Assembly: GCF_011492945.1 (NCBI RefSeq)
Contig: NZ_CP045119.1
Coordinates: 2,542,001-2,606,000 of the forward strand
Length of the DNA: 64,000 bases
Reading direction: 5' to 3'
DNA from: Rubrobacter tropicus
GTDB taxonomy: Bacteria; Actinomycetota; Rubrobacteria; Rubrobacterales; Rubrobacteraceae
Shown piece by piece: positions 1-64,000 of the stretch (positions are counted from its first letter, which is position 1; every line of letters begins with the position of its first letter). A program made the translations under genes and the position numbers. The notes beneath the pieces are model-generated. The model ran no database searches and was not told the origin of the DNA. It saw nothing but the letters and a program-made list of their open reading frames with translations.

Positions 1-346
1 GAGCGGTGCGGGCTATTGGGGCGCCCGAGGCCTGGCGGACGAAGACGCTCTTGAGGACCTCCCCGAGCTTGCCCGGGGAGATGGTCATGGACAATCCCGC
101 CGCGAAGATGGCGGCGTTGGTGCCGAGGGGGACGGAGACCTTTAGGACGTTCAGGTAGTAGAGCCAGCGGAAGAAGCGTCCGGCGTAGGAGAGGGAGACG
201 AGGCCGAGGATCACGGGGATCAGGGCCAGGTCGAAGCCGGCAAGCGCTTCGGCGAGCTCCCCGAAGTTCGAGAAGACGGCCAGGACCAGGTAGACGGCGA
301 CGCCGAGGGCGACGGCGAGGACGAGGTTTCTGCCGAGCTTCTCCAC
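1..346 (-). CDS. Flippase-like membrane protein (YbhN/UPF0104 type), partial
   Basis: The minus-strand frame opens with GTG at 346, directly after the UbiA stop at 348-350, and runs off the left edge. The 115 visible residues show two hydrophobic segments (about 8-26 and 40-55) and the motif MTISPGKLGEVLKS, which is typical of the lysylphosphatidylglycerol-synthase transmembrane/AglD/YbhN flippase-like family. Such proteins are integral membrane proteins often linked to lipid-carrier or glycolipid steps. Pairing with the upstream DPPR-synthase-like UbiA fits a polyprenyl-phosphate-sugar pathway; that link is inference. The C-terminus is missing because the window ends. Confidence 0.7.
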   Translation of the reverse strand, partial: MEKLGRNLVLAVALGVAVYLVLAVFSNFGELAEALAGFDLALIPVILGLVSLSYAGRFFRWLYYLNVLKVSVPLGTNAAIFAAGLSMTISPGKLGEVLKSVFVRQASGAPIARTA

Positions 347-347
347 C

Positions 348-1235
348 CTAGAGGAAGTAGATGGTCACGCCGACGACGACGAGCCAGAGAAAGAGGGAGA
401 CCTGCAGGGGCCTGTCGGCGAGCAGGAGCGTATCCGGGTTGCCGCCGCCGTCGCGGTGGACGAGGAGCATGTAGCGGAAGACGCCGTAGACCACGAACGG
501 GATGCTCGCCATCATGAAGATCTCGTCCTGGCGCTCGTAGACGGTGAAAGTGTAGAGGGTGTAGGCGATGATGGTGGCGCTAATCATTATGTTCATCATC
601 TCGTCCAGCATCGGCACCGAATAGTCCCTGAGGTTCTTGCGGTGGACGACCGCGCCGTCGCCCAAAGTGGCGAGCTCGTGGCGGCGCTTGGAGAAGCCGA
701 GAAAGAGGGTGAGAAGTCCCGTGCAGACTATCAGCCACGGGGAGATCGGGGCCGCGACCGCCGCAACCCCCGCCAGCGCCCGGATCACGAACCCCGCCGA
801 GATGCTCATGACGTCCAGGATCGCTATGTGCTTTAGGACAGGCGTGTAGACGGCCTGCAACGCGAGGTAGGCGAGCCCCGTCGCCAGGACCCCGAGGTTC
901 ACGTAGAAACTCAGCGCGAGCCCGCCACCTACGAGCAACGCCGAATAGACGACGGCCGCGGGGACCGGCACCTCACCGCTCGCCACGGGCCTCAGCCTCT
1001 TGAGCGGGTGCTTGCGGTCTTCTTCGACGTCGAGGACGTCGTTGAAGGCGTAGACGGCGCCCGAGAGCAAACAGAAGGCGACGAACGTGGTGAGAGCGTC
1101 TGCGACGTGCGAGATCGAGAGGGCCTTACCCGCGAACAGCACCCCGGCCAGCACGAACCCGTTCTTGGTCCACTGCTTCGGCCGCGCGAGTCGGAGGTAG
1201 GACCCCGGAAATCCCTTGGAGCCGCCCGCTTTCAC
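348..1235 (-). CDS. UbiA prenyltransferase, decaprenyl-phosphate phosphoribosyltransferase-like
   Basis: This 295-residue integral membrane UbiA-family protein has eight or nine hydrophobic segments. RPKQWTKN at 18-25, the first Asp-rich motif NDVLDVEED at 65-73 followed by HPLKRLRPVASG, and LDVMSISAGFVIRALAG near 139-155 match the branch that moves phosphoribose from PRPP to decaprenyl phosphate (DPPR synthase, Rv3806c type), rather than the quinone branch. The product feeds polyprenyl-phosphate sugar donors for cell-wall glycans in actinobacteria. The next gene downstream starts two bases after its stop, so the two are probably cotranscribed. Substrate identity is inferred from motifs. Confidence 0.75.
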   Translation of the reverse strand: MKAGGSKGFPGSYLRLARPKQWTKNGFVLAGVLFAGKALSISHVADALTTFVAFCLLSGAVYAFNDVLDVEEDRKHPLKRLRPVASGEVPVPAAVVYSALLVGGGLALSFYVNLGVLATGLAYLALQAVYTPVLKHIAILDVMSISAGFVIRALAGVAAVAAPISPWLIVCTGLLTLFLGFSKRRHELATLGDGAVVHRKNLRDYSVPMLDEMMNIMISATIIAYTLYTFTVYERQDEIFMMASIPFVVYGVFRYMLLVHRDGGGNPDTLLLADRPLQVSLFLWLVVVGVTIYFL

Positions 1236-1245
1236 GATTGCCGGT

Positions 1246-1385
1246 TATACCAGCTTGTCAGCACGCTGGCTACGCCAGCTTGTCAGCACGCTGCGCCCTT
1301 CGGGCTCCGCTTGTCAGCTCGTTCCGCCCTTTGGGCTCCACTCTCAGCACGCTTCGGGCCTAAAGGCCCTCGCTATCAGCTTTCG
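1246..1385. repeat. Intergenic repeat element with hairpin array
   Basis: This spacer holds a chain of short hairpins joined by GTCAGC words: CTGGC-tac-GCCAG, GCCC-ttc-GGGC, GCCC-ttt-GGGC and GGGCC-taaa-GGCCC. It ends in iterated CTATCAGCTTTCGGCTTTCGG. The stems differ in sequence while the spacers are kept. It lies between divergent ubiA (-) and menA (+). It belongs to the dispersed family described in the findings. Confidence 0.75.
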
Positions 1386-1489
1386 GCTTTCGGTGGTTGG
1401 GGGGAAGTTTGTCTTTTCGGAATTGCGGGGGTGGTGCGGGTACACTTGGCCGGGTATGAGTGATGCGCTCGGGGTTGGAGGAGTGGTGC

Positions 1490-2389
1490 GTGGCTGAGCC
1501 GCGGGGGTCGGTGGTGGGCGAGTGGTTCAGGCTCTCGCGGCCTTTTAGCCTTACGGCGGCGGCGGTGCCGGTCTTTTTCGGGACGGCGCTCGCCTCGGAC
1601 GATGGGTATTTTTCCTGGGGGCCTTTCGCGGCGATGTTGCTGGGGAGCCTTTTGATCCAGGCCGCCACCAACATGTTCAACGAGTTTTACGACGAGCAGC
1701 GCGGGCTCGACGTGAGCGGGACCGTCGGGATCGCGGGCTCGATAGTCGCGGGGCGGGTGCGGGCGCAAAGCGTGCTGTTCGGGGCGCTCTTCTGCTACGT
1801 GCTCGCGCTTTTTTGCGGGATCTACTTGATAGTGGTCGGTGGGTGGCCGATCCTGGTCCTCGGGTGCGTCTCGGCGCTCGGCGGCTACCTCTACTCGGCA
1901 GGCCCCCGCCCCATCGCCTACACCCCGGCGAGCGAGGCGGCGGTCTTCGTCTTTATGGGCGTGCTTATAGTGGTCATAGCCTACGCCGTCCAGGGCGCGG
2001 GCTTCCCCCTCTACGTGCCGCTTGCGGCCCTGCCCATCGGCGGGCCCGTGGCGGCCATACTCCTCGCCAACAACCTCCGTGACCTCGTCTCCGACCGCCG
2101 CGGCGGGCGCCGCACGCTCCCGATAGTCTTCGGCCGGGAGACCGGCGTCTTCGTCTACAGGCTCCTCCTCCTCGAACCGTACGTGGCGGTCGGCCTCCTG
2201 ATGGCCTTCGGCGTGGTCCCGCTCGAGTGCGCCCTGGTCTACCCGAGCCTCTTCGCGGCCCTCAGGCTCTGGCGGGACATAGCCGCGTACTCTACGCCGC
2301 GCCGCCTCGACCCCGTCGTCAAGCGAACCGCCGGCCTGCACCTGATCTTCGGTCTCCTCTACACGGCCGGCGTCGTCCTCAGTGGCTGA
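1490..2389 (+). CDS. menA: 1,4-dihydroxy-2-naphthoate polyprenyltransferase (MenA-like)
   Basis: This UbiA-family membrane protein attaches the polyprenyl chain to dihydroxynaphthoate in menaquinone synthesis. FRLSRPFSL near the N-terminus, NMFNEFYDEQRGLD as the first Asp-rich motif and LLANNLRDLVSDRRGGRRTL as the second are the MenA signatures, spread over about eight membrane segments. I prefer GTG at 1490 because GGAGGAG at 1477-1483 sits six bases upstream; an in-frame GTG at 1460 lacks such a site. The next gene overlaps its stop by eight bases. ubiE/menG and the polyprenyl synthase lie a few kb away on the other strand. Confidence 0.85.
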   Translation: MAEPRGSVVGEWFRLSRPFSLTAAAVPVFFGTALASDDGYFSWGPFAAMLLGSLLIQAATNMFNEFYDEQRGLDVSGTVGIAGSIVAGRVRAQSVLFGALFCYVLALFCGIYLIVVGGWPILVLGCVSALGGYLYSAGPRPIAYTPASEAAVFVFMGVLIVVIAYAVQGAGFPLYVPLAALPIGGPVAAILLANNLRDLVSDRRGGRRTLPIVFGRETGVFVYRLLLLEPYVAVGLLMAFGVVPLECALVYPSLFAALRLWRDIAAYSTPRRLDPVVKRTAGLHLIFGLLYTAGVVLSG

Positions 2390-2849
2390 TAAGCACAGGC
2401 CGTACCGGGCCGGCTACCTCCTCTCGGGCACCTCGCCGGACAGGGTCTTCGCCACCCTCCTGGACATCGACGGCTTTCCAAAGTGGGCCGTGGGCCTCCG
2501 CGGCGCCAGAGCGCTCGACGCGCGGGGCAGAAAGACGGGTGAGATCCGAACAGGCGCCACCCTCGAGTTCGTCCTCAGCGCCGCGGGCCTCACCCACGAG
2601 GTCACCAGCGAGATCACGGCCGTCCAACCCCCGCACCTGCTCGAATGGCGCTACACCAAAGGCGCCACCGGCACCGGCGGCTGGTACGTAGAAGAAACCG
2701 GAACTAACACCGTAAAGATAACCCTCTCGACCGACTACCAGGTAAGACCGGCCTGGCTGAACGCCCTGGCCCACCGCCCCTTCTTCCGGGGCCTCACCGA
2801 AGACCTGCTCCGGCGCTCCATCCGCCGCTTCGAGCAAGAGCTGAGATAG
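2382..2849 (+). CDS. SRPBCC/polyketide-cyclase-like protein
   Basis: This 155-residue cytosolic protein begins at GTG, overlapping the menA stop. The pattern of an N-terminal strand, SPDRVFATLLDIDGFPKWA, several beta strands and a long C-terminal helix (LTEDLLRRSIRRFEQELR) is the START/Bet v1-like SRPBCC fold, which binds hydrophobic ligands. Coupling to menA suggests a role near membrane quinone metabolism, such as lipid or quinone binding; this is inference. No catalytic residues can be named. Confidence 0.7.
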   Translation: MADKHRPYRAGYLLSGTSPDRVFATLLDIDGFPKWAVGLRGARALDARGRKTGEIRTGATLEFVLSAAGLTHEVTSEITAVQPPHLLEWRYTKGATGTGGWYVEETGTNTVKITLSTDYQVRPAWLNALAHRPFFRGLTEDLLRRSIRRFEQELR

Positions 2850-3012
2850 CTCTTAGCTATCAGCTGTCAGCTTTTGGTTCGGTGCGAGCCCGACTGTACG
2901 AAGACCGCGGAGCGTTTCAGGCAGAATCTCCACGAACGAAAGCGGCGCCCCCGTGGGGAAGCGCCGCCCGCGCCAGTCTTTGGCTGACCGCTGAAAGCTG
3001 AAAGCTGATGGC
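2850..3012. repeat. Intergenic inverted-repeat element with terminator-like hairpin
   Basis: The element starts in the TAG stop of the SRPBCC gene (AGATAGCTCTTAGC), continues with CTATCAGCTGTCAGC, a roughly 110-nt core, and ends with GGCTGACCGCTGAAAGCTG in the opposite sense. The core contains a GC-rich hairpin at 2942-2967 (GCGGCGC with GCGCCGC). It separates convergent genes and could end transcription from both sides. Confidence 0.75.
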
Positions 3013-3015
3013 TAC

Positions 3016-3891
3016 CTACAAATCCCTCTCGTTCCCGTTCTCTTCGTGGGGCTCGGGGTCGTAGTCATCGTCGTCCCGGTCGTCCGTGTAGTCCGGTTCG
3101 TCTTCGTCGTCGGTGCGGGCCAGTTCGTGGGCCGTGACCTCTGTGGTCGGGTTGACGTAGCGGGCTATGACGATGGAGAGCTCGTACATGATCACCAGGG
3201 GGACGGCGAGCATGATCATGGTGAACGGGTCGGGCGAGGGCGTGATCGCCGCCGCCAGTATCGTGTTGCCGACGATGGCGTGCTTGCGGTACTTTTTGAG
3301 CAGGTTCGCGTCGATGAGACCGAGCTTCGCGCACACGTAGGTCGCCGCCGGAAGCTCGAAGACCAGCCCGCAAGCCAGGAGAAATCGCGTGGTAAACGAG
3401 AGGTAGTACGTTGGCGTGATCATGGTCTCGTACCTGCCCTGGTCCCAGAACAGGAGGAACTGAAGTCCGGCCGGAAGCACGAAGTAGTACCCGAACGCGA
3501 TGCCTGCCAGGAATAGAGAGGAGGCAAGCGTAATGATTATGTAGGTGGTTATCCGGCCCATATCACCAACGGCCGGGGCCACGAAGGCCCACGCCTGGTA
3601 GAGCAACACCGGGATCGCGAGCACGAACGCCGCCCAGAGGGCGAGCTTCATGTCGCTGATGAACTGCTCCCCGACCGCCGTGACGACGAGTTTCTGGTCC
3701 TGAAACTGGCCACCCGCGGGCTCCAGGAGAAAGTAGAAGAGCCGCTCGCGAAAAAACCACGTGACGATGGCGGCTAGGACGAAGACCGCGGCGACCTTGA
3801 TGATCCTGGAGCGCAACTCGCCCAGGTGCTCGATCAGGGTCATCCGCGCCTCGTCGCGCGGGCTCGTGGGGATTCTTAGTCGGCTAGCCAT
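3016..3891 (-). CDS. tatC: Sec-independent protein translocase TatC
   Basis: TatC is the six-span membrane receptor for twin-arginine signal peptides. The 291 residues contain the conserved N-terminal MTLIEHLGELRSRI, the periplasmic FLLEPAGG loop, WAFVAPAV, and the late PSPDPFTMIMLAVPLVIMYELSI segment. The acidic C-terminal tail (about the last 45 residues, rich in D and E) is lineage-specific. It follows tatA by 27 bases, a standard tatAC unit. The Tat-type sugar-binding lipoprotein at 36999-38342 is a likely client. Confidence 0.97.
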   Translation of the reverse strand: MASRLRIPTSPRDEARMTLIEHLGELRSRIIKVAAVFVLAAIVTWFFRERLFYFLLEPAGGQFQDQKLVVTAVGEQFISDMKLALWAAFVLAIPVLLYQAWAFVAPAVGDMGRITTYIIITLASSLFLAGIAFGYYFVLPAGLQFLLFWDQGRYETMITPTYYLSFTTRFLLACGLVFELPAATYVCAKLGLIDANLLKKYRKHAIVGNTILAAAITPSPDPFTMIMLAVPLVIMYELSIVIARYVNPTTEVTAHELARTDDEDEPDYTDDRDDDDYDPEPHEENGNERDL

Positions 3892-3918
3892 CTAGGCTGA
3901 GACGGTCTTTTTTCGGAC

Positions 3919-4218
3919 CTAGCTGCGCTTCTGCTCGGCCTTCTCGGCCCGGACGGTGGCGTCGTCTTCGACCTTGGCCTCGTCGGTCTTATCCTCGGCG
4001 ACGGGACCTTCCTCGTCCTTTTTCTCCTTGTCCTTCTTGTCCTTGTCCTCTAGCTGGCCCTCTTTGGTTCCGGCCTTGAACTCGCGCACGCCGCTACCCA
4101 GGCCGCGGGCGAGCTCGGGGATGCGCTTCGCCCCGAAGAGTAGCAGGATCACGACGAGGGCTATTATCAACTCCGTCGGTCCTAGTGTTGGCAATCCGGG
4201 TATTAGGGCGAAACTCAT
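3919..4218 (-). CDS. tatA: Twin-arginine translocase TatA/TatB subunit
   Basis: This 99-residue protein has one N-terminal membrane helix, the FGAKRIPELARGLGSGVREF hinge and amphipathic helix of TatA, and a long highly charged tail of K, D and E. TatA oligomerises to form the Tat export path with TatC. A GAGGAGG Shine-Dalgarno precedes the ATG, and a -10 TATAAT lies 40 bases upstream. A second, shorter TatA/B-like gene sits at 32043. Confidence 0.95.
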   Translation of the reverse strand: MSFALIPGLPTLGPTELIIALVVILLLFGAKRIPELARGLGSGVREFKAGTKEGQLEDKDKKDKEKKDEEGPVAEDKTDEAKVEDDATVRAEKAEQKRS

Positions 4219-4257
4219 CTTTCCTCCTCACGGCTGACCCACAAAATCGTTCCGTCC

Positions 4258-4288
4258 ATTATACGCCCTCCGGCGCGGCGCGGATCAA
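4258..4288 (-). promoter_or_regulatory. Predicted sigma-A promoter of tatAC
   Basis: On the minus strand TTGATC (4288-4283) and a perfect TATAAT (4263-4258) are separated by 19 bases, slightly longer than ideal. The transcript would begin about 35 bases before the tatA ATG. The -35 overlaps the stop of the upstream TPR gene, so tatAC has its own promoter. Confidence 0.6.
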
Positions 4289-4926
4289 GGCTGAACGCCC
4301 GTGGTCTCCTCCCCGCCCGCCAGAAGCGCCGAGATGCGCTCTTTTATAGCCTGGGAATCTTGCCCGTTGGGCTCTCGGTCGAGGTAGCCGTTGTAGTACT
4401 TGATGGCTTCTGCGGTCTCGCCGGCCTGGTCGTAGTTCTGCCCGGCCGCCGCGTAGAGGTCCTCGTTCTTCGGGTCGAGTTCCGTGGCGGTGGCGAAGGA
4501 GTCGCCGGCCTTGCCGTAGAGCTCTCTCTGCTCTTTGGGCTCGACACCGGGCGCCTGCTGCTGGTAGACGGAGCCGAGCAAAGCCGGTATCTCGGCGTTC
4601 TTCGGCGCCTTCTCGCGGCCTTCCCGCAACACTTTCGCGGCGTCGTCGTACTGCCCGTTCTGGGCGTAGAGGCCCGCGAGATCTGTTATGGCGTCGGGGT
4701 CTTTGGGGTTGTTTTCAAGGTCCTTCTTCGCCTCGTCTATGGCGTCCTGCGTGCTTGGAACCTGGTCTTGCTGCTGGGCCTGGTCCTGGTTGCCGAACAC
4801 GTCGAACAGGTTGTAGTTGGTGTTCATACCGAAACCGAGAAGGATCGACGAAAGCAGGAAGAAGGCCGCGAGAACGATGGCGACCACGGCCATAACGCGG
4901 CCGAGCCTCTTGCGGTTCATCATCAT
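4285..4926 (-). CDS. Membrane-anchored TPR protein
   Basis: The 213-residue protein has a short basic N-terminus, one membrane helix (about 10-31), a Gln/Asp-rich linker and then tetratricopeptide-type helical repeats (NPKDPDAITDLAGLYAQNGQ, ELDPKNEDLYAAAGQNYDQ). TPR arrays are protein-protein interaction scaffolds; here they would face the outside or inside depending on topology. It is the last gene after the menaquinone-type operon and just before tatAC. No specific partner can be named. Confidence 0.75.
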   Translation of the reverse strand: MMMNRKRLGRVMAVVAIVLAAFFLLSSILLGFGMNTNYNLFDVFGNQDQAQQQDQVPSTQDAIDEAKKDLENNPKDPDAITDLAGLYAQNGQYDDAAKVLREGREKAPKNAEIPALLGSVYQQQAPGVEPKEQRELYGKAGDSFATATELDPKNEDLYAAAGQNYDQAGETAEAIKYYNGYLDREPNGQDSQAIKERISALLAGGEETTGVQP

Positions 4927-4948
4927 AGCGGGCTACCCCCGGGGACGT

Positions 4949-6190
4949 TCAGCCTTCCGCGCGATTGTATATCACGTCGCCACCCGCGACCGTCGCCACC
5001 ACTCCCCCGCCGGCGGCGGCCTCGACGGCTTCGAGTTCGGGGTCCGAACCACCGGGCGCCACCTCGACGACCGCGAGGTCGGCCCACTTGCCCGCCTCCA
5101 GGCTACCCGTCTCCCCGCCGACGCCGACGACCCGCGCCCCCTCCAGCGTCGCCAGGCGAAGGGCCGTGGCCCCGTCGAAGCCGTGGAGGCCCAACGCCAC
5201 CAAAGTCTCCTCGAAGAGGTTCATGCTCGGGCTGCTCCACAGGCCGTCCGTGCCCATCCCAACCCTCACCCCGCGCTCCATCATCAGCGGCACGGGCGAG
5301 ACGCCGCAGCCGAGGTTCTCGTTTGACCGGGGGCAGTGGGCAGCAGCGACCCCCGTGCGGGCCAGGATCTCGACCTCTTCCTCCCCCACCCCGGTCGCCA
5401 GGTGCGCGGCTATCGTCTCGGGCGCGAGCATCTCGATGCCCTCCGCGTAGCGCACGGGAGAGACCCCGACCCCTCCCCACGCGTTACTGCCGAAGATATC
5501 GGCCAGGCCGCCCGTTCCTTTCCGGACGAACTCGACCTCCTCGGGGCTCTCCGAGAGGTGGAAGGCGAGCGTCCAGCCCATCTCCCGCGTCCGGCGCGCC
5601 GCCAGCCGGGACGACTCCGGATCGACGGTGTAAGGAGAGTGTACGCTCACCCGCGCCGCGACCCGTGGGGGCAGGCCGTCGTTCATCTTCTGGACCCTCT
5701 GGATGATCGAGTCGACTATATCCCGAGGTTCGGCGCCGTCGTAGTCGCCGGGGAAGAACTCGGCGTAGACCGTGCCGGCCATGCCGCTCTCGACGAGCTG
5801 AGGCAGGCACTCCCCGTAGGGTGAGGACTCGGCCATAAAGGTGGTGCCGGCCTCCACGGCCTCGCGGGCGGAGTCGCGGGCCGCCTCGGCGGTCCAACTC
5901 TCTTTCTCCGGCAGCCGCTCTATGAGCTTCGTCAGCCAGCCCGAGAACGTCCCGCCGGGGGGCGCGTCCTTGGTCCTGAAGCCCAGGTGCGCGTGGGCGT
6001 TGACGGCGCCCGGGACGATAGTGGAGCGGGGAAAGAAGCGGACGGGGGCCTCCGGGTTGGCGCGGCTGACCTCCGCGAGGGGGCCGACCGCGGAGATCCT
6101 GCCGTCCTGGATAAGCACGGCGCCGTCGGGGATCGGTGGGCCCGAGACCGGCATAAGGGTGCCGGCGGCGAAGATCGCGGCCTCAGGCAT
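4949..6190 (-). CDS. Amidohydrolase-family deaminase (SAH/aminodeoxyfutalosine deaminase type)
   Basis: This 413-residue metal-dependent amidohydrolase has the HAHLGF site after the first strand, AFHLSESPEE (metal His), the late HCPRSN and GTDGLWSS containing the metal Asp. This set is shared by S-adenosylhomocysteine/methylthioadenosine, atrazine-type and aminodeoxyfutalosine deaminases. Its ATG overlaps the polyprenyl synthase stop by eight bases. In an operon with ubiE/menG and a polyprenyl synthase, aminodeoxyfutalosine deamination for menaquinone synthesis is an attractive guess, but the substrate cannot be read from sequence. Confidence 0.7.
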   Translation of the reverse strand: MPEAAIFAAGTLMPVSGPPIPDGAVLIQDGRISAVGPLAEVSRANPEAPVRFFPRSTIVPGAVNAHAHLGFRTKDAPPGGTFSGWLTKLIERLPEKESWTAEAARDSAREAVEAGTTFMAESSPYGECLPQLVESGMAGTVYAEFFPGDYDGAEPRDIVDSIIQRVQKMNDGLPPRVAARVSVHSPYTVDPESSRLAARRTREMGWTLAFHLSESPEEVEFVRKGTGGLADIFGSNAWGGVGVSPVRYAEGIEMLAPETIAAHLATGVGEEEVEILARTGVAAAHCPRSNENLGCGVSPVPLMMERGVRVGMGTDGLWSSPSMNLFEETLVALGLHGFDGATALRLATLEGARVVGVGGETGSLEAGKWADLAVVEVAPGGSDPELEAVEAAAGGGVVATVAGGDVIYNRAEG

Positions 6191-7232
6191 CCCTTCCGAC
6201 CACCTCCGAAGCGACGGATTCCAGAAAATCCCGCTCCGGGCAGTCGGGCAGGAGGCTCAGGTCCCGCAAGGCGCCCTCGATCTCACCCCGCGCCCACTCT
6301 TCGGTCTTCTCGACGGCCCCCGTCGCAAGCACGGCCTCTATACCAGCTTCGAGAAGCTCGGCCGACGGCCTGGGGTCCGAGAGCACCCGCCGGATGGTCC
6401 CGGAATCCCCCTCCCGCAAGGCGAAGATGACCGGCAGCGTGACGGTCCCCTCGACGAGGTCCGTCCCGATGCCCTTGCCCATGAGGCCGGGCTTGCCGAC
6501 GAGATCCATGATGTCGTCGGACATCTGGAAGGCGATGCCCAGAGCCTGCCCGTAGGTGGCGAGCGCGTCGATCTGCGCGAGCGAGAGCCCGCCTAAAGTT
6601 CCGCCCGCCACGCACGCGACCCTGAAGAGGCCCGCGGTCTTCTTCCTTATGTGCTCCAGGTACGCCTCGACCTCGACGGTGGCCCCGTTGGCCCTGTACT
6701 GCTCCAACTCACCGACCGCGAGGCCGACGGACGCCTCCGCGAAGGCCCGCACGAGCCTCGGGTCGCCTATGCCGGCAAGACCGGAGAACGTCTCGGCGAA
6801 GAGGTAGTCCCCGGTCGCCGCGGCGACCTCGCGCCCGTAACGCGCCGCGGCCGTGGGTATCCCCCGCCGCGTCTTCGCACCATCCACGATGTCGTCGTGG
6901 ACCAGGGTCGCCGTGTGCAGGACCTCGATGGCCGTCGCGGCCCGTAGCAGGTCGCCCGTGTCGGCATCCCCCATCCGGGCGGCCAGGATCAGGAGCAGAG
7001 GCCTCAGGCGCTTGCCCCCGGACGTCAGAGCCTCCAGCGAAGGCCGCACGAGCGGTGCGGGGGCGCGTTCGCCCACGTCCGCGAGGAGGTCCTCGACCTC
7101 GTCCACGGTCTCGAAAGCCCCTTCGGGAAGGGCCGAGCGGAGTTTACCGGGGTCCGTCGCGGCTTCCCGTTCCGCTGTGGAGGGTGATGATGCCGCCCCC
7201 GAGCCTGCTCCATGTAACATTTTGTAATCCAT
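6183..7232 (-). CDS. Polyprenyl diphosphate synthase (HepT-like catalytic subunit)
   Basis: A trans-type isoprenyl diphosphate synthase that elongates the allylic chain with IPP, here probably for the menaquinone side chain. GGKRLRPLLL binds the diphosphate, VHDDIVDGAKTRRG is the first and QMSDDIMDLVG the second Asp-rich motif, and KGIGTDLVEGTVTLP follows. The start at 7232 overlaps ubiE by 89 bases; the first about 40 residues are low-complexity, so a later start is possible. The order small subunit-ubiE-catalytic subunit mirrors Bacillus hepS-menG-hepT. Confidence 0.88.
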   Translation of the reverse strand: MDYKMLHGAGSGAASSPSTAEREAATDPGKLRSALPEGAFETVDEVEDLLADVGERAPAPLVRPSLEALTSGGKRLRPLLLILAARMGDADTGDLLRAATAIEVLHTATLVHDDIVDGAKTRRGIPTAAARYGREVAAATGDYLFAETFSGLAGIGDPRLVRAFAEASVGLAVGELEQYRANGATVEVEAYLEHIRKKTAGLFRVACVAGGTLGGLSLAQIDALATYGQALGIAFQMSDDIMDLVGKPGLMGKGIGTDLVEGTVTLPVIFALREGDSGTIRRVLSDPRPSAELLEAGIEAVLATGAVEKTEEWARGEIEGALRDLSLLPDCPERDFLESVASEVVGRDA

Positions 7233-7902
7233 TACGCTCCATTATGACAGCTAACTCGCCGGGTGCCACGAACTCTTTCACGGATTCCGGCAAATAAGAG
7301 TACGCGTGGGCGTCGCCGGAGATCACACCCCCCACCCTTGGCACTATCCTGTCGAACCACAGCCCGTAAAAGGCGCCGGCCAGCTTTCCGGCGGGCCTGG
7401 CTATCTCCAGGCAGACGGCCTGCCCGCCCGGCCTGAGCACCCGGTTCATCTCGGCGAAGAGCCCGTCGAGGTCGGGGATGTTGCGGGCCCCGTAGGCGAT
7501 AGCGGCCGCGTCGAAGCGCCCGGACGGCACGCCCTGAAGGTCGGTGGCGTCGCCCAGCCTGTACTCGACGTTGGGCGCTGGCCTGGCCTCTGCCGCCCGC
7601 AGCATCTCGGAGGAGAAATCCACGCCGAGCACGGAGCCCGTCGGGCCGACGGCGTTCGCGAGCGCGCGGGTGAGGCTCCCCGTGCCGCAGGCGAGGTCGA
7701 GGGCGGTATCGCCGGGGCGGAGGCCCGTGGCCCTTACCACCTTGCGGTTCCAGAGCTTGTAGAGTCCCGCGGTCATTACGGCGTTCAGCAGCTCGTAGCG
7801 GCCTGCTATGCGGTCGAACATGTCCCGCACGAGGCGGGCCCGCTCCTCGCCCGAGGGCAGGTTTCTCGCGGGCGTCCGCCGCGGGTTACTCGAACCCGTC
7901 AC
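7144..7902 (-). CDS. ubiE: Demethylmenaquinone methyltransferase (UbiE/MenG)
   Basis: This SAM-dependent class I methyltransferase carries out the last C-methylation of menaquinone. FDRIAGRYELLNAVMTAGL at the N-terminus, LDLACGTGSLT as SAM motif I, AYGARNIPDLDGLFAEMNRV and LRPGGQAVCLEIARP are UbiE signatures. The protein has 252 residues, near the usual 230-250; about eight residues at the C-terminus are extra. It overlaps the small HepS-like gene by 17 bases and the polyprenyl synthase downstream. Confidence 0.92.
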   Translation of the reverse strand: MTGSSNPRRTPARNLPSGEERARLVRDMFDRIAGRYELLNAVMTAGLYKLWNRKVVRATGLRPGDTALDLACGTGSLTRALANAVGPTGSVLGVDFSSEMLRAAEARPAPNVEYRLGDATDLQGVPSGRFDAAAIAYGARNIPDLDGLFAEMNRVLRPGGQAVCLEIARPAGKLAGAFYGLWFDRIVPRVGGVISGDAHAYSYLPESVKEFVAPGELAVIMERNGLQNVTWSRLGGGIITLHSGTGSRDGPR

Positions 7903-8319
7903 GAAGCTCCCGCGCGGCCTCTCGCACCCGCTCCTCTGATCTTTGTGCGCCCTCTTCAGAGACTATGTCCAGCAGTTCGGCGAGGTGTGGGGTCCAGGTA
8001 TCGACTGAGACGGGTTCGCCCGAGGCGATGCGGCCCGCGCCGTCCCGGATCATGCGGCTCGCGACCGCCACGAAGCGGGGCTCGTCTAACCTGGCTATGG
8101 TCTCCACGGAGAGCGCGTAGGCGTTGTCCCCGACCAGCACCCCGTCGTCCGTCGCGCCCCCGGGACCGCAGCCGTAGTGAGCGTCGAAGCCCCGCTGCAG
8201 GTGCCCGAGCGCCCGCGCCACGACCCCCGCGCGGTCGTGGCCTTCGGGCAGGCCGGCCGCGGCCTTCAGGAACAGGTCTTCCAGCGAGATGCCGGGCGTG
8301 CGCCTGGCGGTCTCTTCCA

Positions 8320-8320
<1 letters not shown>
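7886..8320 (-). CDS. Small HepS-like protein (possible non-catalytic polyprenyl synthase subunit)
   Basis: The ATG overlaps the hemL stop (ATGA) and gives 144 residues, predicted largely helical. GVLVGDNAYALSVETIARLD followed by EPRFVAVASRMIRDGAGR resembles the stretch TGDYLFAETFSGLAGIGDPR of the neighbouring polyprenyl synthase, but neither DDxxD motif is present. Its place directly before ubiE and the catalytic synthase is that of hepS (subunit 1 of heptaprenyl diphosphate synthase) in Firmicutes. I read it as a regulatory or chain-length-setting small subunit. It is shorter than classical HepS (about 250), so the assignment is tentative. Confidence 0.5.
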
Positions 8321-9603
<1,283 letters not shown>

Positions 9604-9799
9604 CTTCAATAAAGTCCTTGCATCCAGGCTCTCGCCGCTACCCTGCAAAACGCGCGAACCCCCTTGTAAGCGCCTGACGGAAGTGTATTATCCCCGGCCC
9701 TCGCCGGTGGTGACAGAGCTTACCCGAAGTCGGCGTTCTTTGACGGGCGTTGCGATGGGGCGAGCGGCCGCGGGGAACCTCAAAACCCAAGAACCAGAA

Positions 9800-9950
9800 G
9801 CGGTTTGCGAAGAGGTTGGGCCTCTTCGCAGGGCCATCAGCTTTCAGCCAGGAGCAAAAGCCGACCGCTGAGAGCGGACACGAAGCCGGAGCGGGCCGAT
9901 CGCTGACGGCGCGGATCGCAGGGGCCTAAGGCCCCTGCGATCCGCTTTAA
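9800..9950. repeat. Intergenic repeat element with two hairpins
   Basis: The 391-base gap between hemL and the next gene (9604-9994) has no convincing gene. It holds the hairpin GCGAAGAGG-ttggg-CCTCTTCGC, the repeat words ATCAGCTTTCAGCCAGG and CCGACCGCTGAGAGCGG, and a long perfect stem at 9911-9945. The remainder (9604-9799) upstream of hemL shows no clear motif. Confidence 0.7.
9911..9948 (+). terminator. Terminator-like long stem-loop
   Basis: GCGGATCGCAGGGGCC pairs perfectly with GGCCCCTGCGATCCGC around a three-base TAA loop and is followed by TTT. No plus-strand gene lies just upstream, so it may instead be part of the repeat element or block read-through from either side. Confidence 0.5.
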
Positions 9951-9994
9951 GACCTCCCAACACCCATCTGCAACGCGGGCTTCTCCGATCCTCT

Positions 9995-10186
9995 TCAGCG
10001 CCGGCCACCCGTCCGAAGCGCGGCGAAGACCAGTATCACGCCGACGGCAAGCAAGACCGCGCCCAGGGCCGCCCAGAAGGCCTGTCCGGTCATGAAGCTG
10101 CCGGGCAGAACGCCGATGCCCTGCAGCAACCATACGCCGCCCACGAGGGCCATCAACCCTCCCAACACCAGCAGCACGTAGCGCAT
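9995..10186 (-). CDS. Small two-span membrane protein
   Basis: ATG near 10186, about five bases after the hypB stop, gives 63 residues with two hydrophobic helices (roughly 3-22 and 32-55) separated by a Gly-rich turn with GIGVLPGSFMTG. It is the last gene of the hyp cluster by position. Short proteins of this pattern occur widely and have no assigned role; a link to hydrogenase is only by location. Confidence 0.5.
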   Translation of the reverse strand: MRYVLLVLGGLMALVGGVWLLQGIGVLPGSFMTGQAFWAALGAVLLAVGVILVFAALRTGGRR

Positions 10187-10191
10187 CCGGT

Positions 10192-10866
10192 TTAGTCTTT
10201 GTGCCGACCGGTCAGCCAGGAGCACCACTCGTCGACGCCCCGGCCCGTCGCGGCGCTCGTGAGGATGCGTTCGACGCCGGGGTTCACGGCGTCCAGGTTG
10301 CGGAGGAACTTTTCGAGGTCGAAGTGCAGGTGCGGGAGGAGGTCCATCTTGTTTACGAGGACGAGGTCGGCCGAGCGGAACATCAGGGGGTACTTGAGAG
10401 GCTTCTCCTCACCCTCCGTGATCGCGTACACCATCACCCGGACGTCCTCCCCCACCTTGAACTCCGCCGGGCACACGAGGTTCCCGACGTTCTCTATGAC
10501 GAGCACGTCGATGTCGTGCAGCGGGAGCTCGGCGAGGCCGGAGCGGACCATGTTCGCGTCCAGGTGGCACTCGCCGCCGAAGCCGGCGCCGGTGTTTACC
10601 TGCACTATGGGGGCGTGAAAACGCGCGAGCCTGTCGGCGTCGAGCGTCGTCTGCACGTCGCCTTCGAGCACCCCGATCCTGACCTTTCCGAGCGTCCGGT
10701 CCAGCGTGTGCTCCAGGAGCGCGGTCTTTCCGGCGCCGGGCGAGCTCATCATGTTGACCACGAAGTTGCCGGCGTGGTCGAACGCCTGGCGGTTGGCCTG
10801 GGCGAGCGCGTCGTTGGCGTCGAGGACACCTTCGAGGACTACTTTTTTGACGGCGGTGCGGTGCAT
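10192..10866 (-). CDS. hypB: Hydrogenase nickel incorporation GTPase HypB
   Basis: HypB is the SIMIBI-class GTPase that with HypA delivers nickel to the hydrogenase large subunit. Walker A SSPGAGKTAL is at 41-50, the switch region includes GVLEGDVQTTLDA, NKMD gives base specificity, and ECHLDANMV retains the Cys-His metal site near the G domain. There is no N-terminal His-rich nickel store or CCxxC high-affinity site, so it is the short 224-residue form. It follows hypA across a short repeat element; GAGGGAGG provides the ribosome site. Confidence 0.95.
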   Translation of the reverse strand: MHRTAVKKVVLEGVLDANDALAQANRQAFDHAGNFVVNMMSSPGAGKTALLEHTLDRTLGKVRIGVLEGDVQTTLDADRLARFHAPIVQVNTGAGFGGECHLDANMVRSGLAELPLHDIDVLVIENVGNLVCPAEFKVGEDVRVMVYAITEGEEKPLKYPLMFRSADLVLVNKMDLLPHLHFDLEKFLRNLDAVNPGVERILTSAATGRGVDEWCSWLTGRHKD

Positions 10867-10885
10867 GGGTGGCCTCCCTCTGGTC

Positions 10886-10921
10886 GGCGCTTTCAGCTAT
10901 CAGCCTTCGGCTATCAGCTTT
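10886..10921 (-). repeat. Short repeat unit between hypA and hypB
   Basis: On the minus strand the hypA end reads AAGCTGATAGCCGAAGGCTG followed by ATAGCTGAAAGC, the same iterated word as the large elements. It encodes the last hypA residues and its stop codon, then joins a leader CGCCGACCAGAGGGAGG before hypB. Confidence 0.7.
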
Positions 10922-11265
10922 TCGTCTTCCTGTCCTTCCATCTCCAATGATTCGACGTAGAGTTCTTCTCCCTGGGTGATCTCCAGGCTCGATGCTCCGC
11001 AAGCTTCGCATTGGAAGGGGAAGGTCTTGAGGGCGCTCTCGGCGCCGCATTCGCGGCACCGGCCGGTGGCGGGGACTTCTTCGAGGATCAGGGTTGCGCC
11101 TTCTATGGTCGTCCCTTGTGCCACGAGGTCGAAACTGAAGGTGAGGGCGGAGGGGACTACCTGGCGGAGGTGGCCGACTTTGAGGTAGACCTTCGTTACT
11201 TTGCGGCCTTCGGCGTGGCGGGCGGCGATGTCGACTACATGGCCGGCTATGGCTAGCTCGTGCAT
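10900..11265 (-). CDS. hypA: Hydrogenase maturation nickel metallochaperone HypA
   Basis: HypA binds nickel through its N-terminal MHEL (His2, Glu3) and partners with HypB. The zinc domain has two CxxC pairs at C70/C73 and C86/C89. At 121 residues it is of normal length. The last residues, EKLIAEG, are encoded by the intergenic repeat and are not a HypA family feature. It starts a few bases after the tandem-SIS gene stop. Confidence 0.95.
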   Translation of the reverse strand: MHELAIAGHVVDIAARHAEGRKVTKVYLKVGHLRQVVPSALTFSFDLVAQGTTIEGATLILEEVPATGRCRECGAESALKTFPFQCEACGASSLEITQGEELYVESLEMEGQEDEKLIAEG

Positions 11266-11268
11266 GGG

Positions 11269-12468
11269 TTATCCGGTCTTCCGAGGCGGGCCGTCTATCA
11301 GGCGGCGCAGGGTGTGGTAGATGGAGGCCTGGACCTCCTGGATGCGGGGGATGTAGTCCGAACGGACGACGATGGTGTGGTCGGCGAGGCCTTCGGCGAG
11401 GACGCGGCCCCCATCGTAGCCCAGGATCGCGACGGTCAGGAGGCCGCGTTTGCGGGCCTCGGCCAGGGCGGAGAGGATGTTCTTCGAGCCGCCGCTGGTC
11501 GAGAAGGCGACGGCCGCGTCTTCGGGCCTGGCGTGGGCTATGAGCTGGCGGGCGAAGATCGCCCCCGGGCCGATGTCGTTGGCGATGGCCGTGACGTTCG
11601 CCGGCTCGAACGAGAGCGAGACCGCCGGCACGGGGCGCAGCCCACAAGGCGGGTCCACGCAGTCGGCGGCCAGGTCGTTCGCGTCCGTGGCGGAACCGCC
11701 GTTGCCGAAGGCGATGATCTTGCCGCCGGCCCGCAGCCTCTCGGAGATCCCGCCGGCCGCCACCGAAATTCTCTCCGCCTCCGTCTCGGCCGCGAGCGCC
11801 CTTAGCCGGTTGGTCTCCCGCATCTTCTGGAGCATCGAACCCTGCACCTCTCCCACCACGGCTTCGAGCGGCTGCTCTCCCCTGCCGAGGAAAGGGTAGA
11901 GAAAAGACGAGCCGCCGACGTCGTGCCCCTGCTCCCTGTGCTCGAAGAACACGTGGACCGTCTCCCACAACACGTGGTAGAGGACCTCGAAGATCTCCTG
12001 GACTATAAATGGGTCCTCGTCCGGCGCCGCGAACGGGTGCTCCCCCGCCTCCCCCGTCAGGGCGAACGTCAGGGCCCCCGCCTCCCGCGCCGCTTTGAGC
12101 GACCTCTCGACCGCTTCGTCTCCCCCCGGGGACGCGAAGCCCATGACCATGTCTTGTGGCCGCAGCAGGACCGGCAGGCGTCTCTCGAAGTCCGGACCAA
12201 CGTCCAGGGCCGGGAGGGCGCGCTTGCCGACGATCACCGGGTGCACGAACTCGACGGAGACGTGCTCGGCGTCCGTCGCGGCCGATCCGTGGCCGAAGGC
12301 CAGTAGACGGCCGCCCGTCAAGAATCGGCGGGACATCTCCTTGCAGGCCTCGGCCAGCCGGGGTGCTTCCGCGTGGAAGAAGGATTCGAAGACCGGGTTG
12401 CGCCGGAGCAATTCTTCCCTGCTCCTGGCCGGGTTGGGGTTCGTGCCTGCCTGCCGGCCGTTGCTCAT
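11269..12468 (-). CDS. Tandem SIS-domain protein of the hyp cluster
   Basis: ATG at 12468 overlaps the upstream stop (ATGA) and gives 399 residues with two sugar-isomerase (SIS) domains. The second has the GmhA-like phosphosugar motifs FGNGGSATDANDLA and FSTSGGSKNI. The first keeps AFGHGSAATDAEHV but its later motif is ASPGGDEAV, suggesting a degenerate site. SIS domains bind or isomerise phosphosugars. Its position between hypE-cupin and hypA suggests a hydrogenase-related job that is not established; the ligand is unknown. Confidence 0.75.
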   Translation of the reverse strand: MSNGRQAGTNPNPARSREELLRRNPVFESFFHAEAPRLAEACKEMSRRFLTGGRLLAFGHGSAATDAEHVSVEFVHPVIVGKRALPALDVGPDFERRLPVLLRPQDMVMGFASPGGDEAVERSLKAAREAGALTFALTGEAGEHPFAAPDEDPFIVQEIFEVLYHVLWETVHVFFEHREQGHDVGGSSFLYPFLGRGEQPLEAVVGEVQGSMLQKMRETNRLRALAAETEAERISVAAGGISERLRAGGKIIAFGNGGSATDANDLAADCVDPPCGLRPVPAVSLSFEPANVTAIANDIGPGAIFARQLIAHARPEDAAVAFSTSGGSKNILSALAEARKRGLLTVAILGYDGGRVLAEGLADHTIVVRSDYIPRIQEVQASIYHTLRRLIDGPPRKTG

Positions 12469-12989
12469 GAGATCCACGATCCGACTTTGCCGAGCTCGGT
12501 CCACGAGCCGCCGGTCTTGGAGAACAGCCGGTAGCCGCCCGAGCCGACGTTCCAATCGAACTGCTGTCCGGCGTAGATCAGGGCCTGCGTCACCCGCCGG
12601 TCGAGCCCGACCCGCGAGAACCTGAGCGTCCCGTCCGAGCCCGGGAACATCCGGCGAAAACGCTCCCACCCGTCCCCATCCCTGAAGACGCGACGAAATT
12701 CCTCGTCGCCAACGCAGGTAAATCGTCCCTCCGGGTCGAAATCTGGTTCGATCGGGCGCCTCTCGCGGTTCTTGACCACAAAATCGGCCAGCGTCTCTTC
12801 GCCGAGGCCCTCCAGGTTCTCCCGCAGGTAAGAGAGCATACGCTCCTCGTCAACACCACCCCGCAACCCGCTGGTGGTCAAAGCGCGGACCACCTGGCCG
12901 GCGCCGACGTACAGACGGTCGAGGCAGGCATCCAGGACCTCCCGTTCGTCCGAGATGGTCCCGTTGAAGTGCGGGTGGGGCCTGTTCAT
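12465..12989 (-). CDS. Unknown protein of the hyp cluster (174 aa)
   Basis: I do not recognise this family. The 174 residues are soluble and acidic, with a helical N-terminal half (SDEREVLDACLDRLYVGAGQ) and a C-terminal half with several aromatic turns (FDWNVGSGGYRLFSK). There are no Cys pairs, signal peptide or membrane segments. It starts three bases after the cupin stop and overlaps the SIS gene start, so the three are probably translated as a coupled set. Confidence 0.6.
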   Translation of the reverse strand: MNRPHPHFNGTISDEREVLDACLDRLYVGAGQVVRALTTSGLRGGVDEERMLSYLRENLEGLGEETLADFVVKNRERRPIEPDFDPEGRFTCVGDEEFRRVFRDGDGWERFRRMFPGSDGTLRFSRVGLDRRVTQALIYAGQQFDWNVGSGGYRLFSKTGGSWTELGKVGSWIS

Positions 12990-12992
12990 GGT

Positions 12993-13478
12993 TCATTCTA
13001 CCTCCAGGGGTGGTCCGGTGACCTCCATGCCGTGGGAGCGGAACAGGCCGCGGAGTTCTTCGCTTGATGGTGCTCCCTTTACCCCCGACATCGCTTCGAA
13101 GAAGGCCTCCATCCCGCCCGCGGGCCGGAAGGCGAGGATCAACCTGCCCGTTCCTTCGCCGACATGGGCCCAAACGTGGGGTATCTCTCTCGGCGCGAAG
13201 ATGGAATCTCCGGGGTCCAATCGGTAACGTTCGTCGCCGATCTCGACGACGTACTCGCCCTCTACTACGTAGAACCACTCCTCCTGCCCGTGGTGGAGGT
13301 GCCGCGGCGGCCCGCCTTTGGAGCCGTTGGTGTTCTCTATGATCAAGAGTTCCCCGCCCGTCTCCGAACCGGACACCTTGCGGTCGATGGACATGGTGCC
13401 CAAAACCTTGCGTGGCTTTCGGAACCGGTCCCCGCCCGCCGGGACGAGGGCGCTCCGATCCGTCTGGCGTTCGGCCAA
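12993..13478 (-). CDS. Cupin-domain protein of the hyp cluster
   Basis: A single cupin barrel: PPRHLHHGQEEWFYVVEGEY supplies His, His and Glu of motif 1, and DPGDSIFAPREIPHVW supplies the motif 2 His. Metal binding is therefore likely. TTG at 13478 with GAGAGG eight bases upstream is the best start and keeps the conserved VPAGGDRFRKPR N-terminus. It follows hypE by 16 bases. Cupins of this type are sensors, isomerases or dioxygenases; the function in hydrogenase maturation is unknown. Confidence 0.8.
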   Translation of the reverse strand: MAERQTDRSALVPAGGDRFRKPRKVLGTMSIDRKVSGSETGGELLIIENTNGSKGGPPRHLHHGQEEWFYVVEGEYVVEIGDERYRLDPGDSIFAPREIPHVWAHVGEGTGRLILAFRPAGGMEAFFEAMSGVKGAPSSEELRGLFRSHGMEVTGPPLEVE

Positions 13479-13494
13479 ATCGTTTACCTCTCTT

Positions 13495-14562
13495 TCAACA
13501 GATCCTCGGCAACGGGTCTCCGACGAGCATGTCTATCATCCTGGTGCCTCCGAACTGGGTGTGCATCAGGACCATGCGCGCGGGCTCCTCGCGCACCTCG
13601 CCGATGATGGACGCCTCCCCCCCGCCCTCGACGGCTCGTAGCGCCTCCAGCGCGGCATCGGCCCGCCCCGGATCGACGACGGCGAGTAGCTTGCCCTCGT
13701 TGGCCACGTAGAGCGGGTCCATGCCGAGTATTTCGCACGCCCCGTTGACGACGTCCCGGATCGGGATTCTCTCTTCCCACAACGCCACGCTGTATCCGGA
13801 GTCGCGGGCGAGCTCGTTTAGCACGGTCCCCGCGCCGCCGCGCGTCGGGTCGCGCATGAAGCGGAGGCCGGGACCCGCGACGCCCTTCAAGGCGTCTACC
13901 AGGGGGGTCAGCGGTCTGGTGTCCGAGGGGACTTCGGCTTCCAGTTCGAGGTCCCCGCGCGCGATCAGGATGGCGGCCCCATGATCCCCCAGAGTGCCGG
14001 AGCAGAGGATCCTGTCCCCCGGCCGCACGGACGAGGAAGACAGGTTCAACCCGGGGTCAACTATCCCGATGCCGGTCGTGATCACGTACAGCCCGTCGCC
14101 CTTGCCGCGCTCGACGACCTTGGTGTCGCCTGTTGCGACCGGAACCCCGGCCCGTTCGGCGGCCCGGCCCATCGCCCCGACCTCGCGCGCGAGGATCTCC
14201 GTATCGAGCCCCTCCTCGACGATCAGGGCCGCCGAGAGTCCGATCGGCGTCGCCCCGGAGACGGCCAGGTCGTTGACGGTACCGTTGACGGCGAGCTCGC
14301 CGATGGATCCGCCGGGGAAGACGAGCGGGCGCACGACGTAGGAGTCTGTGGTCAGGGCCAGGCGCGCGTCGCCGTGAGGCAGTATCGCAGCGTCCGAGAG
14401 CGGGGCCAACGCCGGGTTGTCCAACGCCGGCAGCAAGAGGCTCTCGATCAGCTTGTGCGTGGCCTTGCCCCCGGCCCCGTGGCTCATGTCTATGCGCGGC
14501 GCGTCGAACCTCGGCGGACGGCGCCCCGGTCGCGCGCCGGCGGGTTCGAAACCCGTGCCCAC
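13495..14562 (-). CDS. hypE: Hydrogenase maturation protein HypE
   Basis: HypE dehydrates the thiocarboxamide on its own C-terminal Cys to a thiocyanate, the source of cyanide ligands. MSHGAGGKATHKLIE at the N-terminus, TTDSYVVRPLVFPGGSIGEL, MRDPTRGG and the obligate C-terminal PRIC are all present. GTG at 14562 gives 355 residues; TTG at 14580, overlapping the hypD stop as TTGA, is an alternative. The family relates to PurM and SelD, but the final Cys and context make it HypE. Confidence 0.95.
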   Translation of the reverse strand: MGTGFEPAGARPGRRPPRFDAPRIDMSHGAGGKATHKLIESLLLPALDNPALAPLSDAAILPHGDARLALTTDSYVVRPLVFPGGSIGELAVNGTVNDLAVSGATPIGLSAALIVEEGLDTEILAREVGAMGRAAERAGVPVATGDTKVVERGKGDGLYVITTGIGIVDPGLNLSSSSVRPGDRILCSGTLGDHGAAILIARGDLELEAEVPSDTRPLTPLVDALKGVAGPGLRFMRDPTRGGAGTVLNELARDSGYSVALWEERIPIRDVVNGACEILGMDPLYVANEGKLLAVVDPGRADAALEALRAVEGGGEASIIGEVREEPARMVLMHTQFGGTRMIDMLVGDPLPRIC

Positions 14563-14576
14563 CGTGTCGTTGCCGG

Positions 14577-15704
14577 TCAATTTCTGGAGCCTATCTCGAC
14601 CCTTTCGTGGGACTTGCGCCCGAAGTTGTAGTAGGCGGCGCAGGCACCTTCTGAGGAGACCATGAGCGCGCCTAGCGGACGCTCGGGCGTGCAGGCGGTG
14701 CCGAAGACCTTGCACTCCGGGGGCTTGAGGACGCCTTTGAGGACCTCGCCGCACTGGCAGGCCTTCGGGTCGGCGACGCGCACGCCCGGCACGGAGAACC
14801 GCTTCTCGGCGTCGAAGTCCGCGTACTCCTCCGACAGCTTCAACGCCGACTGGGCTATAAAGCCCAGGCCCCGCCACTCGAAGTACGGCCGGAGCTCGAA
14901 GACCTCGGCCATGCTGCGCAGGGCCGCCAGGTTGCCCTCCCAGGGGACGATGCGGCTGTACTGGTTCTCGACCTCGCAGCGCCCCTCTTCGAGCTGCCGC
15001 ATCAACATCAGGACGGACTGCAAGAGGTCGAGCGGCTCGAACCCGGCGACCACGCAGGGCTTGCCGTAGTCTTCGGGCATAAACTCGTAGGGGCGGCAGC
15101 CTATGACGGTGGAGACGTGTCCCGGTCCCACGAATGCGTCGAGCCTCAGGTCGGGCGAGTCGAGGAGCGCCCGCACGGGGGGCACGATGGTGACGTGGTT
15201 GCAGAAGACCGAGAAGTTCGGGAGGCCTTCCTTCCTGGCGCGTTGTAGGGTGAGCGCCGTCGAGGGTGCCGTCGTCTCGAAGCCTATGGCGTAGAAGACC
15301 ACCTCGCGGTCGGGGTTCTCGCGGGCGATGCGCAGGGCGTCCAGCGGGGAGTAGACCATCCTGACGTCGGCGCCTTCGGCCTTCATTTCGAGCAGGTTAC
15401 CTTTGGAGCCGGGGACGCGCATCATGTCGCCGAAGCAGGTAAAGATGACCTCGGGGCGCTCGGCGACGGAGATGCCCTCGTCGACGCGGCCCATCGGGAG
15501 GACGCAGACCGGGCAGCCCGGGCCGTGGACGAGCTCCACCTGATCCGGCAGGAGGTCCTTTATGCCGTGGCGGTAGATGGTGTGGGTGTGGCCGCCGCAG
15601 ACCTCCATAACCTTGTAGTGGCGGTCGGGTTCGGCGACGGAGGCTATCTCGGCGGCCACCGCGCGGGCGATCTCACCGTCCCTGAACTCGCTTACGTATT
15701 TGAT
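14577..15704 (-). CDS. hypD: Hydrogenase maturation Fe-S protein HypD (apparent ATC start)
   Basis: HypD is the 4Fe-4S scaffold on which Fe(CN)2CO is built with HypC and HypE. EVCGGHTHTIYRHG, HGPGCPVCVLP, FEPLDLLQS and the C-terminal CQCGEVLKG are present. The conserved N-terminus KYVSEFRDGEIARA lies upstream of the first canonical start (GTG, 15659) and is preceded by ATC at 15704 with GGGAG five bases before it. Starting there gives 375 residues, close to the roughly 373 typical of the family. No ATG, GTG or TTG occurs in that stretch, so ATC initiation or a point error is likely. Confidence 0.92.
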   Translation of the reverse strand: MKYVSEFRDGEIARAVAAEIASVAEPDRHYKVMEVCGGHTHTIYRHGIKDLLPDQVELVHGPGCPVCVLPMGRVDEGISVAERPEVIFTCFGDMMRVPGSKGNLLEMKAEGADVRMVYSPLDALRIARENPDREVVFYAIGFETTAPSTALTLQRARKEGLPNFSVFCNHVTIVPPVRALLDSPDLRLDAFVGPGHVSTVIGCRPYEFMPEDYGKPCVVAGFEPLDLLQSVLMLMRQLEEGRCEVENQYSRIVPWEGNLAALRSMAEVFELRPYFEWRGLGFIAQSALKLSEEYADFDAEKRFSVPGVRVADPKACQCGEVLKGVLKPPECKVFGTACTPERPLGALMVSSEGACAAYYNFGRKSHERVEIGSRN

Positions 15705-15721
15705 GGTCGCTCCCTTCGGTC

Positions 15722-15752
15722 GCTTAGCTGTCAGCTTTCAGCCGTCAGCTTT
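15722..15752 (-). repeat. Short repeat unit between second hypC and hypD
   Basis: Minus-strand AAGCTGACGGCTGAAAGCTG followed by ACAGCTAAGC. It supplies the last codons and stop of the upstream hypC-family gene and then leads into ACCGAAGGGAGCGACC just before the hypD ATC. Confidence 0.7.
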
Positions 15753-15982
15753 TGCTGGCCTACTTTGGCTATAGCTGCCCCGCCGTGGGTTAGTAGGGTT
15801 TCGCCTACGCTTACCGGGGAGACCAGTTCTATGGCCACTGTGGTCCGGTTGCCGGAGGCGTCTTCGCAGGTGGCGTCGTCGCCGGCGATGGAGACGACCC
15901 TGAGGGGGATGCCGGCGTCGGAGCAGACGATGCAGCCCTCGTGGGTCGTGGTGCAAGAGTTGGTGTAGGTGGAGTTTTCCAT
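15731..15982 (-). CDS. HypC/HupF-family protein, second copy
   Basis: An 83-residue HypC-like chaperone with an N-terminal extension: the conserved Cys is not residue 2 but lies in CTTTHEGCIVCSDAGIPLRV. VSVGETLLTHGGAAIAKV matches the HypC core. This form, with Cys and His residues ahead of the core, is what I recall from actinobacterial uptake-hydrogenase clusters. It starts two bases after hypC. The C-terminal KLTAES is encoded by the repeat element. It may pair with HypD for a different client or step than the canonical HypC; this is inference. Confidence 0.8.
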   Translation of the reverse strand: MENSTYTNSCTTTHEGCIVCSDAGIPLRVVSIAGDDATCEDASGNRTTVAIELVSPVSVGETLLTHGGAAIAKVGQQKLTAES

Positions 15983-15984
15983 GA

Positions 15985-16263
15985 TCACTCTATCTGGGAG
16001 GTTCTTAGTTCTTCCAGTTCGGCCTCGTAGGCGTCTCCGAGCTCCCGCAGGGCGTCGAGGGTCGCCCGCGCTTCGGCTTCGTCCAGCTTGGACATCGCGA
16101 AGCCCACGTGGATCAGGACCCAGTCCCCGACTTCTAAGCTCTCGTCCTCGTTGTGGACGAGGCCTATGTTTATGTTGCGGCGGACGCCGCTCACCTCCGC
16201 CTTGGCGAGGAGAAGGTCTTCGTCCAGGATCTCCACGACCCTCCCCGGTATTCCCAGGCACAT
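15985..16263 (-). CDS. hypC: Hydrogenase maturation chaperone HypC
   Basis: The canonical form begins MCLGIPGRV, with the catalytic Cys2 exposed after Met removal. HypC carries iron with HypD and docks on the large subunit precursor. The 92 residues include EVGDWVLIHVGFAMSKLDE and a helical C-terminus. GGGAGG six bases before the ATG is a good ribosome site, in a leader shared with other repeat-linked genes. Confidence 0.95.
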   Translation of the reverse strand: MCLGIPGRVVEILDEDLLLAKAEVSGVRRNINIGLVHNEDESLEVGDWVLIHVGFAMSKLDEAEARATLDALRELGDAYEAELEELRTSQIE

Positions 16264-16286
16264 GTTGTGCCTCCCTTCGGTCGGCG

Positions 16287-16335
16287 CTTTCAGACGTCAG
16301 CTTTCAGCTATCAGCTTTCAGCTTGTTTGCGAAGG
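16287..16335 (-). repeat. Repeat unit between hypF and hypC
   Basis: On the minus strand AAGCTGAAAGCTGATAGCTG is followed by AAAGCTGACGTCTGAAAGC. The first part codes for the last hypF residues and contains its TGA stop. It is joined to GCCGACCGAAGGGAGG, the hypC ribosome-binding leader. Confidence 0.75.
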
Positions 16336-18607
16336 CTCTATCCGCCAGTATTGCCTGGCCCAGCGCCAGGCCTCCGTCGTTGGTTGGGACTCTTCGGTGT
16401 GTGTGGATGGCGAACCCTCCTTCTTTTAGAAGCTTCATAGTCTGTCCCGTCAGGAGCGCGTTCTGGAATGTTCCGCCGGAGAGGGCCACGATGCCCACTC
16501 CCGTCGACTCGCGAATTGTCTCGCAGCAGGCAGCGACCACCTCGGCCATCGTTCGGTGGAACTTCGCGGAGATTTCGGCCGCCTTTCGGCCCGCCTTGAG
16601 GTCTTCGACCGCCCCGGCGATGATGCCGTTCGTCTCGACGACCGAACACGGGTCTTCTGGCCGCAACCAGAAAGGGTACGCCTCGGTCGTGGGGCCTTCG
16701 GCGGCCAGCTCCAGCTCGACGGCGGCCCGGCCCTCGTAGGTCGCGCGGGTGCTGCCGGGGACGCCGACGAGCGCGGCTACGGCGTCGAAGAGGCGGCCGG
16801 CGCTGGAGGTCGGCGGGGTGTTGAGCTGGCGCTCTATCAGGCGCGAGATGAGCCGCACGTTGGTCTCGCCGGCCCGCCGGACGGTCTTGAGGGGGAGCTT
16901 CAGGGTGTCTTCTTCGCCGTAGAGGGCGAGGAGGTGGGCCAGCGCCACGCGCCACGGCTGGCGGATGGCCGCGGCTCCGCCGGGGAGGGGCGCGTACTGG
17001 AGGTGGGCCAGGCGTGTGAAGCCCTCCTCCACGCTGCCCCCGAAGAACTCGCCGCCCCAGACGGCGCCGTCGGGTCCGTAGCCGGTGCCGTCGAGGGCTA
17101 CCCCGATCACGTACTCGCCCGACGGGCGGTCGTTGTCCGCCAGACAACTCGCGACGTGCGCGTGGTGGTGCTGGACGCCCACGGCCGGCATCCCGGCCTC
17201 TTCGAGCTCGCGGGCGTACTTGGTCGATAGGTACTCGGGGTGCAGGTCGTGGGCGACGAGATCCGGCCGCACGTCGAAGAGGCCGCAGTAATGTTCGATG
17301 CCCTCCCTGAAGGACCGCAGGGTCTCGTAGTTCTCGAGGTCCCCTACGTGGTGGCTCGGGAAGGCGTGGTTTCCCCGGGCAAGGGCGAAGGTGTTCTTCA
17401 GCTCCCCTCCGACCGCGAGGACCTGCCTGCCAAAAGGCTCCGTGAGTCGCAACGGGGCCGGGGCGTAGCCGCGGGACCTCCTGAGCGGATAGGGACGTCC
17501 GCCGAGAACGCGTACGACGCTGTCGTCGCAGCGCACGTGGACCGGTCTGTCGTGGACCAGGTAGAAGTCGGCTATGTCCCCGAGCTGGCCGAGGGCCTCG
17601 TCGTCCCGGTAGGCTATCGGCTCGTCCGAGTTGTTCCCGCTCGTCATGACCAACGGGATGCCGGAACCGTCCAGCAGCAGGTGGTGCAGCGGCGTGTAGG
17701 CGAGCATGACGCCGAGCGTCTTCTGGCGGGGGGCGACCCGTTCGCTGATGCCGACATCACTCCGGCGCTCCAGGAGCACTATCGGACGCGTCGGGGAGGT
17801 CAGCAAAGTTTCTTCGTCCGGTCCGATGTGACAGAGCAGTCTCGCCTGGTCTATATCCCGGGCCATCAGCGCGAAGGGTTTGTCCCGGCGCGCCTTGCGG
17901 CCCCTCAGGGTCCTCACGGCGCGGTCGTCGAAGGGGTCGCAGGCGAGGTGGTAGCCGCCGAGGCCCTTGACCGCCAGGATCGCCCGCCCCCGCAGCATCC
18001 GCGCCGCGCTCGCGATGGGATCCCCCGCTGCCAACTCGTGGCCGAACCTGTCGAGCAGCCTCACCCGCGGGCCGCAGGTCGGGCAGGCGTTTGGCTGGGC
18101 GTGGAAGCGCCGGTCGGCGGGGTCGTGGTACTCGCGGTCGCAGTCGGGGCACATCCCGAAGGAGGACATGGTGGTCGTGGCGCGGTCGTAGGGGACCTGG
18201 CGCGTTATGGTGAAGCGCGGGCCGCAGCTAGTGCAGTTGATGAAGGGGTATCGGTGGCGCCGGTCGGAGGGGTCGAAAAGCTCCGCCAGGCAGTCGCCGC
18301 AGGTGGCGACGTCGGGAGAGACGAGGGCGCTGCGGCTCGTTGCCTCCCTGCTCTCCTCGATCCTGAACCCGTCCTCACCGACGAGCGGGAGAGGGCTCCA
18401 AGAGACCGATTCGACCACGGCCAGCGGCGGGGGGTCTTTCTCTATGGCTCGGGTGAAGAGTTCGAGACCCTCAGAATGGCCCTCCGCCTCGATGCGAACG
18501 CCGTCTGCGTCGTTGCGGACAAGACCGGCGATTCCGTGCCGGCGCGCGAGGGCGTAGACGAACGGGCGGAAGCCGACCCCTTGCACGATGCCGCGCACGG
18601 AGATCAC
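16304..18607 (-). CDS. hypF: Carbamoyltransferase HypF
   Basis: HypF makes carbamoyl-AMP from carbamoyl phosphate and ATP and passes it to HypE. Domains run acylphosphatase (1-90, GIVQGVGFRPFVYALA), two zinc motifs (CGDC then CTSC; CPDC then CPTC, about 105-185), a YrdC-like domain with LAVKGLGGYHLACD, and a Kae1-like C-terminal domain with VQHHHAHVASCLADN and ALSGGTFQNALL. The length of 767 is normal. Start is GTG at 18607. The terminal NKLKADS is encoded by a repeat unit. Confidence 0.96.
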   Translation of the reverse strand: MISVRGIVQGVGFRPFVYALARRHGIAGLVRNDADGVRIEAEGHSEGLELFTRAIEKDPPPLAVVESVSWSPLPLVGEDGFRIEESREATSRSALVSPDVATCGDCLAELFDPSDRRHRYPFINCTSCGPRFTITRQVPYDRATTTMSSFGMCPDCDREYHDPADRRFHAQPNACPTCGPRVRLLDRFGHELAAGDPIASAARMLRGRAILAVKGLGGYHLACDPFDDRAVRTLRGRKARRDKPFALMARDIDQARLLCHIGPDEETLLTSPTRPIVLLERRSDVGISERVAPRQKTLGVMLAYTPLHHLLLDGSGIPLVMTSGNNSDEPIAYRDDEALGQLGDIADFYLVHDRPVHVRCDDSVVRVLGGRPYPLRRSRGYAPAPLRLTEPFGRQVLAVGGELKNTFALARGNHAFPSHHVGDLENYETLRSFREGIEHYCGLFDVRPDLVAHDLHPEYLSTKYARELEEAGMPAVGVQHHHAHVASCLADNDRPSGEYVIGVALDGTGYGPDGAVWGGEFFGGSVEEGFTRLAHLQYAPLPGGAAAIRQPWRVALAHLLALYGEEDTLKLPLKTVRRAGETNVRLISRLIERQLNTPPTSSAGRLFDAVAALVGVPGSTRATYEGRAAVELELAAEGPTTEAYPFWLRPEDPCSVVETNGIIAGAVEDLKAGRKAAEISAKFHRTMAEVVAACCETIRESTGVGIVALSGGTFQNALLTGQTMKLLKEGGFAIHTHRRVPTNDGGLALGQAILADRAFANKLKADS

Positions 18608-18775
18608 GCGTCGCTCTAGCGTGGGCGTTCCTATAGGGCGCCCTCCCCTCTCGCCGGAGAGGCGTTCGGTCTTTGCGCGCGTGCGAAAGATCCCGCGCCG
18701 CCCCTCCTCATCGGTTTGCCCAAGCTCATACCCGGTCCCGTGCCCCCTGAACGGTACGTCCGGCCAAGGTCGGCC

Positions 18776-18925
18776 CTACATGGTCCTCATCTTCATGTAC
18801 CTCTTGAGCCCCGGCCATTGCACGACCATGGCGGCCACGGCCCACAGGACCAACCCGTAGAAGCCCAAGCGTAGCAGTGCCGTCGCCTTCAAGCTGAACC
18901 ACTTCCTTACATGGACGAGGCTCAT
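18776..18925 (-). CDS. Small single-span protein of hydrogenase cluster (DUF6893-like)
   Basis: ATG at 18925 overlaps the stop of the protease fragment (ATGA) and encodes 49 residues: a basic N-terminus, one hydrophobic helix (about 13-32), then the tail QWPGLKRYMKMRTM. The tail pattern (P-x-x-KRY-x-K-x-R-x-M) resembles the small DUF6893 proteins I associate with actinobacterial hydrogenase loci. The 168 bases between it and hypF hold a small CCTCTC-GAGAGG hairpin and no gene. Confidence 0.6.
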   Translation of the reverse strand: MSLVHVRKWFSLKATALLRLGFYGLVLWAVAAMVVQWPGLKRYMKMRTM

Positions 18926-19374
18926 CGCCCCGGCCCGACCTTGTCGCCCTCTTTGCCGATCTCCTCCACCAGCTTCGCCGCCTCTTCCACCGCCGCGCGC
19001 ACCGGCCAGATCAACCCCATCAGCATGTCGTCGTAGGGGTGGATCTCAGGCCCACCCCTACCCGGGATAACCCGCGGCTCGCAGCCCACCACGAGGATGC
19101 GTGCAGGGCCGGCGCCCGGGGCGCGGGACAGCTTGATCACCTTGACGGGGTCCATACCGTGGGTATCGAGCGCCGCCTCCCCGTCGTCCTCGATCTCCGG
19201 TTCGATGAGGTAGACCGTGCCGGGCTTCCCGCCCCGCGGGACGGCGTCCACGAGGACGACGAGCTCGTAATCGTCCAGCAGGGCGTAGGCGAGGTCCATC
19301 CCCCGGATCCCGAAGTCCCTGACCTCGACGCCCTCGGGCAACCCGCGACCGGCGAGCCGCGCCGGGACGGACAC
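18922..19374 (-). CDS. Hydrogenase maturation endopeptidase (M52), N-terminally truncated
   Basis: The frame matches HyaD/HycI-type proteases that clip the large-subunit C-terminus after nickel insertion: RDFGIRGMDLAYALLDDYEL, VVLVDAVPRGGKPGTVYLIE, and a late VRAAVEEAAKLVEE helix. The family's first about 25 residues, the GxGNxxxxDDGxG motif with a nickel-binding acid, are missing; the frame upstream reads unrelated residues and neither other frame restores the motif. GTG at 19374 has no Shine-Dalgarno. It is probably inactive or a pseudogene. Confidence 0.7.
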   Translation of the reverse strand: MSVPARLAGRGLPEGVEVRDFGIRGMDLAYALLDDYELVVLVDAVPRGGKPGTVYLIEPEIEDDGEAALDTHGMDPVKVIKLSRAPGAGPARILVVGCEPRVIPGRGGPEIHPYDDMLMGLIWPVRAAVEEAAKLVEEIGKEGDKVGPGR

Positions 19375-19375
19375 T

Positions 19376-19561
19376 TCAAGCCGGCGGCAGGTTCGGGCTG
19401 TTCGGGTCCACCGGGTTCCTGTCTCAGGCGTTGATGCTCGTGGATTTCCGGGCGTTGGACCTGGCGGTGTACTCGCCGGCCTTTTCGAGGCCCGGGTCCT
19501 TCCGGATGCCGCCTGGCGCGTTTCCCCGGCGCACCCCCTTCACGTGCGAGGGTGCGTCCAT
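19376..19561 (-). CDS. Small unknown protein with in-frame UGA codon
   Basis: From ATG at 19561 the frame gives 45 residues (start MDAPSHVKGVRRGNAPG, end KSTSINA), then TGA at 19426-19424, then 15 more residues DRNPVDPNSPNLPPA and a second TGA at 19376. The tail looks like conserved protein, with its regular Asn-Pro and Asp-Pro spacing, so the first TGA is either a nonsense mutation or a selenocysteine codon; selA, selB and tRNA-Sec are 7-10 kb away. It is the first gene of the hyp cluster. A start at ATG 19594 is also possible. Function unknown. Confidence 0.45.
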
Positions 19562-19744
19562 CTTCGTGTCCGGCCCGCCTACCCTTATCCCCATCCAAGA
19601 GCGACACCCGCCTTTCCCCTGCCGGATCGTGGCCCGCACTCCACAAGGCCTTCGACGAGACCCCACTCGCATTCCGTATTGCTCCTGCATCATACGTTAT
19701 TATGTTTTTGGCACAAGGCGTGACGGCAGGAATCGGGGGGCGGC

Positions 19745-19984
19745 GTGGAGAGTCCTTCAACCCAGATACAACTCTATACTTCGGCGGGCTGTCCCCACAG
19801 CGAGGCGGCCCGCGAGGACCTCGAATGGCGCGGAGTCGATTTCGTCGAGTTCGACGTGGAGAAAGACGCCGGGGCGCGCGAACGGATGCTTGAGATCACG
19901 GGCGGAAACCGGACGGTGCCGGTCATGGTCGAGGAGGGCAAGCCGCCCCAGATCGGCTGGATGGGCCGCGGCTGCGTCGTCTGA
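19745..19984 (+). CDS. Glutaredoxin-like protein of the Uxx-star type (Cys form)
   Basis: This 79-residue thioredoxin-fold protein has IQLYTSAGCPHSEAAREDL with Cys16 in the redox position (CPHS instead of CPYC), the cis-Pro in RTVPVMV, and ends GRGCVV. A redox residue exactly two positions before the stop is the mark of the Uxx-star family, in which Sec or Cys occupies that place; here it is Cys77. It may form a Cys16-Cys77 pair. GTG start after GGGGGGCGGC. It diverges from the hyp cluster. Confidence 0.75.
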   Translation: MESPSTQIQLYTSAGCPHSEAAREDLEWRGVDFVEFDVEKDAGARERMLEITGGNRTVPVMVEEGKPPQIGWMGRGCVV

Positions 19985-20130
19985 AGCGGTTCGCAAAGAG
20001 GTCGAACCTCTTTGCGAAGCCGTCAGCTCTCAGCCATCAGCCAAGAACAATAGAGCTGATGGCTGAAAGCGGAGGCGAAGCCGGAGCGCGCTGATAGCTG
20101 ACCGCGCGGATCGCGACGTTACGGGCCGGC
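19985..20130. repeat. Intergenic repeat element
   Basis: The element begins at the glutaredoxin stop with the hairpin TTCGCAAAGAGG-tcgaa-CCTCTTTGCGAA, then GTCAGCTCTCAGCCATCAGCC, AATAGAGCTGATGGCTGAAAGC, and a GGAGGCgaaGCCGGAGC hairpin. It lies between convergent glutaredoxin (+) and hemB (-). Confidence 0.75.
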
Positions 20131-20132
20131 CG

Positions 20133-21110
20133 TCACGACAACCAGCGGGCGGCGTCGGGGGCGAAGTACGTGACGATGATGTCCGCTCCGGCGCGCTTGA
20201 TACCGGTCAGGGCCTCCAGGACCGCCGTCTTCTCGTCCAGCCAGCCGTTCTGGGCAGCGGCCTTGATCATGGCGTACTCCCCGCTCACGCTGTACGCGGC
20301 GACTGGCAGGTCCGTCGTTTCGCGCACGCGGCGCAGGACATCGAGGTAGGGCAAGGCGGGCTTTACCATGACCATGTCGGCGCCCTCCCCCACGTCGAGC
20401 TCGACCTCTAACAGGGCTTCGCGGGCGTTGGCCGGGTCCATCTGGTAGGAGCGGCGGTCGCCGAACTGGGGGGCGCTGTCGGCGGCCTCGCGGAACGGGC
20501 CGTAGAAGGCCGAGGCGTACTTGGCGGCGTAGGCCATGATCGGGGTGTTCTCGAAGCCTTCGTTGTCCAGCTCGCTCCTTATGGCGGCGACCCGCCCGTC
20601 CATCATGTCCGACGGGGCCACGATGTCCGCCCCCGCCTCCGCGTGGCTCGCCGCCGTGCGGGAGATCAGCTCCAGGCTGACGTCGTTGAGGACCTGGCCC
20701 GTGTCCTTCTCGACGACCCCACAGTGTCCGTGGCTCGTGTACTCGCAGAGGCACACGTCGGTGACGACGAGCAGTTCGGGGACGGCGTCCTTTATGGCGC
20801 GGGTGGCGAGCTGGACTATGCCCTCGGGGTCGTAGGCGCCGCTTGCCGCCTCGTCCTTCTCGCCCGGGAGCCCGAAGAGCAGGACGCCCGGGATGCCGAG
20901 GTCGTGGACGCGCTTCGCCTCCTCGACGGCGCGGTTGATCGAGAGCTGGAAGACGCCCGGCATGGACCCGACCGGGTTCCTGGCGTCCTCGCCGACCGTC
21001 ACGAACATCGGGTAGATAAAGTCCTGCGGCGAGAGCCGCGTCTCGCGCACGAGGCCGCGAAGGGCGGCGGTGCGGCGCGTGCGGCGGAGGCGTTGTACGG
21101 GGAATGCCAT
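20133..21110 (-). CDS. hemB: Porphobilinogen synthase (delta-aminolevulinic acid dehydratase)
   Basis: HemB condenses two 5-aminolevulinates to porphobilinogen. The catalytic lysines are in the conserved [18 protein letters not shown] and [16 protein letters not shown] regions, and [14 protein letters not shown] carries the metal-binding cysteines of the zinc form. Length 325 is typical. GGAGATAG precedes the ATG. It is the last gene of the heme/siroheme operon. Confidence 0.96.
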
Positions 21111-21166
21111 CTACTATCTCCTTACCGAGACGAACTGGTGCGCTGCTTCGAGGCACCGCTATCGTA

Positions 21167-21547
21167 CTACGAAGCGCCGGCTTTCCGAAGGAGCCGCGAC
21201 AGGGAGTAGTCGAAGGTGGTCAGGCAGATCATGGAGACCAGCCCACCACGCGCGCGGGTTCGCGGGGGCGTCTCTTCGGCCAGTGCCAGCGCGTAGACCG
21301 CGGCGAGCGCGGCGTTCAAGACCGCCCGCGCCAACATCCACCCGGACCGGCGCCGGTCTAGCAGCAATCCCGCGCCGACGATCAGGTCCGCCAGGCCGAT
21401 GACGCGCGCCGGCACCTCCCGGTCGCCCCACCCGAGGAACGCGGCGCTCCTGAGCGGCGCCAGCGTCAGGGCCACCCCGAAACCGAGGCTGACCCAGCCT
21501 ATCGCCAGGGCCAGCCTCTGGAGCGGGCCACCCGTTTCGCCGGGCAA
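21167..21547 (-). CDS. Four-span membrane protein in the heme operon
   Basis: TTG at 21547, just after the cobA-hemD stop and preceded by GAGGTAGGGGG, gives 126 residues with about four hydrophobic helices (LALAIGWVSLGFGVALTLAP; RVIGLADLIVGAGLLLD; AVLNAALAAVYALALA). The pattern is DoxX/DUF4267-like but no family motif is clear. It sits between hemD and hemB; a role in heme handling is only by context. Confidence 0.6.
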   Translation of the reverse strand: MPGETGGPLQRLALAIGWVSLGFGVALTLAPLRSAAFLGWGDREVPARVIGLADLIVGAGLLLDRRRSGWMLARAVLNAALAAVYALALAEETPPRTRARGGLVSMICLTTFDYSLSRLLRKAGAS

Positions 21548-21552
21548 GCCCC

Positions 21553-23089
21553 CTACCTCGCCTCCCGGGCGGGGTCGGCGGCGAACAGGTCCACTACTGC
21601 CCCGACCAGGCCCGGGATGGTGTACTCGGACGCCTCGGCGTCCACGCGGAGACCGTGGCCGCGGACCGTGTCGGCGGTGATCGGGCCTATGCACACGACG
21701 CGGGTCCCCGAGAGCAGCCGCGCCGACTCGTCGGGGCCGAAGGCCGTTACGAAATTGTCCACCGTGGAGCTGGCCGTGAAGGTTACGCAGTCGATCCTGC
21801 CCGATTCCAGATCCCGAACGAGTCGATCCTTGCCTTCGGCGGAAGGTACGGTCTCGTACGCGGGCGGCACCACGACATCCGCGCCGGCTTCGCGCAGCTT
21901 TTCGGGCAGGATCTCACGCGCCACCTTCGCCCGGGGAATCAGGACGCGTTTGCCCGCCAGGGATTCGTCGGCGACGGCGTCGATCAGGGCCTCCGCCCTG
22001 AACTCCCGCGGCACCACGTCCACCCGTAGCCCGAACCTTTCTAGCGCCTCCGCCGTCGCGGGCCCGATGGCCGCGACCTTTGCCCCGCGCGGGATGGCCC
22101 GCAGGTCCGATCCGTGATGCCGGAGCCGGTCGACGAACGCCTCGACGCCGTTCGCGCTCGTAAAGACCAGCCAGTCGAACGAGTCGAGAGAGGCGATCGC
22201 CCCGTCCAGCGGCCCGAAGTCCTCGGGCCGCCTCACCTCTATCGTCGGGAACTCCCGCACCTCGGCCCCGAGCCCTTCGAGCTCCGCGGAGAGCTCCCCG
22301 GCCTGCGCCCGCGCGCGGGTTACCACGACGCGCCGCCCGAAAAGGGGCCTTTTTTCGTACCAGCCGAGGCCCGAATCCCGAAGGTCCACCACGCTGCCGA
22401 CTACGGTGATGGCCGGGGGCTTCAGCTTCGCTTCGGCGACGCGGTCTGCGATGTCTCGCAGGGTGCCGGTAACGGTCCGTTGCTCGGGGAGGGTTCCCCA
22501 CCGCACGACGGCGACGGGGGTCTCCGGGCCCCTGCCCGCGGCGATGAGTTCGGAGGAGATCTCGCGCAGCCGGCCCACGCCCATGTACAGGACGAGCGTG
22601 TCGGCGCCGTTGGCGATGCCCTTCCAGTCCACGTCCGAGCGGCCCTTGGTCGGGTCTTCGTGCCCCGTGATGAACGCCACGCTCGTCGAGACGTTGCGGT
22701 GCGTAACGGGGATGCCGGCGTAGGCCGGGGCCGCGACGCCGCTGGTTACGCCGGGAACGACCTCGAATGGGATGCCGGCTTCTATCAGCTCCAGCGCCTC
22801 CTCGCCGCCGCGCCCGAAGATGTAAGGGTCGCCACCCTTCAGCCGGACCACCGTTTTGCCGGCGCGGCCCAGCTCGACCAGGACACGGTTGATCTCGTCC
22901 TGCTTCATCGCCTGGTCGTCGCCCGGCTTTTTGCCGACGTAGATCCTCTCCGCGTCGGACCTCGCGTACGACAACAGCGCCTCAGGGGCGAGCCGGTCGT
23001 AGACGACGGCGTCGGCCTGCTCCATGCAGCGGACGCCCTTCACCGTAAACAGCCCGGGTCGCCGGGCCGGAGCCAACCAGGTAGATCAC
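21553..23089 (-). CDS. Uroporphyrinogen-III methyltransferase/synthase fusion (CobA-HemD), N-terminal frameshift
   Basis: The N-terminal half (to about residue 245) is SUMT/CobA, methylating uroporphyrinogen III for siroheme (VVRLKGGDPYIFGRGGEEAL, VVPGVTSGVAAPAYAGIP). The C-terminal half is HemD (RRVVVTRARAQAGELS, DWLVFTSANGVEAF, TFTASSTVDNFV). GTG at 23089 overlaps the hemC stop (GTGA) and starts VIYLVGSGP, but two G runs in the next motif (expected GPGDPGLFTVKG) are each one base short, moving the frame before GLFTVKG. Sequencing error or real lesion cannot be told apart here. Confidence 0.88.
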
Positions 23090-24018
23090 GTACTCCTCAC
23101 CTGCCGGATCTCACCGAGCACGATCTCGGCCCCCTGCTCCAGAAGGTCCCGAGCCAGCCGCCCCCCGACGTCGCCCGGCTCCCGCCCCTCCGCCTCACCT
23201 TCGTACACCAGGGCCCCGTCCGGCGACGCCACGAGGCCCTTCAGCCGGATCTCACCCTCCCGCGTCAGGGCGAGGGCGCCGACGGGGACCCGGCAGCCGC
23301 CTTCGAGCGCCCGCAGCATGGCGCGCTCGGCGAGGGCCGCCCTCTCCCCCGCATCGTCGTTGAGGGCCCGGCGAATGGCCTCCCTGTGGGGATAGTCTTC
23401 GAGGGTCGCGACCGCCAGGAACCCCTGGCCCACGGCGGGAAGCATCACGTTCGGCGGGAGAACCGTGTGCGGGACCTGCGACGTAAGCCCGAGGCGTTCG
23501 AGGCCCGCGCGGGCGAGGACTATTGCGTCGGCGTCGCCCTCGCGCATCTTGCGCACCCTGGTCTCGACGTTGCCCCGGATCTCGACCACGTTCAGATCCG
23601 GTCGGCGGTGCAAAAGCTGCGCCCGGCGCCTGAGGCTGCCCGTCGCGACGGTCGCGCCGGCCGGGAGGCCGTCCACATCCCAACCCGCCTCGGAGACGAG
23701 GGCGTCTGAAGGATCGTGGCGCTCTGAGATCGCGGCGAGGACCGTGCCTTCTGGAAGCTCCGTCGGCACGTCCTTTAGAGAATGGACGGCGAGGTCTATC
23801 TCGCCGGAGATCAGGGCCTCGTCCAGTTGGCGGGTGAAGACGTCGCGCCGGTCTATCACCGAGAGCGGCGTCTCGGGGCGATGGTCGCTCGTGGTTCGGA
23901 CGACGCGGACCTCGACGTCGAAGCCCCGCGCGCGCAGCTCTTCGGCGCAAGTCTCCGACTGGGTGAGGGCGAGCCTGGAGCCGCGGGTGCCGAGTACGAG
24001 GGTGCCGGTCGTGCTCAC
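23086..24018 (-). CDS. hemC: Hydroxymethylbilane synthase
   Basis: HemC polymerises four porphobilinogens on a dipyrromethane cofactor. GTRGSRLALTQSE at the N-terminus, AVHSLKDVPTELPEG, ATGSLRRRAQL and the cofactor cysteine in ALEGGCRVPVGA are conserved. GTG at 24018 overlaps the hemA stop (GTGA) and gives 310 residues. Tight coupling on both sides indicates one operon hemA-hemC-cobA/hemD. Confidence 0.96.
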   Translation of the reverse strand: MSTTGTLVLGTRGSRLALTQSETCAEELRARGFDVEVRVVRTTSDHRPETPLSVIDRRDVFTRQLDEALISGEIDLAVHSLKDVPTELPEGTVLAAISERHDPSDALVSEAGWDVDGLPAGATVATGSLRRRAQLLHRRPDLNVVEIRGNVETRVRKMREGDADAIVLARAGLERLGLTSQVPHTVLPPNVMLPAVGQGFLAVATLEDYPHREAIRRALNDDAGERAALAERAMLRALEGGCRVPVGALALTREGEIRLKGLVASPDGALVYEGEAEGREPGDVGGRLARDLLEQGAEIVLGEIRQVRST

Positions 24019-25313
24019 GGGGTGGTCTTGGGGCCGGAGCGGTGGAGCTCCACCTCCAGCCCTTCCAGGGCCAGGAGACGGCGCCGCACCTCGGCGCTCC
24101 CGAGCGGGTGTCCGGCCTCGGCGAGGGCCTTTATCTCGGAGATCGGGCCGTGGAGCAGCTTGTTTACGAGGGAGTGGCTCATGCGCTCGACGGCCTCGGC
24201 CTCTCCGGGCGAGAGGTCCATCCGCCTGAGGGCGCGCGAGAGCTCGTGGCGCCGGATCTGCTCGGCGCCGTCCCTGAGTTCCTTGATAAGCGGGACGGCG
24301 TGGAGGGAGCTGATCCAACCCATAAACTCCTCGACGGCAGGACCTATCATCGCTTCGCCCGCTTCCGCGGCCTCCCTGCGCCCGTCCGCGTTGCGCTCCA
24401 CCACGGCCTGCAGGTCGTCTATGTCGTACACGAACACCGGCTCCAGCGTCTGGACCGTCGGGTCCACGTCCCTCGGCACGGCGATGTCCACGAAGAAGAT
24501 CGGGTCCGTCCTGTCCCGCAGGGCCCCGGCGACCATCTCCCGGCCGATGACCCACTCCCCGGATCCCGTCGAGCTCACAACCACGTCGGCCCGCGACAGC
24601 TCCGAAGGCAACTCCTCGAACCCCACAGCCACGCCCCCGACGCGTTCGGCCAGCCGCCGCGCCCGCTCCGGCGTGCGGTTGGCGATCCTGAGGTCCGTCA
24701 CCCCCCGGCTCTTTAGCTGCTTGACGACGAGCTCGCTCATCTCGCCCGCCCCAACGACCAGGGCGTGCCGGCCCCGCAATCTCCCGAAGACCCCTTCCGC
24801 CAGCTTGACGGCCACGTTGGGAACGGAGAGGGAGCTGTCCCCGACACCCGTCTCCGTGCGGACTTTCTTACCGACGCGCAGGGAGGTGTGAAAGAGCCGG
24901 TTGAGGACCGGGCCGGTGCAGTGCTCCTCGGTCGCGGACCGGTACGCCTCGCGGACCTGGCCCAGGATCTGGGCCTCCCCCACGACCATCGAGTCGAGCG
25001 AAGACGCCACCCTGTAGAGGTGGTGCGCCGCCTCCTCGTCTGTAAACCAGTAGGTGTCTTCGTCGAGCGAACCGCGCTCGACGCCGCGGTCCTCGGCGAG
25101 CATATCCAGGAGCCCGGACCGCGCCCCCTCGTCCTCCGCTACGAGGTAGACCTCCGTCCTGTTGCACGTCGAGAGCAGGACCGCCTCCGACGCCACGCCT
25201 TCTTCGAGGAGCCGCCTCAGGAAAGGCCTGCCGGCGCAAGGAGGGAAGGCCACCCGCTCACGGACCTCTATGGGGGCCGAACGGTGGCTTATGCCCGCAA
25301 CCGCGACAAGCAC
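24015..25313 (-). CDS. hemA: Glutamyl-tRNA reductase
   Basis: HemA reduces glutamyl-tRNA to glutamate-1-semialdehyde, the first step of the C5 pathway completed by HemL. VAVAGISHRSAPIEVRE at the start, the catalytic Cys in LLSTCNRTEVYLV, MVVGEAQILGQVREAY, the NADPH motif ALVVGAGEMSELV and VVSSTGSGEWVI are present. GTG at 25313 gives 432 residues and overlaps the siroheme dehydrogenase by 25 bases. Confidence 0.96.
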   Translation of the reverse strand: MLVAVAGISHRSAPIEVRERVAFPPCAGRPFLRRLLEEGVASEAVLLSTCNRTEVYLVAEDEGARSGLLDMLAEDRGVERGSLDEDTYWFTDEEAAHHLYRVASSLDSMVVGEAQILGQVREAYRSATEEHCTGPVLNRLFHTSLRVGKKVRTETGVGDSSLSVPNVAVKLAEGVFGRLRGRHALVVGAGEMSELVVKQLKSRGVTDLRIANRTPERARRLAERVGGVAVGFEELPSELSRADVVVSSTGSGEWVIGREMVAGALRDRTDPIFFVDIAVPRDVDPTVQTLEPVFVYDIDDLQAVVERNADGRREAAEAGEAMIGPAVEEFMGWISSLHAVPLIKELRDGAEQIRRHELSRALRRMDLSPGEAEAVERMSHSLVNKLLHGPISEIKALAEAGHPLGSAEVRRRLLALEGLEVELHRSGPKTTP

Positions 25314-25849
25314 CCGACCACCTCCCCTTCCAGCTCCGCGTCCGGCGCGACCCCGGCGCGTCGGGCCGCGCCGTACCTCTCGACGATCCCGGCCCACTCC
25401 GGCGCGAAAGACGCCTCGAGGCCGTCGCGCACCCTTCGGGCCAGCGTGGGCGAGGCCCCGCCCGTCGAGACCGCGACCTGCAACCCGCCCCGGCGCAGCA
25501 CCGAGGGCAGCGCGAAGTCACCCTCGGCGGGCCTGTCCGCCACGTTTACCGGCACGCCGTTCTCACGCGCCTCGCGGGTCACCGCGGCGTTCGCCTCGCG
25601 GGAATCCGTGGCGGCGAAAGCCAGGGAAGCCCCCGCCAGGTCGCCCGGGGCGTAGGGACGGTGGTGGACCTCGACGTCCATCTCCAGGATCTCGGGCCTG
25701 ACGTCCGGCGAGATCACGACTACCCTAGCCCCCGACTCGAGCAGGCCCCGCGCCTTCCTGGCCGCGACCCCCCCGCCGCCGACGACCACGCAGCGCCTGC
25801 CGGAGACGTCCATGAAAAGAGGATAAAGGACCGCGTTTTCGACCCCGAT
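25289..25849 (-). CDS. Precorrin-2 dehydrogenase/siroheme ferrochelatase-type (CysG-N/Met8)
   Basis: The NAD-binding core VSGRRCVVVGGGGVAARKAR, AATDSREANAAVTREAR, NVADRPAEGDFALPSVLRRG and VSTGGASPTLARRVRD identify the enzyme that oxidises precorrin-2 toward siroheme, complementing CobA downstream. The first ATG (25813) lies after the conserved YPLF sequence, which is in frame upstream; ATC at 25849 has AGGAG six bases before it and would give 186 residues. No ATG, GTG or TTG occurs between. The start is therefore uncertain or non-canonical. Confidence 0.88.
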   Translation of the reverse strand: MGVENAVLYPLFMDVSGRRCVVVGGGGVAARKARGLLESGARVVVISPDVRPEILEMDVEVHHRPYAPGDLAGASLAFAATDSREANAAVTREARENGVPVNVADRPAEGDFALPSVLRRGGLQVAVSTGGASPTLARRVRDGLEASFAPEWAGIVERYGAARRAGVAPDAELEGEVVGCLSRLRA

Positions 25850-25970
25850 TCTCGTCTCCTGACCTAACTGTCGGGTGGTGGATCAGCCCGGAAGTCTAGC
25901 ATAGCCGACCCGCCGTTATCATTGTGGATCAAAGTGTGTCATACGCCGTTTTCACGGGCCGTATAAGCCT

Positions 25971-26426
25971 TCACGATGGGGCGCTCTCCTTCGTCTTCTC
26001 GACGAGCCTGATCCCCTCGATGGTCATGCCTTTGTCCACCGCCTTGCACATGTCGTAGACCGTGAGCGCCGCCACGCCGACGGCGGTGAGCGCCTCCATC
26101 TCGACCCCCGTGCGGTCGCTGGCGCGGGCCGTCGCCGTGATCCCGACGCGGTCCTCCCCCACCTCGAACTCGACGTCGACCGAGGTCAGATCCAGGCCGT
26201 GGCACAGCGGTATTAGCTCCGGCGTCTTCTTCGCCGCCATGACCCCCGCGATCCTGGCCGTGTTCAACACGTCCCCCTTGGGCAGAGCCTTCTCCCGCAA
26301 CAGCCCAACCGTCTCGGGCGACATCCCGACGAACCCGGCCGCAACGGCCGTCCGCCGCACGACGTCCTTCTCGCCAACATCCACCATCCTGGCCGCGCCC
26401 GTATCGTCGATGTGGGAGAAAGTCAT
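25971..26426 (-). CDS. moaC: Cyclic pyranopterin monophosphate synthase (MoaC)
   Basis: MoaC converts the MoaA product to cPMP, the first stable intermediate of molybdenum cofactor. [54 protein letters not shown] and [20 protein letters not shown] with [19 protein letters not shown] are the family blocks. Length 151 is normal. It follows a repeat element on its 5' side; no other moa gene is in the window. GGAGG lies nine bases before the ATG. Confidence 0.96.
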
Positions 26427-26439
26427 GTACGAAACCTCC

Positions 26440-26588
26440 GGTTTCTTAGCTATCAGCCGTCAGCTATCAGCTTTTCGCCTGGCGGACGTTCCGTGGTCGA
26501 AGGTGATTCTCCCAGCCTGAGGCCGCTCCTCCGACCGGAAGCGTAGCCCCGGCCTTTGGCTGACCGCTGAAAGCTGACCGCTCTAAAA
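26440..26588. repeat. Intergenic inverted-repeat element
   Basis: Left end TTAGCTATCAGCCGTCAGC and CTATCAGCTTTTCGCC, a core of about 100 bases, and right end TTTGGCTGACCGCTGAAAGC with TGACCGCTCTAAAAGCGG. The ends are imperfect complements. It lies between tRNA-Sec and moaC, both minus strand. Confidence 0.75.
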
Positions 26589-26589
26589 G

Positions 26590-26678
26590 CGGAATGCGGG
26601 GGAATCGAACCGCCACGGTCGCGCCGCGACCGCAAACCGGTTTTGAAGACCGGACGGGCCACCAGGCCCACGCATTCC
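26590..26678 (-). tRNA. selC: tRNA-Sec (anticodon TCA)
   Basis: The minus strand folds as a selenocysteine tRNA: acceptor GGAATGCG pairs over eight bases with CGCATTCC, the D arm is GGGCC-TGGT-GGCCC, the anticodon arm CCGGT-CTTCAAA-ACCGG has TCA, a long variable arm GCGGTCGC/GCGACCGT follows, and the T loop is TTCGATT. One C-C mismatch appears in the T stem. No CCA is encoded. It lies 27 bases after selB, completing a selA-selB-selC unit. Confidence 0.93.
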
Positions 26679-26705
26679 GGGGTGTGCGTCACGCGACGGA
26701 TTCTA

Positions 26706-28565
26706 TTACATCGGCCCGCGGTGGCGGCGGGTGAGGACGCGGACGTCGCCGGTGCGGCTGGTGACGCCGGAGGCGTCGGAGAACTCGAGCCAGGCCTGGG
26801 CGTACCTGCGGCTCGTGCCGAGGCGGTCGCGCAGGCCGGAGAGCGAGATCTCGCCCTCCTCCCGGCATACCGTCTTTATGTCCTCCAGGATGAGGTCCGC
26901 CGTATCGCGGGACGCGAAGAGCCCGCCCCCGAGATCCACGGCTTCGTCCCTTTTCAGTAGCAGCCGGAGCTCGGGAGAGGGTCCCGGCGCCGGCGGCTCC
27001 GCGCCGGACGCATCTAGCTCCGCCAGAAGCCTGCGCGCCGCTTCTTCCAGCTCCGCCGAGACTTCTCCCGCGCCCGGCAGGCTCACGCCGGTTCCCGTAA
27101 CCCGGACCTCCGCGCCCGCCAGGTCTTCGAGCAGGGCGTCGGCGAGAGGGCTCTCCAATTGCATCGCCGAACGGGCCTCGGCGACGCTGACCTCGGGCGA
27201 CTCGGGATGTTCCTTCGCCCGCGAACGGAGTGCTTGGTGGAGCCGGTCCTTCGCCGCGCTCACGGCCTCCGCGGACGCGTAGACGCTCCCCACCTTCGAA
27301 ATTTCGGGCGCCCCGTCGGAGACCTCCTGCGCCCGCTTTGGGGAGACGGAGACGGCCAGGGCGAGCTCTTCGGCGCTCATGCCCCTGGCGGGGTAGCGGG
27401 CGAGGACAAGAGGAATGGTCCGTGAGACGTCGCCGCGCTCCAGGGCCTCCAGCCAGCCCGGCTCGGGGCGGCGGCCGGCGGGCGCCGGGTCGAGGACCGT
27501 GCCGCCGCCGATGGTCACCTGCGGGGACATAGCACGGAGGACGAAGCGGTCACCGGGGAGCAGGATCAGGGGCTCTTCGGGCCTCAGCCGGGCGAAGGCG
27601 CTCTCGCCGGGTTGCAGCCCGTCGGTGCCGGATAGCCGGACCCTGGCGTTCGTCGCGCGGGTGCCGTGGTGAAGTCGGACCCTCGCGCCGTGGGCTAGCG
27701 GTCGCGCGCCTTCGAGGAGCCTGAGGCGGGCGTCGAAGGCGCGGCTCTCGGGGATGGGCCTCGAGAGCAAGACGTCACCGGCCTCCAGCTGCGAGGCGTC
27801 GATGCCCGTCAGGTCGAGGGCCGTGCGGGCGCCGGGGTGGGCGACCTCGGCCGGGTGGCCGTGGTTCTGGATGCTCCGCACGCGGGGACGGTGGCCGCGG
27901 GAGGTGTAAAGGGTGTCGCCGGTCCGGATCTCCCCGCTCCACAGCGTCCCCGTCGCGACCACCCCGATCCCCTTCAGCACGAAGACCCTGTCCACCGGCA
28001 GCCGCGCGAGCCGTCCCCCGACGTGATCCTCGTGCCCCTGCGCGGCCAGGCCGTCGAGCGCTCGCAACAGCTCTTCGACGCCCTCGCCGGTCTTGCCGCT
28101 GGCCGGGATGACGGGGGCGGAGATCCCGACGGACTCCAGCAGATCTTCGGCGTCCAGCGCGGCGAGCTCGGCCGTCTCCTCGTCCACGGCGTCCGTCTTG
28201 GTGAGCGCCACGACCCCCCGCTCGACGCCGAGAACCCGCAAGACGTCGAGGTGCTCGCGGGTCTGGGGCATGACGCCGTCGTCGGCGGCGACCACGAGCA
28301 AGAACGCGTCCACTCCCGTCGCCCCGGAGACCATGTTCTTGACGAACCGCTCGTGGCCGGGCACGTCCACCAGGCTCGCCCGGCGCCCTCCGGGCAGCAC
28401 TAGCTCGGCGTAGCCGGGGACTATGGAGATGCCGCGCCGGTGCTCTTCTTCCAACCTGTCGGTGTCCGTGCCCGTCATGCGCCGGACCAGCGTCGTCTTG
28501 CCGTGGTCCACGTGCCCGGCCGTCCCGATGGTGAGCGCTATCCGCCCGTCCGCCGGCTCACCCAA
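26706..28565 (-). CDS. selB: Selenocysteine-specific elongation factor SelB
   Basis: SelB is the EF-Tu-like GTPase that brings Sec-tRNA to UGA codons with a SECIS hairpin. [19 protein letters not shown] (G1), [13 protein letters not shown] (G2), [13 protein letters not shown] (G3) and [11 protein letters not shown] (G4) are present. Domains II-III continue to about 350, and the C-terminal winged helices bind the SECIS ([17 protein letters not shown] near the end). Length 619 is typical. Its start overlaps selA by eight bases. Confidence 0.96.
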
Positions 28566-29922
28566 GCGCGCCCCTCACCGCCGCGACGACGGCCTCCTCG
28601 TCCCCGGGAAGCAAGGTCCGCGCGTCGAGCCACACCCTGCCCTCGTGTACGCGTCCCACCACGGGAGGATCCGACGCCCGCATCTTCTCCGCGAGTGTTT
28701 TCGCCTCCACACCCCCGAGGCGAACGGCGAAGGAAGGGATCTCGTACAGCGGCAACGTCCCCCCTCCGCTGCGCGCGACGGACGGCGCAACGTCGACCTC
28801 CAGGCCGAAATCCTCCCGCGACAGGGCCAGCGCGAGGCCTTCGGCCACACCCCTGGCCTCATATTCTGGAGCGCGGAGCATCCGGAGCGTCGGCAGCTCT
28901 TGAGTTGCGGTGTCCTCGAGGTAGGAAGTCAGGGTCGCCTCCAGCGCGGCCAGGCAGAGTTTGTCGGCGCGGAGGGCGCGGGCCAGGGGATGGCGGCGCA
29001 TCGCGGAAACTAGTGACGAATCGCCCACGACGATGCCGGCTTGGGGCCCGCCGAGCAGCTTGTCCCCGGAGAAGATGGTGAGCGCGGCGCCATCTTTGAC
29101 AGCGTCGCCGACCAGTGGTTCGTCGCCAAAGGGGATCAGGGCCCCGCTGCCGACGTCGGCTATGACCGGAAGGCCGAGGGGGGCGAGTTCCGCCACGCCG
29201 ACGGACTCGGTGAAGCCCTGGATCTCGAAGTTGCTCGGATGGACCCAGAGGATCGCGCGGGTGTTCTCGTTTATGGCCTCCTCGTAATCCGAGAGGCGGG
29301 TCCGGTTCGTGGTGCCCACCTCGCGGAGCCTCGCGCCGGAGAGCGCGAGCACCTCGGGGATGCGGAAGCCGCCTCCTATCTCGATGAGTTGCCCGCGCGA
29401 GACGATCACCTCGGGCTCCCCACCCCCTTCGCCGACCACGGCGGCCAGGGCGAGCAGCGTGGCCCCCGCGCAGTTGTTCACGACGAGCGCGTCCTCCGTC
29501 CCGGTAAGCTCCGTGAGCAGCGGCACCGCCCGGTCGTAGCGAGACCCCCTCTTGCCCAGGGCCACGTCGTACTCCAGGTTCGAGTAGCGGGTCGCCGCCT
29601 CCACGACGGCCGCCACGGCCGCCTCGGACAGCACCGACCGGCCCAGGTTCGTGTGCAGAACGACGCCGGTGGCGTTCACGACCCGCCGCAGGCTCCTGCC
29701 AGATAGAAGCTTCGAAGCGAGCGCAACGACGCCGCTCTCGGTGACCGCCGGTTCCTCTCCGGCGGAGATCCTGGCCCGCAGATCCTCCAAAACGCCGCGG
29801 ACGGCCGACGTGGCCGCCGCGCGGCCGTGGCGGTCCGCGAGCGCGGCCCCCGCCTGGTCCCGCATCACCGCATCCACGGCCGGCAGGCTCCTGAGCCTCT
29901 CACTCTTCCCCGTCTCCAACAT
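28558..29922 (-). CDS. selA: L-seryl-tRNA(Sec) selenium transferase
   Basis: SelA is the PLP-dependent decamer that converts Ser-tRNA(Sec) to Sec-tRNA(Sec) using selenophosphate. INENTRAILWVHPSNFEIQG, VIADVGSGALIP and the PLP lysine in FSGDKLLGGPQAG are diagnostic, as is the N-terminal LPAVDAVM region. Length 454 is normal. The ATG at 29922 is only nine bases downstream of a TATACT box, so the mRNA may be leaderless. selD, needed for selenophosphate, is not in the window. Confidence 0.96.
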   Translation of the reverse strand: MLETGKSERLRSLPAVDAVMRDQAGAALADRHGRAAATSAVRGVLEDLRARISAGEEPAVTESGVVALASKLLSGRSLRRVVNATGVVLHTNLGRSVLSEAAVAAVVEAATRYSNLEYDVALGKRGSRYDRAVPLLTELTGTEDALVVNNCAGATLLALAAVVGEGGGEPEVIVSRGQLIEIGGGFRIPEVLALSGARLREVGTTNRTRLSDYEEAINENTRAILWVHPSNFEIQGFTESVGVAELAPLGLPVIADVGSGALIPFGDEPLVGDAVKDGAALTIFSGDKLLGGPQAGIVVGDSSLVSAMRRHPLARALRADKLCLAALEATLTSYLEDTATQELPTLRMLRAPEYEARGVAEGLALALSREDFGLEVDVAPSVARSGGGTLPLYEIPSFAVRLGGVEAKTLAEKMRASDPPVVGRVHEGRVWLDARTLLPGDEEAVVAAVRGALG

Positions 29923-29931
29923 ACGGCTTAG

Positions 29932-29937
29932 AGTATA
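29932..29937 (-). promoter_or_regulatory. Predicted -10 box of selA (leaderless transcript)
   Basis: TATACT on the minus strand lies nine bases before the selA ATG and there is no Shine-Dalgarno between them. No clear -35 is visible at 17 bases. The spacing predicts transcription starting at or within a few bases of the start codon. Confidence 0.5.
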
Positions 29938-30012
29938 CCCTTGCCGGTAAATACGGGGCTCGCGAGCAGGCCGCTGTGCTAAACTTGCGCCGTCTTATCC
30001 CGGGAGGATCTT

Positions 30013-30306
30013 TTGGGCGAGGGGACGACAAAATTCTTTCTTGGCGCGTCCATAGGCGCGGCCTGCGGTTTCGCGGCCGGCGCGTTCGCCGCGACCCCAA
30101 CCGCGCGCTCCGCCGGGCAATCGGCCGTCGGCGGCGTTGGCACCTCGTTCCGCTTCCTGGGCCGCGGCGCCATACGGACCGCAAAGAGCCTCGGCCCCAT
30201 CCTCGAATTCGGCTACACCCGCGTAAGGGGCAGAGAGAAGTACCTGGAGCACGAGATAGAACAGCTCAGAACCCAGATCACACGCCTAGAACAGAAGATA
30301 GATTAG
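30013..30306 (+). CDS. Small YtxH-like unknown protein
   Basis: TTG at 30013 follows GGGAGGA by four bases. The 97 residues have a Gly/Ala-rich hydrophobic N-terminal segment (FFLGASIGAACGFAAGAFAA), a middle region, and a C-terminal coiled coil (YLEHEIEQLRTQITRLEQKI). The layout, a glycine-zipper-like anchor followed by a coil, resembles YtxH-type stress or envelope proteins, but I cannot assign a function. A repeat element begins at its stop codon. Confidence 0.65.
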   Translation: MGEGTTKFFLGASIGAACGFAAGAFAATPTARSAGQSAVGGVGTSFRFLGRGAIRTAKSLGPILEFGYTRVRGREKYLEHEIEQLRTQITRLEQKID

Positions 30307-30598
30307 CTCCGCTATGCGGAGCTAATCAGCACGCTGGCTTCGCCAGCTTGTCAGCCCGGCGCTTCGCGCCTCGTCAGCACGCCCCCTCCGGGGACTCTCA
30401 GCCCGTCAGCCAGTCGTCTCTATTTGACGCACCGTCCGTCACCCGAAACGCGGCGAACGGCGCTGCCCGGTGGGGCTTTGGGCGGCCAAAAGCTGACGGG
30501 CTGAAAGCGAGGGCCTGCCAAGGCCCGAAGCGTGCTGAGAGCGGAGGCGAAGCCGCAGCGTGCTGAAAGCTGCCCGAAGGGCGGCGTGCTGACTAGCT
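30305..30598. repeat. Large intergenic repeat element with hairpin array
   Basis: About 290 bases between convergent genes. It contains AGCTCCGC-tat-GCGGAGCT, CTGGC-ttc-GCCAG, GGCGC-ttc-GCGCC and CCCC-tcc-GGGG hairpins joined by GTCAGC words, a core with CGGTGGGGCTTTGGGCGG, and the reverse-sense half AAGCTGACGGGCTGAAAGC, AAGCGTGCTGAGAGCGG. The left half and right half are imperfect complements, so the whole could fold into one long structure. Confidence 0.8.
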
Positions 30599-30919
30599 TC
30601 CGAACAGGCGCCTGACCCAGCCGGGGAGTCCTCCGCCTTCCTGCGTCGCTTTCTTGTAGTCGGCGAGGTCGTCCGGGTGGACCGGGGCGCCGGACTCGCC
30701 GAGCAGCGCTCTGGCGTCCTGGAGGCGGGGTTCGGGGGTGGATCTGGGGAAGGCGGCCTCGACTATGAAGTCGTTGTTCCAGCGGACGCGGTAGATGCGT
30801 AGGCCGACGAGCTCGGCTTCGTCGAAGCGCCGGTCCAGGTCCGAGGCGGCGGCGCGGGCTTCTTCCTCCCGGGCGAACTCGTAGCCCAGAAAGACGGGGT
30901 CTTCGCTTCGCCCTTGCAT
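30593..30919 (-). CDS. Unknown 108-residue protein
   Basis: A soluble protein with a ferredoxin-like alternation of helices and strands (EARAAASDLDRRFDEAELVG, YRVRWNNDFIVEAAFPRS) and a C-terminal amphipathic GWVRRLFGS tail. I do not recognise the family. Its ATG overlaps the zincin stop (TAATG), so it is translated with the metalloprotease-like protein. Nothing suggests catalysis. Confidence 0.6.
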   Translation of the reverse strand: MQGRSEDPVFLGYEFAREEEARAAASDLDRRFDEAELVGLRIYRVRWNNDFIVEAAFPRSTPEPRLQDARALLGESGAPVHPDDLADYKKATQEGGGLPGWVRRLFGS

Positions 30920-31947
30920 TACGGGCCGTCCATCCTGGACATCCAGAGGCCGGGGTCGCGAACCTCGGCGAGGTCGGGGAGGTTCTCGGGCCTCTCCCAG
31001 ACGCGGTTGAGGCCCTCCATCCCCTGCCGGCGGGCGACGGCGTCGGCGAACCGCTCGCCGAGGCGGTACTGCTCGAGCTTCACGTCGAGACCCGTTATGC
31101 GGAAGACGGCGGTCTCGAAAGGCGGGCGGTGGGCCCGGCTTTTGGACATCCGCTCCTTGAGGTGCTCGTAGTGGGGTACGAGGCCCTTGCCGACGTTGTG
31201 CATCACAAAGTCCGAGTAGCCCTCTATGACGGACATCGCGGCCTGCATCCTGTCGAACGAGGCACGCTGCTCTGGGCTCATCACGAGCTCCATCGAACGG
31301 CCGCCGGTCTTCAGGTTGGTCGAGAGGCGGCTGATGGTTTCGCGGACGCCGAGCTTCTCGGCCAGCGGGCCGACCAGGCCCTCCAGGAGGCCCCCGAGGT
31401 GGCCCCGAAGCCAGGGGTAGCCCTCGAACTGGAGGGCGTGGGTCATCTCGTGGAGCACGATCCAGAGCCGCAGGCCATCGAGGGGGACCCCGATTCTGCC
31501 CGCCGCCGCGGTAATGTTCCCGTCGAGGAAAAAGACCTTGCCGGGCCCGTTCGCGGCCTCCTTGGAGAGCAGCGGCCCCGTGTCGTACTGGCCGAGCACC
31601 CTGGAGGAGAGGAACCCGAGCAAGAGCCCCATCTGCGCCGTGAGCGTGGCCCCGCCGATCGCCCAGGTGACGTTCCCGGCGCCCTCGGTCGCGCGCTTGA
31701 GGACCGGCTCCATGAGCCCCCCGAAACCGTCGATGTTAAAGTCTATCCACTCGGCCCGGTTCGCAACCAGTAGCTGGCGGCCCGCTGCAGGCCCGCGCGG
31801 CAGCACTATGCCCGTAAAGTCCGAGAGGGGCGTCAGGGTCTCCTCCACTGCGCCGGGGTAGTCGAAATCCGTCGTCGGGGGACTCTCGGAGCGGGAGGCG
31901 AGCGCCACCGCTATCGCGCGGGCCGCACTCCAGGAGATCATAGGCAA
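30919..31947 (-). CDS. Zincin-like metalloprotein (DUF2342/F420-associated family)
   Basis: The 342 residues carry HEMTHALQFEGYPWLRGHL, an HExxH zincin motif near residues 165-185, with ANRAEWIDFNIDGFGGLMEP upstream and a helical C-terminal half with SVIEGYSDFVMHNVG. This is the actinobacterial family annotated as coenzyme-F420-biosynthesis-associated or DUF2342, of unproven activity. No signal peptide is seen. A metalloprotease role is plausible from the motif, but family members are poorly characterised. Confidence 0.8.
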   Translation of the reverse strand: MPMISWSAARAIAVALASRSESPPTTDFDYPGAVEETLTPLSDFTGIVLPRGPAAGRQLLVANRAEWIDFNIDGFGGLMEPVLKRATEGAGNVTWAIGGATLTAQMGLLLGFLSSRVLGQYDTGPLLSKEAANGPGKVFFLDGNITAAAGRIGVPLDGLRLWIVLHEMTHALQFEGYPWLRGHLGGLLEGLVGPLAEKLGVRETISRLSTNLKTGGRSMELVMSPEQRASFDRMQAAMSVIEGYSDFVMHNVGKGLVPHYEHLKERMSKSRAHRPPFETAVFRITGLDVKLEQYRLGERFADAVARRQGMEGLNRVWERPENLPDLAEVRDPGLWMSRMDGP

Positions 31948-32007
31948 ATCCTTACTCTAGATGACATGGGGTGAGTATATACGCTGCCCCGGCCACACCA
32001 ACTCGGA

Positions 32008-32036
32008 TTGTCCCGGTGGTCTCCGCGGGTTATATT
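32008..32036 (+). promoter_or_regulatory. Predicted promoter of second tatA (leaderless)
   Basis: TTGTCC (32008-32013), a 17-base spacer and TATATT (32031-32036) match a sigma-A promoter well. The ATG at 32043 is six bases after the -10, the expected transcription start, so the transcript would have no leader. Confidence 0.65.
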
Positions 32037-32042
32037 AAGCCC

Positions 32043-32240
32043 ATGCTAGGAGTCGGAGGCAGCGAGATCGTCTTTATCGCCCTGATCTTCCTGATCATCT
32101 TCGGCCCCGGTTCCCTCCCGAAGATGGCCAGGGACGTGGGCCGCTTCGTGACCGAAGCCCGCCGCGCCGTGGACGAGTTCAAGGAAGAGATCACCTCGGC
32201 CGCCGACGACGACGAGGACGATCACCGCAAAAAGCGGTGA
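32043..32240 (+). CDS. Second TatA/TatB-like protein
   Basis: Sixty-five residues: an N-terminal membrane helix (IVFIALIFLIIFGPGSLPKM), the FGPGSLPK hinge of TatA/B, an amphipathic helix (RDVGRFVTEARRAVDEFKEE) and an acidic-basic tail. With tatA at 3919 and tatC at 3016 this gives two single-span Tat subunits; the hinge FGPG and VTEARRAVDEF are closer to TatB-like forms. No Shine-Dalgarno precedes the ATG. An upstream in-frame GTG would add about nine residues. Confidence 0.88.
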   Translation: MLGVGGSEIVFIALIFLIIFGPGSLPKMARDVGRFVTEARRAVDEFKEEITSAADDDEDDHRKKR

Positions 32241-32390
32241 GATAGCCGGTCAGCACTTCAGCCGGTCAGCTCCTTGACTCCGATCCTTTCCCGGTAGTAC
32301 TCCGAGAACCACTCGTACCGCCTCGCCGGATGCATCCAACGAAATCGGTACACGGCTGGCCTGACCAGCTGAAATGCTGACCGGCTCTGA
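32240..32390. repeat. Intergenic inverted-repeat element
   Basis: It starts at the tatA-like TGA with ATAGCCGGTCAGCACTTCAGC and CCGGTCAGCTCC, has a core of about 80 bases, and ends CTGACCAGCTGAAATGCTGACC with GGCTC. The two ends are near-perfect complements (AGCCGGTCAGCAnTTCAGC against GCTGAAATGCTGACCGGCT). Confidence 0.75.
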
Positions 32391-32411
32391 TTGCTAGAAT
32401 CGGCGCTGTTT

Positions 32412-34021
32412 ATGGACGCGGGACGCTCATGGTGGCAGGTTGGGGTGATCTACCAGGTCTACCCGCGCAGCTTCGCCGACGCCAGCGGCGACGGCGTGGG
32501 CGATCTTCGCGGGATCATCTCGAAGCTGGATTACCTGGAGTGGCTCGGGGTGGACGCCGTCTGGCTCTCCCCTTTCTTCCCCTCGCCGATGGCAGACTTC
32601 GGCTACGACGTCTCCGACTATTGCGACGTGGACCCCCTGTTCGGAGACCTCCCTGACTTCGACGAAATGCTGGAGGGGATGCACCGGCGCGGCATCCGCG
32701 TGATCGTGGACCTCGTGCCGAACCACACCTCATCCGAACATCCCTGGTTTAAGGAGTCCCGCTCCTCGCCGGTCAACCCGAAGAGGGACTGGTACATCTG
32801 GCGCGACCCCGCCCCGGACGGCGGACCGCCGAACAACTGGGAGAGCATCCACGGGGGCGGCACCTGCTGGGAGTGGGACGGGCGAACCGGCCAGTACTAC
32901 CTCCACACTTTTCAGGTCGAGCAGCCCGACCTGAACTGGCGAAAACCCGAAGTTCGGGAGGCGATCTACGACGTCATGCGCTTCTGGCTCGACCGCGGCG
33001 TGGACGGCTTCAGGCTCGACGCGCTCTCCTTCTGCATCAAGGACGACCGGTTCCGGGACAACCCGTCCAACCCGGACTGGCGCCCGGGAGACCCGCCGTG
33101 GGCCCGCCAGCTGCGGGTCTACACGGACGACAGGCCAGAGGTTCTCGGCATAGTGGGCGAGATGCGCGCCGTCACGGACGCCTACGCCGGCGACCGCGCC
33201 CTGATCGGGGAGCTCTACCTGCCCCTAAAACGCCTGGTCGCTTACTACGGGGTGGATCTGAAAGGCGTCCACCTGCCGCTCAACTTCGGTCTCCTCGGGC
33301 TCCAGGAGTGGAAGCCCTCGGCCATCGGACAGCTCATCGAGCAATACGAGACATCTCTGCCAGAGGGCGCCTGGCCGAACTGGGTCCTCGGCAACCACGA
33401 CAACCCCAGGATCGCGAGCCGCCTGGGCCCGGCCCACGCCCGGGCGGCCCAGATGCTCCTGCTCACCCTCCGGGGAACCCCGACCTGCTACTACGGGGAC
33501 GAGATCGGGATGCGCGACGTGGAGGTGCCCCCGAGATAATCAAGGACCCGCAGGGCAGATCCAACCCCGAATACGGCCGTGACCCCGCCCGAACCCCCAT
33601 GCAATGGAACGCGACGAGGAACGCCGGTTTCTCCCCCGAGGGCACCGAGCCCTGGTTGCCCGTCGCCGGAGACCACGAGACAGTCAACGTGAAGGCCCAA
33701 CAGGCAGACCCGCGCTCCATGCTAGCCCTGTTTCGCCGCCTCGCCTCGCTACGACGCACCTGCCCGGCGCTGTCAAACGGCTCGTACCGCCCCATGTACA
33801 CCGGAGACGACCTCGCGCAAGCTTACCTGCGCGAGCACGAAGACCAGCGCCTGCTCGTCGCCCTCAACTTCGGCCCCGAACCCCGCAGGCTGGACCTCTC
33901 GAAAGCCGGTGGCAAAGCTAACCTGCTCCTCTCCACGCACCTCGACCGAACCGGACACCCCGACCTGAGAGAACTGCCATTGCGGCCGGGCGAAGGCGTC
34001 CTCCTCTCGCTGGAACACTAG
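32412..34021 (+). CDS. GH13 alpha-glucosidase with one-base frameshift
   Basis: A glycoside hydrolase 13 enzyme of the oligo-1,6-/alpha-glucosidase group. QVYPRSFADASGDGVGDL, VDLVPNHTSSEHPWF, the nucleophile Asp in VDGFRLDALSF, the acid/base Glu in LIGELYLPL and the stabilising Asp in LGNHDNPRIASRL are present. The frame stops at TAA 33537-33539 within GTGCCCCCGAGATAATC; one more C would continue as VPPEIIKDPQGR to the normal PARTPMQWN and C-terminal domain ending at 34021. ATG at 32412 is likely; TTG 32391 is possible. It is convergent with the sugar ABC operon and probably acts on its imported substrate. Confidence 0.85.
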
Positions 34022-34197
34022 AGCGGTCAGCCACCCGCCGTACGATGCGCTACCGCGCCGCGCCACCCGCGACGATTCGGGCGACGGGAAGCGTCGCGTA
34101 TCGAGTCGACTGGCTGAAAGCTGAAAGCGAGGGTCTGCGAAGCAGACCCGATGCGCGCCGAAAGCGGAGCCCATAGGGCGAAGCGTGCTGACAGCTA
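34020..34197. repeat. Intergenic inverted-repeat element
   Basis: It begins in the GH13 TAG stop (TAGAGCGGTCAGCC), has a core with CGACGATTCGGGCGACGGG, and ends GACTGGCTGAAAGCTG, a GGGTCTGC-gaa-GCAGACCC hairpin and GAAGCGTGCTGACAGCTAC, which meets the stop of the convergent yhaM-like gene. Confidence 0.75.
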
Positions 34198-35076
34198 CTC
34201 GGGCACGTACAGGGCGCGTCTCAGGGGGTTCTCGTGGTGGCTCCAGCCGCCGGGGCTCACGTTCTGGGTCGACTCTATGTACATGGCAGCCCTCGCGTCG
34301 AGGTTGTCTATGAGGTGGACGAGGAGGGCTTCCATGGTCTTGGGGCGTTCGGGGGAGCCGTACTCGGTCTCGCCCTGGTGCGAGATCAGGACGTGCGAGA
34401 GCTTGAGGCGTAGCTCCTCGGGGAACGCCGGTAACATTCTGATGTAGGAGGAGACGAGGCGTTCGCCGAGGACGACGTGGCCGAGGAGGCGTCCTTCGGT
34501 GGTGTAGGCGAAGCCGCCGGAGTCCCACGAGAGCTCGCGGACCTTGCCGACGTCGTGGAAGATCGCCCCGAAAAACAACAGGTCGCGGTCCACGGGGTAG
34601 ATCTCGGCCAGAGCGCGAGCGATCCGCAGACAACCAACCGAGTGCTCCAGCAGGCCGCCGATCCTGGCGTGGTGCATCCCCTTGGCCGCGGGAGCCTCGC
34701 AGAACGCCTCCCAGAAATCCTCGTCCGAGACCATCAGCTCGAAGAGCTGGCGGAGGTCCTCGCTTTCGAGCGTCCGTCCGGCTTCTTCGAGTTCGGCGGC
34801 GAGAGCCCGGCGGTCCTGCTCGGTGGCCGGAAGGTAGTCCTCTTCGTCGACCTCGTCGCGGCGCATCACCCGCAGGCGGTCGAGCTTCACCTGCAGCGTG
34901 CCGCGGTACTCGTGGGCGTTGCCCTCCACGTCCACGTAGGCAGGGCCCGGGATCTCCTGCACCAGGTCCTCCGGCAGGCGGCCCCACATGCGGGCGTCCA
35001 CGGAGCCCGTGCGGTCCACCAACTTCAGGGAGAGGTAGGGGGCGCCGCGGCTATCCTTGCGAACCGCGGCGTCCAC
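34195..35076 (-). CDS. YhaM-like 3'-5' exoribonuclease (OB fold plus HD domain)
   Basis: An OB-fold nucleic-acid-binding domain (APYLSLKLVDRTGSVDARMW) is followed by an HD domain: HHARIGGLLEHSVGCLRIA, LLFFGAIFHDVGKVREL and VLISHQGETEYGSPERPKT give the metal His/Asp set. This matches the YhaM family of exonucleases. The first canonical start is GTG at 35076, but the conserved LWARDIEAGRRLHSSFLAV is in frame upstream, and no ATG, GTG or TTG occurs there. CTG at 35157, one base after the permease stop, is a candidate. Confidence 0.85.
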   Translation of the reverse strand: MDAAVRKDSRGAPYLSLKLVDRTGSVDARMWGRLPEDLVQEIPGPAYVDVEGNAHEYRGTLQVKLDRLRVMRRDEVDEEDYLPATEQDRRALAAELEEAGRTLESEDLRQLFELMVSDEDFWEAFCEAPAAKGMHHARIGGLLEHSVGCLRIARALAEIYPVDRDLLFFGAIFHDVGKVRELSWDSGGFAYTTEGRLLGHVVLGERLVSSYIRMLPAFPEELRLKLSHVLISHQGETEYGSPERPKTMEALLVHLIDNLDARAAMYIESTQNVSPGGWSHHENPLRRALYVPE

Positions 35077-35158
35077 CGCCAGGAAGCTGGAGTGCAGCCT
35101 CCGCCCGGCCTCGATATCCCGGGCCCAGAGCTTCTCCTTTTGGCGGTCGGCTCCCAGG

Positions 35159-36016
35159 TTAACCCTTAACCGCCCCGGCTGTCAGGCCCGAGACGATCCG
35201 GCGCTGGAAGATCAGGACCATTATGACCAGCGGCACCGTGACGACGACGGCCGCCGCCGCCTGCGCCCCGTAGTCCGTCGTGTACTGGCTGGCGAAGTTC
35301 GGGATCACGACCGTCACCGGCTGCGTGTCCGGCGTGAGGAGGAACGTGGTCGCGAACAAGAACTCGTTCCAGGCGAAGATGAAGGTGAGGATGGCCGTCG
35401 TGAAGACGCCCGGCGCCGCGAGCGGCACTATCACCTTGCGGAAAGCCTGGATCGTCGTCGCCCCGTCAACCTTCGCAGCCTCCTCCAGGTCGCGCGGCAA
35501 CTCACGGAAGAACGCCACAAGGAGCCACACCGTCAACGGCAGGGCGAAGACGACGTCCGTGATGATGACGGAGGCCAGGGTGTCGATGATGCCGACGCTA
35601 CTGAACTGGATGAACAGGGGGGCTATGATCGCCACGCCGGGGAAGAAGCTGATCGCGAGAATCAGCGTCATGATGAGCCCCTTGAAGCCGAACTTGAGCC
35701 TCGCTATCGCGTAGGCCGCTATCGCCCCGAAGAACAGGCAGATCACGGTCGTGGCCCCGGAGATGATCACGCTGTTTATGAGCGCCTGCTGGAAGGCCGG
35801 GTCGCCGAAGATCTGGCCGTACTCGCTGGCTATGGGGTTGTTCGGGAGTATCGTCGGGGGCGACTGGAAGAGCTCGCTTCTCGTGATGATGCTCATCTTG
35901 AAGATCCAGAGCAGCGGGAAGACGCTGACCAGGACGAAGAGGGTCAGGAACACGTAGAACAGGACGGCGCTCAGGGCGCCCCTGCCCCCTCCCCTCGATG
36001 CTGTTGCGCTAGCCAT
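35159..36016 (-). CDS. Sugar ABC transporter permease (MalG type)
   Basis: A 285-residue CUT1 inner-membrane permease with six hydrophobic spans and the EAA loop ELPRDLEEAAKVDGATTIQAF, which contacts the ATPase. ATG at 36016 follows the MalF-type stop by two bases. The start is preceded by GGAG. It forms the channel with the neighbouring permease. The specific sugar is unknown; an alpha-glucoside is likely given the adjacent GH13 gene. Confidence 0.93.
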   Translation of the reverse strand: MASATASRGGGRGALSAVLFYVFLTLFVLVSVFPLLWIFKMSIITRSELFQSPPTILPNNPIASEYGQIFGDPAFQQALINSVIISGATTVICLFFGAIAAYAIARLKFGFKGLIMTLILAISFFPGVAIIAPLFIQFSSVGIIDTLASVIITDVVFALPLTVWLLVAFFRELPRDLEEAAKVDGATTIQAFRKVIVPLAAPGVFTTAILTFIFAWNEFLFATTFLLTPDTQPVTVVIPNFASQYTTDYGAQAAAAVVVTVPLVIMVLIFQRRIVSGLTAGAVKG

Positions 36017-36018
36017 GG

Positions 36019-36933
36019 CTACTCCTCCGTGGAGGTCTGCATTCCCAGACCGTAGATGAAGAACAGGGCCAACAGGAACGACGTGACGAAGATGAACACC
36101 GAGGCCGCGTTGCCCTGCGCGAACAGGAGCTGGCTGACCCTCACCGACTTGTAGACGAAGGTCGAGAGCGACTCGAGCTCGCGGTTGGAGAGCGCCCAGA
36201 AGAGGTCGAAGATCCTGTAAGAGTCGAGCGTGCGGAAGAGCACCGCGACCAGGATCGTGCCCTTGAGGAGCGGCAGGGTGATCCTGAAGAACCGCTGCAG
36301 GACGTTCGCCCCGTCCACCCTCGCGGCCTCGTAGACGTCGGAGGAAATGGTCTGCAGGCCCGCGAGCAAAAGCAGCGCCATGAAGGGCGTCGTCTTCCAC
36401 ACGTCCACGCCTATAGACCCGATCAGGAGCAGCGTCCTATCGGAGAGTATCGGCTGGCTAATGATGCCGAGGGCGTTCACCACGTAGTTGATGATGCCGA
36501 CCTGGTCCTGGAACATCAGGCGCCACATCACGGCCGAGATCACGGTCGGGAAGGCCCACGGCACGAGGATGGCCGCCCTGACGAGCCCGCGGCCCTTGAA
36601 GGCCTGGTTGATGGCAAGGGCTATGCCGAGCCCGATCAGAAACTCGAGCGTCACGCTTATCACCGTGAAGAGCGTGGTGTTTACGAGCCCTTCCCTGAAG
36701 TCCTCGTTGGCGAACATCTCCGTGTAGTTCTGGAAGCCGACAAACGAGCCCGGCGCCGCGACGGTCGCGCTCGTGAAGCTCAGGTAGGTCGCGTAGGCGA
36801 TCGGGAAGAAGGCGACGACCAGGATGATGACCAGCGCCGGCAGGACCATGTAGTAGGCGGTCCTGCGTTCCGGGTCGCCGAACTCTCTCTTGAGGAAGCC
36901 ACCCCTCCGCTTCTTCTCCGTGTTGACGGTCAC
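36019..36933 (-). CDS. Sugar ABC transporter permease (MalF type)
   Basis: A 304-residue partner permease with a basic N-terminus, six membrane spans and the EAA loop in TISSDVYEAARVDGANVLQRF. PERRTAYYMVLPALVIILVV is typical of MalF/UgpA forms. It lies 65 bases downstream of the binding-protein gene, after a strong hairpin, and is translated just ahead of the MalG-type subunit. Confidence 0.93.
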   Translation of the reverse strand: MTVNTEKKRRGGFLKREFGDPERRTAYYMVLPALVIILVVAFFPIAYATYLSFTSATVAAPGSFVGFQNYTEMFANEDFREGLVNTTLFTVISVTLEFLIGLGIALAINQAFKGRGLVRAAILVPWAFPTVISAVMWRLMFQDQVGIINYVVNALGIISQPILSDRTLLLIGSIGVDVWKTTPFMALLLLAGLQTISSDVYEAARVDGANVLQRFFRITLPLLKGTILVAVLFRTLDSYRIFDLFWALSNRELESLSTFVYKSVRVSQLLFAQGNAASVFIFVTSFLLALFFIYGLGMQTSTEE

Positions 36934-36961
36934 AACGCTTTACCCCTTTCTAAATGGAGAC

Positions 36962-36985
36962 CCGGCGGCGCTCTCGCGCCGCCGG
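36962..36985 (-). promoter_or_regulatory. Intercistronic hairpin between binding protein and permeases
   Basis: CCGGCGGCGC pairs with GCGCCGCCGG over ten bases around a GAGA tetraloop. It lies just after the binding-protein stop. Such hairpins commonly protect the upstream message and lower downstream expression, giving an excess of binding protein over permease; that role is inferred. Confidence 0.6.
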
Positions 36986-36998
36986 ACTCCGGAAGACG

Positions 36999-38342
36999 TT
37001 AGCCGGCCTGATCCGCGATGCCCTGGAGTTGCTTCTGGAGCGTGCTCGCCGCCTCTTCGGGCGGGACGTCGCCCTTGAGGGTGGCGTTGAACTGCTCGCC
37101 CAGCTCCAAAGACATATCCGAGTAGACCGGGGAGACCGGCCGCGGCTCGGTCATCTCAAGGGCCGTGGGGGCCAGCCTTACGGTCGGCACCTGCTCGGCT
37201 ACCTCCGGGTCGTCGTACAGCGAGGCGAACGCGGGCAGGTAGGTGCCCACGGTGGCCCACTCTTTCTGCGACTCCTCGCTGACCATGAACTTGACGAACT
37301 CCCACGCGGCGTCCTGCGCCTCCTGGTCGGCGAAGGCGTTGATAAAGAAGTTCCACCCGCCGAGGGTGGCGGTGCTCTGGCCGCCCTCCCCCGCAGGCAG
37401 CGGGGCTATGTCTATCTGCTCGGGCTTAACCTTGAAGCCCTCGCTGCCGGCCAGGGAATACATGTAGGGCCAGTTGCGGCAGAACACGGCGTCGCCGTTC
37501 TGCAAGAACGGGGCCTCGGTGGTGGGCTCGTCGTAGGTGCTGACGGCCTGCGGCGCGACGCCGGTCTCTACCATGCTCCGGTAAGTCTCCAGGCCGGCCA
37601 CCGTCTCCGGGCTGTCGATGGTGACCTTGCTGGCGTCGTTGGGGTCGAGCACCGACCCGCCGTGGCTGTTGACGTACTCCAGCCCGTTGCAGACGCCGCC
37701 CTCGTAGTTGGCGCCCTGGAAGACGAACCCGTACTTCACCCCCTCGTCCTGCTGTATCTTCTGCGCCATATCCTGGAGCTCCGTCCAGGTCTTCGGCGGT
37801 TCGGAGAAGCCTGCCTTCTCCAGCAGGTCCTTGCGGTAGTAGAGCAGCCCCGCGTCGGTGTACCAGGGGACGCCGTACCGCTTGCCCTCGTAGGTGTTCG
37901 CCGCCACAGGGCCGTCCAGGTACTTGGACGCCATGCTGTCCGTGAAGCGGTCCGTGAGGTCGAGGATGTAGCCGTTGGCGGCGAACTGGGCAGGCCAGAT
38001 CACGTCTCCCGCCATCACGTGGATGTCCCCGCTCTGGGCCTGGAACTGCGTGCGCAACTCGTCGAAGTACTGCTCGCTCTGGGAGGGGGCCTGCCGCCAC
38101 TTGACGGTGATGTCCTGGTTCTGCTGGTTGAACTTCTTTATCAGCGACTCCAGAGCACCCGAGGTCTCGCGCCCGTTGCTGAAGACAAGCGTCCCGTCGA
38201 AGCTGCTGCCCCCACCCCCGCAACCCGCGGCCCCCAACAGTGCCGCCCCGGCAAGCCCGGCGCCCCCCATCTTCAGGAAGTCGCGCCGGTTAAACCTTCG
38301 CTCTCCGGGCACGGTCGTCTTTACGTAGAATTCTTGGGTCAT
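36999..38342 (-). CDS. Sugar ABC transporter substrate-binding Tat lipoprotein
   Basis: A CUT1 family extracellular solute-binding protein of 447 residues. The N-terminus has a twin-arginine signal RRFNRRDFLKMGG, a hydrophobic core and the lipobox LGAAGC, so it is folded before Tat export and then lipidated. GVPWYTDAGLLYYRKDLLEKAG and TWTELQDMAQKIQQ are binding-protein signatures. ATG at 38342 has AAAGGA upstream. Its export depends on the TatAC system at the left of the window. Confidence 0.93.
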   Translation of the reverse strand: MTQEFYVKTTVPGERRFNRRDFLKMGGAGLAGAALLGAAGCGGGGSSFDGTLVFSNGRETSGALESLIKKFNQQNQDITVKWRQAPSQSEQYFDELRTQFQAQSGDIHVMAGDVIWPAQFAANGYILDLTDRFTDSMASKYLDGPVAANTYEGKRYGVPWYTDAGLLYYRKDLLEKAGFSEPPKTWTELQDMAQKIQQDEGVKYGFVFQGANYEGGVCNGLEYVNSHGGSVLDPNDASKVTIDSPETVAGLETYRSMVETGVAPQAVSTYDEPTTEAPFLQNGDAVFCRNWPYMYSLAGSEGFKVKPEQIDIAPLPAGEGGQSTATLGGWNFFINAFADQEAQDAAWEFVKFMVSEESQKEWATVGTYLPAFASLYDDPEVAEQVPTVRLAPTALEMTEPRPVSPVYSDMSLELGEQFNATLKGDVPPEEAASTLQKQLQGIADQAG

Positions 38343-38372
38343 ATCTTGTTTTTCCTTTCTAGGGTCTGCTTC

Positions 38373-38445
38373 GGCGGGCGAACGCCCGCGTAACGCGCGC
38401 CGGACGCGGCCCAACAACGCGTGGTCGTCGCGAACCGCGTCCGGC
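38373..38445 (-). promoter_or_regulatory. Two hairpins between ATPase and binding protein genes
   Basis: The 119-base gap carries GCGGGCG-aa-CGCCCGC (38373-38388) and an 11-base stem GCCGGACGCGG/CCGCGTCCGGC (38399-38445). They may attenuate or process the transcript between the two genes; no T run follows. Confidence 0.5.
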
Positions 38446-38461
38446 AAAGATTCATTCGGCC

Positions 38462-39682
38462 CTAGAAGATAGCCTTCTCGGACTCGGGGTCAAAGAGTTG
38501 GACCTTGCTGCTATCGATGACCAGGCGCATCCTCTGGCCCTCTTTCGCCGTGCTCTCGGCCGCCACGCGGGCGACCATCATCTCGCCGCCGGAGTCGGCG
38601 GAGCCGCCGTCGCCGCCGTCGTCCTCGGTCATGCCTTCGAGGCTCGCCAGGTGGGCGGCCTGCTCGCCGGCAACCTCGAAATACACGTACTTCTCGGAGC
38701 CCATGCTCTCTATGACCTGCGGCTCGACCTCCATCGTGTTCGAGCCCCCCGACCCGCCGACGGCCTCGGCCGCCTCGGTACCTGCGTCCTCGATGTGCTC
38801 GGGCCTGACGCCAAGGATCACTTCCTTGCCGGTAAAGGACTCCGGATCGTACCCCTTGTCCCTGGCCCCGCCCATCGCCTCGCGGCCGATCGGGATGCGC
38901 GTCCTGCCGAAGACGACGACGTGCGCGTCGCCCTCTTTCTCCAGGCGCGCCCTGATGAAGTTCATGGCGGGCGACCCTATAAAGCCGGCCACGAAGACGT
39001 TGTCGGGCTGGTCGTACATGATCTGGGGCGTGGCGACCTGCTGCACGAGGCCGTCCTTGAGGACCACGATCCTGTCGGCCATCGTCATGGCTTCGGTCTG
39101 GTCGTGGGTGACGTAGATCGTCGTGGTCCCGATGCGGTTGTGGAGCTTGGCGATCTCCGTCCTCATCTGCACCCTGAGCTTGGCGTCGAGGTTACTGAGG
39201 GGTTCGTCCATGAGGAAGGCCTTCGGCTCCCGGACTATCGCCCGCCCGAGCGCCACGCGCTGGCGCTGGCCGCCGGAGAGGGCTTTCGGCTTGCGGTCCA
39301 GGAAGTGCTCGATGGAGAGGATGCGGGCGGCCTCCTCGACCCTCTGGTTGATCTGGGACTTGTCCATCTTGCGGAGCTTGAGGGCGAAGCCCATGTTCTC
39401 GCGCACGTTCATGTGCGGGTAGAGCGCGTAGTTCTGGAAGACCATCGCTATGTCGCGCTGGCGGGGCGGCAGGTCGTTGACCACCTGATCCCCTATGAAG
39501 ACCTTGCCCCCGCTGATGTCTTCGAGGCCCGCGATCATGCGCAGCGCCGTCGACTTGCCGCACCCGGAGGGCCCCACGAACACCACGAATTCCCCGTCGG
39601 GGATGTCGAGGTTCATCTTGTCTACGGCTTTTACGTCTTCGCCGTAGATCTTGGTGACCTCTTCCATGGTCACTTCGGCCAT
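38462..39682 (-). CDS. Sugar ABC transporter ATP-binding protein (MalK/MsmK/UgpC type)
   Basis: Walker [18 protein letters not shown], the Q loop QNYALYPHM, signature [19 protein letters not shown], Walker [16 protein letters not shown] and the H loop VTHDQTEAM are complete. The C-terminal MalK-type regulatory domain ([12 protein letters not shown]) contains a low-complexity acidic/Gly-Ser stretch near 365-385. ATG at 39682 with AAGGAGGAA is the clear start, giving 406 residues. The ATPase leads the operon, an order less common than the binding protein first. Confidence 0.94.
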
Positions 39683-39771
39683 GCCACTTCCTCCTTCCGT
39701 TCCCAAGAACGGTTTCTGCCCGGAGCCCCCAGTGCCCGCGGGTTTATTTCACCCTGTCTATGACCGGCATT

Positions 39772-40947
39772 CTACCTAATGCGCGCACGCGACGCGAAAC
39801 CGTATGTTTCCTTTACCAGGAGCAGCCGCCGAACGGACTCCCGTAGCCTCCGCTCCGGTATCTCCCCGACTCCACGGCGGCCACCACGGCGTCGTAGGCG
39901 TCGGCCTGCTGCTGCGGCGGGCTTGAGACCACGAGCAGATCGGCCCCGGCCTTGACGGCCTCCACCGCGGCCCGCTCGGGCGTTCCCCACCCGACGCCCC
40001 GGCCATCGCGAGGTCGTCCGTGACGACCACCCCCCGAACCCGAGTTCCTCCCTCAACATGCTTATCCACCGCGGGGAGAGGCTTGCCGGCCTCCTTGCGT
40101 CCACGGCCGGGTAGAGCAGGTGACCTGCCATCACCATGGGAACGCCCGCCTCCACCGCCGCCCGGAACGGCGGCAGGTCGAAGGATTCGATCGTGTTCAT
40201 GTCGTGGTCGACGACCGGCAGGTCTTTGTGCGAATCCGCGGTCGCCGGACCGTGGTTGGGGAAGTGCTTGGCGGACGAGGCGATGCCGGCGCTCTCGTAG
40301 CCCTCGACCGCCGCGGCCCCCATCCCGGAGACGAGATCCGGGTCCTCCCCGTAGGAGCGGTTGCCGATGGCGGCCCCGAAGCCCGTGTCCACGACAGGGG
40401 CGAAGTTCGTGTTGACCCCGGCCCGCAAAAGCTCCGCGCCGATCTCCTCCGAGACCGCGCGGGCCCGCGCGGGGTCCCCCCCGCTCCCGACCTCCGCCGC
40501 GGAAGGCTGGGGCGTTACCCACGGCGTGGAGGCGATGTCTCCCCCTTCCTGGTCGACGGCCACGAAGAGCGGCACCGCCGGCTCCGTACGCATGGACAGT
40601 CGTTGGAGAGAAAGAGTCAAAGCCTTGACCTGCTCCTCGCTTCGCATGTTGTGGCCGAAGAGGATCACGCCCCCTATGTTCCTCTCGCGCACCATCTTCT
40701 CGATGTAGTAGTCGGGCTCGGTCCCGCCCACGCTGACCACGAACATCTGCCCAACCATCTCACGAACGTCCATTCGGTCCGCCTCCGATAATCTCTGCGT
40801 GGTCTTTTCGGTCCGGACGGCCTTCTCTCGACGATCCTCGTTCACACCGGCTCCGTTATCGTTGCCGGCGCAGGCCGGCAGCAGGATGAGGGCGGCGAAG
40901 CCTAGCGCGAGCGAGATCCCGCGAAGTCTCTTTCGTGGTGCCACCAC
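39772..40947 (-). CDS. GH3 beta-N-acetylhexosaminidase-like lipoprotein (NagZ), three one-base frameshifts
   Basis: N-terminal lipoprotein signal (LALGFAALILLPACAGN), then GH3 motifs QMFVVSVGG, FVAVDQEGG, VNTNFAPVVD and KHFPNHGPATADSHKDLPVV with the NagZ-type Asp-His pair. After EELGFGG the frame must shift to read VVVTDDLAMAG (nucleophile Asp), again to read GVGWGTPERAAVEAVKAG, and again to regain GEIPERRLRESVRRLLLVKE. Each shift is one missing G in a G run, and together they restore the frame. Likely a single intact gene with homopolymer errors. It would release GlcNAc from peptidoglycan fragments. Confidence 0.85.
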   Translation of the reverse strand: MVAPRKRLRGISLALGFAALILLPACAGNDNGAGVNEDRREKAVRTEKTTQRLSEADRMDVREMVGQMFVVSVGGTEPDYYIEKMVRERNIGGVILFGHNMRSEEQVKALTLSLQRLSMRTEPAVPLFVAVDQEGGDIASTPWVTPQPSAAEVGSGGDPARARAVSEEIGAELLRAGVNTNFAPVVDTGFGAAIGNRSYGEDPDLVSGMGAAAVEGYESAGIASSAKHFPNHGPATADSHKDLPVVDHDMNTIESFDLPPFRAAVEAGVPMVMAGHLLYPAVDARRPASLSPRWISMLREELGFGGWSSRTTSRWPGRRVGNARAGRGGGRQGRGRSARGLKPAAAAGRRLRRRGGRRGVGEIPERRLRESVRRLLLVKETYGFASRARIR

Positions 40948-41028
40948 TAGACGCTACACCCTCCTTACGCCGGACGCGGCCAGTCTACCGGTGAGAGGGG
41001 ACGAATTCTCGGGTATGCTTCGTCCGAC

Positions 41029-42399
41029 GTGATCGAGCTTTCCTACGAGTCGGGCACCCTCGTCGCGACGGGCGCCTCCTCCGGCCTTCCGGAGCCTTTC
41101 GTCTGGGACGGCCGCACCCGCCAGTGGCGGGCCCCCGCCGGCGCCTACCGCGAGGTGGTCCTAAAACTCCGCGAATCGGGAGCGGCGCACGCGGACCGCG
41201 CGGCCGCCTTCGACAGGGTGGCGCTCGAGTCGCGCGTCGCTATGGAGCCCCGGCCTTACCAGCGGGAGGCGCTCGCGGCGTGGGGCAGGGAAGGTTTGCG
41301 CGGGGTGGTCGTGCTGCCGACCGGGGCGGGCAAGACCGCGGTTGCGGTGAGCGCGATCGAGAAGGTCGGGCGGAGCACGCTCGTCGTCGTGCCGACGCTC
41401 GCGCTGCTCAAGCAGTGGTACTCGGTGCTCTCGGACGCGTTCGGCGGCTCGGTGACGGTCGGGCTGCTCGGCGGCGGTTACCACGAGATCACACCGATAA
41501 CCGTAACGACCTACGACTCGGCCTACATCCACGCCGAGCGCTACGGCGACCGCTTCGCCCTCGCCGTCTACGACGAGGTCCACCACCTCCCGGCCCCCAA
41601 GAACGCCATCATCCCGAAGATGCTCCTAGCACCCTACTCTTTGGGCCTCACCGCCACCCCGGAACGTCCGGACGGCGGCCACGACCTGTTACCGGAGCTG
41701 GCCGGGCGCGTCGTCTACCGGCGCTCGCCCGAAGACTTGGCCGGTACGTACCTGGCCCCGTTTGAGCTGGTCAGGATGCCGATAGAGCTGACCGCCCAGG
41801 AGCGCTTCGACTACGCCCAGGCAGAGGCGGTCTACAGGGACTTTCTGGAGAAACACAGGTTGCCGATGCGCTCGCCGGAGGACTGGCAGCGGTTCATCAT
41901 GGTCGCCTCGACCAGCCATTCCGGGGGGAGGGAGGCCCTGCTGGCGGCGCGACGGCGGCGTGAGATCCGGGAAGGAGCCATGCGAAAAGGCGTGACGCTC
42001 GAAGCCCTGCTGCGCCAGCACTGGGAAGACAGGTGCATAGTCTTCACGAAGAGCGTCGAGGAGGTCTACGCGCTCTCCCGAAGGTTCCTGATCCCTGGCA
42101 TAACCTACGAGACGCCGGCCAGGGAACGCAAGGAGATCCTGGACAGGTTCCGAGAGGGACGCTACCGGGCGATCATCGCCTCCGACGTCCTGAACGAAGG
42201 CGTCGACGTCCCCGACGCGAACGTCGCCATCATCCTCGCCGGCAGCGCCTCCCAACGGGAGTACGTTCAACGCCTCGGGCGCATCCTCCGCCCGAAAGAC
42301 GGCAAACAGGCCATCCTCTACGAACTCGTCACCGCCGCCACGGGCGAGGAGGCGGCGTCTCGCCGCCGCAGGGAATCCTTCAAGGGGGCGACGGCCTAG
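41029..42399 (+). CDS. XPB-like superfamily 2 DNA helicase
   Basis: A 456-residue SF2 helicase: PRPYQREALAAW (Q-like), VVLPTGAGKTAVAVSAI (I), LAVYDEVHHLPAP (II, DEVH), LGLTATPERPDGG (III), IIASDVLNEGVDVPDANVAI (V) and QREYVQRLGRILRPKDGKQ (VI). This is the minimal XPB/Ssl2-type helicase found in archaea and some bacteria. GTG at 41029 lies shortly after TATGCT. It is followed, with a one-base TAGTG overlap, by a Bax1-like nuclease, its known archaeal partner. Confidence 0.88.
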   Translation: MIELSYESGTLVATGASSGLPEPFVWDGRTRQWRAPAGAYREVVLKLRESGAAHADRAAAFDRVALESRVAMEPRPYQREALAAWGREGLRGVVVLPTGAGKTAVAVSAIEKVGRSTLVVVPTLALLKQWYSVLSDAFGGSVTVGLLGGGYHEITPITVTTYDSAYIHAERYGDRFALAVYDEVHHLPAPKNAIIPKMLLAPYSLGLTATPERPDGGHDLLPELAGRVVYRRSPEDLAGTYLAPFELVRMPIELTAQERFDYAQAEAVYRDFLEKHRLPMRSPEDWQRFIMVASTSHSGGREALLAARRRREIREGAMRKGVTLEALLRQHWEDRCIVFTKSVEEVYALSRRFLIPGITYETPARERKEILDRFREGRYRAIIASDVLNEGVDVPDANVAIILAGSASQREYVQRLGRILRPKDGKQAILYELVTAATGEEAASRRRRESFKGATA

Positions 42400-43640
42400 T
42401 GCTGCGCGGCGAGCACGTGATCGCCCGCCTCGCCCGCGGCCGTCTCGTCCCCCACCGCCTCTCACCCGAAGACGGGCGCGTCGTGGAGGTGTCCCAGGAG
42501 CTTTGCGACCTCTACGCGGCCCACCTGCACGGGCCGAGGGCGGATCTGGAGGGACGGCTGGCCGCGCTAGAAGAAGAGCTCGGACCACGGCTCGACGCGC
42601 GGCGGGGGTTCAAGATCGTGCGGGCGCTCGCCAAACTGCTCGAAGAACTGGCGACCTGGGAGGCACCTACGAAGGCCGACCCGTACACCATCAGGACCCG
42701 CGTCTTCGAGCTCGCCGCCGCCCTGCCGGAACCTCCCGCCTCCGAGCCGGGCCTCCTCGAAGTCCCGACCCGCGACGACGTGCTCTCGCGGGTGGCTTCG
42801 GAGACTGGCCTGGAAGATGTCGTCAACCTGATGTACGCCGACAGGCAGGGGGCGCAGGTTCTTACCGGGTTCGAGAAACCTTCGCCACGGGCCTTGATCG
42901 AGCGTTACAACGTCGCCCAGATCCAGGGCGTACTCTACGCCGCGAAGGAACTGGTGGTCGATCTCGACGAGGGGGCCGACGCCAGGCTCGTCTTCCACTA
43001 CGTCAAGAAGATGGCCCTGATCTACCGCCTCGAGCCAACGCGCCGCGGCTACCGCCTCCACCTCGACGGCCCCCTCTCCATCTTCGGCGGGACCAGAAAG
43101 TACGGCCTCCGCCTCGCCAAGTTCCTCCCCGGCCTACTCCTCACCTCACCCTGGCGCCTCTTGGCGAACGTCGAATGGAAGGGCCGAGACGCCCTCCTCG
43201 AGCTCGACTCCGGGAAGAACGACCTGAAGAGCCACTACCTCGGACCCAGAGACGCCAACGAGGGCGACGACGTGCGCGAGGCTTTCGTCCGGGCGTGGGA
43301 GCGGGCGAAGGACACGGACGGCTGGGAGCTTGTGGCGGGCCCGGGCGTCCTGCCCTTCCCGGAACTCAAGACGGCCCTCGTGCCCGACTTCACCCTGAAG
43401 AACGCCGCCGGCGGGAGGGTGCACCTCGAGATCCTTGGCTTCTGGTCCGGGCGGAACCTGATCGAACGCGCGGCATTGCTCAGGGAGGCCAACGCGCGGG
43501 GGTATTCCGTGCTCGTGGCGGCTTCGGAGAAGCTCGGCGCCTCTCCAGAGGCACTTTCGGAGGCCGTCGCGGGTGGTGTGATCCCCTTCAAAGAACGCCT
43601 GGCCGTCAAAGATGTGCTGGCCGCGTTGGCCCGGGAATAG
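42399..43640 (+). CDS. Bax1-like nuclease (DUF790)
   Basis: GTG at 42399 overlaps the helicase stop and gives 413 residues. ARLARGRLVPHRLS at the start, LMYADRQGAQVLTGFEKPS, RYNVAQIQGVLYAAKELVVD and the C-terminal PD-(D/E)xK-like segment VPDFTLKN then VHLEILGFWSG match Bax1/DUF790, a structure-specific nuclease that binds XPB. The pair would form a helicase-nuclease machine for bubble or lesion processing. Activity is inferred from the archaeal family. Confidence 0.85.
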   Translation: MLRGEHVIARLARGRLVPHRLSPEDGRVVEVSQELCDLYAAHLHGPRADLEGRLAALEEELGPRLDARRGFKIVRALAKLLEELATWEAPTKADPYTIRTRVFELAAALPEPPASEPGLLEVPTRDDVLSRVASETGLEDVVNLMYADRQGAQVLTGFEKPSPRALIERYNVAQIQGVLYAAKELVVDLDEGADARLVFHYVKKMALIYRLEPTRRGYRLHLDGPLSIFGGTRKYGLRLAKFLPGLLLTSPWRLLANVEWKGRDALLELDSGKNDLKSHYLGPRDANEGDDVREAFVRAWERAKDTDGWELVAGPGVLPFPELKTALVPDFTLKNAAGGRVHLEILGFWSGRNLIERAALLREANARGYSVLVAASEKLGASPEALSEAVAGGVIPFKERLAVKDVLAALARE

Positions 43641-43671
43641 ACGCCCGATTCGCCGCAGGCCCGGATACCAA

Positions 43672-43677
43672 TATAAT
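43672..43677 (+). promoter_or_regulatory. Predicted -10 box of the 43685 gene (leaderless)
   Basis: A perfect TATAAT lies seven bases before the ATG at 43685, with TTCGCC 17 bases upstream as a weak -35. No Shine-Dalgarno is present, which again suggests a leaderless message. Confidence 0.5.
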
Positions 43678-43684
43678 CCGGCGC

Positions 43685-44131
43685 ATGAACAAGGGTATGA
43701 GATCCCTGATCTACCTCACGCTCGCGTGCACGTTCGCTGCCACGCTCTACGGCTTCGGGGCGAGCGTCTACTCCTGGCAGAGCGTCTACGAAGAGACGGG
43801 CCGCGAACCGCTGATACAGGCCACCCGCATCTTCGTCTACGTGGCGCTCGGCGTCCTGCTCGCCTTCCGCGGCGCGTGGCCCGGCGTCGCGGCGGCCGTG
43901 GTGATGGCCCTCGCCGCCACCTCGGCCGAGTGGGCGCTCTTCCCGCTCTCCTACGGTTGGGCGGCGCTGGGGGAGGAGGCCGCATACGCGAAGGAATTCG
44001 GGACCGTCACCCGTCCCCCCTACAACGCCTGGATCTCATTCGACCTCTTCGCCGTCGCCATCTCCTCGGCCCTGGCCCAGGGCCTGCGCATGATGGCCCA
44101 CGCTAACCCCAGGGGCTTCGGGGACGGATAA
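43685..44131 (+). CDS. Four-span membrane protein of unknown function
   Basis: The 148 residues contain about four hydrophobic segments (LIYLTLACTFAATLYGFGA; IFVYVALGVLLAFRGAWPGV; AAAVVMALAATSAEWALFPL; ISFDLFAVAISSALAQGL). No family motif is recognised. It has its own TATAAT and is convergent with, and overlaps by 29 bases, the zinc-finger-like gene on the other strand. Confidence 0.65.
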   Translation: MNKGMRSLIYLTLACTFAATLYGFGASVYSWQSVYEETGREPLIQATRIFVYVALGVLLAFRGAWPGVAAAVVMALAATSAEWALFPLSYGWAALGEEAAYAKEFGTVTRPPYNAWISFDLFAVAISSALAQGLRMMAHANPRGFGDG

Positions 44132-44372
44132 CCTCCACGGGCTCGTCCTCGTCGAAATCGAGCAGAAAGACCTCGCCGAGCGCGTTGAAGTCGTAGCGGG
44201 AGGCCGGAAGCAACCCGTCGACGGAGTCCTCGACCTCCACGGCCGTCACGAGCTTTCCGTGCCCCTTGCAGCGCTTGCACCCGATCGGCCGCCAGGCGGC
44301 GCCGTCGTCACCCCGCCCCTCACAGTTGGGGCAAGTACGAAAGCCGGTGTACCTGATCTCCAGCGTCCTCAT
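44103..44372 (-). CDS. DnaJ-type zinc-ribbon small protein
   Basis: Eighty-nine residues with CPNCEGRG and CKRCKGHG, the paired CxxCxGxG repeats of the DnaJ zinc domain, followed by an acidic C-terminal half (FLLDFDEDEPVEVI). A single zinc is likely bound by the four cysteines. It has no J domain. Role unknown; such proteins can act in protein folding or as small metal-stabilised adaptors. Confidence 0.7.
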   Translation of the reverse strand: MRTLEIRYTGFRTCPNCEGRGDDGAAWRPIGCKRCKGHGKLVTAVEVEDSVDGLLPASRYDFNALGEVFLLDFDEDEPVEVIRPRSPWG

Positions 44373-44389
44373 GGCCCAGATAATAGCTG

Positions 44390-44545
44390 ACAGCTGTCAG
44401 CTTTCAGCCAGTGGACTCGCGGCGGAGGTTTCCCTCGGAGTCGTCTCCTCGCCGCCGACGGCAACGGGCTGCGGTCTACGCGCTATCGAAACGTCTGTAG
44501 AGTAGAAGCCGAAGGCTGACAGCTGATGGCTGACGGCTCATTCAG
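44390..44545. repeat. Intergenic inverted-repeat element
   Basis: Left end AATAGCTGACAGCTGTCAGC and TTTCAGCCAGTGG, a core with two-fold symmetry (GACTCGCGGCGGAGG near CCTCGCCGCCGAC), and right end GCCGAAGGCTGACAGCTG with ATGGCTGACGGCTC. It lies between divergent genes and so must also contain or flank their promoters. Confidence 0.7.
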
Positions 44546-44564
44546 CGATTCGGGAGGGGAAGAC

Positions 44565-44987
44565 ATGAACATCGGAGCGATCCTGGCGGCCCTGGCGGGG
44601 CTGGCGATAGCGGCGCAGGTCGTGGTCAACACGCTCGGCATCAGGTACCTCGGCGTGGGAGCCCTGATCGGGGTCTCCGGCGTTGCAACCGCCATAGCCG
44701 GCTTCGCCGTGGCCCTCTTCTCCCATCCCGAGTTCACAGCCCGAGCCACACTGTGGGCGATCGTCTCGGGAGTCCTCGGGGCCTTCATACTGGGTGCCAT
44801 AGTCCTTGCGGCGGGCCGGGCCGGGCTCGCCCAGACGCTCTCGCTCGTGATCGCCTCCCAGCTCATCGCCGGCCTACTAATCGACCGCACGGGCCTCTTC
44901 GGCCCCGCCGCCGCGGACTTCGGCCTCCTGAAAGTATTCGGCGTCGCCCTAATCCTGGCCGGCGGCCTCCTCGTCGTCCGCTCCTAA
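44565..44987 (+). CDS. DMT-superfamily membrane protein (DUF606/YdcZ-like)
   Basis: ATG at 44565 follows GGGAGGGGA and yields 140 residues with five hydrophobic spans (IGAILAALAGLAIAAQVVVN at the start, FGVALILAGGLLVVRS at the end) and LAQTLSLVIASQLIAGLLID in the middle, typical of the short DUF606 half-transporters of the drug/metabolite superfamily. Substrate is unknown. The second half-transporter often found next to it is absent here. Confidence 0.8.
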   Translation: MNIGAILAALAGLAIAAQVVVNTLGIRYLGVGALIGVSGVATAIAGFAVALFSHPEFTARATLWAIVSGVLGAFILGAIVLAAGRAGLAQTLSLVIASQLIAGLLIDRTGLFGPAAADFGLLKVFGVALILAGGLLVVRS

Positions 44988-44990
44988 AAC

Positions 44991-45023
44991 GCCCTCCCCG
45001 GCACGCCGTGTACCGGGGAGGGC
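44991..45023. terminator. Bidirectional terminator between DUF606 gene and ahcY
   Basis: GCCCTCCCCGG pairs perfectly with CCGGGGAGGGC over 11 bases. On the minus strand it is followed by GTTTTA, a short T run ending ahcY transcripts; on the plus strand it directly follows the DUF606 stop codon. Confidence 0.75.
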
Positions 45024-45034
45024 GCCACAATTCT

Positions 45035-45085
45035 TCTAAAGCCAAGAGCTGAAAGCTGACGGCTGATAGCTGACAGCTCTCAACG
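45035..45085. repeat. Repeat unit at the ahcY stop
   Basis: AAGCCAAGAGCTGAAAGCTG, ACGGCTGATAGCTGACAGC and TCTC run directly into the ahcY stop codon on the minus strand. ACAATTCTT just before it also occurs at the element near 55490. Confidence 0.75.
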
Positions 45086-46348
45086 CCAACTCTGCTGGTA
45101 CCGGATCTGCTCCTCCGTCAGCTTCTCGGGCTCGACGCCCAAGGACGCGAGCTTGTGGCGGGCGACGAGGTCGTCGATGTCGTCCGGGATTGGCTGAATT
45201 CCTGGTCCGAAGTCCGCCGCGTGGCTGGCGAGGCGGTGGGCGGCGAGCGCCTGCACGGCGAAGGTGAGGTCCATGATCTCGACCGGGTGACCGTCGGCGG
45301 CCGCGATGTTGACGAGCCTCCCCCGCGCCAAGACGTGAAGCCTGCGACCGTCGGCCAGCTCGTACTCGACCACGTTGCGCCTGGCGTCCCTCGATTTCAC
45401 CGCCATCTCCTGCAGCCCGGCCAGGTCGAACTCGTGGTCGTAGTGGCCGGCGTTGGCGAGCAGGGCGCCGTCCTTCATGCGCTCGAAGTGCTCACGCCCG
45501 AGCACCTTTATGTTGCCCGTGCCGGTGATAAAGACATCGCCCTCCTCGGCGGCCTGCAGGGAGTTCATAACCTGGTAGCCCTCTGAGTAGGCTTCTAGCA
45601 GCTTCACGGGGTCGGGCTCGCAGACGATCACGCGCGCGCCCATGCCGTCGGCGTACTTGGCGAGGCCGCGGCTGACCCAGCCGAAGCCCATCACCACCAC
45701 GGCCTTGCCGCTGAGGAAGAGGTTCGTGTTGGAGAGTATGGCGGCGATCGAGGAGATGCCGGTGCCGTAGCGGTTGTCGAAGAGGTGCTTCATCTTCGCG
45801 TCGTTGGCCGCGAGGACCGGGAACGGCAGGACGCCCTCGCCGGTCATCGCCGTCAGCTTCATGATGCCGGTGGTCGTCTCTTCGGAGGCCCCGATGACGT
45901 TGCCCACGAGGTCCGGGTGGTGCTCTATAAGGCGCCCGACTAGCTCGGCGCCGTCGTCGACGATCAGGTCTGGGCCGGTCTCTATGGTCTGGTGGAGGTA
46001 GCGCTCGAAGTCCTCGTCCGAGGGGTCATGGGTGGCGTAGACGCGAACCCCGCGCTCAGCGAGGGCGGCGCAGACATCGTCCTGGGTCGAGAGCGGGTTG
46101 CTACCGGAGACCGTAACGTCGGCCCCGGCGTCCGAGAGCAGGGTGGCGAGGTAGGCGGTCTTCGCCTCGAGGTGGATGGTCATCGCGATCTTCTTGCCCC
46201 GCAAAGAACCGTCCGCCAACTGCTCTTTGGCTATGGCGTTCAGGACCGGCGCGTGCTGGGCCACCCAGTCGATCTTGCGGTGCCCTTCGGGTGCGAGCGC
46301 GGGATCCTTGATGACGGAGTCACCGGGCGTGCTGGACGCGTGTTGCAT
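45080..46348 (-). CDS. ahcY: Adenosylhomocysteinase-like enzyme
   Basis: It hydrolyses S-adenosylhomocysteine to adenosine and homocysteine, recycling the product of SAM methylations such as UbiE and CobA. MTIHLEAKTAYLATLL, SEETTTGIMKL, NDAKMKHLFDNRYGTG and NAGHYDHEFDL fit the family. The NAD site reads VVMGFGWVSRGLA where GYGxxGKG is usual, a mild departure. ATG at 46348 with GGAGGAG eight bases upstream gives 422 residues. The C-terminal KLTEEQIRYQQSWR is shorter than the classical KPDHYRY end. Confidence 0.9.
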   Translation of the reverse strand: MQHASSTPGDSVIKDPALAPEGHRKIDWVAQHAPVLNAIAKEQLADGSLRGKKIAMTIHLEAKTAYLATLLSDAGADVTVSGSNPLSTQDDVCAALAERGVRVYATHDPSDEDFERYLHQTIETGPDLIVDDGAELVGRLIEHHPDLVGNVIGASEETTTGIMKLTAMTGEGVLPFPVLAANDAKMKHLFDNRYGTGISSIAAILSNTNLFLSGKAVVVMGFGWVSRGLAKYADGMGARVIVCEPDPVKLLEAYSEGYQVMNSLQAAEEGDVFITGTGNIKVLGREHFERMKDGALLANAGHYDHEFDLAGLQEMAVKSRDARRNVVEYELADGRRLHVLARGRLVNIAAADGHPVEIMDLTFAVQALAAHRLASHAADFGPGIQPIPDDIDDLVARHKLASLGVEPEKLTEEQIRYQQSWR

Positions 46349-46384
46349 GTTGCCACTCCTCCGGAGTGATCCCCGGGGCCGGTC

Positions 46385-46407
46385 TGGCGCCGACCGGTAA
46401 GGCGCCA
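46385..46407 (-). promoter_or_regulatory. Hairpin in the ahcY leader
   Basis: TGGCGCC and GGCGCCA form a seven-base stem with a nine-base loop containing ACCGG, 37 bases before the ahcY start codon. A SAM or SAH riboswitch would fit this gene but I could not match a known consensus, so only the stem is reported. Confidence 0.35.
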
Positions 46408-46492
46408 CCGGGCCATCTCCGGCGGCACGGAGAAACTAGCAAATCGCCCCTCGCCGTTCAAGCCGGGACGCCGGTATCCGTTCCCGCTCCCT

Positions 46493-47347
46493 TCAACCCG
46501 GCGCCCATGCTCCCAAGACCTTCGCCAACACCTCCGGCCGGTCCGTAATGATGCAGTCCACCCCGAGATCCAACAGCGTCCGCATCTGCCCCGGGTCGTT
46601 GATCGTCCAGGCGTCGACCCGAACCCCCAGCGAATGGGCGGCCTTTATAAGACGCGGCGTCACCAGGCGCAGCGGCCCGTAGTCGACGGGCACCTGCAGC
46701 GCGGCGTAGGCGGGCCGCGCGAGCCGTTCGAGCCGCAGCAGGCTCAGGCCGTAGAACACCCCGATCTCCAAACGCGAAGCCCCCGTGTCGCACTTGTCGC
46801 CGGCCGCCCGCCGAAACCGCCGCAGGACGCGGTAGCTCGCGGAGGCGACGAGCACGCGCCCCGTCGCGCCAGCCCCCCGCAGCACCCCGAACACGGCCTC
46901 CTCGGCGCCCGGCACCCGCCTGTCCTTTATATCTATGTTGACGCGGGCATCAGGGAACGCCTGGAGCACCTCCCTCAGCGTCGGGACGCGCTCGTCGGGC
47001 CTGCCGGCCCCTCCGGCGTGGAGGCGGCGCACCTCCGCGAGCGTCTTGCCGGCCACGGCCCCGAAGCCGTCCGTCGTCCGGTCGACCCTCGCGTCGTGCA
47101 TGACGACCGGGTGCCCATCGCGCGTCAGGCGGACGTCCAACTCGAGCCCCCCGGCGCCGGCCTCGACGGCCGCGCGAAAGGACGCCAGGGTGTTCTCGGG
47201 CAGGCGTACCGGGGCCCCGCGGTGCCCGACGTTGACCGGCCAGCCCGCCGGTACCGGCCGCGTCTTCCGCCCGCGCATCGCCAGGACGACCAGCCCCGCG
47301 AGCGTCCCCAGCAACAACGTCGTCTTCCACCTACCAAACACGCGCAC
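46493..47347 (-). CDS. Glycerophosphodiester phosphodiesterase
   Basis: A GDPD-fold enzyme of 284 residues with an N-terminal membrane anchor (TTLLLGTLAGLVVLAMRG). NVGHRGAPVRLPENTLASF and LELDVRLTRDGHPVVMHD supply the catalytic His/Arg/Glu and metal Glu/Asp, and NIDIKD and DAWTINDP follow. It hydrolyses glycerophosphodiesters from lipids or teichoic-type polymers, probably outside the membrane. GTG start at 47347. Confidence 0.9.
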   Translation of the reverse strand: MRVFGRWKTTLLLGTLAGLVVLAMRGRKTRPVPAGWPVNVGHRGAPVRLPENTLASFRAAVEAGAGGLELDVRLTRDGHPVVMHDARVDRTTDGFGAVAGKTLAEVRRLHAGGAGRPDERVPTLREVLQAFPDARVNIDIKDRRVPGAEEAVFGVLRGAGATGRVLVASASYRVLRRFRRAAGDKCDTGASRLEIGVFYGLSLLRLERLARPAYAALQVPVDYGPLRLVTPRLIKAAHSLGVRVDAWTINDPGQMRTLLDLGVDCIITDRPEVLAKVLGAWAPG

Positions 47348-47385
47348 AACTTAGCACACCGACGGCCGGCAACCGGTATTCCACG

Positions 47386-47414
47386 TTGACCACTTCACGC
47401 GCTTCTCGTATACT
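47386..47414 (+). promoter_or_regulatory. Promoter of tRNA-Leu
   Basis: TTGACC and TATACT are separated by exactly 17 bases, and the tRNA 5' end lies 15 bases after the -10. This is the best sigma-A type promoter in the window. Confidence 0.8.
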
Positions 47415-47428
47415 CTGCCGGCTGCTTT

Positions 47429-47513
47429 GTCGGAGTGGCGGAATTGGTAGACGCGCTAGGTTGAGGGCCTAGTCCCCGATAAGGGGGTGGGGGTTCGAGT
47501 CCCCCCTCCGACA
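47429..47513 (+). tRNA. tRNA-Leu (anticodon GAG)
   Basis: GTCGGAG pairs with CTCCGAC, the D arm contains GGAATTGGTAGACGC, the anticodon arm CTAGG-TTGAGGG-CCTAG has GAG, a class II variable arm CCCCGATAAGGGG follows, and the T arm is GGGGG-TTCGAGT-CCCCC. The discriminator is A, as expected for leucine. CCA is not encoded. Confidence 0.96.
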
Positions 47514-47599
47514 CTTCTATGGTGCCGTAACGGGATAATACGGCCCGTAACTGTAACCGGCTACACCCCAGCACCCACGCGCGGGTGTATAATTTTGTC

Positions 47600-47645
47600 A
47601 GGACTCGCCTGTTCTCCCCATCCTCCCCGGGCGAGTCCTCTTTTG
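47600..47645 (+). terminator. Rho-independent terminator after tRNA-Leu
   Basis: GGACTCGCC pairs with GGCGAGTCC around a C/T-rich loop of about 20 bases and is followed by TCTTTTG. It ends the tRNA-Leu transcription unit. The 86 bases between the tRNA and this stem hold no gene. Confidence 0.85.
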
Positions 47646-47703
47646 TTCCCAAACTCTGGCCCGGGTCGGCTTTCCCGCTGCCGCGGACGCTGTCCTGCTT
47701 CGC

Positions 47704-48168
47704 CTAGCCCCTGTCTACGATCTCGCAGTCGGGCGCGACGACGTCGTTGGGGCCGATGAGCACGTAGTCCCGGCCGGAACCGCAGTAGAAATAGTCGCGC
47801 TCGCCGTCGAGGCTGCCGTGCATGTCGTCGTTGCCGGACCCGCCGTGGAGGCGGTCGTTGCCGCTCTTGCCCCGCAGCTTGTCGTTGCCGGCGTTGCCGA
47901 AGACCTCGTCGTCGCCGGGACCGCCGCGCATGAAGTCCTGGCCGTCGCCGCCGCTGGCCCAGTCCCTGCCGTATCCGGGGTAGATGGTGTCAGGCCCGCC
48001 GCGGCCGTAGATCCTGTCCACCCCATTAGTGCCGATCAAGAAATCCTCGCCGTTGGTCCCGGAACAAGGCCCCCCGTCGCACCTCTTGTCCACCGCGAAG
48101 GCCAGCCCGCCCAAAGAGAGCGTCAAAGCCGCCACCGCCACGAGCACCAGAGCGTACCTCTTGATCAT
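47704..48168 (-). CDS. Secreted RTX-type calcium-binding repeat protein
   Basis: A Sec signal peptide (LVLVAVAALTLSLGGLAFA) is followed by CDGGPCSGTNGEDFLIGTNG and about six nonapeptide units of the GGxGxDxxx kind (GGDGQDFMRGGPGDDEVFG, GNDKLRGKSGNDRLHGG), forming a calcium-dependent beta roll. It ends with a Cys-containing cap (DYFYCGSGRDYVL, APDCEIVDRG). Four cysteines may form two disulfides. At 154 residues it is all repeat with no enzyme domain and no type I secretion genes nearby. A paralogue follows. Confidence 0.85.
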   Translation of the reverse strand: MIKRYALVLVAVAALTLSLGGLAFAVDKRCDGGPCSGTNGEDFLIGTNGVDRIYGRGGPDTIYPGYGRDWASGGDGQDFMRGGPGDDEVFGNAGNDKLRGKSGNDRLHGGSGNDDMHGSLDGERDYFYCGSGRDYVLIGPNDVVAPDCEIVDRG

Positions 48169-48198
48169 GTTTTCCTTCCTGTGGTCGATGTCCGGTAC

Positions 48199-48651
48199 CT
48201 ACCGGACCGGTTGCAAGACCTCGCAGTTGCGAATCGTGTCTTGCCCGGGCGTGTAGTACACGGTGTCGGTGCCGCCGCCGCAATCGACGTCGTCGGACGC
48301 CAGGTCGTTATCCTGCCCCACCGCGCCGGCGCGGATGGTCTCGTCTCCGGGGCCGCCACGGATCACGTCGCGGCCGAGACCGCCTTTGATGGTGTTGTTG
48401 CCTCCCCCGTCCTTGACGAAGTCCATCCCGTACCCGCCCTTGAGCACGTCCGCGCCGCCGGCGCCGTAGATCTTGTCGTTGCCCGAGAGGCCGTAGATGG
48501 TCTCGCCCATGTTGGACCCGTACAGGGTGTCCATCCCGTCGGTGCCCCTGCACTCGCCGCCGTTGCACGTCCGGGTCACGGCGAAAGCCGTGCCGGCGAT
48601 GAGCAACATGGCTCCTAGCATAAACGCCAGCGAAAACGCGGTTCTTCTCAC
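48199..48651 (-). CDS. Secreted RTX-type repeat protein, paralogue
   Basis: A 150-residue paralogue of its neighbour: signal peptide LMLGAMLLIAGTAFA-like, then CNGGECRGTDGMDTLYGSN, RTX-like units (LSGNDKIYGAGGADVLKGG, GLGRDVIRGGPGDETIR) and the same cap (DVDCGGGTDTVYY, IRNCEVLQPV). The shared Cys positions indicate tandem duplication. The 30-base gap between the two suggests one transcript. Confidence 0.85.
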   Translation of the reverse strand: MRRTAFSLAFMLGAMLLIAGTAFAVTRTCNGGECRGTDGMDTLYGSNMGETIYGLSGNDKIYGAGGADVLKGGYGMDFVKDGGGNNTIKGGLGRDVIRGGPGDETIRAGAVGQDNDLASDDVDCGGGTDTVYYTPGQDTIRNCEVLQPVR

Positions 48652-48685
48652 GAATGCCTCCCGGGAACGGTTCCGTCTTCCCGGA

Positions 48686-48717
48686 GTTTACGCCACGGCG
48701 AACGGTCCGGCGTAAAC
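48686..48717 (-). terminator. Hairpin after secG
   Basis: GTTTACGCC and GGCGTAAAC pair over nine bases just beyond the secG stop. There is no clear T run, so it may be a weak terminator or mRNA 3' end stabiliser for the gap-pgk-tpiA-secG operon. Confidence 0.5.
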
Positions 48718-48718
48718 G

Positions 48719-48946
48719 CTAACCCAAAAAGAACAAAACTATGCCCGTAAGCGTGAAGAGGCCGACCACGATCAGGGTGAGCCGCGTCAGGTTCTTCTCC
48801 ATGATGGTGGTCCCGGAGAAGGTGCCACCCATGCCGCCCCCGAACGTCGAGGAGAGGCCGCCGCCCTTGCCCGAGTGAAGCAGGATCATGCCGACCAGGG
48901 CGACGCAGAAGACTATGTGGAAGAAAGCGACGAGATAAAAAATCAT
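48719..48946 (-). CDS. secG: Preprotein translocase subunit SecG
   Basis: Seventy-five residues with two membrane helices (AFFHIVFCVALVGMILLHSG and LTLIVVGLFTLTGIVLFFLG) joined by the Gly/Ser-rich cytoplasmic loop LSSTFGGGMGGTFSG, as in SecG/Sec61-beta-like translocon subunits. It follows tpiA, the usual place in Gram-positive glycolytic operons. Confidence 0.93.
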   Translation of the reverse strand: MIFYLVAFFHIVFCVALVGMILLHSGKGGGLSSTFGGGMGGTFSGTTIMEKNLTRLTLIVVGLFTLTGIVLFFLG

Positions 48947-48981
48947 AGCGCCGCTACTTTACCACAGGCCCAGTCACGACC

Positions 48982-49761
48982 CTACCCGTCCTCAGAATCG
49001 CCTGGCCGGGCCGCCTCGATGAGCTCCACGAACGAGTCCACTTCCAGGCTCGCCCCGCCGACGAGGGCGCCGTCCACGTCGTTCTGGCCCATGATCTCCG
49101 CCACGTTCGCCGGCTTGACGGACCCGCCGTAGAGGATGCGCACGCCGTCCGCGAAGTCTTCGCCCCTCTCTTCCCTCAGAAGTTCCCTGATCCTGCCGAT
49201 GGCGTCCTGGGCGTCGTCGGGCGTGGCGGTGTCGCCGGTGCCGATGGCCCAGATGGGCTCGTAGGCGAAGACGATGCCGTCGCCGCCGACTTCGTCCAAC
49301 TCCTCGAGAACCCGGCTGACCTGGCCCGAAACCTTTTCCCACATGCCGCCTGAGTCCCGCTCTTCCTTCGTCTCGCCGACGCAGACTACCGGGAGGAGAT
49401 CCGCCTCCACGGCGCGCTTCGTCTTGCGGGCGACGAGCGTGTCCGTCTCGCCGAAGATCTCACGCCGCTCGGAGTGCCCCACCAGCACCGCCCGCGCCAG
49501 CACGTCCTTTAGCATCGGAACCGAGACCTCGCCGGTGTACGCGCCCGAGTCCTCGTAGTAGAAGTTCTGTGCCCCGGCGATGACGGGCGAGTCCTCGGCC
49601 ATCCTGCCGACCTCGTGCAGGCAGGTGAATGGAACGAAGACCGCCACGTCCACCCCCTCCGCGTCCGCGGCGCGCGGCAGCAGGGCCGCCGTGTAGTTCT
49701 GGGCCTCTGTTACGGTCTTGTTCATCTTCCAGTTCGCGGCCATCATCGGGCGTCGCGCCAT
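48982..49761 (-). CDS. tpiA: Triosephosphate isomerase
   Basis: TIM-barrel enzyme of 259 residues. NWKMNKT at the N-terminus holds the catalytic Lys, VLVGHSERRE the His, FAYEPIWAIGTG the Glu, and ILYGGSVKPANV the phosphate site. It lies 36 bases after pgk with a purine-rich leader. It interconverts DHAP and glyceraldehyde-3-phosphate. Confidence 0.97.
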   Translation of the reverse strand: MARRPMMAANWKMNKTVTEAQNYTAALLPRAADAEGVDVAVFVPFTCLHEVGRMAEDSPVIAGAQNFYYEDSGAYTGEVSVPMLKDVLARAVLVGHSERREIFGETDTLVARKTKRAVEADLLPVVCVGETKEERDSGGMWEKVSGQVSRVLEELDEVGGDGIVFAYEPIWAIGTGDTATPDDAQDAIGRIRELLREERGEDFADGVRILYGGSVKPANVAEIMGQNDVDGALVGGASLEVDSFVELIEAARPGDSEDG

Positions 49762-49797
49762 TGGTTAAGCTCCCCTCTCTAGGGTGTTGTCCGTATC

Positions 49798-50976
49798 CTA
49801 TCTGTCCGGCAGGACGGCGACGCCGGGTAGCTCCTTGCCCTCGACGTACTCCAGGGAGGCCCCGCCGCCGGTCGAGATGTGGCCCATCTGGTCGTCGAGG
49901 CCGAGCTTGTTGACGGCGGCCACGGAGTCGCCGCCCCCGATCACGCTGGTGGCGCCCCCCCCGCTCGCCTCCGCCACCGCTTTCGCGACGCCCTCGGTCC
50001 CCTTGGCGAACGCGTCGATCTCGAAGACGCCCATCGGACCGTTCCAGAAGATAGTCTTCGCACCGGAAATCTTGTCCCGGAAGACCTCCACGCTCTCGGG
50101 CCCGATGTCCAGTCCCATCTTGCCGGACGGGATGCCGCTTACCGGTACGGTCTGCGTCCCGGCGTCCTCCTCCATGGCGTCGGCCACCACGACGTCCGTG
50201 GGAAGAACCAGCCTCTCCCCCGCCTCGTCCGTGAGGCGCTTCGCCTCCTGCATGTAATCTTCCTCGACGAGCGAGTTCCCGATCTCGTACCCTTGCGCCT
50301 TGAAGAACGTGAAGCACATCGCCCCGCCGATCAGCAGGGAATCGGCGACGCCGAGCAGGCTCTCTATGACGCCGAGCTTGTCCGAGACCTTGACCCCGCC
50401 CAGTATGGCGACGAAGGGCCGCTCCGGGTCCTGCAGAACGCCGTCCAAGTAGTCGATCTCCGCCTCCATCAACAACCCGGCCGCCGCCGGCAGCCTCTCG
50501 GCCACCCCGACCGTAGTGGCGTGCGCCCTGTGCGCCGCCCCGAAAGCGTCGTTGACGTACAGGTCGAAAGGTCCGGCGAGCTCCTCCGAGAAGCCGGCGT
50601 CGTTCTTCGTCTCTCCGGCATAGAAGCGGGAGTTTTCCAGAAGCACCACGCCCCCGCCCGTCCCTTCCAGCGCCTCCCCGACCTCCGGGCCGACCGCAGT
50701 GTCCAGCTTCTTCACGGGCTCGCCGAGCAGCTCTTCGAGCCTCCTGGCGACGGGGTCCATCGAGTACTTCGGATCGGGTTCGCCCTTCGGGCGCCCGAGG
50801 TGCGAGATCAGGGCCGGGCGGGCCCCCTCCGAGAGCAGGTGTTGAATGGTGGGCAGCGCCCGCCGGATGCGCGTGTCGTCGGTGACCTCACCGTCCTTTA
50901 CAGGCACGTTGAAATCTACCCGTACGAGCACGCGTTTGTCTCCAACGTCCAGATCCCTCACGCTCTTCTTGTTCAC
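49798..50976 (-). CDS. pgk: Phosphoglycerate kinase
   Basis: A 392-residue two-domain kinase with [56 protein letters not shown] and the nucleotide site [16 protein letters not shown] and [11 protein letters not shown]. It transfers phosphate from 1,3-bisphosphoglycerate to ADP. Downstream of gap and a small membrane protein in the glycolytic operon. Confidence 0.97.
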
Positions 50977-51020
50977 GCCACTCTCCTAGTAGGAGCTTTC
51001 AAATGACAACCGTTGATAAT

Positions 51021-51161
51021 CTAAGGCTTCAAGGTAGATTCGAACGCGTTTTCGAGCACGCCGGGCAGGACTTGCCAGAGGATAAGCACCAGCATGATCC
51101 CCACTCCTATACGGACCAAATACCCAATCAGCCACCGTTGATTGGATCGTCGCTTCCCCAT
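51021..51161 (-). CDS. Small single-span membrane protein between gap and pgk
   Basis: ATG at 51161 has GGAGG four bases upstream and gives 46 residues: a basic start MGKRRSNQRW, one membrane helix (LIGYLVRIGVGIMLVLILW) and a short tail. It interrupts the otherwise standard gap-pgk order. The good ribosome site and Arg-rich start support a real gene. Function unknown. Confidence 0.6.
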   Translation of the reverse strand: MGKRRSNQRWLIGYLVRIGVGIMLVLILWQVLPGVLENAFESTLKP

Positions 51162-51234
51162 AAACCTCCTGGACTGATGTGGGGGCGACGCAATTCGCCC
51201 CCGCATCTCATCAGTCCCTTCGCCTGACACCTAC

Positions 51235-51303
51235 CTGACTAGCCGAAAGCCGCCGTCTAGGCGGCGTGCTGACCGGCTGACAAGCTGGCGAAGCCAGCGT
51301 GCT
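51235..51303. repeat. Intergenic repeat element next to gap
   Basis: ACTAGCCGAAAGCCGCCGTC-taggcggc hairpin, GTGCTGACCGGCTGAC and AAGCTGGCGAAGCCAGCGTG, ending at the gap stop (CTCTAGAGC). It lies between gap and the small membrane protein on the same strand. Confidence 0.7.
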
Positions 51304-52311
51304 CTAGAGCTTCTCCCCCATGAACTGCACCAGGTCCACCGTGCGGTTCGAGTAGCCCCACTCGTTGTCATACCAGCCGAGGACCTTGACGGTGCGGCCG
51401 TTGGACATGGTGAGGGGGGAGTCGAAGACGCAGGAGGCCGGGTTGCCGACGATGTCGCTGGAGACAAGCGGGGCCTCGGAGTAGTGGAGGACGCCGGAGA
51501 GCTCGCCTTCGGCGGACTTCTTGAAGGCGGCGTTCACGTCGTCCGCGCTCGCCTCGTTTGAGATCTGGGCCACGAAGTCCGTTATGGAGCCGTCGGGGAC
51601 GGGGACGCGCATCGCCATGCCGTCGACCTTGCCTTTGAGGTCGGGGTAGATCTCACCGGCCGTCCGCGCGGCACCGGTCGAGGTCGGCACGATGTTCATG
51701 GGCGCCGAGCGGGCCCGCCTCGGGTCCTTGTGGGCAGCGTCGAGCAGGCTCTGGTCGTTGGTGAAGGCGTGGACGGTGGTCATGTAGCCCGACTCGATGC
51801 CGAAGTTGTCCTGCAGCACCTTCACGAGCGGGATGATGCAGTTGGTGGTGCAGGAGGCGTTGGAGACTACCTGGTGGTTCTCGGGGTCGTAGTCCTCGTG
51901 GTTGACCTTGTAGACGAAGGTTGCGTCCACACCCTTGGCCGGGGCGGAGATTACGACCTTCTTCGCGCCGCCGTCGAGGTGCTTGGCCGCGCCGTCGCGG
52001 CTGGTAAAGACGCCCGTGGACTCGACCACGATGTCAGCGCCGACGTCGCCCCAGGGGATCTGGGCCGGGTCGCGCTCGGCGAAGGTCTTGATCTCCCGGT
52101 CCCCCACCCGCAGGATGTTCCCATCCAGGCTGACGTCATCGGGCCAGATGCCGTGTACGGTGTCGCGCTTGAAGAGCAACGCGAGCGACTCCATCGGCAT
52201 GAGGTCGTTGATCGCGACGATCTCGATGTCGTCGTCGCTGCGCTCTATGGCCGCCTTGGCCGTGAGCATCCCGATCCGGCCGAAGCCGTTGATCCCAACT
52301 CGAACTGCCAA
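51304..52311 (-). CDS. gap: Glyceraldehyde-3-phosphate dehydrogenase
   Basis: NAD-binding VGINGFGRIGMLTAKAA, the catalytic Cys in SNASCTTNCIIPLVK, the His in GYMTTVHAFTNDQ, and WYDNEWGYSNRTVDLV are conserved. TTG at 52311, preceded by GGAGAAGG, gives 335 residues, the family norm, and starts LAVRVGINGFG; ATG or GTG further upstream would add unconserved residues. First enzyme of the lower-glycolysis operon, after whiA. Confidence 0.96.
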   Translation of the reverse strand: MAVRVGINGFGRIGMLTAKAAIERSDDDIEIVAINDLMPMESLALLFKRDTVHGIWPDDVSLDGNILRVGDREIKTFAERDPAQIPWGDVGADIVVESTGVFTSRDGAAKHLDGGAKKVVISAPAKGVDATFVYKVNHEDYDPENHQVVSNASCTTNCIIPLVKVLQDNFGIESGYMTTVHAFTNDQSLLDAAHKDPRRARSAPMNIVPTSTGAARTAGEIYPDLKGKVDGMAMRVPVPDGSITDFVAQISNEASADDVNAAFKKSAEGELSGVLHYSEAPLVSSDIVGNPASCVFDSPLTMSNGRTVKVLGWYDNEWGYSNRTVDLVQFMGEKL

Positions 52312-52370
52312 AACCTTCTCCTCTCGTCGTTTCCGGGTTTCTTCTATTGTTACCGAAAGAAGCACCTATT

Positions 52371-52590
52371 AAAAGCACGCTGGCTGCGCCAGCTTTCAGC
52401 CCGGCGCTTCGCGCCTGTCAGCTTCTTTCCGCCCGTAGCCCAACAGGGCGGCGCATAAAGCGGCGGTTAGAGCGTCGTAGGGCGTGCCCGCACACAAACG
52501 ACCGGCTGACAAGCTGAAAGCCCTCGAAGAGGGCGTGCTGACAAGCGGAGGCGTTAGCCGGAGCGTGCTGACAGGCTGACAAGCCGCCGC
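52371..52590. repeat. Large intergenic repeat element between whiA and gap
   Basis: CTGGC-tgc-GCCAG and GGCGC-ttc-GCGCC hairpins, GTCAGCTTCTTTCCGCCCG, a core CCCAACAGGGCGGCGCATAA, then CCGGCTGACAAGCTGAAAGC, CCCTC-gaa-GAGGG and CGTGCTGACAGGCTGACAAG. The core is an inverted near-copy of the one at 56610-56712. The right end overlaps the whiA 3' end and provides its last codons. Confidence 0.8.
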
Positions 52591-53414
52591 AGCCGGTGGT
52601 TGACGGCGCTCTTGGAGAGACCGCCCATCTGGGCCAGTTCGGCTAGCGAGGCGTCGGGGTGTTCGAGACGTAGTTCGAGCATGTCGCGCAGAGCCTGGGG
52701 GAGCCGCGCCGGGTCCAGGCTTTCGAGGGCCCTCTGCTGGCGGGCGGCGGCCGTGGCGGTTCGACCCGCGTTGGCCGAGTCGAAGTTGGTTACCCGGTTG
52801 GCGTTGGCCTTGACCTCGCCGAGGACGGCCCTGGCCTCGTACTCCAAAACGGCCTCGTTGAGGCCCATCTGGGCGAGCAGGGAGGTGACGCCGTCGGCGC
52901 TCTTGGTGTACGCGACCCACCTGCCCCGCCGCCGCGCGAGCTTGAGCGGCACGCGGGAGAACGCGGCCACCCGCTTCGCGAACTCCTCGTCCCTGTGGAC
53001 AATTTCGAGATGATAGCCGCCGCGTCCGCCGGGCCGGGTGACCGAGCCCGCCCCCTGGAACGCGCCCCGCAGGTACGCGGCCCGGTCGGCCACGGAGCGC
53101 GAACCCCGGGCGAACCTGAGCTCGTCCGCCGCCTGTATGGCCCCGTTTCCCTCCGTGCGGACGGCGTACCTGGTCCGGCCGAAGCGGTCCGGCCGCGTGG
53201 GCGAGAGCCCGGAGTCGAGGCCGAACTCAGAGCGCCACAGCCGCACGGCGGACCTGGCGACCGCCGCGCTCGACGTGCGAAGCGTCACACCGTTTTCGTC
53301 CCAGTCGCCGGCGGCGTCGACGAGGCCGGCGAGCTCTGCACGGGTCCCGGCGCGCTGGCCGACCGCGGCGCCGGCGGCCAATTGGCGGCGCACCTCAGAG
53401 GCGAACGAGGGCAG
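52554..53414 (-). CDS. whiA: DNA-binding regulator WhiA
   Basis: WhiA combines a degenerate LAGLIDADG endonuclease fold (AYLRGAFQGAGSVTRPGG, LNEAVLEY) with a C-terminal helix-turn-helix (HPDASLAELAQMGGLSKSAVNHRLRRL). In Streptomyces it controls sporulation; in other Gram-positives it affects division and metabolism. The conserved SFASEV lies upstream of GTG 53393, so CTG at 53414, with GGGAGG nine bases before it, is the likelier start. It overlaps yvcK. The tail LVSLSARSG is encoded by the repeat element. Confidence 0.93.
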   Translation of the reverse strand: MPSFASEVRRQLAAGAAVGQRAGTRAELAGLVDAAGDWDENGVTLRTSSAAVARSAVRLWRSEFGLDSGLSPTRPDRFGRTRYAVRTEGNGAIQAADELRFARGSRSVADRAAYLRGAFQGAGSVTRPGGRGGYHLEIVHRDEEFAKRVAAFSRVPLKLARRRGRWVAYTKSADGVTSLLAQMGLNEAVLEYEARAVLGEVKANANRVTNFDSANAGRTATAAARQQRALESLDPARLPQALRDMLELRLEHPDASLAELAQMGGLSKSAVNHRLRRLVSLSARSG

Positions 53415-54360
53415 CCTTGCACACCTCCCTCGCGAGCCGGCCCGGGTCGTGGCGAAGCCCGGCCTCATCGTCGCTGGAGAGCACGTCCGTCTCCCGCACC
53501 CCGAGGCCCATCCCGCGCAGGACCTCGCCGTCCACCTCTACCCGGGCCGCCGCCTCGGCCTCGTAACGGGCGAGGACGCCGGGGGACAACGGCCCGGCGT
53601 GGACCAGCACGTCGGTCACGACGGGCCCGAGGTGGTCCGAGATCGCCCTTACGTGGTCGGAGACCGCGAACCCGTCGGTCTCGCCGGGCTGGGTCATGAC
53701 GTTCGAGACGTAGACGACGGGCCCGCCGAAGCGCGCGAGCGCCTCGCGGACGCCGCAGCCCAGGAGCGCCGGGATCGTGCTCGTAAACAGGCTGCCGGGG
53801 CCGAGCACGATCACGTCCGCCCCCTCGATCGACTCGATCACGCCGGGCGGCGCGGGAACCCCTTCGGGCTCGACGGAGACGCGCGCGACTGTCTTGCCCA
53901 CCCCATGCACCACCGACTCACCACGGGTTACCGTGCCGTCCGCGTGCCGGACGACGAGCGTCAGGCTCTCCTCCGCCGCCGGAAAGACGCGGCCTTTGAT
54001 CCTCAAAAACCGGGCCGCCTGCTCCACGCCCTCGCAGAAGCCGCCGGCCATGTCCGAGAGCGCGGCGATGATGATATTCCCGACGCTGTGGTCGTTTAGA
54101 TCACCCGGCGCCTCGAAGCGGTAGTTGAAGACCTCGGCGAGCCTCTTGCGGCCGGCCAGCGCCACCAGGCAGTTCCTGACGTCCCCCGGCGGCGCCACCC
54201 CGAGCTCCTGGCGAAGCCTCCCGCTGGACCCGCCATCGTCGGCGACCGTCACGACCGCCGTCAGGTCCTTCACACGGTCGCGAAGACCGCGCAGGAGGAC
54301 CGGCAACCCGGTCCCCCCGCCGAACGCCACGACCCTGAGATCCTCGACCCTGTCCATCAC
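53395..54360 (-). CDS. yvcK: Gluconeogenesis factor YvcK (CofD-like)
   Basis: A Rossmann-like CofD-fold protein that binds UDP-sugars and couples carbon status to cell-wall synthesis. VVAFGGGTGLPVLLRGL, VTVADDGGSSGRLR, PPGDVRNCLVAL, NDHSVGNIIIAAL, VLGPGSLFTSTIPALL and VYVSNVMTQPGETDGF are diagnostic. It sits in the conserved rapZ-yvcK-whiA triplet, here separated from rapZ by one inserted gene. Confidence 0.95.
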   Translation of the reverse strand: MMDRVEDLRVVAFGGGTGLPVLLRGLRDRVKDLTAVVTVADDGGSSGRLRQELGVAPPGDVRNCLVALAGRKRLAEVFNYRFEAPGDLNDHSVGNIIIAALSDMAGGFCEGVEQAARFLRIKGRVFPAAEESLTLVVRHADGTVTRGESVVHGVGKTVARVSVEPEGVPAPPGVIESIEGADVIVLGPGSLFTSTIPALLGCGVREALARFGGPVVYVSNVMTQPGETDGFAVSDHVRAISDHLGPVVTDVLVHAGPLSPGVLARYEAEAAARVEVDGEVLRGMGLGVRETDVLSSDDEAGLRHDPGRLAREVCKAALVRL

Positions 54361-54389
54361 CGGCCAGTATACCCGCTGCCCCGTGGCCC

Positions 54390-55349
54390 TTAGCCGGAGG
54401 ACCTTTCCCGGCCGTGCGGCCCCGAGAAGTCGAGGACCGGCCCCCTGGGCACTATGCGCGTCGGGTTGACGGACTCGTGGCTACGGTAGTAGTGCCTCTT
54501 TATGTGATCCATGTTGATCGTCTCGGCGACGCCGGGATACTGGTAGAGATCCCTCAGGTATCCCCAGAGGTTCGGGTAGTCGACGACGCGCCTGAGGTTG
54601 CACTTGAAATGGCCGTGGTAGACGGCGTCGAAGCGCACGAGCGTCGGGAAGAGGCACCAGTCCGCCTCCGTGACGCGGTCGCCGCACAGGTAGCGGCGCG
54701 TGGAGAGGACGTCCTCCCAGTGGTCCAGGGCGTCGAAGAGCTCCGTAACGGCCTCCTCGTAGGCCTCCTGGGTGGTGGCGAACCCGGAGCGGTAGACGCC
54801 GTTGTTGATCGGCTCGTAAATGGCGTCTATGGTCGCGTCGATCTCACCCCGCAGGTCCTCCGGGTAAAAGTCCGGGCCCGGGGCGATGCCGCCGAACTCC
54901 GTGTCCATCATGCGGATGATCTCACGGGACTCGTTGTTGACTATCGTCCCCTGTTCTTTGTCCCAGAGCACGGGCGTCGTTACCCGCCCCGTGTACCCCG
55001 GGTCGGCCTTCGCGTAGACCTCGCGCAAAAAATGCGCGCCGTTGACCGCATCCGGTATGACTCCAGGTTCGTCGTAGAAAGCCCAGCCGTCGTCGCCCAT
55101 GAACGAGCCGACCGCTGAGAGGCCGATGGCGTCCTCCAGGCCCTTCAGCCTGCGCAGGATCGCGGTCCTGTGCGCCCACGGGCAGGCCCACGCGACGTAC
55201 AGATGGTAGCGGCCCGCCTCCGCGGGGAAGTCCGTGCTGCCGTCGGGGGAGATCCAACCCCGAAAACTCGTCGTGGACCGCCTGAAGCGTCCGTTCTCCC
55301 TCGGAATATCCGCCTCGGTCTTCCAGGTTCCATCGACCATCATGCCCAT
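54390..55349 (-). CDS. Glutathionyl-hydroquinone reductase-like (Xi-class GST)
   Basis: A 319-residue protein with a thioredoxin-like N-domain containing YVAWACPWAHRTAILRRLKG, VTTPVLWDKEQGTIVNNESR, and a helical C-domain (WCLFPTLVRFDAVYHGHFKC). CPWAHR is the ECM4/YqjG active site that reduces glutathionyl- or mycothiol-type quinone conjugates. In an actinobacterium the thiol partner may not be glutathione. It interrupts rapZ-yvcK and has a repeat element on its 5' side with leader GACCGAAGGGAGG. Confidence 0.9.
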   Translation of the reverse strand: MGMMVDGTWKTEADIPRENGRFRRSTTSFRGWISPDGSTDFPAEAGRYHLYVAWACPWAHRTAILRRLKGLEDAIGLSAVGSFMGDDGWAFYDEPGVIPDAVNGAHFLREVYAKADPGYTGRVTTPVLWDKEQGTIVNNESREIIRMMDTEFGGIAPGPDFYPEDLRGEIDATIDAIYEPINNGVYRSGFATTQEAYEEAVTELFDALDHWEDVLSTRRYLCGDRVTEADWCLFPTLVRFDAVYHGHFKCNLRRVVDYPNLWGYLRDLYQYPGVAETINMDHIKRHYYRSHESVNPTRIVPRGPVLDFSGPHGRERSSG

Positions 55350-55361
55350 AGGCCTCCCTTC

Positions 55362-55535
55362 GGTCGGCCGCGGTCAGCTATCAGCTTTCAGCGGTCAGCT
55401 TTTTGGCTCACGGCGCTTCTTGCTCTCGACAACCGAGTGTATCTGGTTCCAGGAGAGGACATGGTGCCGTAGTAATCCCACGATCGGGCTTACACAATTC
55501 TTGGCTGAAAGCTGATAGCTGACCGCTAAAAGCTA
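55362..55535. repeat. Intergenic inverted-repeat element
   Basis: Left end GGTCAGCTATCAGCTTTCAGC and GGTCAGCTTTTTGGC; core of about 100 bases; right end ACACAATTCTTGGCTGAAAGC with TGATAGCTGACCGCTAAAAGC, ending at the rapZ TAG stop. The outer 30 bases of the two ends are close complements. Confidence 0.8.
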
Positions 55536-56474
55536 TCTCTCCACGTCCCTGTGCCGGACGAAGAGGTCCACGCCTATGTCCCGGACGCGGAGGCGTTTGG
55601 CGAGCTCCTCTACGATGGCCACGGAGCGGTGGCGGCCACCCGTGCAGCCGATGCCCAGCGTGAAGTAGGTCTTGCCTTCGGCGTCGTAGCGGGGGACGAG
55701 GAAGGAGAGGAGGTCGGACGCTTTCTGGAGGAACTCCTGGCAGTCCGCGAGGCCTAGGACGGCGTCGCGGACGGGGGGGTCGTGGCCCGTGAGGGGTCGG
55801 AGGTTCGGGTCGTAGTGGGGGTTTGGGAGAAAGCGGACGTCGAGGAGGGTGTCCACGTCCATCGGGGTTCCGTGCTTGAAGCCGAAGGAGATCAGGGAGA
55901 CCGTCAGCCTGCTGGAGAAGGATTCGGCGAGTTTCTTGAACCTGAGGCGGGCGTCGAGCGCCGAGTAGCCCGAGGTGTCGACTATGAGGTCGGCCATCTC
56001 CCGCAGCGTCGAGAGGTCCCGCCGCTCCCGGCGGATCGCCTCCAGCACGTCCCCGTTTTTGGCGGCCGGGTGCGGCCTGCGACTCTCCTTGTAGCGCCTG
56101 ACGAGGCTAGGGTCGTCCGACTCGATGAACAGGATGCGGTGGTCCCACCCTTTCTCCCGCTCGACGGCCTCCAGGCTCCGCTCCAACTCCTCGCCGAAAT
56201 ACCGGCGTCCCCTCATGTCCATCACCGCCACCACGCCGTCGGGGCCGCCAACGCCCTCGCCTGTTGCCTCCATCACCGCCGGCACCATGCGCGGCGGGAG
56301 GTTGTCCACGCAGAAGTACCCGGCGTCCTCGAAAGCTTGCAAAGCATTAGACTTTCCGGCCCCCGAGAGCCCGGTAATGATGACGATCCGGCGCCTGCCC
56401 GCGGCCCGTGTCCCCTCGACCGTCGGCGCCCCGTCAGTCACGCCGCCCCGATCCGCCTGTCCTGATACGCGCAA
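55533..56474 (-). CDS. rapZ: RNase adapter protein RapZ (YvcJ)
   Basis: A nucleotide-binding protein with P-loop IITGLSGAGKSNALQAFED, YFCVDNLPPRMVP, VMDMRGRRYF, FKHGTPMDVDTLLDVRFLPN and C-terminal GIGCTGGRHRSVAIVEELA. In E. coli it controls glucosamine-6-phosphate synthase through small RNA; in actinobacteria the role differs and is less known. The first 27 residues are variable; a later start is possible. Conserved neighbour of yvcK, whiA and uvrC. Confidence 0.95.
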   Translation of the reverse strand: MRVSGQADRGGVTDGAPTVEGTRAAGRRRIVIITGLSGAGKSNALQAFEDAGYFCVDNLPPRMVPAVMEATGEGVGGPDGVVAVMDMRGRRYFGEELERSLEAVEREKGWDHRILFIESDDPSLVRRYKESRRPHPAAKNGDVLEAIRRERRDLSTLREMADLIVDTSGYSALDARLRFKKLAESFSSRLTVSLISFGFKHGTPMDVDTLLDVRFLPNPHYDPNLRPLTGHDPPVRDAVLGLADCQEFLQKASDLLSFLVPRYDAEGKTYFTLGIGCTGGRHRSVAIVEELAKRLRVRDIGVDLFVRHRDVER

Positions 56475-56517
56475 ACCATCTAAGGGACGCAGCCTAGCAC
56501 CACCGGCGCAGGCTTAC

Positions 56518-56775
56518 AACGAGTCAGCCCGCTACGCCCTTGCGGGCTCCGCTTGTCAGCCCGGCGCTTCGCGCCTCGTCAGCGCGCTCCGGCTTCGCCT
56601 CCGCTTGTCAGCCTGTCAGCCGGTCGTTTGTGTGCGACGCGCCTTCCGGCACTCGAACCGCCGCTTTATACGCAGCCCTGTTGGGCTACGGGCGGAAAGA
56701 AGCTGACAGGCTGAGAGGGAGGCCCGCAAGGGCGTAGCGGGCTGAAAGCGGAAGCCGGAGGCTGGAGCGCGCTAC
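56518..56775. repeat. Large intergenic repeat element between uvrC and rapZ
   Basis: Hairpins GCCC-ttg-GGGC, GGCGC-ttc-GCGCC and GGC-ttc-GCC joined by GTCAGC words; core GTCGTTTGTGTGCGACGC to CTGTTGGGCTACGGGCGG; then AAGCTGACAGGCTGAGAGGG, CCCGC-aag-GGCGTAGCGGGCTG and AAGCGGAAGCCGGAGG. The core is an inverted near-copy of that at 52417-52511. No gene was found in these 297 bases. Confidence 0.8.
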
Positions 56776-58610
56776 CTATGCACCTTCGCGTGGACTTCAC
56801 GGGCGACGCGGCCCGGGAGGCCGGGAACGGCTTCGAGGTCCTTTAGGGAGGCTTTCAGGAAGGCGTCGGGGGTGCCGAAGTGGTCGAGTATCTGCTTGCG
56901 GCGGGCTGGGCCTATGCCGGGAAGGTCGTCGAGGACGGACTGGGTCATGGACCGGCTCCGGACCTTTCGGTGGTAGGTGTTGGCGAAGCGGTGGGCCTCG
57001 TCTCGGACCCGCTGGAGCAGGTGTAGTTCGGGGGAGTTGCGTTTGAGCAGGACGGGCTCGGGACGGCCGGGCTCGAAGACCTCTTCGTCCCTCTTGGCGA
57101 GGGAGCGGAGGGGGATGTCCGGGAGGTCTTCGGCGACACCCATCTCGGCGAAGACCGGGACGACGGCCGAGAGCTGACCCTTGCCGCCGTCCAGCAGGAT
57201 CAGGTCGGGCGCCGGCTGGAATTTCTCGTCCCCCTCTTTCAATCGCTCCAGGCGGCGCTTAATGACCTCGGACATGCTGGCGAAGTCGTCCGCGCCCTCG
57301 ACGGTCTTGATCTTGAACCGGCGGTACTGGTCCTTGGCCGGACGCCCTCCCTGGAAGACGACCATCGAGGCGACGGAGTTGGTGCCCATGGTGTTGGAGA
57401 TGTCGTAGCACTCGATGCGCATGGGGAGCGCAGGGAGCGCGAGCTCCTCGCGCAGAGCGTCGAGCGTCGAGGCTACCTGGTTGCGCCTCGCCTCATCCAG
57501 CATCTTCTCGTGGGCGAGGCCCAACTCCGCGTTGCGGACGGCGTTCTCGAGCACGCGGCGCTTGTCCCCCCGTTGCGGCCGGTGGACGTTCACCCTCGTG
57601 CCGCGCACCTGCGAGAGGTGCTCTCGCAAGGGCGCCAGGGTCTCTTCCGGCTCTTCGGATTGGATCAGCACCTCACGGGGCACGGCGGCGTTGTCGTAGT
57701 ACTGGGGGACGAACTTGAGCGCGACGCTCTCGGCGCCCTCCTCGCCGTAGTTGTCGAGCAAAAACGAGTCGCGGTTGACGACCTGGCCGCCGCGCACGGC
57801 GAAGACCTGAACGCAGGCAGACCCGTTCTCGGCGTAGGCCCCGACGGCGTCGAAGGAGTCCTCTGAGGTTATGGTCGCCTGCTGGCGGTCGCGGACGTGG
57901 TTCAGGGCGGCGAGCTCGTCGCGCAGCGAAGCTGCCCGTTCGAAGTCCATCTCGCGGGCCGCGTTCTTCATGGCCTCCTGGCGGGTCCGGATCAGGCCGT
58001 CCACCCGCCCTTCGAGGAAGGAGACGACGTCGGCGATGATCCCGTCGTACTCCTCCTTGGTCACAGCCCCGACGCAGGGCGCCGCCGACCTGCCGATGTG
58101 GTAGTTCAAACAGGGCACCCCGCTCCTGCGGCCCGGCTCGGGGCCCCGGCACTTGCGAAACGGGAAGGTCTTGTTCAGCACGTCCAGCGTGGCGTGGACG
58201 GACCCCGCGCTCGGGAACGGCCCGAAATAGCGGTGCCGCGGGTCGTGCGCGGAGCGCGTGGCGAAGACGCGCGGGTACTCGTCGCCCGTGGTCACGACGA
58301 CGTAGGGGTAGCTCTTGTCGTCTTTGAGGGAGGCGTTGAAGCGCGGCCTGTGGCGCTTTATGAGGTTCGCTTCGAGCACGAGCGCCTCGGTCTCGGTGCG
58401 GGTCGCTATGAAGTCTATCTGCGAGACCCGCTCCCGGAGCTCCGCTATCTTGGGCCGCCCGTCCCCGCCCTTCGTGAAGTAGTTCGCAACGCGGGAGCGG
58501 ATGTTCTTCGCCTTGCCGACGTAGATGACCCTGTCGGCGGCGTCCTTGAAGATGTAGACGCCGGGCGAGGTTGGGAGGTGGGATCTGTCCGGGTAACCGT
58601 TACGAGACAT
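56772..58610 (-). CDS. uvrC: Excinuclease ABC subunit C
   Basis: UvrC makes both incisions around bulky DNA lesions bound by UvrAB. The N-terminal GIY-YIG domain ([21 protein letters not shown]) makes the 3' cut; a UVR domain ([22 protein letters not shown]), an RNase H-like domain ([34 protein letters not shown]) for the 5' cut and a C-terminal helix-hairpin-helix pair ([28 protein letters not shown]) follow. Length 612 is normal. Confidence 0.97.
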
Positions 58611-58649
58611 CGCCCGAATTATACCGCGCCGCGGTATCCGGGCCCCGGC

Positions 58650-59393
58650 CTAGCGGGGCTTGCGGCGGGGTTCGCGGGGGCGGATCGTGGCCCCCGGCGG
58701 GATCATGTCGTCTCCCCCGGCCCTGGCGTATCCCCCCGCGCCGCCGACCCACCCGGCAAGTGCCCCGGAGACGGCGGAGATCAGGGCGGCGACGATGCCG
58801 ACCGGGTCCGGGTCGGAGAGGACAAGGCCGAGGCCCGCGACCACCGCGAGGCCGGCCCCTACCAGGCCAAGACGGCGCCGCCCGGCGTCGTCCGCCTTCC
58901 TCGAGTAGAGGGCGTAGACGACGAGGGCGGTGGCGGCGATGGTCAGGGGCGGGAAGAGGTAGAAGGCGACGCCGCCGATGTCGGCGAAGGTCTCGGTCCT
59001 GAAGGCCTGGTCCCGCTCCCCGAAGCCGAGGGCCGCGGAGAGCCAGACGATGGAGAACAGGCCTGACCACCCTATAAGCGCCCCCACGCCCGCCCCGACC
59101 CTTCCGGCGATGCGCCGCGGCGCGCGGTAAGTCCTCGCCCCGAGGACCGCCGCGAAGACCATCCCGGGCACGAGCACCACGGTACCCAGGTACGCGAGCG
59201 TGGGCGGGACGTAGTTGTAGACGGCGTCCGCCCCGAAGTACCGGAACGGCAGCGCGATGAAGAAGTTGGCCGCCAAAAACGTCAGCATCCCCATGTACAA
59301 CCACGTCACGCACCCGAAAGCCCGCCGGGTGCGCGGCCGGAGGCCGCCCTGCTCCCCTTGCTCCACCCGTCGGCCGTTCTGCCTAGAGGACAC
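58650..59393 (-). CDS. Multi-span membrane protein, unknown
   Basis: A 247-residue protein with about six hydrophobic segments (VTWLYMGMLTFLAANFFIAL; LAYLGTVVLVPGMVFAAVLG; IGWSGLFSIVWLSAALGFG; VAFYLFPPLTIAATALVVYA; LVGAGLAVVAGLGLVLS; IVAALISAVSGALAGWVGG) and a basic C-terminal tail. No family is recognised. GTG start overlaps the phosphodiesterase stop by 11 bases, so it is cotranslated with it. Confidence 0.65.
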   Translation of the reverse strand: MSSRQNGRRVEQGEQGGLRPRTRRAFGCVTWLYMGMLTFLAANFFIALPFRYFGADAVYNYVPPTLAYLGTVVLVPGMVFAAVLGARTYRAPRRIAGRVGAGVGALIGWSGLFSIVWLSAALGFGERDQAFRTETFADIGGVAFYLFPPLTIAATALVVYALYSRKADDAGRRRLGLVGAGLAVVAGLGLVLSDPDPVGIVAALISAVSGALAGWVGGAGGYARAGGDDMIPPGATIRPREPRRKPR

Positions 59394-60879
59394 GTTCCTC
59401 CGCGGGCCGGCCGGCCCCGAAGTGAGAAAGCAGCATCGGGGCGACGTCCGTGATCCTGCGAGGCGCGGCCTCTCCTACGGTAAACCCCGCGGCCAGCACG
59501 AAAACGTTCGAGTCTTCCGCGTGCAGCGAGCCGTGGTCGCTCGCCTTGTGGTACCCCCCCGAGACCTCCCCAAAGGTGTACCCGGGCGTCGCCGAGAGAA
59601 CGACGTCGCCGCACCGGGGCGTGTGCAAGCACCCCCACAACCGCTCCAGCGCGTCCGGGTAATCCCCGTACTCGAACATCCCGCCCGCGAGGTCGAGGTC
59701 GAGCGCGCGCGGGTCGCCTTCGAGCTCCCACGAACGGCCGAAGGGGTCGCGCGGGCCGTCCCCGGGGCGGAACCGGAGCCCGCCCGTGCTGGAGAGCGCG
59801 TTCGCCCAGCCGCCGCCCGACCAGGCGGCGAGGTCCACGCCGCGGCGGCCGACGAGGCTCTCCGCCACGCCCTCCCGCGCGATGCCGTCTGCCAGGTAGA
59901 GGAGCGCGGAGCGTCCGTTCGGCACGACCACGGCGTCGTCGTTCCGGCCGAACCGGGCCTTGATGCCGGAGGAGACCTTCAGATCGGGGATGCGGCGCAG
60001 ATCGACGTGGCGGCGGCCGGGCAAGAGCGGGGCGTGGCCGTGGTCCGAGAGGGCGAGCACGGCGTAGTCCTCCAGCAGCCCGTCCACGCCGCCCGCGGCG
60101 GCGAAGATCCTGCCGGCGTACCCGTCGGCCGTCCGGAGCCACTCCCGCTGCGCTTCCAGGCCGTGGTGGTGGGCTATGGAGTCGCCCTTGAAGAAGTACA
60201 CGAGGTTGAAAGGCGCGGACCGTTCTCTTACGAGCATGGCCCCGATCCTTGCCGCGTACTCGTCGTTGATGCCGGCCGACCTGAAGACGCCGCCGCTAGC
60301 CTTGCGCCCGTTGAAGCCCGTCTCCTGGCTGTAGAACAGATCGCCCATGAAGTACTGTTTCGGCCCCTCCACGGAAGGCCCCAGGTAGCGGCTGCCTTTC
60401 AGGTAACCTCCTACGGTCTTCAGCCGTACCGGGTGGGTGTGCGGCCCGCGCCTGACGGGGAAATTGACGCACGCCCCGTCGAAGCCCCTGTCGTGCAGGG
60501 TCTCGAAGAGCGTCGCCGCGTGCAGGTCGTCGCGGTTCATCCGCCAGACGTTGTTGTGGAAGACCTTTATGGGTCCGGTCGCCATCACCGTCTCCGTCAT
60601 GGCGCCGTAGATGACGACCCGACGCTCGCGCTCGTCGTACCAGGCGTGCCCGACTATGCCGCTTTTCGCCGGGGCTTCCCCCGTCGCTATGGCCGCGGTC
60701 GCGGCGGGCGTGATGCTCGGGAAGACCGAGACCGCGTCCCAGACAGCCTCGCCCCTATCCGCGAGCGCGCCGAGGTTCGGGGTCTCGCCCGCCTCCATAG
60801 CGGAGCGCAGAACGTCCGGCCTGATGCCGTCGAGGACCAGGAGCAGAACGGGTTTGCGGGTGTCGGTCGGGGTCGTCAA
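59383..60879 (-). CDS. Alkaline-phosphatase-superfamily phosphodiesterase/nucleotide pyrophosphatase
   Basis: A 498-residue enzyme of the type I phosphodiesterase fold. LLVLDGIRPDVL (metal Asp), PSITPAATAAIATG (Thr nucleophile region), GDSIAHHHG and VLALSDHGHAPLL (metal His/Asp), and YHKASDHGSLHAEDSNVF (late metal His) give the two-metal site. It could cleave phosphodiesters or phosphonates, or transfer phospholipid groups. No signal peptide is evident. Confidence 0.85.
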   Translation of the reverse strand: MTTPTDTRKPVLLLVLDGIRPDVLRSAMEAGETPNLGALADRGEAVWDAVSVFPSITPAATAAIATGEAPAKSGIVGHAWYDERERRVVIYGAMTETVMATGPIKVFHNNVWRMNRDDLHAATLFETLHDRGFDGACVNFPVRRGPHTHPVRLKTVGGYLKGSRYLGPSVEGPKQYFMGDLFYSQETGFNGRKASGGVFRSAGINDEYAARIGAMLVRERSAPFNLVYFFKGDSIAHHHGLEAQREWLRTADGYAGRIFAAAGGVDGLLEDYAVLALSDHGHAPLLPGRRHVDLRRIPDLKVSSGIKARFGRNDDAVVVPNGRSALLYLADGIAREGVAESLVGRRGVDLAAWSGGGWANALSSTGGLRFRPGDGPRDPFGRSWELEGDPRALDLDLAGGMFEYGDYPDALERLWGCLHTPRCGDVVLSATPGYTFGEVSGGYHKASDHGSLHAEDSNVFVLAAGFTVGEAAPRRITDVAPMLLSHFGAGRPAEERVL

Positions 60880-60927
60880 GGCCCGCCTATTCTATCCCTT
60901 CGGCGACCGAAAAACGTGAAGCTGACG

Positions 60928-61671
60928 TTACCGGATCAGGACCTGGAACGCGACCATGGCGATGATGGAAAGAGTGGTTACCACGGCGACGAGGTTGTGG
61001 GAGGTCTCCTCAAGGGCGTCGGGCATCAGCTCGGAGAAGACCATCCAGATCATGGCCCCGGCCGCGAAACCTAACCCGTACGGCAACAGCGGCTTGAACG
61101 TCGCCACAAAGAGGAAGGCCGGCACCGCCATGATCGGCTGCGGCAGGCTCGAAAAGATGCTCCACAAACCCGCCTTGATGGGTCCGACCCCGCGCGGCAC
61201 CAGGACGAGGCTTATCGCGAGCCCCTCCGGGATGTTGTGGACGGCGATGGCGACGGTGATGAACAGCCCGAGCGCCTCGCCCCCGCCGAAGGAGACGCCC
61301 ACGCCGACGCCCTCGGTGAACGAGTGGGCGGTCATGACGCCCACGATGAGGAGCGCCTTGCGCGCGTCGAAGGCGCCCATCTCCGAGAAGGCGACGGCCC
61401 CGCCGTGGTCCTCGATCAGGTGGTGGGCCAGAACTATCGCCGCGAGCCCGAGCAGGGCGCCCGCGACCGTCTGGAGGACGCCGTACCTGACGCCCTCGTA
61501 CACGAGCCCGAAGCTCGCGGCGAGCATCAACCCGGAGGCGATAGAGTTGGAGACCCCGAGCCACCGTCGGGTCATGCTCTTCACGAACAGGAACGGTATA
61601 GCCCCAAGCCCCGTCGCCACCGCGGTTATGGTGGCGAAGAGCAGGACCTGTAGAACGCCGGTCGACCCCAT
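60928..61671 (-). CDS. ZIP-family metal transporter
   Basis: A 247-residue integral membrane protein with eight hydrophobic helices. MTAHSFTEGVGVGVSFGGG and VAIAVHNIPEGLAISLVLV are the paired TM4/TM5 metal-binding motifs of ZIP proteins (zinc, iron or manganese uptake). GFAAGAMIWMVFSELMPDAL follows. It lies 48 bases before the phosphodiesterase start on the same strand; no metal regulator is nearby. Confidence 0.92.
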   Translation of the reverse strand: MGSTGVLQVLLFATITAVATGLGAIPFLFVKSMTRRWLGVSNSIASGLMLAASFGLVYEGVRYGVLQTVAGALLGLAAIVLAHHLIEDHGGAVAFSEMGAFDARKALLIVGVMTAHSFTEGVGVGVSFGGGEALGLFITVAIAVHNIPEGLAISLVLVPRGVGPIKAGLWSIFSSLPQPIMAVPAFLFVATFKPLLPYGLGFAAGAMIWMVFSELMPDALEETSHNLVAVVTTLSIIAMVAFQVLIR

Positions 61672-61700
61672 GCCCCTAGTCTACAGGGCAGGGCGCCGAA

Positions 61701-63215
61701 TCAGTCCTCCGAGGACCCCTCCCTGCCGAGCCGGCTGTGGCCGCGACTGTAGGCGAAGTAGATCACGACGCCGAGGGCCATCCAGGCGAGGAACCGTATC
61801 CAGGTTCCGATGGTCAAGAACCCCATGACGAAGAGGCAGAGCGAGGCCGCCGCTATCGGGACCGCGGGGACCAGGGGCGTCCTGAAAGCCCGCGGAAGAT
61901 CGGGCCGGGTGCGCCTCAAGACCAGCACGCCTATCGAGACGAGCACGAAGGCCGAGAGCGTCCCGATGTTGACCAGTTCCCCGAGCGTGGTGAGCGGCAG
62001 GAAGAACGCCAGGACCGAGGCGACGATGCCGGTGATGATCGTGATCCTGTACGGCGTGCGGAAGCTCGGGTGCACCCGGGCCAGGCCCCGCGGCAACAAA
62101 TTGTCCCGGCTCATGGCGAACGCGACCCGGCTCTGGCCGAGCATCAGGATCATGACGACAACGGTGAGCCCGACGAGTATCGCCGCGGAGACGACCAGCT
62201 GCGCGGCCGGGAAGGGCGTGTTCTCCAAAGCCGTCGCCGCCGGGGCGGCGGTTGCGAGCTCCTTGTAGGGCCTGAGCCCGGTAAAGACCACGGAGGCCAG
62301 GATATACAGGACCGTGCAGATCCCGAGCGACGCGAAGATCCCGATGGGTATGTCCCTCTGCGGGTTGCGCGCCTCCTCCGAGGTGGTTGCCACGATGTCG
62401 AAACCGATGTAGGCGAAAAACACGAGCGCGGCCCCGGTAAAGATGCCCGTGATCCCGTAGATGGTGTCTATTCCGAGGATGCTCGGCAGCAGGTAGGCGT
62501 CGAGCGCGGTGCCGTAAGCCTCTTCGCCCGGCGCCGGCGCCGGGATAAAGGGCGTGAGGTTCGCCGCGTCTATGAACCACACGCCGAAGCCAATGATAAA
62601 GAGCGTAACCAGGACCTTGATCGCCGTGATCACCTGGTTGAACTGCGAGCTCAGCTTGATCCCGATTACCAGAATAACCGTCATGCCCAGGATCACGAGC
62701 ACCGCCAGCCAGTCGTGCGAGATGGCGCTGTCCGGCTCCGCCGCGTATAACCCCGGCGGCACGGTTATCCCGAGACCCTTGAAGACGCTCACGAAGTAGC
62801 CGGACCAGCCCTTGGCGACGGTGGCGGCCCCGAGGGTGAACTCCAGTATGAGGTCCCAGCCGATCAACCACGCCACGAACTCGCCCAGGGCCGCGTACGA
62901 GAACGTGTACGCGCTACCCGCGACCGGCACGGTGCTCGCGAACTCCGCGTAGCAGAGCGCCGCAAGCGCGCAGGCGAGCCCCGCGACGACGTAGGAGAGC
63001 GCGATGGCCGGTCCGGCGTACCCGGCCGCGGCCTCGCCGGTCAGGACGAAGAGCCCGGTTCCGATGATGACGCCTATGCCGAAGACCGTCAGGTCGAGGG
63101 GTCCCAGGGACTTGCTAAGCCTGAACTCGGGCTCTTCCGTGTCCCTGATAGATTGCTCGATGGACTTGGTGCGCATGATCCCCACGGCGGCCTCCCTCCA
63201 GCTTTCACCCGTCAC
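61701..63215 (-). CDS. APC-family amino acid permease
   Basis: A 504-residue cationic/general amino acid transporter with twelve membrane helices. GVIIGTGLFVLTGEAAAGYAGPA is the TM1 glycine-rich motif, GSAYTFSYAALGEFVAWLIG is TM3, and FFAYIGFDIVATTSEEARNPQRDIP is the TM6 consensus; FRTPLVPAVPIAAASLCLF follows. The N-terminal MRTKSIEQSIRDTEEPEFRLSK-like region (MRTK about residue 14) is typical of the CAT subfamily, so ATG near 63176 may be the true start. Confidence 0.93.
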   Translation of the reverse strand: MTGESWREAAVGIMRTKSIEQSIRDTEEPEFRLSKSLGPLDLTVFGIGVIIGTGLFVLTGEAAAGYAGPAIALSYVVAGLACALAALCYAEFASTVPVAGSAYTFSYAALGEFVAWLIGWDLILEFTLGAATVAKGWSGYFVSVFKGLGITVPPGLYAAEPDSAISHDWLAVLVILGMTVILVIGIKLSSQFNQVITAIKVLVTLFIIGFGVWFIDAANLTPFIPAPAPGEEAYGTALDAYLLPSILGIDTIYGITGIFTGAALVFFAYIGFDIVATTSEEARNPQRDIPIGIFASLGICTVLYILASVVFTGLRPYKELATAAPAATALENTPFPAAQLVVSAAILVGLTVVVMILMLGQSRVAFAMSRDNLLPRGLARVHPSFRTPYRITIITGIVASVLAFFLPLTTLGELVNIGTLSAFVLVSIGVLVLRRTRPDLPRAFRTPLVPAVPIAAASLCLFVMGFLTIGTWIRFLAWMALGVVIYFAYSRGHSRLGREGSSED

Positions 63216-63295
63216 CCGCGTCTTCGCGTTGCGCGCATTCTAAAGGGTTGAGGCGGCGTACGCTGCCGCCCGTGGCGGACGCGGCGGCCCCGGCC

Positions 63296-64000
63296 TTACT
63301 GGGCCGCGGGAGAGGCGCTGGCGTCGGGGTTGTTCTTGCCCCCGGCCGCGGGCGAAGCGCTCGCGGGAGGTTCTTCGGGGGCGGGTTCCTCGGCGGCCGG
63401 AGACGCGCTGGATGGGGCCTCCTCCGCGGCGGGCGAGGCGCTGGAGCCGCCCGCGGGGTCTTCGCCGCCCGGCACGGCCGGGATGTCCTGCACGCGGTCG
63501 ATGACCCCTCCTCCGCCGCCGCCGCCAAGGTCCACGTCCCCACCGGAGAGCGTGGAGCCCGCGCCGGAGTCGTCGAACCCGGCCACGTGGATGCCGGGCG
63601 CGGCGCCGTAGGGGCACTCGGCCCAGAGCCCGCACGAGAGGCTGTTGCCAATGACTTTCTCTACGCCCCAGATGGCGACCAGGCAGATGACCAGCGCCAC
63701 GGCGGCGGCGGCGAGGGCTTTTATGAGGATCGGGCGCCTCGCAGGCGTCGGCAGCCCGCGGAACCACTCCACGGCGGCCCTCATGCGGCCCGCGAAGTTG
63801 TTGCGCAGGTCGGGGCGTCCCGGGGGGTTGGCCGCCTCCGCCGTGACCGCTTGTTCGGCCGGAGCGGCAGCCGCGCCCGCTTCCCGGCGCTCGCGGAGCC
63901 TCGTCGCGCCGCCGCGCACGCGGCCCGCGGCGTTCTCGATGTACGCCTTGAGAACGGCCGAGCCGCCGGTGATGATCATGGCCGTGACGGCCGCGCCGAG
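63296..64000 (-). CDS. Membrane protein with Pro/Ala/Ser-rich tail, partial
   Basis: The frame is open to the right edge (LGAAVTAMIITGGSAVLKAY precedes and includes the first internal ATG at 63979), so the N-terminus is probably outside. One clear membrane helix (ILIKALAAAAVALVICLVAIWG) is followed by an extracytoplasmic-type region with two Cys, a glycine run and four SASPAAEE-like repeats to the end. Function unknown; the tail is likely disordered. Confidence 0.6.
   Translation of the reverse strand, partial: LGAAVTAMIITGGSAVLKAYIENAAGRVRGGATRLRERREAGAAAAPAEQAVTAEAANPPGRPDLRNNFAGRMRAAVEWFRGLPTPARRPILIKALAAAAVALVICLVAIWGVEKVIGNSLSCGLWAECPYGAAPGIHVAGFDDSGAGSTLSGGDVDLGGGGGGGVIDRVQDIPAVPGGEDPAGGSSASPAAEEAPSSASPAAEEPAPEEPPASASPAAGGKNNPDASASPAAQ

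Follow-up and report, generated by a model that had tools for sequence, protein, structure and literature searches.

The hydrogenase maturation (hyp) operon of Rubrobacter tropicus raises the question of what a cupin gene, a gene for a protein of no known family (here called U) and a gene for tandem SIS domains contribute between hypE and hypA. The window analysed here is the whole stretch of 64,000 nucleotides around this operon, and the original prediction was that the three genes are coupled and may serve an unassigned step of maturation in air. Sequence, gene neighbours and distribution suggest that the SIS gene is an overlooked part of hydrogenase metal-core assembly in oxygen-breathing bacteria.

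Organization of the hyp locus

The features of the locus are given below. The hydrogenase group labels 1h, 2a and 3 used here are putative assignments by similarity to named records.

10192..10866, minus strand: hypB (PF02492 CobW/HypB/UreG, 74.5 bits; at the same place in relatives, 75-86% identity)
10900..11265, minus strand: hypA (Pfam/NCBIfam)
11269..12468, minus strand: tandem-SIS gene, 399 amino acids (Pfam/NCBIfam scans, ORF coordinates, domain alignment)
about 11272-11907, minus strand: SIS C-domain, the putative phosphate-binding half (matched by Pfam and NCBIfam)
about 11908-12468, minus strand: SIS N-domain, the half with metal residues (diverged SIS)
12465..12989, minus strand: U, 174 amino acids, no known family; optional gene
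12993..13478, minus strand: Cupin_2 protein with complete metal set (PF07883, 60.3 vs 27.2 bits); optional gene
13495..14562, minus strand: hypE, start approximate (NCBIfam TIGR02124, 407 bits)
14577..15704, minus strand: hypD (expected start codon ATC; next in-frame GTG at 15659)
15731..15982, minus strand: HypC2, 83-amino-acid HypC-family paralogue with a CxxCSDxG motif (PF01455, 43.3 bits; cut-off 28.5)
15985..16263, minus strand: canonical hypC (Pfam/NCBIfam)
16304..18607, minus strand: hypF, start possibly further upstream (Pfam/NCBIfam)
18922..19374, minus strand: hydrogenase maturation protease, N-terminally truncated (PF01750 HycI, 49.1 bits)
19424..19693, minus strand: deletion scar next to the truncated protease, with what is left of a small gene from a group-1h-type operon that has been lost

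The three coupled genes were found as predicted, as minus-strand reading frames with a 3-base gap between the cupin and U and an ATGA overlap of U and SIS (12468-12465); another 3 bases separate SIS from hypA. Their embedding in a maturation operon was borne out by the neighbours hypE, hypA, hypD, hypC and hypF. HypC2, a second HypC-like gene absent from the original prediction, lies between hypC and hypD and starts right after the hypC stop codon. The expected hypD start is ATC in the window and ATG in the relatives L087 and L096. The protease has its N-terminus cut at the deletion scar; the proteases of L094 and L095 begin further upstream, and their conserved N-terminus is missing from the window copy. 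No group-1h large subunit was found in the R. tropicus genome, and the SIS module may therefore serve a group-3-like enzyme only, or may be decaying, in this species, a point against the explanation we prefer below.

Distribution of the cupin and U genes

The cupin has the full metal set claimed for it, read from the sequence HLHHGQEE...PHVWAH as His/His/Glu/His. Neither Pfam nor NCBIfam gave a match for U at E<=0.001, and no structural reading was drawn from its fold model (pLDDT 42.5). Among 99 relatives, U was found in Rubrobacteraceae only, plus one weak partial match in a Gemmiger assembly (L014). One U paralogue sits within a CO-dehydrogenase-family operon.

Of 39 Rubrobacteraceae genomes, 17 have a near-full SIS gene, another has a half-length copy, 10 have U and 7 have the cupin. 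Five of the seven cupin places are on a contig with hyp genes, and U occupies 11 places, 7 of them hyp-linked and 4 elsewhere. We therefore rejected the three genes as one conserved unit, and the trio as a general unit is largely refuted by its distribution: occurrence away from hyp genes, which would tell against the original prediction, was seen in part for U and the cupin and not for SIS. It is very unlikely that the three form one functional unit, for example with a cupin dioxygenase turning the SIS product into CO. Such a unit would agree with the coupled gene order of the window, the complete cupin metal set, the adjoining cupin and U genes of L111 and a different Cupin_2 gene that L102 has between its hypF and protease genes, and some cupins (acireductone dioxygenase) do release CO, but the unequal counts and the four places of U away from hyp genes speak against it. 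The SIS gene is the core, to which some Rubrobacteraceae add the cupin or U as optional genes.

Linkage of the SIS gene to hyp genes

Hyp-linked SIS genes are widespread, with a single domain in Proteobacteria and tandem or split domains in Actinobacteria, Thermus and Sulfobacillus, and the linkage was found in four phyla. With at most eight candidates scored per genome, and a strong match defined as E<=1e-38 after a gap was seen, strong matches occurred in 43 of 346 Actinomycetota genomes. HypD was present in 40 of these 43 (Fisher p 2.7e-10), and in 31 of the 40 the two genes lay on one contig no more than 10 kb apart. Three further genomes (G077, G301, G026) have hyp-linked SIS pieces under the strong threshold. 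At least 19 plasmid records, from Proteobacteria, Mycobacterium, Thermus and Sulfobacillus, carry a hyp-linked SIS gene, and nine of these regions were inspected. In Cupriavidus necator, a SIS gene belongs to an operon at 69.7 kb of pHG1. The exceptions to the linkage are an extra SIS copy of G010 (L118), whose contig has no hyp genes, and the plain homologues of GmhA, L132 among them.

A bond of SIS to one hydrogenase group was considered and rejected. Group-1h large subunits occur without SIS in G060, G074, G156, G195 and G205, and of the two loci with Mycobacterium intracellulare-type large subunits, L199 has no SIS and L204 only a degenerate SIS N-domain. The HypD lineage is a better correlate of SIS than the hydrogenase group.

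The association itself is already in print, without a function. Table 1 of PMC12727194 lists "SIS domain" as cluster 37 near NiFe large subunits, DENSE connects the GmhA of an anaerobe to HypD/HypE (PMC3231954), and MSMEG_2706 gmhA is listed after hypE MSMEG_2705 (PMC5445863). To judge by the gene order of L164, MSMEG_2706 is probably a SIS C-domain gene. The consulted parts of these three papers assign no function and do not mention the tandem anatomy, the link to HypC2 or co-inheritance with HypD.

Domain architecture of the SIS protein

The Pfam and NCBIfam scans matched the C-terminal SIS domain only, and the N-terminal half is a diverged SIS domain. The best NCBIfam model was gmhA (TIGR00441) at 144.4 bits, below its cut-off of 209.45, and a single-domain relative from Cupriavidus was likewise below it (148.1 bits). 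GmhA structures were the best fold matches of the SIS model; as this model is poor (pLDDT 52.7, built from 3 sequences), only a GmhA-like fold is taken from it. In the SIS domain tree, whose rows were selected by motif, the N clade has a support of 99/99 and the C clade of 100/97.

The zinc ligands of GmhA are H64, E68, Q175 and H183 according to the consulted part of PMC5705639. We counted residues in 43 N-domains, 43 C-domains and 6 single domains, picked by homology and not by motif, with 42 distinct sequences in each of the N and C sets and with four first-position split SIS genes assigned to N from their gene order and the tree. H61 and E65, the metal residues of GmhA, are present in 43/43 N-domains and 0/43 C-domains, while the phosphate serine S124 is present in 0/43 and 43/43; every phosphate-binding serine is retained in the C-domains (43/43). 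The loss in the two halves is complementary, and no one domain of the tandem protein was found to combine the GmhA-type zinc ligands (H, E, Q, H) with the phosphate serines, which are split between N and C. The original description of one phosphosugar-type and one degenerate domain was correct but incomplete, since the "degenerate" half holds the metal residues lost by its partner. The single domains have H61, E65 and S121 in 6/6, and S124 is replaced by Ala in one. Two extra histidines (HxxxExxH ... HxxWxxxH) mark the N-domains and single domains, in 42/43 and 42/42 of the scored N-domains, and both are absent from the four distinct GmhA-like sequences compared (Deinococcus GmhA was entered twice).

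The hyp-linked SIS proteins and GmhA (SIS_2; D-sedoheptulose-7-phosphate isomerase) have fold and sequence family in common, and the single-domain forms keep the zinc ligands and, bar one Ala, the phosphate serines. They differ from GmhA in the sub-threshold score and two-domain site of the window protein, the extra histidines at +3 and +7, the hyp linkage and, in six loci, fusion to HypC2. DiaA is a SIS_2 protein that acts as a binding partner of the replication initiator DnaA and not in sugar metabolism; it is a weaker match. The glucokinase regulatory protein and similar proteins carry two SIS domains per chain, and this protein is among the fold matches; the identity in those matches is 12-13%, and the family is another one.

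HypC2 and the HypD lineage

Like the HypC paralogues HoxL, HupF and HybG, HypC2 belongs to PF01455; the scores of the relatives L088 (36.2 bits) and L126 (43.8 bits) were also above the cut-off. It differs from these paralogues in its coupling to SIS and in a CxxC[S/G/A]D start in place of the canonical N-terminal MC..PG motif, which was not found in HypC2 of the window (CxxCSDxG). The two relatives scanned with TIGR00074 were also below its cut-off (L088 31.7 and L126 35 vs 48 bits). In six loci (L128 and L163-L167) the SIS N-domain and HypC2 are fused in one reading frame; all six fused frames exceed the PF01455 cut-off, and the L163 chain also exceeds that of SIS_2. HypC2 accompanies SIS in 31/31 non-proteobacterial SIS-bearing HypD loci and was found in 0/21 loci outside the SIS-containing part of the HypD tree.

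The HypD tree of 71 rows was built from selected loci, namely the SIS-bearing loci, 25 SIS-lacking Actinomycetota loci (20 + 5, drawn from 130 such genomes) and one Cupriavidus copy. All 37 SIS-bearing rows fell inside one 50-row part (support 94/81), in agreement with co-inheritance; eight of the SIS-lacking rows come from Rubrobacteraceae, mostly from short contigs. Four oxidase-bearing genomes with the same HypD lineage (L198, L200, L201 and L202) are without SIS, which counts against the explanation we prefer. As would be expected of a Hyp-type maturation factor, SIS shows hyp linkage across lineages and, in the fusions, a physical link to a Hyp protein.

Association with oxygen respiration and relation to HypX

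Among HypD-bearing Actinomycetota genomes outside Rubrobacteraceae, a heme-copper oxidase was found in 26/27 with SIS vs 32/130 without (p 1.3e-12); Rubrobacteraceae were left out because only G002 and G013 reached the COX1 threshold. The hyp linkage in four phyla, the fusion of the N-domain to a HypC-family domain, the co-inheritance with the HypD lineage and this oxidase association together make a role of the SIS gene in an unassigned step of maturation in air well supported; that part of the original prediction holds for SIS, and not for the trio as a unit. Some observations count against a role in air. G118 has SIS and HypD with COX1 below the threshold used, GmhA of Acidithiobacillus ferrooxidans rises in anaerobic growth in the consulted part of PMC7735108, and the DENSE link comes from an anaerobe (PMC3231954).

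HypX is likewise an extra factor of this pathway in air, with a distribution that largely does not overlap with that of SIS. It is a formyl-tetrahydrofolate decarbonylase shown to make CO (PMC12134894, as far as consulted), and high-affinity H2 oxidisers without HypX are on record in the consulted part of PMC4767420. The SIS protein has no domain in common with it: the scans of Pfam and NCBIfam found SIS domains only, and no HypX-type formyl-transferase or enoyl-CoA-hydratase domain. HypX is rare, with 6/346 Actinomycetota genomes. No plasmid operon had both genes among the matches listed (at least 42 HypX and at least 19 SIS records). The group-1h genomes gave a Fisher p of 0.034 for SIS vs HypX, a value confounded by lineage; 1/29 had both (G118), and 4/29 had neither (G205, G074, G046 and the incomplete G028). 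Four genomes of one large-genome genus have similar group-1h large subunits, a HypD of another clade and no SIS, and three of them have HypX. Strict complementarity was rejected in view of the rarity of HypX, of G118 and of the four genomes with neither gene, and the mutual exclusion is a tendency only.

Proposed function and alternatives

We consider it somewhat more probable than its opposite (about 0.55) that SIS is a dedicated factor acting with HypC2 on the HypD scaffold, through a composite metal/phosphosugar site, in maturation in air. Its ancestor would have been a GmhA-like phosphosugar isomerase, and the pair would work where Fe(CN)2CO is built, for uptake hydrogenases matured in air. 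The site would be complete in the single SIS domain of Proteobacteria and shared by two specialised domains in R. tropicus and its relatives, the metal ligands (HxxxExxH ... HxxWxxxH) coming from the N-domain and the phosphate-binding serines from the C-domain. SIS is predicted to bind a metal, to form one site from its two halves, to have a sugar phosphate as its ligand and to act on the HypC2/HypD scaffold. The likeliest specific step, proposed tentatively, would be to provide the CO ligand on site, with a phosphorylated compound as the source of its carbon, in the place of HypX. A second, HypX-independent CO route in air, in which a metal-dependent GmhA-family SIS docked to the scaffold through HypC2 would convert a phosphorylated sugar or C1 adduct into CO or formyl-level carbon, is possible but doubtful. 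GmhA chemistry is an isomerisation with no CO released, which argues against SIS as a CO supplier, as does the reported origin of the CO ligand in one-carbon metabolism (PMC12134894, in the part consulted).

The phosphate serines in 43/43 C-domains would also suit a sensor or gate, in which SIS binds a sugar phosphate allosterically and switches the scaffold through HypC2 with carbon status. SIS domains often serve to sense phosphosugars, as in RccR and the glucokinase regulatory protein, both among the fold matches; the HypC2 fusion would give a route to the scaffold, and high-affinity hydrogenases are turned on when cells starve. However, a pure sensor has no need for H61 and E65 in every N half, nor for two added near-invariant histidines, and we regard this reading as rather improbable. 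The same histidines, near-invariant in the N and single domains and absent from the four GmhA-like sequences, the CxxC of HypC2 and the association with oxidase-bearing genomes might instead indicate an iron (or nickel) site in the N-domain, by which the iron on HypC2/HypD would be supplied or shielded in air. This is about as unlikely, as it leaves the retention of all C-domain phosphate serines unexplained and as the iron source in Escherichia coli is reported to be the Isc machinery (PMC10847431, in the part consulted). An ordinary GmhA-type heptose isomerase lying beside hyp genes by chance is hardly credible. It would explain why gmhA is the best NCBIfam model and GmhA structures are the top fold matches, but the proximity of SIS to HypD in 31/40 genomes and the HypC-domain fusion in six loci are against it; so are the score below the gmhA cut-off and the divided active site, which give no support to a role in heptose biosynthesis.

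Taken together, the pair of SIS and HypC2 marks many maturation sets that lack HypX, and the sequence gives reason to expect an active site. If the preferred reading of SIS as a maturation factor is true, it would add an extra step to the well-studied pathway of hydrogenase maturation, and it may help in the heterologous production of O2-tolerant hydrogenases.

The hyp-linked SIS gene in Rubrobacteraceae

Re-reading of the window bore out the cupin, U (a gene of unknown family) and tandem-SIS genes as three coupled open reading frames, as in the original prediction. The operon runs on the minus strand in the order protease-hypF-hypC-HypC2-hypD-hypE-cupin-U-SIS-hypA-hypB and includes, between hypC and hypD, a second HypC-like gene of 83 aa that the prediction lacked.

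G000:C1:2542001-2606000, the window, in a Rubrobacteraceae genome
11269-12468, minus strand, tandem-SIS gene
12465-12989, minus strand, U
12993-13478, minus strand, cupin
15731-15982, minus strand, HypC2

In 39 Rubrobacteraceae genomes, SIS (E<=1e-100) was found in 18 (17 near-full; G026 half-length), with fragments in G001, G002, G020 and G032, and HypD in 22, one being a remnant. The cupin (E<=1e-30) occurred in 7 of the 39, with hyp genes on the same contig at 5 of its 7 places, and U in 10, with 7 of 11 places hyp-linked. It had been proposed that the three genes form one unit, which these counts do not bear out. SIS immediately precedes hypA in nine loci (the window, L089, L091, L092, L103, L105, L110, L113 and L123), and in G027 (L109) short hypD and SIS remnants lie side by side, so the two have decayed jointly. 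The extra SIS of G010 (L118) is a counter-example, as no hyp gene was found on that contig.

The hypE-SIS interval gathers insertions in this family. By eye, a toxin-antitoxin-like pair lies between hypE and SIS in L094 (8213-8832), and in L095 (9123-10186) there are transposase-like ORFs, and SIS fragments flank U on either side. Another Cupin_2 gene, a 30-31% match to the window cupin, lies between hypF and the protease in G017 and G028 (L102 6370-6666, Pfam match shown; L195 2801-3097).

The six named relatives of U are four from Rubrobacter/Rubrobacteraceae, one "Actinomycetota bacterium" and a weak partial match in a Gemmiger assembly. A U paralogue (51%) lies in L117 (6815-7318; G032:C65) within an operon encoding a CO-dehydrogenase-family molybdenum hydroxylase, with large, FAD and 2Fe-2S subunits, MoxR-like AAA, CoxE, XdhC/CoxI and CoxG; the large subunit scores under the CO-dehydrogenase cut-off. 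U thus recurs next to two trace-gas-type enzymes. U copies in L122 (6343-6822) and L115 (8533-9027) adjoin, by eye, aspartate-tRNA-ligase-like ORFs, and a cysteine-desulfurase/NifU-type pair lies further off (L122, Pfam; L115, by eye).

Association with HypD beyond the family

Strong SIS matches were found in 43 of 346 Actinomycetota genomes, 40 of them with HypD, which occurs in 175 of the 346 (Fisher, p 2.7e-10). SIS and HypD lie on one contig within 10 kb in 31 of the 40; seven of the remaining nine have them on separate contigs, and in G054 and G249 the distance was judged among the HypD matches listed. A tblastn search of 72,556 plasmid records with the SIS protein gave hyp-adjoining genes in Thermus (tandem, 62% identical), Sulfobacillus (tandem, frameshifted) and Mycobacterium intracellulare (two genes), and single-domain SIS directly upstream of hypD in Sphingopyxis, Afipia, Cupriavidus pHG1, Bradyrhizobium, Mesorhizobium and Methylocystis. 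A Deinococcus match had no hyp linkage, nor, by annotation alone and among the matches listed, had the many plain GmhA/DiaA rows. In Thermus and Sulfobacillus a small glutaredoxin-like gene (L126 13136-13396; L127 11135-11362), in Thermus of the Uxx-star type, follows the tandem SIS and precedes hypF.

A HypD tree built from 71 selected rows placed all 37 that come from SIS-bearing loci inside one 50-row part, whose support (94/81) is slightly below the tool's starred level. Its 13 rows without SIS comprise eight Rubrobacteraceae contigs and five others: L198 and L200-L202 lack SIS, and L204 retains a HypC2 joined to a stretch that resembles SIS-N but is degenerate. HypC2-like sequence accompanied 31/31 non-proteobacterial SIS-bearing HypD loci and 12 of these 13; it was found in 0/6 proteobacterial single-SIS loci and 0/21 loci outside this part. 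Most copies carry CxxC, then S, G or A, then D. The SIS-N proteins of six loci (L128, L163-L167) have HypC2 as their C-terminal portion; all six pass the PF01455 cut-off, and L163 passes that of SIS_2 in the same chain. The annotated HypC-family chaperone at NZ_CP012886.2 336271-336981 (L128 9962-10672) is about two thirds SIS N-domain, so that its annotation conceals such a fusion.

Closely similar group-1h large subunits (71-80% to Cupriavidus) occur in G074, probably a Mycobacterium, and in four genomes from a single genus (f19 g35, 7.1-9.9 Mb; probably Streptomyces); these five have HypD from another clade and no SIS near it. Therefore, SIS tracks the HypD lineage rather than the hydrogenase type.

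A putative divided active site

We take the metal residues, in E. coli-style numbering, to be H61, E65, Q172 and H180, and the phosphate serines S55, S119, S121 and S124. PMC5705639 gives the B. pseudomallei GmhA zinc ligands as H64, E68, Q175 and H183. Domains were gathered by homology, with no motif selection (43 N, 43 C, 6 single).

Residues retained in the SIS domains (N; C)
H61: 43/43; 0/43
E65: 43/43; 0/43
Q172: 31/42 scored (N)
H180: 42/42 scored; 38/42 scored
S55: 0/43; 43/43
S119: 16/43; 43/43
S121: 3/43; 43/43
S124: 0/43; 43/43

The single domains kept every metal and serine residue, bar one Ala at S124. N-domains also carry His three past E65 (42/43, the exception being the broken gene of L095) and Trp and His past H180 (42/42 scored); these residues are in 6/6 single domains versus 0/4 distinct GmhA-like sequences, and are rare in C-domains (H+3 6/43, W 9/43, H+7 3/43). 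N-domains (26 rows, 99/99) and C-domains (24 rows, 100/97) form separate clades with partly mirrored branching. Residues and tree together are the pattern that a single duplication, then division of labour, would leave. The halves may share one pocket, and the chances that SIS holds a composite metal/phosphosugar site appear evenly balanced.

Oxygen, HypX and the role of SIS

Among Actinomycetota outside Rubrobacteraceae, COX1 was found in 26/27 genomes with SIS and HypD versus 32/130 with HypD only (p 1.3e-12; the related genomes among them are not independent). Rubrobacter are aerobes; within the family only G002 and G013 reached the COX1 threshold, and the terminal oxidase may be divergent. 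HypX, the known air-maturation factor making the CO ligand, occurred in 6/346 Actinomycetota genomes. In 29 group-1h genomes (large subunit >=66% identity; SIS of G077 counted from its locus), SIS was found in 22, HypX in 4, both in 1 and neither in 4 (Fisher, p 0.034, lineage-confounded). HypX occurred in 42 plasmid records and hyp-linked SIS in at least 19. Nine records have both, 54-87 kb apart (two measured across the record start), each with two HypD places, and no shared operon was found among the plasmid matches listed. SIS might supply the CO ligand, though this is less likely than not.

PMC12727194 (Table 1, cluster 37), PMC3231954 ("not well understood") and PMC5445863 (through MSMEG_2706) list the SIS-hyp association, and PMC7735108 names GmhA as one of the maturation proteins and has it at a higher level when growth is anaerobic. 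Function, split site and HypC2 fusion were not found in the openly searchable full-text literature, outside which most subscription papers lie. We suggest that SIS is quite probably a factor of the HypC2/HypD scaffold; this role together with a putative composite metal/phosphosugar site, the CO step excluded, has a probability of about 0.55.

State of the operon in R. tropicus

At 18922-19693 the remnant of a small ORF abuts, on the upstream side, the protease, whose N-terminus is truncated; this is a deletion scar, which marks lost group-1h-type hydrogenase genes and adjoins hemB (named by eye). No group-1h large subunit was found in this genome. The hypD codon at 15702-15704 is ATC instead of the ATG of relatives L087 and L096, perhaps an unusual start codon or the onset of decay. 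A single NiFe large subunit was found (L104 7241-8539); its closest matches are sulfhydrogenase alpha subunits, whose cut-offs it does not reach. Since the remaining operon ORFs are open, the operon may serve this enzyme or be in early decay.

Follow-up and report, generated by a model that had tools for sequence, protein, structure and literature searches.

The closest described systems are the REP, BIME and REPIN repeats of E. coli and Pseudomonas, short extragenic palindromes that form inverted pairs around a spacer, reach hundreds of copies, show compensatory changes, lie behind genes and are rare in divergent gaps (PMC2817692, PMC3116915, PMC3733652). The repeat described here, the GCTGA element, resembles them in all these points. 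It differs from them in its head, which is GCTGA and not GTAG or CGTC, in that no Y1/RAYT gene was found, in combining several hairpin types and bare heptamers in one grammar, and in having a constant 91-bp core family and a GNA/GNNA loop rule. The class 3 TnpA-Y1 hairpins, reported mainly from Planctomycetes, Acidobacteria and Proteobacteria, share a CTGA-like 5′ foot (CnGA) and a high copy number with it, but their genes adjoin the hairpins and none was found here (PMC6006769). BOX of Streptococcus pneumoniae is likewise a modular, non-autonomous, intergenic mosaic with a varying unit number, though with a boxA-boxB-boxC grammar instead of inverted hairpin arms with a shared pentamer (PMC3049150). 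The TAACTGA repeats of Beggiatoaceae and cyanobacteria are also intergenic 7-bp repeats with CTGA, whose mechanism is not known; they are constant, direct and upstream of start codons (PMC4679880), whereas the present units consist of GCTGA and two free bases, form inverted outward pairs behind stop codons, and do not belong to that group. Palindromic and double-hairpin elements of organelles (e.g. PMC2670323) are selfish-looking small palindromes that spread between sites as well, but without the GCTGA grammar or a shared core. Ultra-stable nuclease-resistant DNA mini-hairpins of the d(GCGAAGC) type, with a “GNA or GNNA loop and at least two G-C pairs” and a Tm of 78 °C, obey the same rule as the hairpins here, though as synthetic or isolated sequences and not as a genome-wide repeat (PMC4686876). 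Stable d(cGNNAg) tetraloops have also been obtained by selection (Nakano et al. 2002, as cited in PMC9969394). No description of the GCTGA element was found in the literature searched, which omits most subscription journals, and this GCTGA-tagged mosaic hairpin repeat is apparently undescribed.

The window (the whole 64,000-nucleotide stretch analysed) is part of a 4.58-Mb, two-contig genome, the assembly of which is 97.66% complete. Its WhiA-like protein has its closest relatives in Rubrobacter and Rubrobacteraceae genomes. The hairpin arrays of the window are the arms of a non-coding, dispersed intergenic mosaic repeat of Rubrobacter, and the locus at 30305-30598 is a complete element composed of an edge hairpin, a left arm, a 91-bp core and a right arm. 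The features are as follows.

30301..30327, plus strand: edge hairpin GATTAGCTCCGC-tat-GCGGAGCTAATC, recognised by reading the sequence, which takes in the upstream gene's TAG stop codon (30304-30306)
30326..30410, minus strand: left arm, three hairpin modules with TCAGC between them (GCTGA outward) and outward-strand loops GAA, GAA and GGA
30406..30496, plus strand: 91-bp core of family 1, with conserved sequence and no conserved base pairs (nhmmer, alignment and core model R1)
30492..30592, plus strand: right arm, GCTGA-spaced hairpin modules, of which 30534-30566 is a type II module
1246..1385, minus strand: solo arm built of inward TCAGC hairpin modules (minus strand, 1283-1312 and 1314-1348), no core recognised
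52371..52590, minus strand: complete element with its core at 52418-52509 (minus), reaching into the WhiA-like gene at its 3′ end
56518..56775, plus strand: complete element with its core at 56616-56706 (plus), between putative rapZ-like and uvrC-like genes, named by position
34026..34200, minus strand: previously unlisted element; its core is at 34027-34117 (minus), and one arm has two hairpin modules
2860..3008, no strand assigned: heptamer-arm element, a (TCAGCNN) array, a 111-bp core and a (GCTGANN) array
9837..9906, no strand assigned: element with a short core and a single diverged hairpin module (9867-9899)
20023..20101, no strand assigned: element with a 13-bp core, heptamer arms and a single type II hairpin module (20062-20094)
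26453..26577, no strand assigned: heptamer-arm element, directly beside the selenocysteine tRNA (tRNA-Sec) gene at 26589-26678
32250..32380, no strand assigned: octamer-arm element with a 97-bp core
44397..44533, no strand assigned: heptamer-arm element with a 106-bp core
55374..55522, no strand assigned: heptamer-arm element with a 104-bp core

The hairpins and spacers reported in the initial annotation are present at all four of its places (30305-30598, 1246-1385, 52371-52590 and 56518-56775), and the arrays far exceed chance, a 37-base module pattern occurring at 33 places genome-wide and its reversed control at none. The four listed elements are real, though about eight further ones of the same architecture in the window were left out. 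The “TTCG-like” loops are actually triloops (TTC read inward, GAA outward) and not UUCG tetraloops, and the constancy attributed to the spacers TGTCAGC and GCACGCT holds for a pentamer, TCAGC/GCTGA.

In a complete element, inward modules ending with TCAGC are followed by the core and then by outward modules starting with GCTGA. Arrays and modules were counted in the element loci and in a 464-kb sample, and full reading covered about 10% of the genome. Among array pairs at most 250 bp apart in the 464-kb sample, 34 are arranged inward then outward and none is reversed. Core lengths in this sample range from 10 to 136 bp, with clusters of 10-20 bp, of 80-82 bp and of about 97-136 bp. The modules are bare 7-8 bp units or hairpins under one shared grammar. 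Read outward, a bare module is GCTGA plus just 2-3 bases; type I is GCTGA-AAGCGA-stem-loop-stem-GAA-GCGT, type II is GCTGA-AAGCGGA-GCCC-GAA-GGGC-GGA-GCGT, type III is GCTGA-AAG-CCCGC-GAA-GCGGG-CGT, and type IV is GCTGA-CGAGGCGC-GAA-GCGCCGG. In the modules read, the hairpins have GCTGA or GCCGA as their foot, after which come 0-3 bases. The heptamer and octamer arrays of the 464-kb sample have a spacing of 7 in 102 cases and of 8 in 53; a spacing of 6 is seen twice and one of 9 not at all. The spacings of hairpin modules include multiples of 3. The polarity of the modules flips at the core, which places GNA on the outward strand in both arms.

The 91-bp core is nearly constant in length, with a mean column identity of 76% in an alignment of 42 copies. 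As a candidate structured RNA it was rejected, RNAalifold giving no conserved pairs in 42 copies. The core sequence model has 86 matches in the own genome (about 85 copies), all on the larger contig (C1). Since none of them falls on the second contig (C2, about 205 kb), where about four are expected, C2 seems to be free of the element. BLAST with the window element at 56.5 kb gives 76 matches in the genome. Type II modules number 56 in 464 kb, and extrapolation from this sample gives about 500 hairpin modules genome-wide; the repeat is scattered behind several hundred genes. The bare triple heptamer (GCTGANN)n has 394 matches in the genome versus none for the reversed control. Adjacent spacer dinucleotides are equal in 6 of 36 cases against 4.8 expected; neighbours are thus no more alike than expected, and simple slippage is ruled out as the origin of the arrays. 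Pairing between arms was also discarded, the spacer dinucleotides of opposite arms being generally unmatched, with no base-for-base match within one element. In arms of four loci (L002, L034, L037 and L055), a type I hairpin encloses in its loop a type II hairpin flanked by GGA on either side, which looks like a duplication of the loop triplet about a new stem.

Covariation was analysed in length-pure module sets. In the 36 distinct 25-nt type II modules, 99.5% of the cells are paired with 29 double changes, and in the 22 distinct 19-nt type III modules 98.5% are paired with 24 double changes and four of the six pairs covary; these counts refer to alignment cells and not to events, and, as the modules are mutual copies, the independent changes are fewer. 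None of 500 shuffles reaches the observed level in either set, and sliding the pairing partner by 1-3 columns destroys the signal. Further stems, such as AACC/GGTT, are found in relatives. The initial annotation had held that pairing is kept while the sequence changes, and had named an absence of covariation in a larger alignment as its refutation; the larger alignments gave significant covariation in both sets, so this refutation failed.

On the outward strand, 203 of 241 apical triloops are GNA, with ATA/TTA loops on GCCC stems among the exceptions (20 of 241), and 23 of 25 tetraloops are GNNA, only nine being GNRA. The corresponding fractions in relatives are 79/84 and 4/4. A C-G pair closes 117 of 124 loops, and the internal loop of type II modules has a GNA triplet on both sides in 77 of 79 cases with N variable. 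The modules thus carry the C-G closed GNA or GNNA loop of extra-stable DNA mini-hairpins; loops and internal loops follow the published rule, from which the stability itself is predicted. Because the modules are related copies, loop conservation partly reflects shared ancestry, while the free N and the loops of the relatives argue against ancestry as the only cause.

RNA helices are expected to show a wobble bias. On the GNA strand, stems have 4 G.T, 5 A.C and 9 other mismatches in the own genome, and 4, 4 and 10, respectively, in relatives, with no excess of G.T or G.U-type wobble over A.C on either strand. Of the two marks of a structured RNA, covariation and G.U tolerance, only the former is therefore observed, and Rfam covariance models gave no match to a known RNA family. 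With RNA folding parameters, the type II module folds preferentially on its GNA strand; ordinary DNA folding parameters do not separate its strands, perhaps because they lack special motifs. Since apical and internal loops follow the mini-hairpin rule and wobble is favoured on neither strand, these patterns point to hairpins kept at the DNA rather than the RNA level. The new observations here are the GNA/GNNA apical loops, the GNA flanking the internal loop on both sides, and G.T being no commoner than A.C.

The elements are located at gene ends. With gene calls from a rough purpose-made gene finder based on position-specific GC, the median distance from an element to the flanking stop codon is 6 bp, and the element-bearing gaps comprise 35 convergent, 41 tandem and 5 divergent ones. 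A circular chromosome has as many convergent as divergent gaps, so the ratio of 35:5 is significant (two-sided binomial P ~1e-6). The last codons and the stop of the WhiA-like gene are supplied by the element, and a TAG stop codon is often part of the outermost TAGC. Tolerance, or a preference for a terminal TAGC, accounts best for the position beside stop codons; the elements might also have a function at gene ends, where they would delimit transcripts or insulate convergent genes.

The content of the sites turns over. At the intergenic site between whiA and gap, two relatives have no element (L063 and L065) and a third (L064) has one with different modules; the relatives whose sites are empty have diverged too far for target-site duplications to be compared to the base. 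Most of the 22 relative loci with a core align to an element-bearing site of the own genome, many on both flanks, in a comparison that is biased because the own-genome DNA compared was mostly element-bearing loci. In the orthologous pairs read, the elements end at the same place, several within a few bases, and core family, orientation and modules often differ. The same tRNA-Ser-like gene is followed by an element in four species (L073, L079, L091 and L116), with different modules in each. Near-identical copies are found at distant sites, namely L034/L047 (96.9% over 224 bp), L102/L117 (94.9% over 237 bp) and L108/L119 (91.9% over 295 bp). Exchange of modules and cores between sites is thus supported, and the gene-conversion half of the earlier proposal, “selection on structure or gene-conversion modules”, agrees with both the differing orthologous sites and the distant copies.

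In other species, the core model has 8-11 matches in three Rubrobacter species and two marginal ones in a fourth, and outside the genus a single marginal match in another genus. Of the nine Rubrobacter genomes searched, the own one among them, eight carry the type II module, as do four further genera of the family; none was found in the other families tested, and several complete genomes of the same family are without the element. A distant Actinomycetota family (f18, genomes mostly about 45% GC) has bare GCTGANN arrays too, in which the dinucleotides vary; most form inverted outward pairs with a short core between them, and many lie next to stop codons. Loci L212-L229 of this family (G083, G115, G125 and G145) show inverted (TCAGCNN)n-core-(GCTGANN)n beside stop codons. 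These arrays may reflect horizontal transfer or deep ancestry. The repeats of another group with large genomes (f19) were set aside as a different thing, being uniform tandem repeats.

We consider the GCTGA element to be a non-coding mosaic repeat with DNA-level hairpins that undergoes REP/BIME/REPIN-like spread and conversion between copies, with a probability of about 0.6. The hairpins would matter as single-stranded or extruded DNA, the element would spread as REP, BIME and REPIN units do through an activity that recognises GCTGA and the hairpin, and copies would overwrite one another by recombination through the shared arms, which may also flip the cores because the arms are inverted repeats. 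Most likely, the DNA hairpins are used or tolerated in the copying and exchange of units between gene ends. Against this explanation, no mobilising enzyme was found and no target-site duplication was demonstrated; the ancestry shared by the modules, the ATA/TTA loops, the DNA folding result and the biased set of orthologous sites weigh against it as well. The arms are inverted repeats, as the termini of a MITE would be, and no autonomous transposon copy was identified in the approximately 10% of the genome covered by full reading. Stems could also stay perfect with no structural selection at all, by DNA template switching (quasi-palindrome correction) and copy conversion alone. The few one-sided stem changes, the exchange of modules and cores, and the nested hairpins with the GGA triplet repeated on both sides agree with such a process, which, however, leaves unexplained the fixed G and A around a variable N in apical and internal loops, GNNA in the four-base loops, and the constant GCTGA; we regard it as doubtful, if serious. 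The label “TTCG-like” and the transcript probing proposed in the initial annotation implied RNA. On such a reading, selection on RNA would keep the pairing, and transcript hairpins would serve at 3′ ends as terminators or 3′ exonuclease blocks. A role of this kind was proposed for other REPs (PMC3733652), and the placement directly behind stop codons, the convergent bias and the preference of RNA parameters for the GNA strand are consistent with it. The missing G.U excess, the GNNA rather than GNRA tetraloops, the flip of loop polarity at the core and the lack of an Rfam match speak against it, as does the likeness of the arms near to and far from the upstream gene (76 versus 72 hairpin modules in 41 tandem contexts), which makes it rather unlikely: structural selection and conversion are both supported, but not the RNA implication.

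The phased constant pentamers with free dinucleotides resemble protein contacts, and a nucleoid or gyrase-like protein bound at convergent gene ends, as proposed for BIMEs of E. coli, would account for these and for the position; it would need neither the hairpins nor the loop rule, and the element is absent from several complete same-family genomes, so that we consider binding sites an improbable function. Inverted palindromic units, high copy number and gene-end location are what an ordinary REP/BIME moved by a Y1 (RAYT/TnpA-REP) transposase would show, and a CTGA foot recalls the CnGA-foot hairpins flanking class 3 TnpA genes (PMC6006769). However, PF01797 has no match in the own genome or in the element-bearing genome G004, while 6 of 14 control genomes match, and the few Y1 genes of G006, G008 and G003 have no GCTGA arrays around them. 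As no Y1 domain was found in the own genome, no RAYT explains the repeat here; the absence of a GTAG or CGTC head, together with a core and heptamer arms foreign to REPs, makes such a mover very unlikely. Least credible is a three-frame stop cassette, in which the 7-/8-bp phase would put the TGA of GCTGA in all frames and close translation in both directions. Neither 7 nor 8 is a multiple of 3, and TAG stop codons often make the outermost TAGC; but hairpin modules also use multiples of 3, adjacent genes mostly have their own stops, and hairpins are superfluous for a simple stop.

The repeat is REP/BIME-like in its behaviour. It consists of multi-copy extragenic palindromes in inverted pairs that avoid divergent gaps, and of palindromic modules varying in number and order, as in BIME-like mosaics broadly defined. 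By the two tests that define the REP/RAYT family it lies outside, with a GCTGA or GCCGA foot in place of GTAG (or CGTC) and no cognate Y1 transposase, which is usually repeat-flanked. The mover may be another enzyme or a lost one, or conversion alone may account for the turnover. In one genome (G026, L161:760-1400), a stretch of about 470 bp to one side of a Y1 gene is bracketed by inverted arrays of CTTCAGC and GCTGAAG heptamers, which might lead to an autonomous relative. Tentatively, the elements might represent a new class of DNA hairpins tagged by GCTGA and not by GTAG, with bare arrays in two distant Actinomycetota families and GNA hairpins added in Rubrobacteraceae, in which a non-Y1 activity moves or overwrites copies and gene-end docking sites stay fixed between species while their contents are exchanged.

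For hairpins of bacterial chromosomal repeats, sequence rarely reveals whether they are retained as DNA or as RNA. In the present case four signals point to DNA, namely the free N within fixed G and A, the symmetric internal loops, the lack of wobble bias and the polarity flip at the core, and they provide a testable case for cells forming or using ultra-stable d(GNA) hairpins. The element would also be an example of REP-like expansion with no detectable RAYT, and of gene-end docking sites that persist between species while the cargo turns over.

Long perfect hairpins without a T-tract overlap or adjoin the stop codon beside an element at 30301-30327 of the window and, as similar edge hairpins, at L043, L046, L048 and L058; another such hairpin is found at L203. 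Their sequences are locus-specific, and they may be terminators. A second shared edge motif, CTCCTCCCTTCGGTCGTCGCGCACGCT, links several elements (L037, L042, L049 and others) to the neighbouring gene.
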